Assembly: GCA_015489295.1 (NCBI GenBank)
Contig: WGAB01000139.1
Location: 1 to 14,758 of the forward strand
DNA length: 14,758 nucleotides
DNA from: Caldifarciminota bacterium
Lineage (GTDB): Bacteria > WOR-3 > Hydrothermia > WGAB01
Direction of reading: 5' to 3'
Shown: positions 1-14,758 of the stretch, piece by piece
Position numbering within the stretch: the stretch's first letter is position 1
How the letters are laid out: each line of letters opens with the position of its first letter
Notes under the pieces: generated by a model
The model's database searches: none
What the model saw: the letters and a program-made list of their open reading frames with translations, nothing else
Told to the model about the DNA's origin: nothing
Translations under genes and position numbers: made by a program

Positions 1-587
1 CCACCGTTCACCACGAGGTAGGCAAAGGCAAAGGAATCGGGAGCGGCCTCGTAGATCTGCAACTCAAAGGTGAAGGCACCCTGCGGGGTGCTCCCCACAT
101 AGTCCTGTACACTGTCCCACTCGATCACGAACACCCGGTATCCGTCCACCACATAGGTGGCGGTATCCACCCGGCCCTGCTGGCTCAGGTCCAGGTCGTC
201 CCAGAACACATAGTAGGCGTTGTTGGGCTCGCTGGACGCGGTGCTCGGGATCGCGGAGTTGGACCAGTCCAGAAGGCCCTGGTTGTTGAAGGTGGCGAAC
301 CCTTCTGTGGTGATCCAGATGGAATCGTAGTCCACACCGTAAAAGGTCACGGTAAAGGGTAGCCGGATGTGCACATAGCTGCGTTCCTCACCGGCCAGCA
401 TACTTCCGGCAGAGGTGGGGTCCCGGTAGAAAAAGGGTACGGAGCAGGCGTTCTTGGAGTCCTTCCAGTAGTGCCCGAAGTTGTCGGGACCACCGATGTC
501 CTGGAGATGGGGCCCGTCTCCCGGCGGGAGCGGGGTCGCCATGAGTGAACCGGCCAACACGATCATGCCCACTATTCTTTGCCACAT
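1..587 (-). CDS. Secreted protein, N-terminal part (cut by window edge)
   Basis: An open frame of 195 codons runs from ATG at 587 off the left edge with no stop. It starts with a signal peptide (MWQRIVGMIVLAGSLMA, one Arg then a hydrophobic stretch). The mature part begins with a FGHYWKDS motif (about residues 37-44). It continues into a beta-rich domain with LPFTVTFYG, a SIWITTEGFATF strand pair and a YYVFWDDLDL segment. I know this style of domain from large extracellular proteins of FCB-type bacteria, often upstream of C-terminal sorting domains or next to subtilisin-like peptidases, but the function-bearing part is outside the window. An AAGGAGAGGT ribosome site lies 3 nt before the ATG, and a promoter candidate lies further upstream. 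The gene is divergent from the acyl-CoA mutase. It is surely coding and exported; its role is unknown. Confidence 0.8.
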   Translation of the reverse strand, partial: MWQRIVGMIVLAGSLMATPLPPGDGPHLQDIGGPDNFGHYWKDSKNACSVPFFYRDPTSAGSMLAGEERSYVHIRLPFTVTFYGVDYDSIWITTEGFATFNNQGLLDWSNSAIPSTASSEPNNAYYVFWDDLDLSQQGRVDTATYVVDGYRVFVIEWDSVQDYVGSTPQGAFTFELQIYEAAPDSFAFAYLVVNG

Positions 588-626
588 AGCACCTCTCCTT
601 TTTTAATTTGGGCAAAAAGTGGGGAT

Positions 627-655
627 AGGCTAAAGCACACGCAGGCCGTGGTCAA
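627..655 (-). promoter_or_regulatory. Candidate sigma-70-type promoter for the secreted-protein gene
   Basis: Read on the minus strand, TTGACC (655-650) is followed after 17 nt by TAGCCT (632-627). The -35 box matches 5 of 6 consensus bases and the -10 box keeps the key first, second and last bases. The predicted transcript would start near 620 and carry the GGAGAGG ribosome site. The spacing is right but the -10 is weak, so this is a candidate only. Confidence 0.4.
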
Positions 656-730
656 GGAAAATAAGTTTCCTAATCTACGTATTCTGGCCCGGTTAGGGGA
701 CTTTGAACCCGCCTCGGCACCCCCAACCCT

Positions 731-747
731 CGGCGTATAATATGCCG
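731..747 (+). promoter_or_regulatory. Perfect -10 box inside an imperfect palindrome, upstream of the mutase gene
   Basis: A consensus TATAAT occurs at 736-741, about 43 nt before the mutase ATG. It sits inside CGGCGTATAATATGCCG (731-747), whose 8-nt arms pair with one mismatch around A739. No good -35 box stands 16-18 nt upstream (TTGAAC at 703-708 is 27 nt away). This suggests a promoter that needs an activator, or an operator that overlaps the -10 and would block polymerase when occupied. The -10 is visible; the regulatory role is inferred. Confidence 0.45.
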
Positions 748-771
748 AAAAGGGCGCCTGTGGCCCGGATT

Positions 772-776
772 GGAGG
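772..776 (+). promoter_or_regulatory. Ribosome binding site that fixes the mutase start
   Basis: GGAGG is followed after 7 nt by ATG at 784. This favours 784 over the longer frame that opens with TTG at 703, which would also lie upstream of the predicted -10 box. Starting at 784 puts the substrate-contacting residues at 80 and 198, the same numbers I recall for Streptomyces IcmA. Confidence 0.75.
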
Positions 777-783
777 TGTGGCA

Positions 784-2457
<1,674 letters not shown>

Positions 2458-2486
2458 GCATTTCAGGACCGTAAAGGAGGCTTGTC

Positions 2487-3431
2487 ATGCGACCCAAGAT
2501 CAGTGTCATCGGTGCGGGCCATGTGGGGGCCGAGGTGGCCCTGCACACGGCCATGCGGGATGTAGGCGATGTGGTGCTGGTGGACATCGTGGAGGGCCTG
2601 CCCCAGGGCAAGGCCCTGGACATGTTTGAAGCCGCCCCGCTTTTGGGCTATTCCGTGCGGGTCACCGGCACCAATTCCTACGAGGACATCCGGGATTCGG
2701 ATGTGGTGGTCATCACCGCCGGCGTCGCCCGAAAGCCCGGTATGAGCCGCGAGGATCTCCTGCTCACCAACTTCCGCATCATCCGCAGCATCGCGGAGCA
2801 GATCAAGGACAAGGCCCCCAACGCCATCGTCATCATGGTGACCAACCCGCTGGATGCCATGGTGTACACGGCGTACCGGGTGCTGGGGTTCCCCCGGGAG
2901 CGGGTCATGGGCATGGCCGGCGCCCTGGATTCCACCCGGTTCCGGGCCTTCATCGCCATGGAACTGGACGTCTCCCCCCGGGACGTCACTGCCATGGTGC
3001 TCGGCACCCACGGCGACCTCATGGTGCCCCTGCCCCGGTTCGCGTCGGTGGGCGGCATCCCCATTACCGAACTCATCCCCGAGAAGCGCATTGAGGAGAT
3101 CGTGGAGCGCACCCGCAAGGGGGGCGGCGAGATCGTGGCCCTGCTGAAGACCGGTTCGGCCTACTACGCGCCCGGCACCGCCGCCGCCGATATGGTGGAG
3201 GCCGTAATCCGCGATCTACACCGGGTGATGCCCGCCAGCGTGTGGCTCCAGGGCGAGTACGGCATCCAGGATGTGTTCGTGGGCGTGCCCGTGGTGCTGG
3301 GCAGCGAAGGAATCCACAAGATCCTGGACCTGCCGCTCCAGGACCACGAACTGGCCGACCTGCAGCGCTCGGCCGAGCACGTGAAGAAACTCCAGGAGGA
3401 AGTCGACGAACTCTTCCGGAAGGAAGGGTAA
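2487..3431 (+). CDS. mdh: Malate dehydrogenase (LDH-like type)
   Basis: A 314-residue cytosolic NAD-dependent dehydrogenase that interconverts malate and oxaloacetate in the TCA cycle. The Rossmann loop is GAGHVG (9-14), and Asp33 at the end of the second strand indicates NAD rather than NADP. Substrate and catalytic residues are all in place: Arg82 and Arg88 (ARKPGMSR, the malate rather than lactate version), Asn120 (TNPLD), Asp148 and Arg151 (GALDSTRF), and His175 (GTHGD). The length is normal for the LDH-like malate dehydrogenase family. The start is set by AAAGGAGG (2473-2480), 6 nt before ATG. It lies 29 nt behind the acyl-CoA mutase, which fits a catabolic operon feeding carbon into the TCA cycle. 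The stop codon is part of the A/T run that forms the U-tract of the opposing lipA terminator. Confidence 0.95.
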   Translation: MRPKISVIGAGHVGAEVALHTAMRDVGDVVLVDIVEGLPQGKALDMFEAAPLLGYSVRVTGTNSYEDIRDSDVVVITAGVARKPGMSREDLLLTNFRIIRSIAEQIKDKAPNAIVIMVTNPLDAMVYTAYRVLGFPRERVMGMAGALDSTRFRAFIAMELDVSPRDVTAMVLGTHGDLMVPLPRFASVGGIPITELIPEKRIEEIVERTRKGGGEIVALLKTGSAYYAPGTAAADMVEAVIRDLHRVMPASVWLQGEYGIQDVFVGVPVVLGSEGIHKILDLPLQDHELADLQRSAEHVKKLQEEVDELFRKEG

Positions 3432-3468
3432 AAAAACCGGGCGGAGGCGGCTTCAGCCGCCTCCGCCC
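3430..3468 (-). terminator. Convergent terminator between mdh and lipA
   Basis: A perfect 13-bp stem, GGGCGGAGGCGGC (3439-3451) with GCCGCCTCCGCCC (3456-3468), encloses a 4-nt TTCA loop. On the minus strand the stem is followed by GG and then seven Ts (3436-3430), a textbook intrinsic terminator for the lipA operon. On the plus strand the hairpin follows the mdh stop by 7 nt but has no U-tract, so it would stop plus-strand transcription poorly by itself, though it may protect the mdh 3' end. Confidence 0.85.
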
Positions 3469-3494
3469 CTCTCACCTTCAAACCTCTGCGTCCC

Positions 3495-4409
3495 CTACCG
3501 GGCGTTCTTCTGGGCCTCTAAAAAGGCCTCCCACGCATGGTACGAACTGCGCACCAGGGGGCCCGAGGCCACATAGAGGAACCCCCGCTTCAGGCCCTCC
3601 TCCTGATAAAACCGGAACTTTTCCGGCGTCACCCACTCCTTCACCGGGTAGTGGCGGGGCGAGGGCTGCAGGTACTGGCCGATGGTGAGCACTTCCACGC
3701 CTACGGCCCGCAGGTCGTCCATGGTCTCCAGCACCTCGTCCTCGGTTTCGCCCAGGCCCACCATCATGCCGGTTTTTGACACAATGCGCGGGTTCAGCCG
3801 TTTAATGTGCTCCAGCACCCGGAGGGTTTGATCGTAGGAAGCCCGGGGATCGCGGACCTCGGGGGTTAACCGGCGAACCGTCTCGATGTTGTTCCCCAGC
3901 ACATCCGGCGCCGCATCCACCACGGTCTTCAACGCCTCCAGGTCGCCTTGGAAATCTGGAATCAATCCCTCGATGAGGGTGGCGGGAGACTTGGCCCGGA
4001 TCCGCCGGATGGTCTCGGCAAACACCCCGGCACCGCCATCGGGCAGGTCATCCCGGTCTACCGAGGTCAGAACCACGTAGTTCAACTTGAGGCGGGCTAC
4101 CGCCTCGGCCACCCGGAAGGGTTCGGTGGGGTCTACCCGGCCCTGGGGGTTACCGGTTTTGACGTTACAAAAGCGACAGGCCCGGGTGCAGGTATCCCCC
4201 AGGATCATGAAGGTGACGGTGCCGTGGCCCCAGCACTCCCCGATGTTGGGGCACCTGGCCTCCTCACACACCGTCACCAGAGAGAGCTGCCGGGTGAGGC
4301 GATGCACTTCGGGAAAATCGCCGGTGCCCGGCCAGGGAACCCGCAGCCAGGGGGGCTTGCGCCGGCCCTGGAGGGGCTTGAGGTCTTTGTCGGTGTATAC
4401 GGGGCGCAT
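3495..4409 (-). CDS. lipA: Lipoyl synthase
   Basis: A 304-residue radical SAM enzyme that inserts two sulfur atoms into protein-bound octanoyl groups to make the lipoyl cofactor of 2-oxoacid dehydrogenases and the glycine cleavage system. Both cluster motifs are complete: the auxiliary cluster CX4CX5C at Cys48, Cys53 and Cys59 ([12 protein letters not shown]), and the radical SAM cluster CX3CX2C at Cys74, Cys78 and Cys81 (CTRACRFC). The C-terminal RSSY motif (287-290), whose serine ligates the auxiliary cluster, is intact. The length is normal. AAGGAGAGG (4422-4414) precedes ATG by 4 nt and sits in the 16-nt gap after pcrA. It is last in the mrp - pcrA - lipA operon. No lipB or lplA is in the window. 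Confidence 0.96.
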
Positions 4410-4425
4410 GGTGCCTCTCCTTGGT

Positions 4426-6480
4426 TCAATCCAGCCTGGTTAAGTCCGCGTACTTCAGGCTCAGGGTCTTTTTGCCGGTGCGAAACATCACCTCGGCCTT
4501 TCCATCATACACCCTGAGCACCCGGCCCACGCCGAACCAGGCATGCCGCACCCGGTCGCCGGGCTTGATGGCCTGCTCCCGGGCCAGCAAATCGTCTTCG
4601 GGTTCCCCGGCCGTCGGTTGCTCCGCAAGGGTTTCGGGCGGAAGTTCCTGAAGGAATCGGGAGGGCCGCAGGAACTCCGTGCGCCGCAGGCTGCGCCGGT
4701 CGACATGGGTGAGGATCACCTCCTCCTGGGCCCGGGTCAGGGCTACATGGAACAGGCGGCGCTCTTCTTCTAATTCGTCGGGGTCGTAGAAGGCCGACCG
4801 ATGGGGAAAGATGCCCTCCTCCAGGCCCGAGAGGATCACCACGGGAAACTCCAGGCCCTTGGCCGTGTGGACGGTCATGAGCACCACGGCATCTTCCTCG
4901 CCACTCCAGTCGTCAATGTCGGTGCGCAGGTTCACCTCGGTGATGTACTCCAGCAGAGACACCGGTCCCTCCTCGTCGGTGCGGGCCTCCAGGCTGTTGA
5001 TCAACACCTCCACATTGTCCACCCGGGATTCGCCCTGGGCATCGGGAAAGGCCCGGCGCAGGTATTCCAGGTACCGGGTTTCCTGGACCACGGTCTTCAG
5101 GGCCTCCAGGGCGTTGTCCTGGTGGGCCCGGATCCGGGCCAGGATCTCCAGGAAACGCTCGAGGCCGCGGCGGGTGCGGCCCCGCAGGTGTTCCACCAGG
5201 TGCTCGGCCGCCTCGGGCAGGGTCAGGCCGGTTTCCGTTACGATTTGCTCCAGCCGTTCCAGGGTTTGCGGACCCACGCCCCGGGGCGGGGTGTTCACCG
5301 CCCGGAAAAAGGCTTCCCGGTCGCGGGGGTTGACCGCCAGCTTCAGATAGGCCAGCACATCCTTGATCTCCCGGCGCTCGTAAAACCTCAGGGTCCCCAC
5401 CACCTGGTGGGGGATCCGCTGGCGGGTGAACACCTCCTCGAAGGGCTTGGACTGGAAGTTGGTGCGGAAGAGGATGGCATAGTGGGAAAAGGGGCGGTCG
5501 GAGTCGAGGATCAGGTGGGCCAGGGCGCGGGCCTCCTCCATCTCGTCGGCAAAGTGGTACACGGCGATGGGCTTGCCCCCCTCCTTCTGGGTCCAGAGGG
5601 TTTTGCCCAGCCGCCGGGTGTTGCGGGCCACCACGGCCGAGGCGGCCTGAAGGATCACCGAAGTCGACCGAAAGTTCTGCTGTAGCCGGAAGATGCGGGC
5701 CCCCGGAAACGCGCGCTGAAAGTCCAGCACGTTCCTGAGGTCTGCTCCCCGGAACCCGTAAATGGCCTGGTCTTCGTCGCCAACCACGAAGAGGTTCCGG
5801 TGAACCTCGGAAAGCAGTTCCAGGATCTCAAACTGGATGCGGTTTGTGTCCTGGTACTCGTCCACCAGGATATACTCGTACCGTTCGCTGTACTGGCGGC
5901 GCACTTCGGGAAACTCGCTCAGCAGGCGGCGGAGGTTCAGGAGGAGATCGTCGAAGTCCATGGCGTTGGCCTGGCGGAGGGCCTGCTGGTACCGTTCGAG
6001 CAGCCGGGCCTCCCGGGGCTCCGGCGTGGCGCGCCCGGTTTTCCACAGGCTCAAAAGGTACGCCCAGCCCTGGGGCGTGCGTTCTTCGCGTTCGGCTTCG
6101 GTGAGGATTTTTTTGATGACCTGCTTTTGATCGTCGCGGTCGTAGATGGTAAAGGAGGGGTCGTAGCCCAGGAGCGGGGCCTCGCGGCGGAGCACCTGGG
6201 CGGCAAAGGAATGGAAGGTGCCGAGGAAAAGGTGTTCCGGACGCCAGCCCAGCAGCTGGGCCATGCGCTCCCGCATTTCATCGGCGGCCTTGTTGGTGAA
6301 GGTCAGGGCCAGGATCCGGTGTTCCGGCACCCCCCGGGCCAGAAGATAGGCGATGCGATGGGTCAGCACCCGGGTTTTGCCGGTGCCGGCACCGGCGATC
6401 ACCAGCACCGGGCCGTCGCCTTCCAGCACCGGCTGCCGTTGCTCCTCGGTGAGCTCGTCCAGCAGGCGTTGAAGATCCAC
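4426..6480 (-). CDS. pcrA: UvrD/PcrA-type superfamily 1A DNA helicase
   Basis: A 684-residue 3'-5' ATP-dependent DNA helicase of repair and replication restart. The helicase motifs are complete: Walker A AGAGTGKT (29-36), Walker B VDEYQD (206-211), [14 protein letters not shown] (233-246), QQNFRS (267-272), [10 protein letters not shown] (536-545) and VALTRA (579-584). The C-terminal 45 residues ([16 protein letters not shown] and onward) match the Tudor-like domain with which PcrA/UvrD binds RNA polymerase, suggesting a role in transcription-coupled repair. The gene starts with GTG at 6480, only 3 nt after the mrp stop, with a weak AAGGG site, so translation is probably coupled to mrp. It could equally be named uvrD; the two names overlap outside model organisms. 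Confidence 0.95.
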
Positions 6481-6483
6481 CGG

Positions 6484-7521
<1,038 letters not shown>

Positions 7522-7530
7522 GGTGGTCAA

Positions 7531-7537
7531 CCTCCTC
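7531..7537 (-). promoter_or_regulatory. Ribosome binding site that fixes the mrp start
   Basis: On the minus strand GAGGAGG (7537-7531) lies 9 nt before ATG at 7521. It decides against the longer open frame reaching 7656, which would run through the promoter region of the divergent acyl-CoA dehydrogenase gene. Confidence 0.75.
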
Positions 7538-7554
7538 AAGTGTTGTGGGTTCAT

Positions 7555-7560
7555 AGCATA
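7555..7560 (-). promoter_or_regulatory. Possible -10 box for the mrp operon
   Basis: TATGCT on the minus strand (7560-7555) would start a transcript near 7548, giving a leader of about 27 nt that includes the ribosome site. The sequence 17 nt upstream (TGTGCA) matches only 3 of 6 consensus -35 bases. This is the best candidate I see, but it is weak. Confidence 0.3.
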
Positions 7561-7606
7561 TGGCCGGTCCGCGGCCCCTGCACAGCCCGGTCCACCCCGG
7601 TTTTCG

Positions 7607-7635
7607 TTGAAGCCGTTAGGGGTTCGGTGTACATT
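7607..7635 (+). promoter_or_regulatory. Promoter of the acyl-CoA dehydrogenase operon, probably giving a leaderless mRNA
   Basis: TTGAAG (7607-7612) and TACATT (7630-7635) are separated by exactly 17 nt. Transcription would start about 7 nt downstream, at 7642-7643, which is the ATG of the dehydrogenase. No Shine-Dalgarno sequence is visible before that ATG, as expected for a leaderless message. Confidence 0.5.
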
Positions 7636-7642
7636 AAACGCC

Positions 7643-8809
7643 ATGAGTATCCGCACCGACTATTACCATCTTTGGGACCTCCTTTCCGAGGAGGAGCGGT
7701 TGATTCAGCAAATGGTCCGCGAGTTTGTGGACCAGCAGGTGCTTCCGATCATTGGCGAGTACTTCATGAAGGGCGAATTCCCCACCCAGCTCATCCAGCC
7801 CATGGCCGAACTGGGCTTCTTCGGCGCCACCCTGCCCCCGGAATACGGCGGCCAGGGCATCTCCTATACCGCCTACGGCCTCATCATGCAGGAACTGGAG
7901 CGCGGCGACTCGGGCGTGCGCAGCTTCGTGTCGGTGCAGAGTTCGCTGGCCATGAACTCCATTTTCCGGTTCGGCTCCGAAGAGCAGAAGAAAAAGTACC
8001 TGCCCAAGATGGCCCGGGGTGAACTCATCGGCTGCTTCGGCCTTACGGAGCCGGACGCCGGCTCGGACCCCGGCGCCATGAAAACCCGGGCCATTCCCGA
8101 CGGCGACACCTGGATCCTGAAGGGCACCAAGCTCTGGATTACCAACGGCGACCTGGCCGACCTTGCCATCGTGTGGGCCCGCGACCATGAGGGCAAGGTT
8201 CGGGGATTCATCGTGGAAAAGGGCACGCCGGGGTTCTCGGCCAACCCGGTGAAGGGCAAACTCTCGCTGAGGGCCTCGGACACGGCCGAACTCGTGCTGG
8301 AGGAGGCCCGGGTGCCCAAGGAAAACATGCTGCCGGGCGCCTACAAACTGGCCCACGCCCTGACGCCGCTTACCCAGGCCCGCTACAGCATCGCCTGGGG
8401 CGCTGTGGGCGCCGCCATGGCCTGCTACGAGGAGGCCCTGGACTACGCCAAGGAACGCATCGCCTTTGGCAAACCCATCGCCGCCTTTCAATTGACCCAG
8501 CAGCGCCTCGTGGACATGCTTACCGGCCTTACCAACGCCCAGCTTCTGGCCTATCACCTGGGCCGGCTGGCCGATGAGGGCAAGATGCGGCACACCCATG
8601 TGTCCCTTGCCAAGCGCTACAACGTGCGCACCGCCCTCGAGATCGCCCGGGAGGCCCGGAACATCCTGGGCGCCAACGGCATCACCATTGAGTACCAGAG
8701 CATGCGCCACGCGGCCAACCTGGAAAGCGTGGACACCTACGAGGGCACCTATCAGATTCATACCCTCATCGTGGGCAAGGACATTACCGGCTTTGAGGCC
8801 TACGCCTGA
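7643..8809 (+). CDS. Acyl-CoA dehydrogenase, glutaryl-CoA dehydrogenase type
   Basis: A 388-residue FAD enzyme of the acyl-CoA dehydrogenase family, with normal three-domain length. Flavin and substrate motifs include CFGLTEPDAGSDPG (131-144) and KLWITN (163-168). The catalytic base is Glu367 in DTYEGTYQIH. It resembles glutaryl-CoA dehydrogenase: ELERGDSGVRSFVSVQSS carries Glu86, Arg93 and Ser97, matching human Glu87, Arg94 and Ser98 that hold the glutaryl carboxylate, and Tyr366 matches Tyr369. That set points to oxidative decarboxylation of glutaryl-CoA to crotonyl-CoA, as in lysine, tryptophan and aromatic catabolism. A short-chain acyl-CoA substrate remains possible. The start at 7643 follows the family N-terminus; upstream in-frame sequence lies in the promoter. 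There is no ribosome site. The stop overlaps the holA start as TGATG. Confidence 0.9.
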   Translation: MSIRTDYYHLWDLLSEEERLIQQMVREFVDQQVLPIIGEYFMKGEFPTQLIQPMAELGFFGATLPPEYGGQGISYTAYGLIMQELERGDSGVRSFVSVQSSLAMNSIFRFGSEEQKKKYLPKMARGELIGCFGLTEPDAGSDPGAMKTRAIPDGDTWILKGTKLWITNGDLADLAIVWARDHEGKVRGFIVEKGTPGFSANPVKGKLSLRASDTAELVLEEARVPKENMLPGAYKLAHALTPLTQARYSIAWGAVGAAMACYEEALDYAKERIAFGKPIAAFQLTQQRLVDMLTGLTNAQLLAYHLGRLADEGKMRHTHVSLAKRYNVRTALEIAREARNILGANGITIEYQSMRHAANLESVDTYEGTYQIHTLIVGKDITGFEAYA

Positions 8810-9864
8810 TGGAACATCTGGCCTTCCTGGAGGCCCTGCGAAGCGGCAAAGAGATCCCGAGCCCTCCCCTCTTCGTGTTCGTCGGCCCCGAGCGGTTCCT
8901 CATGCGGGTGGCCGAAGAACGCCTCCAGGCACGCCTGGGGCTCTCCGACCGCCGGGTCCTGTGGGCCGATGAAACCGGCGAGGAAGGCATCCTCCGGGAA
9001 CTGGCAGCCCCCGGCCTGTTCGGGGGCGCACCCCTCTATGTCATCAAACGGGCCGAAGCCCTGAAGAGCCTGGACTTTTTGCTGGACCGGCCCGGCTTGC
9101 CTCCAATGGTGCTGGAGGTGCATGACGACCTGAGGGCGGCCCGCCAGTGGCTCCGGAACCGGAACCAGCGACGGATCAAACCCACCCAGCTGGCCGCCTC
9201 GCTGAACAAAAAATTCAAGGGAAAACTCACGGCAGTGGCCTTCCCGGAACTGGGCCAGAGTTACGGCAAAGAAGGGCAGCGCCAGCTTCAGATGTTCGCT
9301 GGATGGGTCAAGCGGGAGTTCCAGCGCCGAGGGGTTTCGCCCCGCACCGAGGTGTTCCGGTTCCTTCTGCAACACCTGCCCCGCGACCTCACCGCCGCCC
9401 ATCAGGAAATTGAAAAGGTGGCCCTGTACCTGCAGAGCCGACCCCAGGCCTCGGTGGCCGAGGTCGCGGCCCTCCTCTCCTCCCGGAGCACCTTTAACGT
9501 CTTTGAACTCACCGGAGCCCTGATCCAGGGGAACATCGCCCGATTCCTGGCCGAGTTCCGCGAGCTCCAGAAAACCGGCGAAAGCCCCCAGGGCATCCTC
9601 GCCCTTCTGGAACACACCCTCACCCAGCTCGTGCTCGTGAAGGCCGGCGTGCCCCAGGACCTGCCCAAATTCCTTCAGGACCGGTACCATCGGCTGGTTC
9701 GTTCCCTGACCCTGGGCGACCTGCTCCGACTGCTGCAACGGGTTCGGGATGCGGAAATCCGGATTCGATCGCGTTCCGTGAACACCCACCTGCGGGTGGA
9801 AACCCTGCTGTTCGAACTCCTATGGTGGCGCACCTCGTCCTCCTTACCCTCCTCCTCCCGGTAA
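8809..9864 (+). CDS. holA: DNA polymerase III delta subunit
   Basis: A 351-residue clamp-loader subunit, the wrench that opens the beta clamp at primer junctions. It shows the family N-terminus LFVFVGPERFLMRVAEERL (about 21-39), where the AAA+ P-loop is lost as is normal for delta. The typical C-terminal helical domain contains STFNVFELTGALIQGN and LLEHTLTQLVLVK, ending near TLRVETLLFELL-like sequence (NTHLRVETLLFELL). The length is normal. ATG at 8809 shares one base with the preceding stop (TGATG), so translation is probably coupled to the acyl-CoA dehydrogenase. The last 43 nt overlap the TPR gene. HolA is poorly conserved in sequence, so the call rests on overall pattern rather than on catalytic motifs. 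Confidence 0.88.
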   Translation: MEHLAFLEALRSGKEIPSPPLFVFVGPERFLMRVAEERLQARLGLSDRRVLWADETGEEGILRELAAPGLFGGAPLYVIKRAEALKSLDFLLDRPGLPPMVLEVHDDLRAARQWLRNRNQRRIKPTQLAASLNKKFKGKLTAVAFPELGQSYGKEGQRQLQMFAGWVKREFQRRGVSPRTEVFRFLLQHLPRDLTAAHQEIEKVALYLQSRPQASVAEVAALLSSRSTFNVFELTGALIQGNIARFLAEFRELQKTGESPQGILALLEHTLTQLVLVKAGVPQDLPKFLQDRYHRLVRSLTLGDLLRLLQRVRDAEIRIRSRSVNTHLRVETLLFELLWWRTSSSLPSSSR

Positions 9865-11570
9865 GCCCCACCGGCTCGTCTCCCAGAGGCGAGGCACCGG
9901 AAACCTACCTGGTGCTGGCCACGTACTACACCGAGGCTGGCTTCCCCGATAGCGCCCTCCAGGTGCTGGCCGAAGGGTTTGAAGCCACCCATGCGCCTGA
10001 TCTCCTGCGGAAACAGGTGGAACTCCGGTACAGCCTCCGGCACTATGACACCTGCGTGCGCCTGGCCCAAACCTATTTGAAGCGTTTCGGCCCGGACTCC
10101 CTGGTGTTCGATCTGGCCATCCGCGCCCTGCTGGGCCTGGAGCAGGATCGCCGGGCCCGCCGCCTTGCCGAGCGTTACCTGCAGGCCTATCCCGATCTGC
10201 CAGCCGCCGCACGGCTGGCCGCCAATCTTCTGGAGGTCCAGGAAAAGCCCGACACCGCCCTCTTTTATTACCGCCGGGCCTATCTGTTGGACCCCGAGAA
10301 CCTCCCCCTGCTCCGGGATTACCTGGCCTTTCTGGTGCACCACGACCACCTCGAGGAGGCGGCCCACCTGCTGGACCGCTACGGCGACACCCTGCAGGGC
10401 GATTACAAGGTGGAACTCTCCTGGGCGGTGCTCCTGGAAAAACAGGGCCACCTGGAGGAGGCCCTCCTGCACTATGCCCGGGCGAACTACCTGCGACCCT
10501 CGCCCGAACTCCTGGTCCGCATGGCCCAGATCAGCCTGCAACTGGAACGCCCCCAGGAGGCCTGGCGGATCCTGGAACCTGCGCTGGAAACCTATCCCCT
10601 GGACCCGGAACTCTTGAAGATGGCGGGCATCACCCGGTACCACCTTCAGGAACCCGGCGCCGCCCTCCACCTTCTCCTGGCCTCCGAGGCCCTGGAACCC
10701 CAGGACCCGGAAACCCACTACTTTCTGGCCCGAACCCTGAGGGCCCTGGGCCGGGAAACCGAAGCCCTCCGAGAGGCGGAAAGGGCTTACACCCTGAGTG
10801 GGGATCCGGATTACGGCCTGTACCTGGCCTACCTGCGCATCCTGAACAACCAACCTCGGGAGGCCCTGGCCGTGCTTCGGCAGCTGAAACTCCGTCACCA
10901 CGCCCACTTCCACACCCTCCGGGCCTTTGCCTTCCAGCTTCTGGGAGAAATGGACTCCGCCTACATCGCCCTCAAACGGGCCCACGAACTCGATCCCCGG
11001 AACCCCAATCGGCTACGGGATTTCGCCCGCTTCTGCTATCAAAATCACCGCCCCCAGGAGGCGCTCCAGGCCTTTCTCCGGCTCCGCCGATGGGGCGCCG
11101 CCACTTCCCGGGACCTCATGGCCCTGGCCCTGCTGCTGGCCGATCAGGGCGAATACGCCCGAGCCGATTCCGTGTTCCGCGAACTCTACGCCCGGGATTC
11201 CACCAACGCACTGGTGCTCAACAATTGGGGCTACACGCTGGCCGAATGGGGGCAGCACCTGGACCTGGCCCGCCGGCTCCTGGAACGCGCCCTGCAGCTG
11301 GACCCGGACAACCCCATCTACCTGGATTCCATGGGCTGGATCTATTACCGCCTGGGCTACCTTCAGCGGGCGTACCGGTACGTGAAACGGGCGGTCGACC
11401 TGGGAGCCCGGGATCCGGAAATCCTGGAGCACCTGGGCGACATCCTGCAGGCCCTGGGGCGTCCCCAGGAGGCCCGGAAATACTGGCAACAGGCCCTCCA
11501 ACTCAACCCCAACAATGAGTCCCTTCTCCAAAAACTCGGGCTCCGGGTACCGGCCCAAGCACCCCGGTAA
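9822..11570 (+). CDS. Exported tetratricopeptide-repeat protein
   Basis: A 582-residue protein with a short signal peptide (MVAHLVLLTLLLPVSPTGS) followed by tandem TPR units over nearly the whole chain. Repeats are recognisable as A-x-x-x-L-x(n)-DP or YP turns about every 34 residues. The C-terminal part is best conserved (NNWGYTLAEWGQ, LDSMGWIYYRLGYL, LEHLGDILQALGRP, ALQLNPNN). This terminal pattern is common in periplasmic TPR scaffolds of Gram-negative bacteria. It is probably a protein-protein scaffold in the periplasm or on a membrane; the partner is unknown. The start lies inside holA (43-nt overlap) and has no Shine-Dalgarno, but only this start gives a signal peptide. Its 3' end may overlap coaE. 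Confidence 0.88.
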   Translation: MVAHLVLLTLLLPVSPTGSSPRGEAPETYLVLATYYTEAGFPDSALQVLAEGFEATHAPDLLRKQVELRYSLRHYDTCVRLAQTYLKRFGPDSLVFDLAIRALLGLEQDRRARRLAERYLQAYPDLPAAARLAANLLEVQEKPDTALFYYRRAYLLDPENLPLLRDYLAFLVHHDHLEEAAHLLDRYGDTLQGDYKVELSWAVLLEKQGHLEEALLHYARANYLRPSPELLVRMAQISLQLERPQEAWRILEPALETYPLDPELLKMAGITRYHLQEPGAALHLLLASEALEPQDPETHYFLARTLRALGRETEALREAERAYTLSGDPDYGLYLAYLRILNNQPREALAVLRQLKLRHHAHFHTLRAFAFQLLGEMDSAYIALKRAHELDPRNPNRLRDFARFCYQNHRPQEALQAFLRLRRWGAATSRDLMALALLLADQGEYARADSVFRELYARDSTNALVLNNWGYTLAEWGQHLDLARRLLERALQLDPDNPIYLDSMGWIYYRLGYLQRAYRYVKRAVDLGARDPEILEHLGDILQALGRPQEARKYWQQALQLNPNNESLLQKLGLRVPAQAPR

Positions 11571-12165
11571 ACTGGTGGTTGGCGTTACCGGCGGGGCTGG
11601 TGCTGGCAAAACCACCCTGGCCCGATTCCTTGGCGAACTGGGCGCCACCGTGATCGAGGCCGACCGCGTGGGCCACGAGGTGCTCGGCCTGCCTGAGGTC
11701 CGGGAACAACTGGTCCGGGCCTTCGGTCCGGAAATCCTGGCGCCCGACGGCACCGTGGACCGGAAAAAACTGGGGCAGCGCACCTTTGCCGATCCTCGGG
11801 CCCTCCAGACCCTCACCCGCATCGTAAAACCCTGGATCGTGGCCCGGATTCAGGAGGCCATACGCCGGGCCCCCACCGAGATCGTGGTGGTGGACGGCGC
11901 CCTCATCTACGAGTACGGGGTGGAACATCTCTTTGACCGCATCGTGGTGGTTACCGCCCCCGAAGATCTCCGGCTCCGGCGTTTCATGGCCAAAACCGGG
12001 TATCCGGAGGCCGTGGCGCGGCGCCTTCTGCAACAGCAAATGCCCGAAGAGGAAAAGATCCGGCGGGCAGATCACGTGGTGTACAACACGGGCTCTCTGA
12101 ACCGACTGGAGCACGAGGCTCGACGCCTCTATCACACCTGGCGCACCCTGCTGCACGACCCGTAG
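11515..12165 (+). CDS. coaE: Dephospho-CoA kinase
   Basis: A P-loop kinase that phosphorylates dephospho-CoA in the last step of coenzyme A synthesis. Motifs are GGAGAGKTT (26-34; the usual form is GGIGSGKST), the EADR acidic motif (48-51), VDGALIYEYGVEHLFDRIVVV, QMPEEEKIRRADHVVYNTGS and a C-terminal helix. Size fits the family (216 residues from ATG at 11515). That start overlaps the TPR gene by 56 nt and adds about 20 residues before the P-loop strand, which is unusual. GTG at 11575, just after the TPR stop, would give the standard N-terminus. Neither start has a Shine-Dalgarno, so the start is unresolved. CoA supply suits the acyl-CoA enzymes nearby, but the clustering may be incidental. 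Confidence 0.9.
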   Translation: MSPFSKNSGSGYRPKHPGKLVVGVTGGAGAGKTTLARFLGELGATVIEADRVGHEVLGLPEVREQLVRAFGPEILAPDGTVDRKKLGQRTFADPRALQTLTRIVKPWIVARIQEAIRRAPTEIVVVDGALIYEYGVEHLFDRIVVVTAPEDLRLRRFMAKTGYPEAVARRLLQQQMPEEEKIRRADHVVYNTGSLNRLEHEARRLYHTWRTLLHDP

Positions 12166-12262
12166 GTCGGTGTTCCGTTCCGCAACAGGGGTTCACCCTT
12201 CCCTGGCGCTCCCCTTTCCCATAGAAACCCTATCCGGTCAACATTGGCCCATAAACCGGCGT

Positions 12263-12276
12263 GACCCTTAAAGGTC
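12263..12276 (+). promoter_or_regulatory. Imperfect palindrome upstream of the sigma-54 promoter
   Basis: GACCCTTAAAGGTC pairs over 6 of its 7 half-site positions. It lies about 35-48 nt before the predicted transcription start. A smaller GGGT-TC-ACCC element (12189-12198) lies about 118 nt before it, in the range usual for enhancer sites. Either could bind a regulator, but short palindromes arise by chance, so the evidence is only positional. Confidence 0.25.
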
Positions 12277-12284
12277 CCGCTGTT

Positions 12285-12301
12285 TTGGCAGAGGGTTTGC
12301 A
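12285..12301 (+). promoter_or_regulatory. Sigma-54 (RpoN) promoter of the octaheme cytochrome cluster
   Basis: TTGGCA (12285-12290) and TTGCA (12297-12301) reproduce the sigma-54 pattern YTGGCAC-N5-TTGCW. The invariant GG (12287-12288) and GC (12299-12300) are exactly 10 nt apart. Only the CG after TGGCA is non-consensus (GA). Transcription would start near 12311, leaving a leader of about 43 nt with the AGGAGG ribosome site. No sigma-70 promoter with proper spacing is seen here. Sigma-54 promoters need an ATP-dependent enhancer-binding protein, so the genes downstream are expected to be switched on by a signal. Confidence 0.7.
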
Positions 12302-12353
12302 TACTTTACGGTGACGCTGAACCTACCGGACTGCGAAACAAAAGGAGGGCATC

Positions 12354-13427
12354 ATGAAGCGGCTTGTTGCAGGACTCGCAGTCATCGGGTTGGTCCTGGT
12401 GCTCGGGACCAACTGTAAGAAGACCGAGGAAGAAGCGGCTGGTCCCGAGCAAACGCTGCCGACCTCGCTCCACGGCACCACCTACGGCATGAAGTACTGG
12501 TACGAGATCGCCCAGCCGCAGGGCTTCATCCAGTTTACCAACATCCCCTACGACTCCCTGGGCTGCTACCACTGCCACATTGATGTGGAGGAATACGGCT
12601 GTAGCCAGTGCCACGAGACCCCGGGCGACAAACCCACGGCGGACAAGTGCTACCAGTGCCACGGACGCGAAAAGAAGGAGAGCATGTTCTACAGCGATGT
12701 GCACCGGGACGAGTACGGTATGGTGTGCGCCGACTGCCATAAGGACGAGGAGGTCCACGGCGACGGCAACCACTACAACACCATGTATGTGAGCCCCCAC
12801 GAGCCCAAGTGTGAGGACTGCCATAACCCGAGCGACTTGCCGCAGCACGCCGAGCACGCCATGCACCTGAGCAACCTGCACTGCACCGCCTGCCACGCCC
12901 AGGCCGTGATCTCCTGCTACAGCTGCCACTTCCAGTCCATGACCCAGTACGGCATCAAGCTCGCCTACGGCGTGCTGAAGGATTGGCTCTTCCTGGCCAA
13001 TAACCCCGACGGCAAGGTGCAGGCGGCCATCCTCATGCCGCTGGAGTACGGCGAGGGCAAAACCTTCATGGCCATCGGCCGGTACGTGCCGCACACCATC
13101 ACCAAGGAGAACGCGCGGCACTGCTCCGACTGCCACAACAACGCGGCAGCCCAGGAGTACCTGGAAACCGGCGAGATCGTGTGCACCTGGTGGAACCCGG
13201 ATTCCGCCCGCCTGGAGCACCTGACGGGCGTGATCCCGATTCCGCCGGACTACCAGACCGCGCTGAAGTTCACCTACATGCAGTGCGTGAGCGGCTGCGA
13301 CGATCCGCAAACCGCCCAGTGGGAACCCATCGAGCCCATGGGGGTGACCAACGCCTGGCAGATGCTGGACGAGTCCTGTGAACCCCTTACCCGTGAACAG
13401 ATCGAAAGACTGGCGGAACCCCACTGA
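12354..13427 (+). CDS. Octaheme c-type cytochrome, exported, possible lipoprotein
   Basis: A 357-residue protein with a signal sequence (MKRLVAGLAVIGLVLVLG) and Cys21 followed by KKTEEE. A lipoprotein is possible, although GTN before the Cys is a poor lipobox. Eight CXXCH haem motifs begin at Cys71, 83, 99, 125, 153, 177, 188 and 257. Extra histidines (40, 117, 135, 140, 149, 165, 168, 171, 176, 247, 256) are enough for bis-His ligation. Hemes 7 and 8 are separated by a heme-free stretch (193-256). The tail has CVSGCDD (311-317), a Cys pair that is not a heme motif. There is no CXXCK, so the lysine-ligated active site of NrfA or octaheme tetrathionate reductase is absent. I read it as an electron carrier outside the inner membrane; the family is unassigned. 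AGGAGG sits 5 nt before ATG. Confidence 0.92.
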   Translation: MKRLVAGLAVIGLVLVLGTNCKKTEEEAAGPEQTLPTSLHGTTYGMKYWYEIAQPQGFIQFTNIPYDSLGCYHCHIDVEEYGCSQCHETPGDKPTADKCYQCHGREKKESMFYSDVHRDEYGMVCADCHKDEEVHGDGNHYNTMYVSPHEPKCEDCHNPSDLPQHAEHAMHLSNLHCTACHAQAVISCYSCHFQSMTQYGIKLAYGVLKDWLFLANNPDGKVQAAILMPLEYGEGKTFMAIGRYVPHTITKENARHCSDCHNNAAAQEYLETGEIVCTWWNPDSARLEHLTGVIPIPPDYQTALKFTYMQCVSGCDDPQTAQWEPIEPMGVTNAWQMLDESCEPLTREQIERLAEPH

Positions 13428-13451
13428 TCCGCCTTTCCGGGCCATAGGTTT

Positions 13452-13481
13452 GCTGCGGGGCCCTGCACAGGGCCCCGCAGC
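13452..13481 (+). terminator. Strong hairpin between cytochrome and barrel genes (attenuator or 3' stabiliser)
   Basis: A perfect 13-bp stem (13452-13464 with 13469-13481; core CTGCGGGGCCC and GGGCCCCGCAG) has a 4-nt GCAC loop. It stands 24 nt after the cytochrome stop. Only three Ts follow (13484-13486), so termination should be partial. In an operon such a hairpin commonly keeps the upstream message (here the cytochrome) more abundant than the downstream genes. No separate promoter is visible before the next gene. Confidence 0.55.
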
Positions 13482-13510
13482 CGTTTGAAACGCTCCAAAG
13501 GAGGCTTGGT

Positions 13511-14680
13511 ATGGGCGTTTTGTGGACCGTTCTCCTGGCCTGGACCCTGCACGGGGGGCTGGGGCTCAGCGTGGTGCCCTATGCGGTAACCGATTCCACC
13601 CGCGACGTTTCCATCGCCCCCTACCTCCGGGTACAGGCCCAGAACCTCCTGCCCGGCCTGGCGGTGAACCTGGCACTCCGGGGGTACCGGGCCGATACGA
13701 TCCGCCCAAAGGCCCCACCCCTGCGGCTGCTCGTGGCCAACGTCGATTTCCGACGCCCCGGTGTTCCGCTCACCTTCCGCGTGGGCCGGCAGTTCCAGTA
13801 TCTCGGACTCGGCGGCCTGGTGGACGGCGCCTCCGTGGGCCTTCTGCTGAATCGCGCTGAGATCTCGGCCCTGCTGGGATACCGCGCCCCCTCGGTGTTT
13901 GACGATACCGTGGGCCTGGAAATCCGAAGCCAGAACCCCCTGTTCGCCGTGCAGGCCCGGATGGATCCCCTGGCCCGGCTCCAGGTGTACGCGGGCTACG
14001 GCCGCGAAGGCCTCCGGGATACCGTGGTGCAGGCCCCCCTGTGGCTCGGTTTCCGGTCCTACGACCACGCCTGGAACCTGGAAGGGGAACTGGCCTACGA
14101 CCTGGAATACTCGGTGCTCAGCCGCGGCTACCTGAGCGCTTCGTACCGGATCCCCCGGGCCCTGTTCCACCTCCACTACCGGTACCAGGATCCCTGGCGC
14201 GATTTCCGGAAACTCACCCTGCCCTCCTGGCTCCGCGATGACCCCGTGAAGTACAGCATCCCCACCCATCGCCTGGAAGCCTCGGTGCGGCTCCAGGATC
14301 CCCTGCCCGGCGCTACTTTCGGCCTCTTTTATGCATATAACACCGAAACCTCTTACCGCCACCTCTGGATGGCGTACCGGCTTCAGCGGCTCTATGTTCG
14401 GGTGTGGACCGGCGAGGAGTGGGAAGGCACGGCTTACGGTGGCCTTCTCACCTACAGCCATCCCCTGAGCCCCCGGCTTTCGGCCCTGCTCCAGCTTCGC
14501 CTGGCCAAAAGCCCCCGCTATGACGGCATGGCATACAGCTTCCGCCCCCGCCTGGTATGGCGCTTCCCCGGCTCGGGCCTCTCCGTACAGTCCGAGTTCC
14601 GTTTCTGGAAACTGCCCGGCGTAAAGTGGGAAACCCAGGGGTACCTGGGTCTGCACCTGCCCTTCAGCAGGAGGTTTTGA
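13511..14680 (+). CDS. Outer-membrane beta-barrel protein, porin-like
   Basis: A 389-residue protein with a signal peptide-like N-terminus (MGVLWTVLLAWTLHGGLGLS; it lacks the usual positive charge). Long runs of alternating hydrophobic and polar residues are rich in Tyr, Trp, Arg and Gly (LFHLHYRYQDPW, FGLFYAYNTETSYRHLW, LYVRVWTGEEW). The protein ends in LGLHLPFSRRF, with the terminal Phe that the BAM machinery recognises. No cysteines or heme motifs are seen. The size could hold roughly 16-20 strands; I cannot assign a porin family. AAAGGAGG (13497-13504) lies 6 nt before ATG. It stands between a multiheme cytochrome and another exported protein, so it may be the barrel of an electron conduit across the outer membrane. 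A substrate porin or solute channel is the alternative. Confidence 0.82.
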   Translation: MGVLWTVLLAWTLHGGLGLSVVPYAVTDSTRDVSIAPYLRVQAQNLLPGLAVNLALRGYRADTIRPKAPPLRLLVANVDFRRPGVPLTFRVGRQFQYLGLGGLVDGASVGLLLNRAEISALLGYRAPSVFDDTVGLEIRSQNPLFAVQARMDPLARLQVYAGYGREGLRDTVVQAPLWLGFRSYDHAWNLEGELAYDLEYSVLSRGYLSASYRIPRALFHLHYRYQDPWRDFRKLTLPSWLRDDPVKYSIPTHRLEASVRLQDPLPGATFGLFYAYNTETSYRHLWMAYRLQRLYVRVWTGEEWEGTAYGGLLTYSHPLSPRLSALLQLRLAKSPRYDGMAYSFRPRLVWRFPGSGLSVQSEFRFWKLPGVKWETQGYLGLHLPFSRRF

Positions 14681-14683
14681 GCC

Positions 14684-14758
14684 ATGCAAGCCCTGCTTTT
14701 GCTTCTTGTGACCTGGACCTTTCCGCACCAATTGCACGTGGTGGAAATGGGCCTGGAG
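14684..14758 (+). CDS. Exported protein, N-terminal 25 codons; possibly a second multiheme cytochrome
   Basis: ATG at 14684 follows AGGAGG (14669-14674) by 9 nt and the barrel stop by 3 nt, so it belongs to the same operon. The frame stays open to the window edge. It encodes a hydrophobic signal-like start (MQALLLLLVTWT) and then FPHQLHVVEMGLE. That ending looks like the lead-in to a first heme site in cytochrome c3/c7-type proteins (F-x-H-x-x-H-x-x-x-x-G-x-x before CXXCH). The window stops exactly where the first Cys would come, so the cytochrome call is inference. Signal peptide and ribosome site are visible. Confidence 0.7.
   Translation, partial: MQALLLLLVTWTFPHQLHVVEMGLE

Follow-up and report, generated by a model that had tools for sequence, protein, structure and literature searches.

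Does the gene cluster at the end of this DNA encode a conduit that carries electrons across the outer membrane and, if so, which cytochrome works with the barrel? The window, which is the whole analysed stretch of 14,758 nucleotides from a WOR-3 bacterium, ends in consecutive genes for an octaheme cytochrome, a beta-barrel and a third exported protein (Table 1). WOR-3 bacteria are described so far, in the parts of the published accounts covered, as fermentative, hydrogen-metabolising, sulfur-reducing or oxygen-respiring, and the open-access literature covered describes no outer-membrane electron conduit for them. A preliminary description of the sequence had proposed such a conduit, with the octaheme as partner of the barrel.

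Table 1. Features at the 3' end of the window
Feature	Position	Strand	Basis
26-nt block with inverted ends CCGGT...ACCGG, candidate activator site (a lead only)	12234..12259	+	25/26 bases identical in L012
Sigma-54-type -24/-12 promoter, TGGCAGAGGGTTTGCA	12286..12301	+	Pattern match, identical in L012, rpoN in G001
Octaheme c-type cytochrome, probable lipoprotein, ExtM-like / OTR superfamily	12354..13427	+	8 CXXCH, alignment, hhalign, fold comparison
13-bp stem-loop between octaheme and barrel genes	13452..13481	+	Folding vs shuffles
Outer-membrane beta-barrel, predicted 22 strands, C-terminal Phe	13511..14680	+	AlphaFold2 model, structure matches, relatives in WOR-3 loci
Start of 11-heme exported cytochrome gene	14684..14758	+	Cut by window end; 25/25 residues identical to L012 12327-13130 and P0031

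Barrel and 11-heme genes are paired in WOR-3 genomes

A barrel-type gene lies directly before the 11/12-heme gene in all six WOR-3 genomes with matches to the 11-heme profile at E <= 1e-50, the distant barrels being assigned by weak similarity and position. The two genes overlap or lie at most 3 bases apart in five of the six (L012, L020, L021, L039 and L040), and in these five the barrel also has beside it another multiheme cytochrome (8-heme, 6-heme or octaheme) whose start resembles that of a lipoprotein. Gene order thus suggests that the core of the system is the barrel with the 11-heme cytochrome, not the barrel with the octaheme, because the former genes stay paired in 6/6 genomes.

Among 147 WOR-3 genomes, the octaheme was found in seven and the full-length 11/12-heme partner in six, with five shared (hypergeometric 2.3e-7, kinship ignored). 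Part of this co-occurrence reflects shared descent, because the tree places the octahemes from conduit genomes in a single clade. On whether cytochrome homologues consistently occur without the barrel, which by the preliminary description would have told against a conduit, the two cytochromes differ: the octaheme, present in five of the six genomes with a strong 11-heme match, lies near the barrel in three, whereas the 11-heme gene follows a barrel-type gene in all six. Beside the octaheme of G045, of G050 and of three genomes from other phyla, no barrel was recognised; the contigs L015 and L023 are 5 kb and 10 kb long, and a barrel could lie further off.

The barrel matches no curated family tried

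The barrel ORF encodes 389 amino acids ending in RRF. Its AlphaFold2 model (mean pLDDT 78.5, pTM 0.64) has 22 strands, of which the first coincides in part with the probable signal peptide, in agreement with the earlier reading of a barrel with a terminal Phe. Nearly all structure matches listed for the model were outer-membrane barrels; they spread over unrelated ones (ushers, TonB-dependent receptors, porins), and no family was given on structure. The MtrB chain was absent among the matches listed, to which we attach no weight either way.

The window barrel had no match at E <= 1 in Pfam or NCBIfam, which leaves it outside the MtrB family as defined there, and 10 barrel-family members were assigned to no NCBIfam family. 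A known channel was therefore rejected as far as curated families reach, including the sugar, nucleoside and fatty-acid channels that the preliminary description had raised. Matches of barrels to LptD, BBP2 and PlyB_C were single-member (E 0.018-0.13) and were taken as noise. The more distant WOR-3 barrels share 15-28% identity with the window barrel and were assigned largely by position. Arg occupies 19 of 114 inward-facing strand positions, with faces assigned by hydrophobicity, a criterion that itself favours Arg inside, and the 11-heme partner has a net charge of -12; the barrel of G002 has a net charge of -2, so the charges do not complement each other in every case. Neither of the two curated libraries tried recognises the barrel family, which can serve as a marker.

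The third gene encodes an 11-heme cytochrome

The third gene starts with ATG and has 25 codons inside the window. Its full-length counterparts in the nearest genome (L012) and P0031 have 267 amino acids and 11 CXXCH motifs, or 2.6 kDa per heme. The third exported protein of the preliminary description, for which a lack of heme motifs would have told against a conduit, thus proves to be a multiheme cytochrome, and the CXXCH motifs sought past position 14758 are present in the L012 counterpart. The 11-heme alignment (A3) comprised 18 proteins of 120 listed among 251 found, plus two loci. Matches of the 11-heme profile to c7-type proteins and alternative complex III subunit A in the PDB reflect heme-motif similarity and were discarded for membership. 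The L012 protein had no match to the MtrA/DmsE model TIGR03508 at E <= 0.01, and three orthologues scored 17-21 bits against a cut-off of 192.

The octaheme is related to ExtM-like proteins

The octaheme named in the preliminary description was recovered as a 357-residue protein with CXXCH at residues 71, 83, 99, 125, 153, 177, 188 and 257 and a mass of 4.8 kDa per heme. In an alignment of 32 rows (A1; 22 of 26 homologous proteins, the window protein and nine loci), one motif was missing, in P0005 only. Invariant His residues outside the motifs number only six against eight hemes, and no Lys is invariant across the family alignment. Residue 46, preceded by an invariant Gly, is exclusively Met (17) or Lys (15). 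The usual lipobox residue at -1 is Ala, Gly or Ser; the window protein has Asn before Cys21, an imperfect lipobox that counts against its role in a conduit, and the orthologues P0003, P0004, G014, G004 and G018 have Ala or Gly. The family, to which no function is assigned, has members in WOR-3 genomes as well as in records with the labels Armatimonadetes, Deltaproteobacteria, Syntrophaceae and Planctomycetota. The octaheme is a family separate from the barrel core.

Profile comparison names the relatives of the octaheme: ExtM-like proteins of Geobacter and, at a greater distance, octaheme tetrathionate reductase (OTR). The octaheme profile aligned with the ExtM-like protein of G152 at 4.7e-23 by hhalign (199 columns, 33% identity), with all eight octaheme hemes in register, and all 32 members matched the ExtM model NF040943 at E <= 0.01. 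The comparison with OTR gave 1.6e-13 over 128 columns, using an OTR profile of 4 plus-strand sequences from 10 loci, two of them fragments with 5 hemes. Controls with the octaheme profile returned 5.7e-14 (67 columns) for the 11-heme profile, 6e-14 (126) for the Geobacter OTR-like L017, 5.3e-10 (157) for the G002 8-heme lipoprotein, 2.2e-6 (73) for L086 and 8.4e-7 (28) for the PF13447 octaheme of G001; with the 11-heme profile the values were 8e-8 for OTR, 1.7e-6 for L017 and 7e-4 for the ExtM-like protein. Because these heme-motif controls give E values comparable to that for OTR, the OTR value alone is unconvincing and the ExtM value is convincing. Profile matches to NrfB and MtrA-complex chains were likewise set aside as membership evidence.

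The preliminary description had been unable to assign the cytochrome spacing to the MtrA, OmaB or OTR/HAO families. Relatives can now be named, and family cut-offs for ExtM and OTR were still not reached: the window octaheme scored 25.9 bits against NF040943 (cut-off 800), which the G152 protein itself also fails to reach, and had no match to TIGR04315 at E <= 1. Eight of the 32 members matched TIGR04315 at E <= 0.01 (best 5e-7), the G002 octaheme scoring 26.1 bits against a cut-off of 375. ExtM likewise stands in a porin cluster, as described in PMC5877670; it differs in having 12 hemes and a 599-position model, against 8 hemes and 357 residues here. As we read the alignment, the octaheme lacks the first heme of OTR (1sp3) and has an additional one between the seventh and eighth hemes of OTR. 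The VKHGD stretch, which comes after one of the OTR hemes and whose Lys153 in 1sp3 we take to be the OTR heme ligand, is present in 1sp3 and L096 and absent from the aligned region of the octaheme family. The octaheme family (ExtM-like, OTR superfamily) thereby gains a name.

A probable conduit and its alternatives

Taken together, the cluster is probably a porin-cytochrome electron conduit of known architecture. PMC4245776 describes Pcc systems with 18-22 transmembrane strands and 5-14 hemes in the periplasmic cytochrome; in the window and L012 a porin-like barrel gene adjoins an exported multiheme cytochrome gene, with 22 predicted strands and 11 CXXCH. As in Pcc conduits of Geobacter and others (OmbB-OmaB-OmcB; ExtABCD, ExtEFG), a porin-like barrel stands beside a multiheme periplasmic cytochrome and a variable lipoprotein-like cytochrome, the surface lipoprotein being described in Geobacter as replaced between species (PMC4245776, PMC6148476). 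Unlike there, the partner has 11 hemes rather than 8 or 12 and the barrel has no NCBIfam or Pfam match, a distinction drawn from family profiles. In G152, the sole genome of Geobacter type covered, the search at E <= 1e-20 yielded one partial match, and this was to a different kind of protein with 5 hemes. MtrCAB of Shewanella is alike in principle as barrel plus heme chain; MtrB, with 28 predicted strands (PMC4245776), differs from the 22 predicted here. The analogy drawn in the preliminary description thus holds for the architecture but not for the partner, which is the 11-heme cytochrome, the octaheme not being tied to the barrel. On the best reading, what is new is a barrel for which the curated families tried hold no match, and its presence in a phylum to which the literature covered attributes no conduit.

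We infer that the predicted barrel lies in the outer membrane and holds the 11-heme cytochrome wholly or partly inside its pore, so that electrons would cross along its heme chain. For direction and acceptor we likewise infer that the octaheme, a probable lipoprotein and exchangeable partner of the core, would most likely be anchored at the outer membrane and pass electrons to an outside acceptor; alternatively, it would feed the chain from the periplasm. In favour of a conduit, a NapC/NrfH-type protein is present and no heme-copper oxidase over cut-off was found in the nearest genome (G001, an assembly other than the window's own). Two observations count against it: a heme-copper oxidase over cut-off occurs in three of five conduit genomes tested, and the WOR-3 isolate sy37 is described, in the part of its account covered, as using neither ferric citrate nor ferrihydrite. 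If the proposal is true, WOR-3 gains an outer-membrane electron conduit and the cell could pass electrons to or from its surroundings.

It is possible, though less likely than not, that only the barrel and 11-heme cytochrome form a conduit and that the octaheme is an unrelated general periplasmic carrier whose gene merely stands in front of theirs in this lineage. This reading would suit the octaheme's position on a contig other than the barrel's in G002 and G014, the hairpin that separates its gene from the barrel gene, and the genes resembling, by eye, cytochrome c maturation or dehydrogenase genes near it in G050 and G045. It sits less well with the co-occurrence in five genomes, three of them with the barrel in one cluster, and with the absence of both cytochromes from the congener G009 and from G022 of the same family. 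In a more specific role within the conduit, which we regard as doubtful, the octaheme would derive from ExtM/OTR, have one heme ligated by residue 46 and act at the cell surface as a terminal reductase (or as the first electron acceptor) connected through the pore; if so, a phylum for which extracellular respiration is not described would have a catalytic octaheme supplied by a conduit.

An octaheme that reduces a soluble S, Se or N oxyanion in the periplasm or at the surface, with the barrel admitting substrate and the 11-heme protein merely a periplasmic carrier, seems unlikely: the OTR lysine stretch is missing from the family, a published rule puts 4.8 kDa per heme among electron carriers, not enzymes, and the constant pairing of barrel and 11-heme genes points to a conduit. 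Heme chains have no built-in direction, which would allow uptake of electrons from a mineral, Fe(II) or a partner cell outside. Inward use has been proposed, in the part of the account covered, for the OetABI conduit of sulfate reducers. We consider this direction improbable here, as the acyl-CoA dehydrogenase and methylmalonyl-CoA mutase of the window suit a heterotroph and no heme-copper oxidase over cut-off was found in G001.

The octaheme gene follows a sigma-54-type promoter

In the proposed conduit, a sigma-54 promoter would start transcription in this lineage. The window has one TGGCA-N6-TTGCW, TGGCAGAGGGTTTGCA, against 0.07 expected; 11/200 shuffles had one or more. The site shows GG-N10-GC with consensus flanks. 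L012 has it in identical form within an aligned leader of 90% overall identity, and the rpoN domain is present in G001; the canonical promoter of the preliminary description is thereby supported. The full consensus with two mismatches was found 2 times against 2.19 expected, no better than chance, and the argument therefore draws on the stricter pattern, on conservation and on rpoN. By weighted scan the site scored 20 of 21.5 and the next best place in the window 19.0; around 14 other starts (octahemes, partner cytochromes and two barrels, L015 left out) the top scores within 300 bases were 11.5-17.0, and only L012 equalled the window site.

None of the genes next to the cluster was recognised as an activator gene. 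The stretches flanking the 26-nt block differ between the window and L012. Whether the cluster is a single operon is uncertain because of the hairpin between octaheme and barrel genes: positions 13428-13500 fold at -35.6 kcal/mol (z -2.79; 2/200 shuffles as good), and L012 has a 12-bp stem at the same place (z -4.17). The same sigma-54 pattern has 7 exact matches in G001 against 1 in the reversed control. In G001, one of these matches stands before a pilin-like gene, itself preceded by a gene for an NtrC-type regulator.

Composition of the cluster

The window belongs to a WOR-3 bacterium. In G001, its nearest relative among the genomes compared, the cluster lies on contig JALXEF010000048.1 (candidate division WOR-3) in the same gene order, with 96% identity for the octaheme and 91.5% for the barrel. 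For the region past base 14758, the sources were this locus (L012) and proteins from databases. The preliminary description had proposed an electron conduit and a reading of the following genes for CXXCH motifs. In L012 the product of the third gene proved to be 267 residues long with 11 CXXCH motifs, and its 25 window residues are identical in L012 and in the database protein P0031. The proposed conduit is likely, and the better argument for it is one that the description did not give: the third gene would encode the heme wire. The next genes in L012, read from sequence, are presumably panC and panD, so the cluster seems to finish after the 11-heme gene.

Features of the window and of related WOR-3 loci
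Feature	Location	Strand	Description
Octaheme	window 12354-13427	+	eight CXXCH
Barrel	window 13511-14680	+	83 bases after octaheme; C-terminal Phe
Third gene	window, from 14684		starts three bases past barrel stop; 25 residues visible
-24/-12 site	window 12286-12301		sigma-54-type
Conserved block	window 12234-12259		inverted CCGGT/ACCGG ends; finishes 26 bases before -24/-12 site
Exported-looking protein	window 3-587	-	weak nidogen-like match (E 0.016)
ArsR-like gene	L020 (G004) 4364-4696		between octaheme and 6-heme gene; named by eye
ArsR-like gene	L021 (G018) 2881-3213		between octaheme and 6-heme gene; named by eye
Similar ArsR-like gene	L019 (G014) 10842-11168		after octaheme; named by eye
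8-heme protein	L086 (G001:C29) 1981-4215		744 residues; possible alternative surface cytochrome
Sigma-54 site with type IV pilin-like gene	L088 (G001:C31) 1028-1516		strict site just before the gene; gene named by eye
Cytochrome row	L048 (G001:C68) 3228-7647		NapC/NrfH-type, 8-heme PF13447 cytochrome, 7-heme cytochrome, Alginate_exp-type barrel

The barrel and its 11-heme partner

The barrel model, built from a ten-sequence alignment (mean pLDDT 78.5, pTM 0.64), has 22 predicted strands, the first overlapping the probable signal peptide, and its top-ranked structure matches were outer-membrane barrels from unrelated families. The window barrel had no Pfam or NCBIfam match at E ≤ 1; the ten members searched jointly matched no NCBIfam family and gave three single weak Pfam matches. 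Against 5.8 billion proteins, at least four relatives (65-92% identity) were found among the 7998 best candidates scored. More distant barrels (15-28% identity) were located by their position in front of the 11-heme gene, and their homology to the window barrel is therefore argued from weak similarity plus position.

Among 147 WOR-3 genomes, the 11-heme profile matched 8 at E ≤ 1e-20 and six at E ≤ 1e-50 (G001, G002, G004, G014, G018 and G056); in all six, a barrel-type gene immediately precedes the 11/12-heme gene. With gene starts as called by script, the gap between the two genes is 3 bases for the window and L012 alike and a single base for G014, whereas G004 and G018 show a 4-base overlap and G002 one of 19 bases; the G056 contig stops within the cytochrome gene, whose start is ambiguous. 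Weaker, shorter matches had E values of 4e-25 to 3e-30, one in G002 being a 7-heme protein adjoining an 18-heme one. This conserved coupling marks the barrel and the 11-heme protein as the putative functional core. Published Pcc (porin-cytochrome conduit) systems fit this picture: the portion of PMC4245776 consulted describes 18-22 strands, 5-14 hemes and a porin gene always paired with a periplasmic cytochrome gene, the two apparently co-evolving, and a highly diverse outer cytochrome. The gene-level features of Pcc conduits are present in the cluster, and it likely works as they do. MtrCAB membership was rejected by the models tried. The novelty lies in three points: the family of the barrel, the phylum that carries the cluster, and the assignment of an ExtM/OTR-type octaheme to the partner slot.

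The octaheme as a proposed exchangeable partner

G004 and G018 share one arrangement: the octaheme gene is followed by a small ArsR-like gene, a gene for a 6-heme lipoprotein-like cytochrome, the barrel gene and a 12-heme gene, which in G018 runs off the contig. G014 has a similar-looking 6-heme protein, divergent from the barrel; the barrel is preceded in G002 by an 8-heme lipoprotein-like cytochrome, and in the window and G001 by the octaheme itself. The short G056 contig showed no such protein. Lipoprotein starts and the ArsR-like label were assigned by eye. Because the lipoprotein-like cytochrome beside the barrel varies among genomes, the window octaheme would be the partner-slot cytochrome, with the reservation that a further 8-heme protein elsewhere in G001 (L086) could serve.

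The octaheme occurs in 7 of the 147 genomes, the full-length 11/12-heme partner in 6 and both in 5 (hypergeometric p = 2.3e-7 by genome and 4.9e-5 by genus, kinship uncorrected). Neither was found in G009, of the genus of G004 and G018, or in G022, of their family. Octahemes of conduit genomes form one clade (support 96/90); the two WOR-3 octahemes of family f16 fall outside it, with those of other phyla. G056, also of f16 and 77% complete, has the conduit pair and no octaheme match.

Regulation

The -24/-12 site is the window's only match to the strict pattern TGGCA-N6-TTGCW (0.07 expected; at least one arose in 11 of 200 shuffles), and G001 has 7 occurrences compared with 1 in the reversed control. 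Besides the octaheme and pilin-like sites, the remaining five overlap script-listed reading frames and may be chance. The G001 pilin-like gene directly follows an NtrC-family regulator gene with a sigma-54 interaction domain, the pilR-pilA arrangement of Geobacter described in the part of PMC2725144 consulted. In other genomes scanned, no comparable site turned up in front of the octaheme or conduit genes, so sigma-54 control, if real, would be a trait of the window's lineage. The conserved block before the site is a candidate activator site. Some transcripts may terminate or be uncoupled at a hairpin that lies between the octaheme and barrel genes.

Respiratory context

No heme-copper oxidase scored over the cut-off in G001 (completeness 100%) or G014; G002, G004 and G018 have one. 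G001 encodes one NapC/NrfH-type protein, the usual step from quinol to periplasm, so electrons could conceivably pass from quinol to the conduit there. The L048 row is possibly a second respiratory module. The sections of published accounts consulted mention, for WOR-3, fermentation, hydrogen and sulfur metabolism, partial denitrification and the use of oxygen, and report that neither ferric citrate nor ferrihydrite was used by isolate sy37; in the main text of a 181-MAG survey, the words extracellular, heme and porin occur zero times. Large cytochrome clusters of similar make-up, with 18-heme, 16-heme and 9-heme proteins, lie near genes resembling b-type cytochrome genes in G014 (L050, contig C4) and G004 (L051, contig C3).
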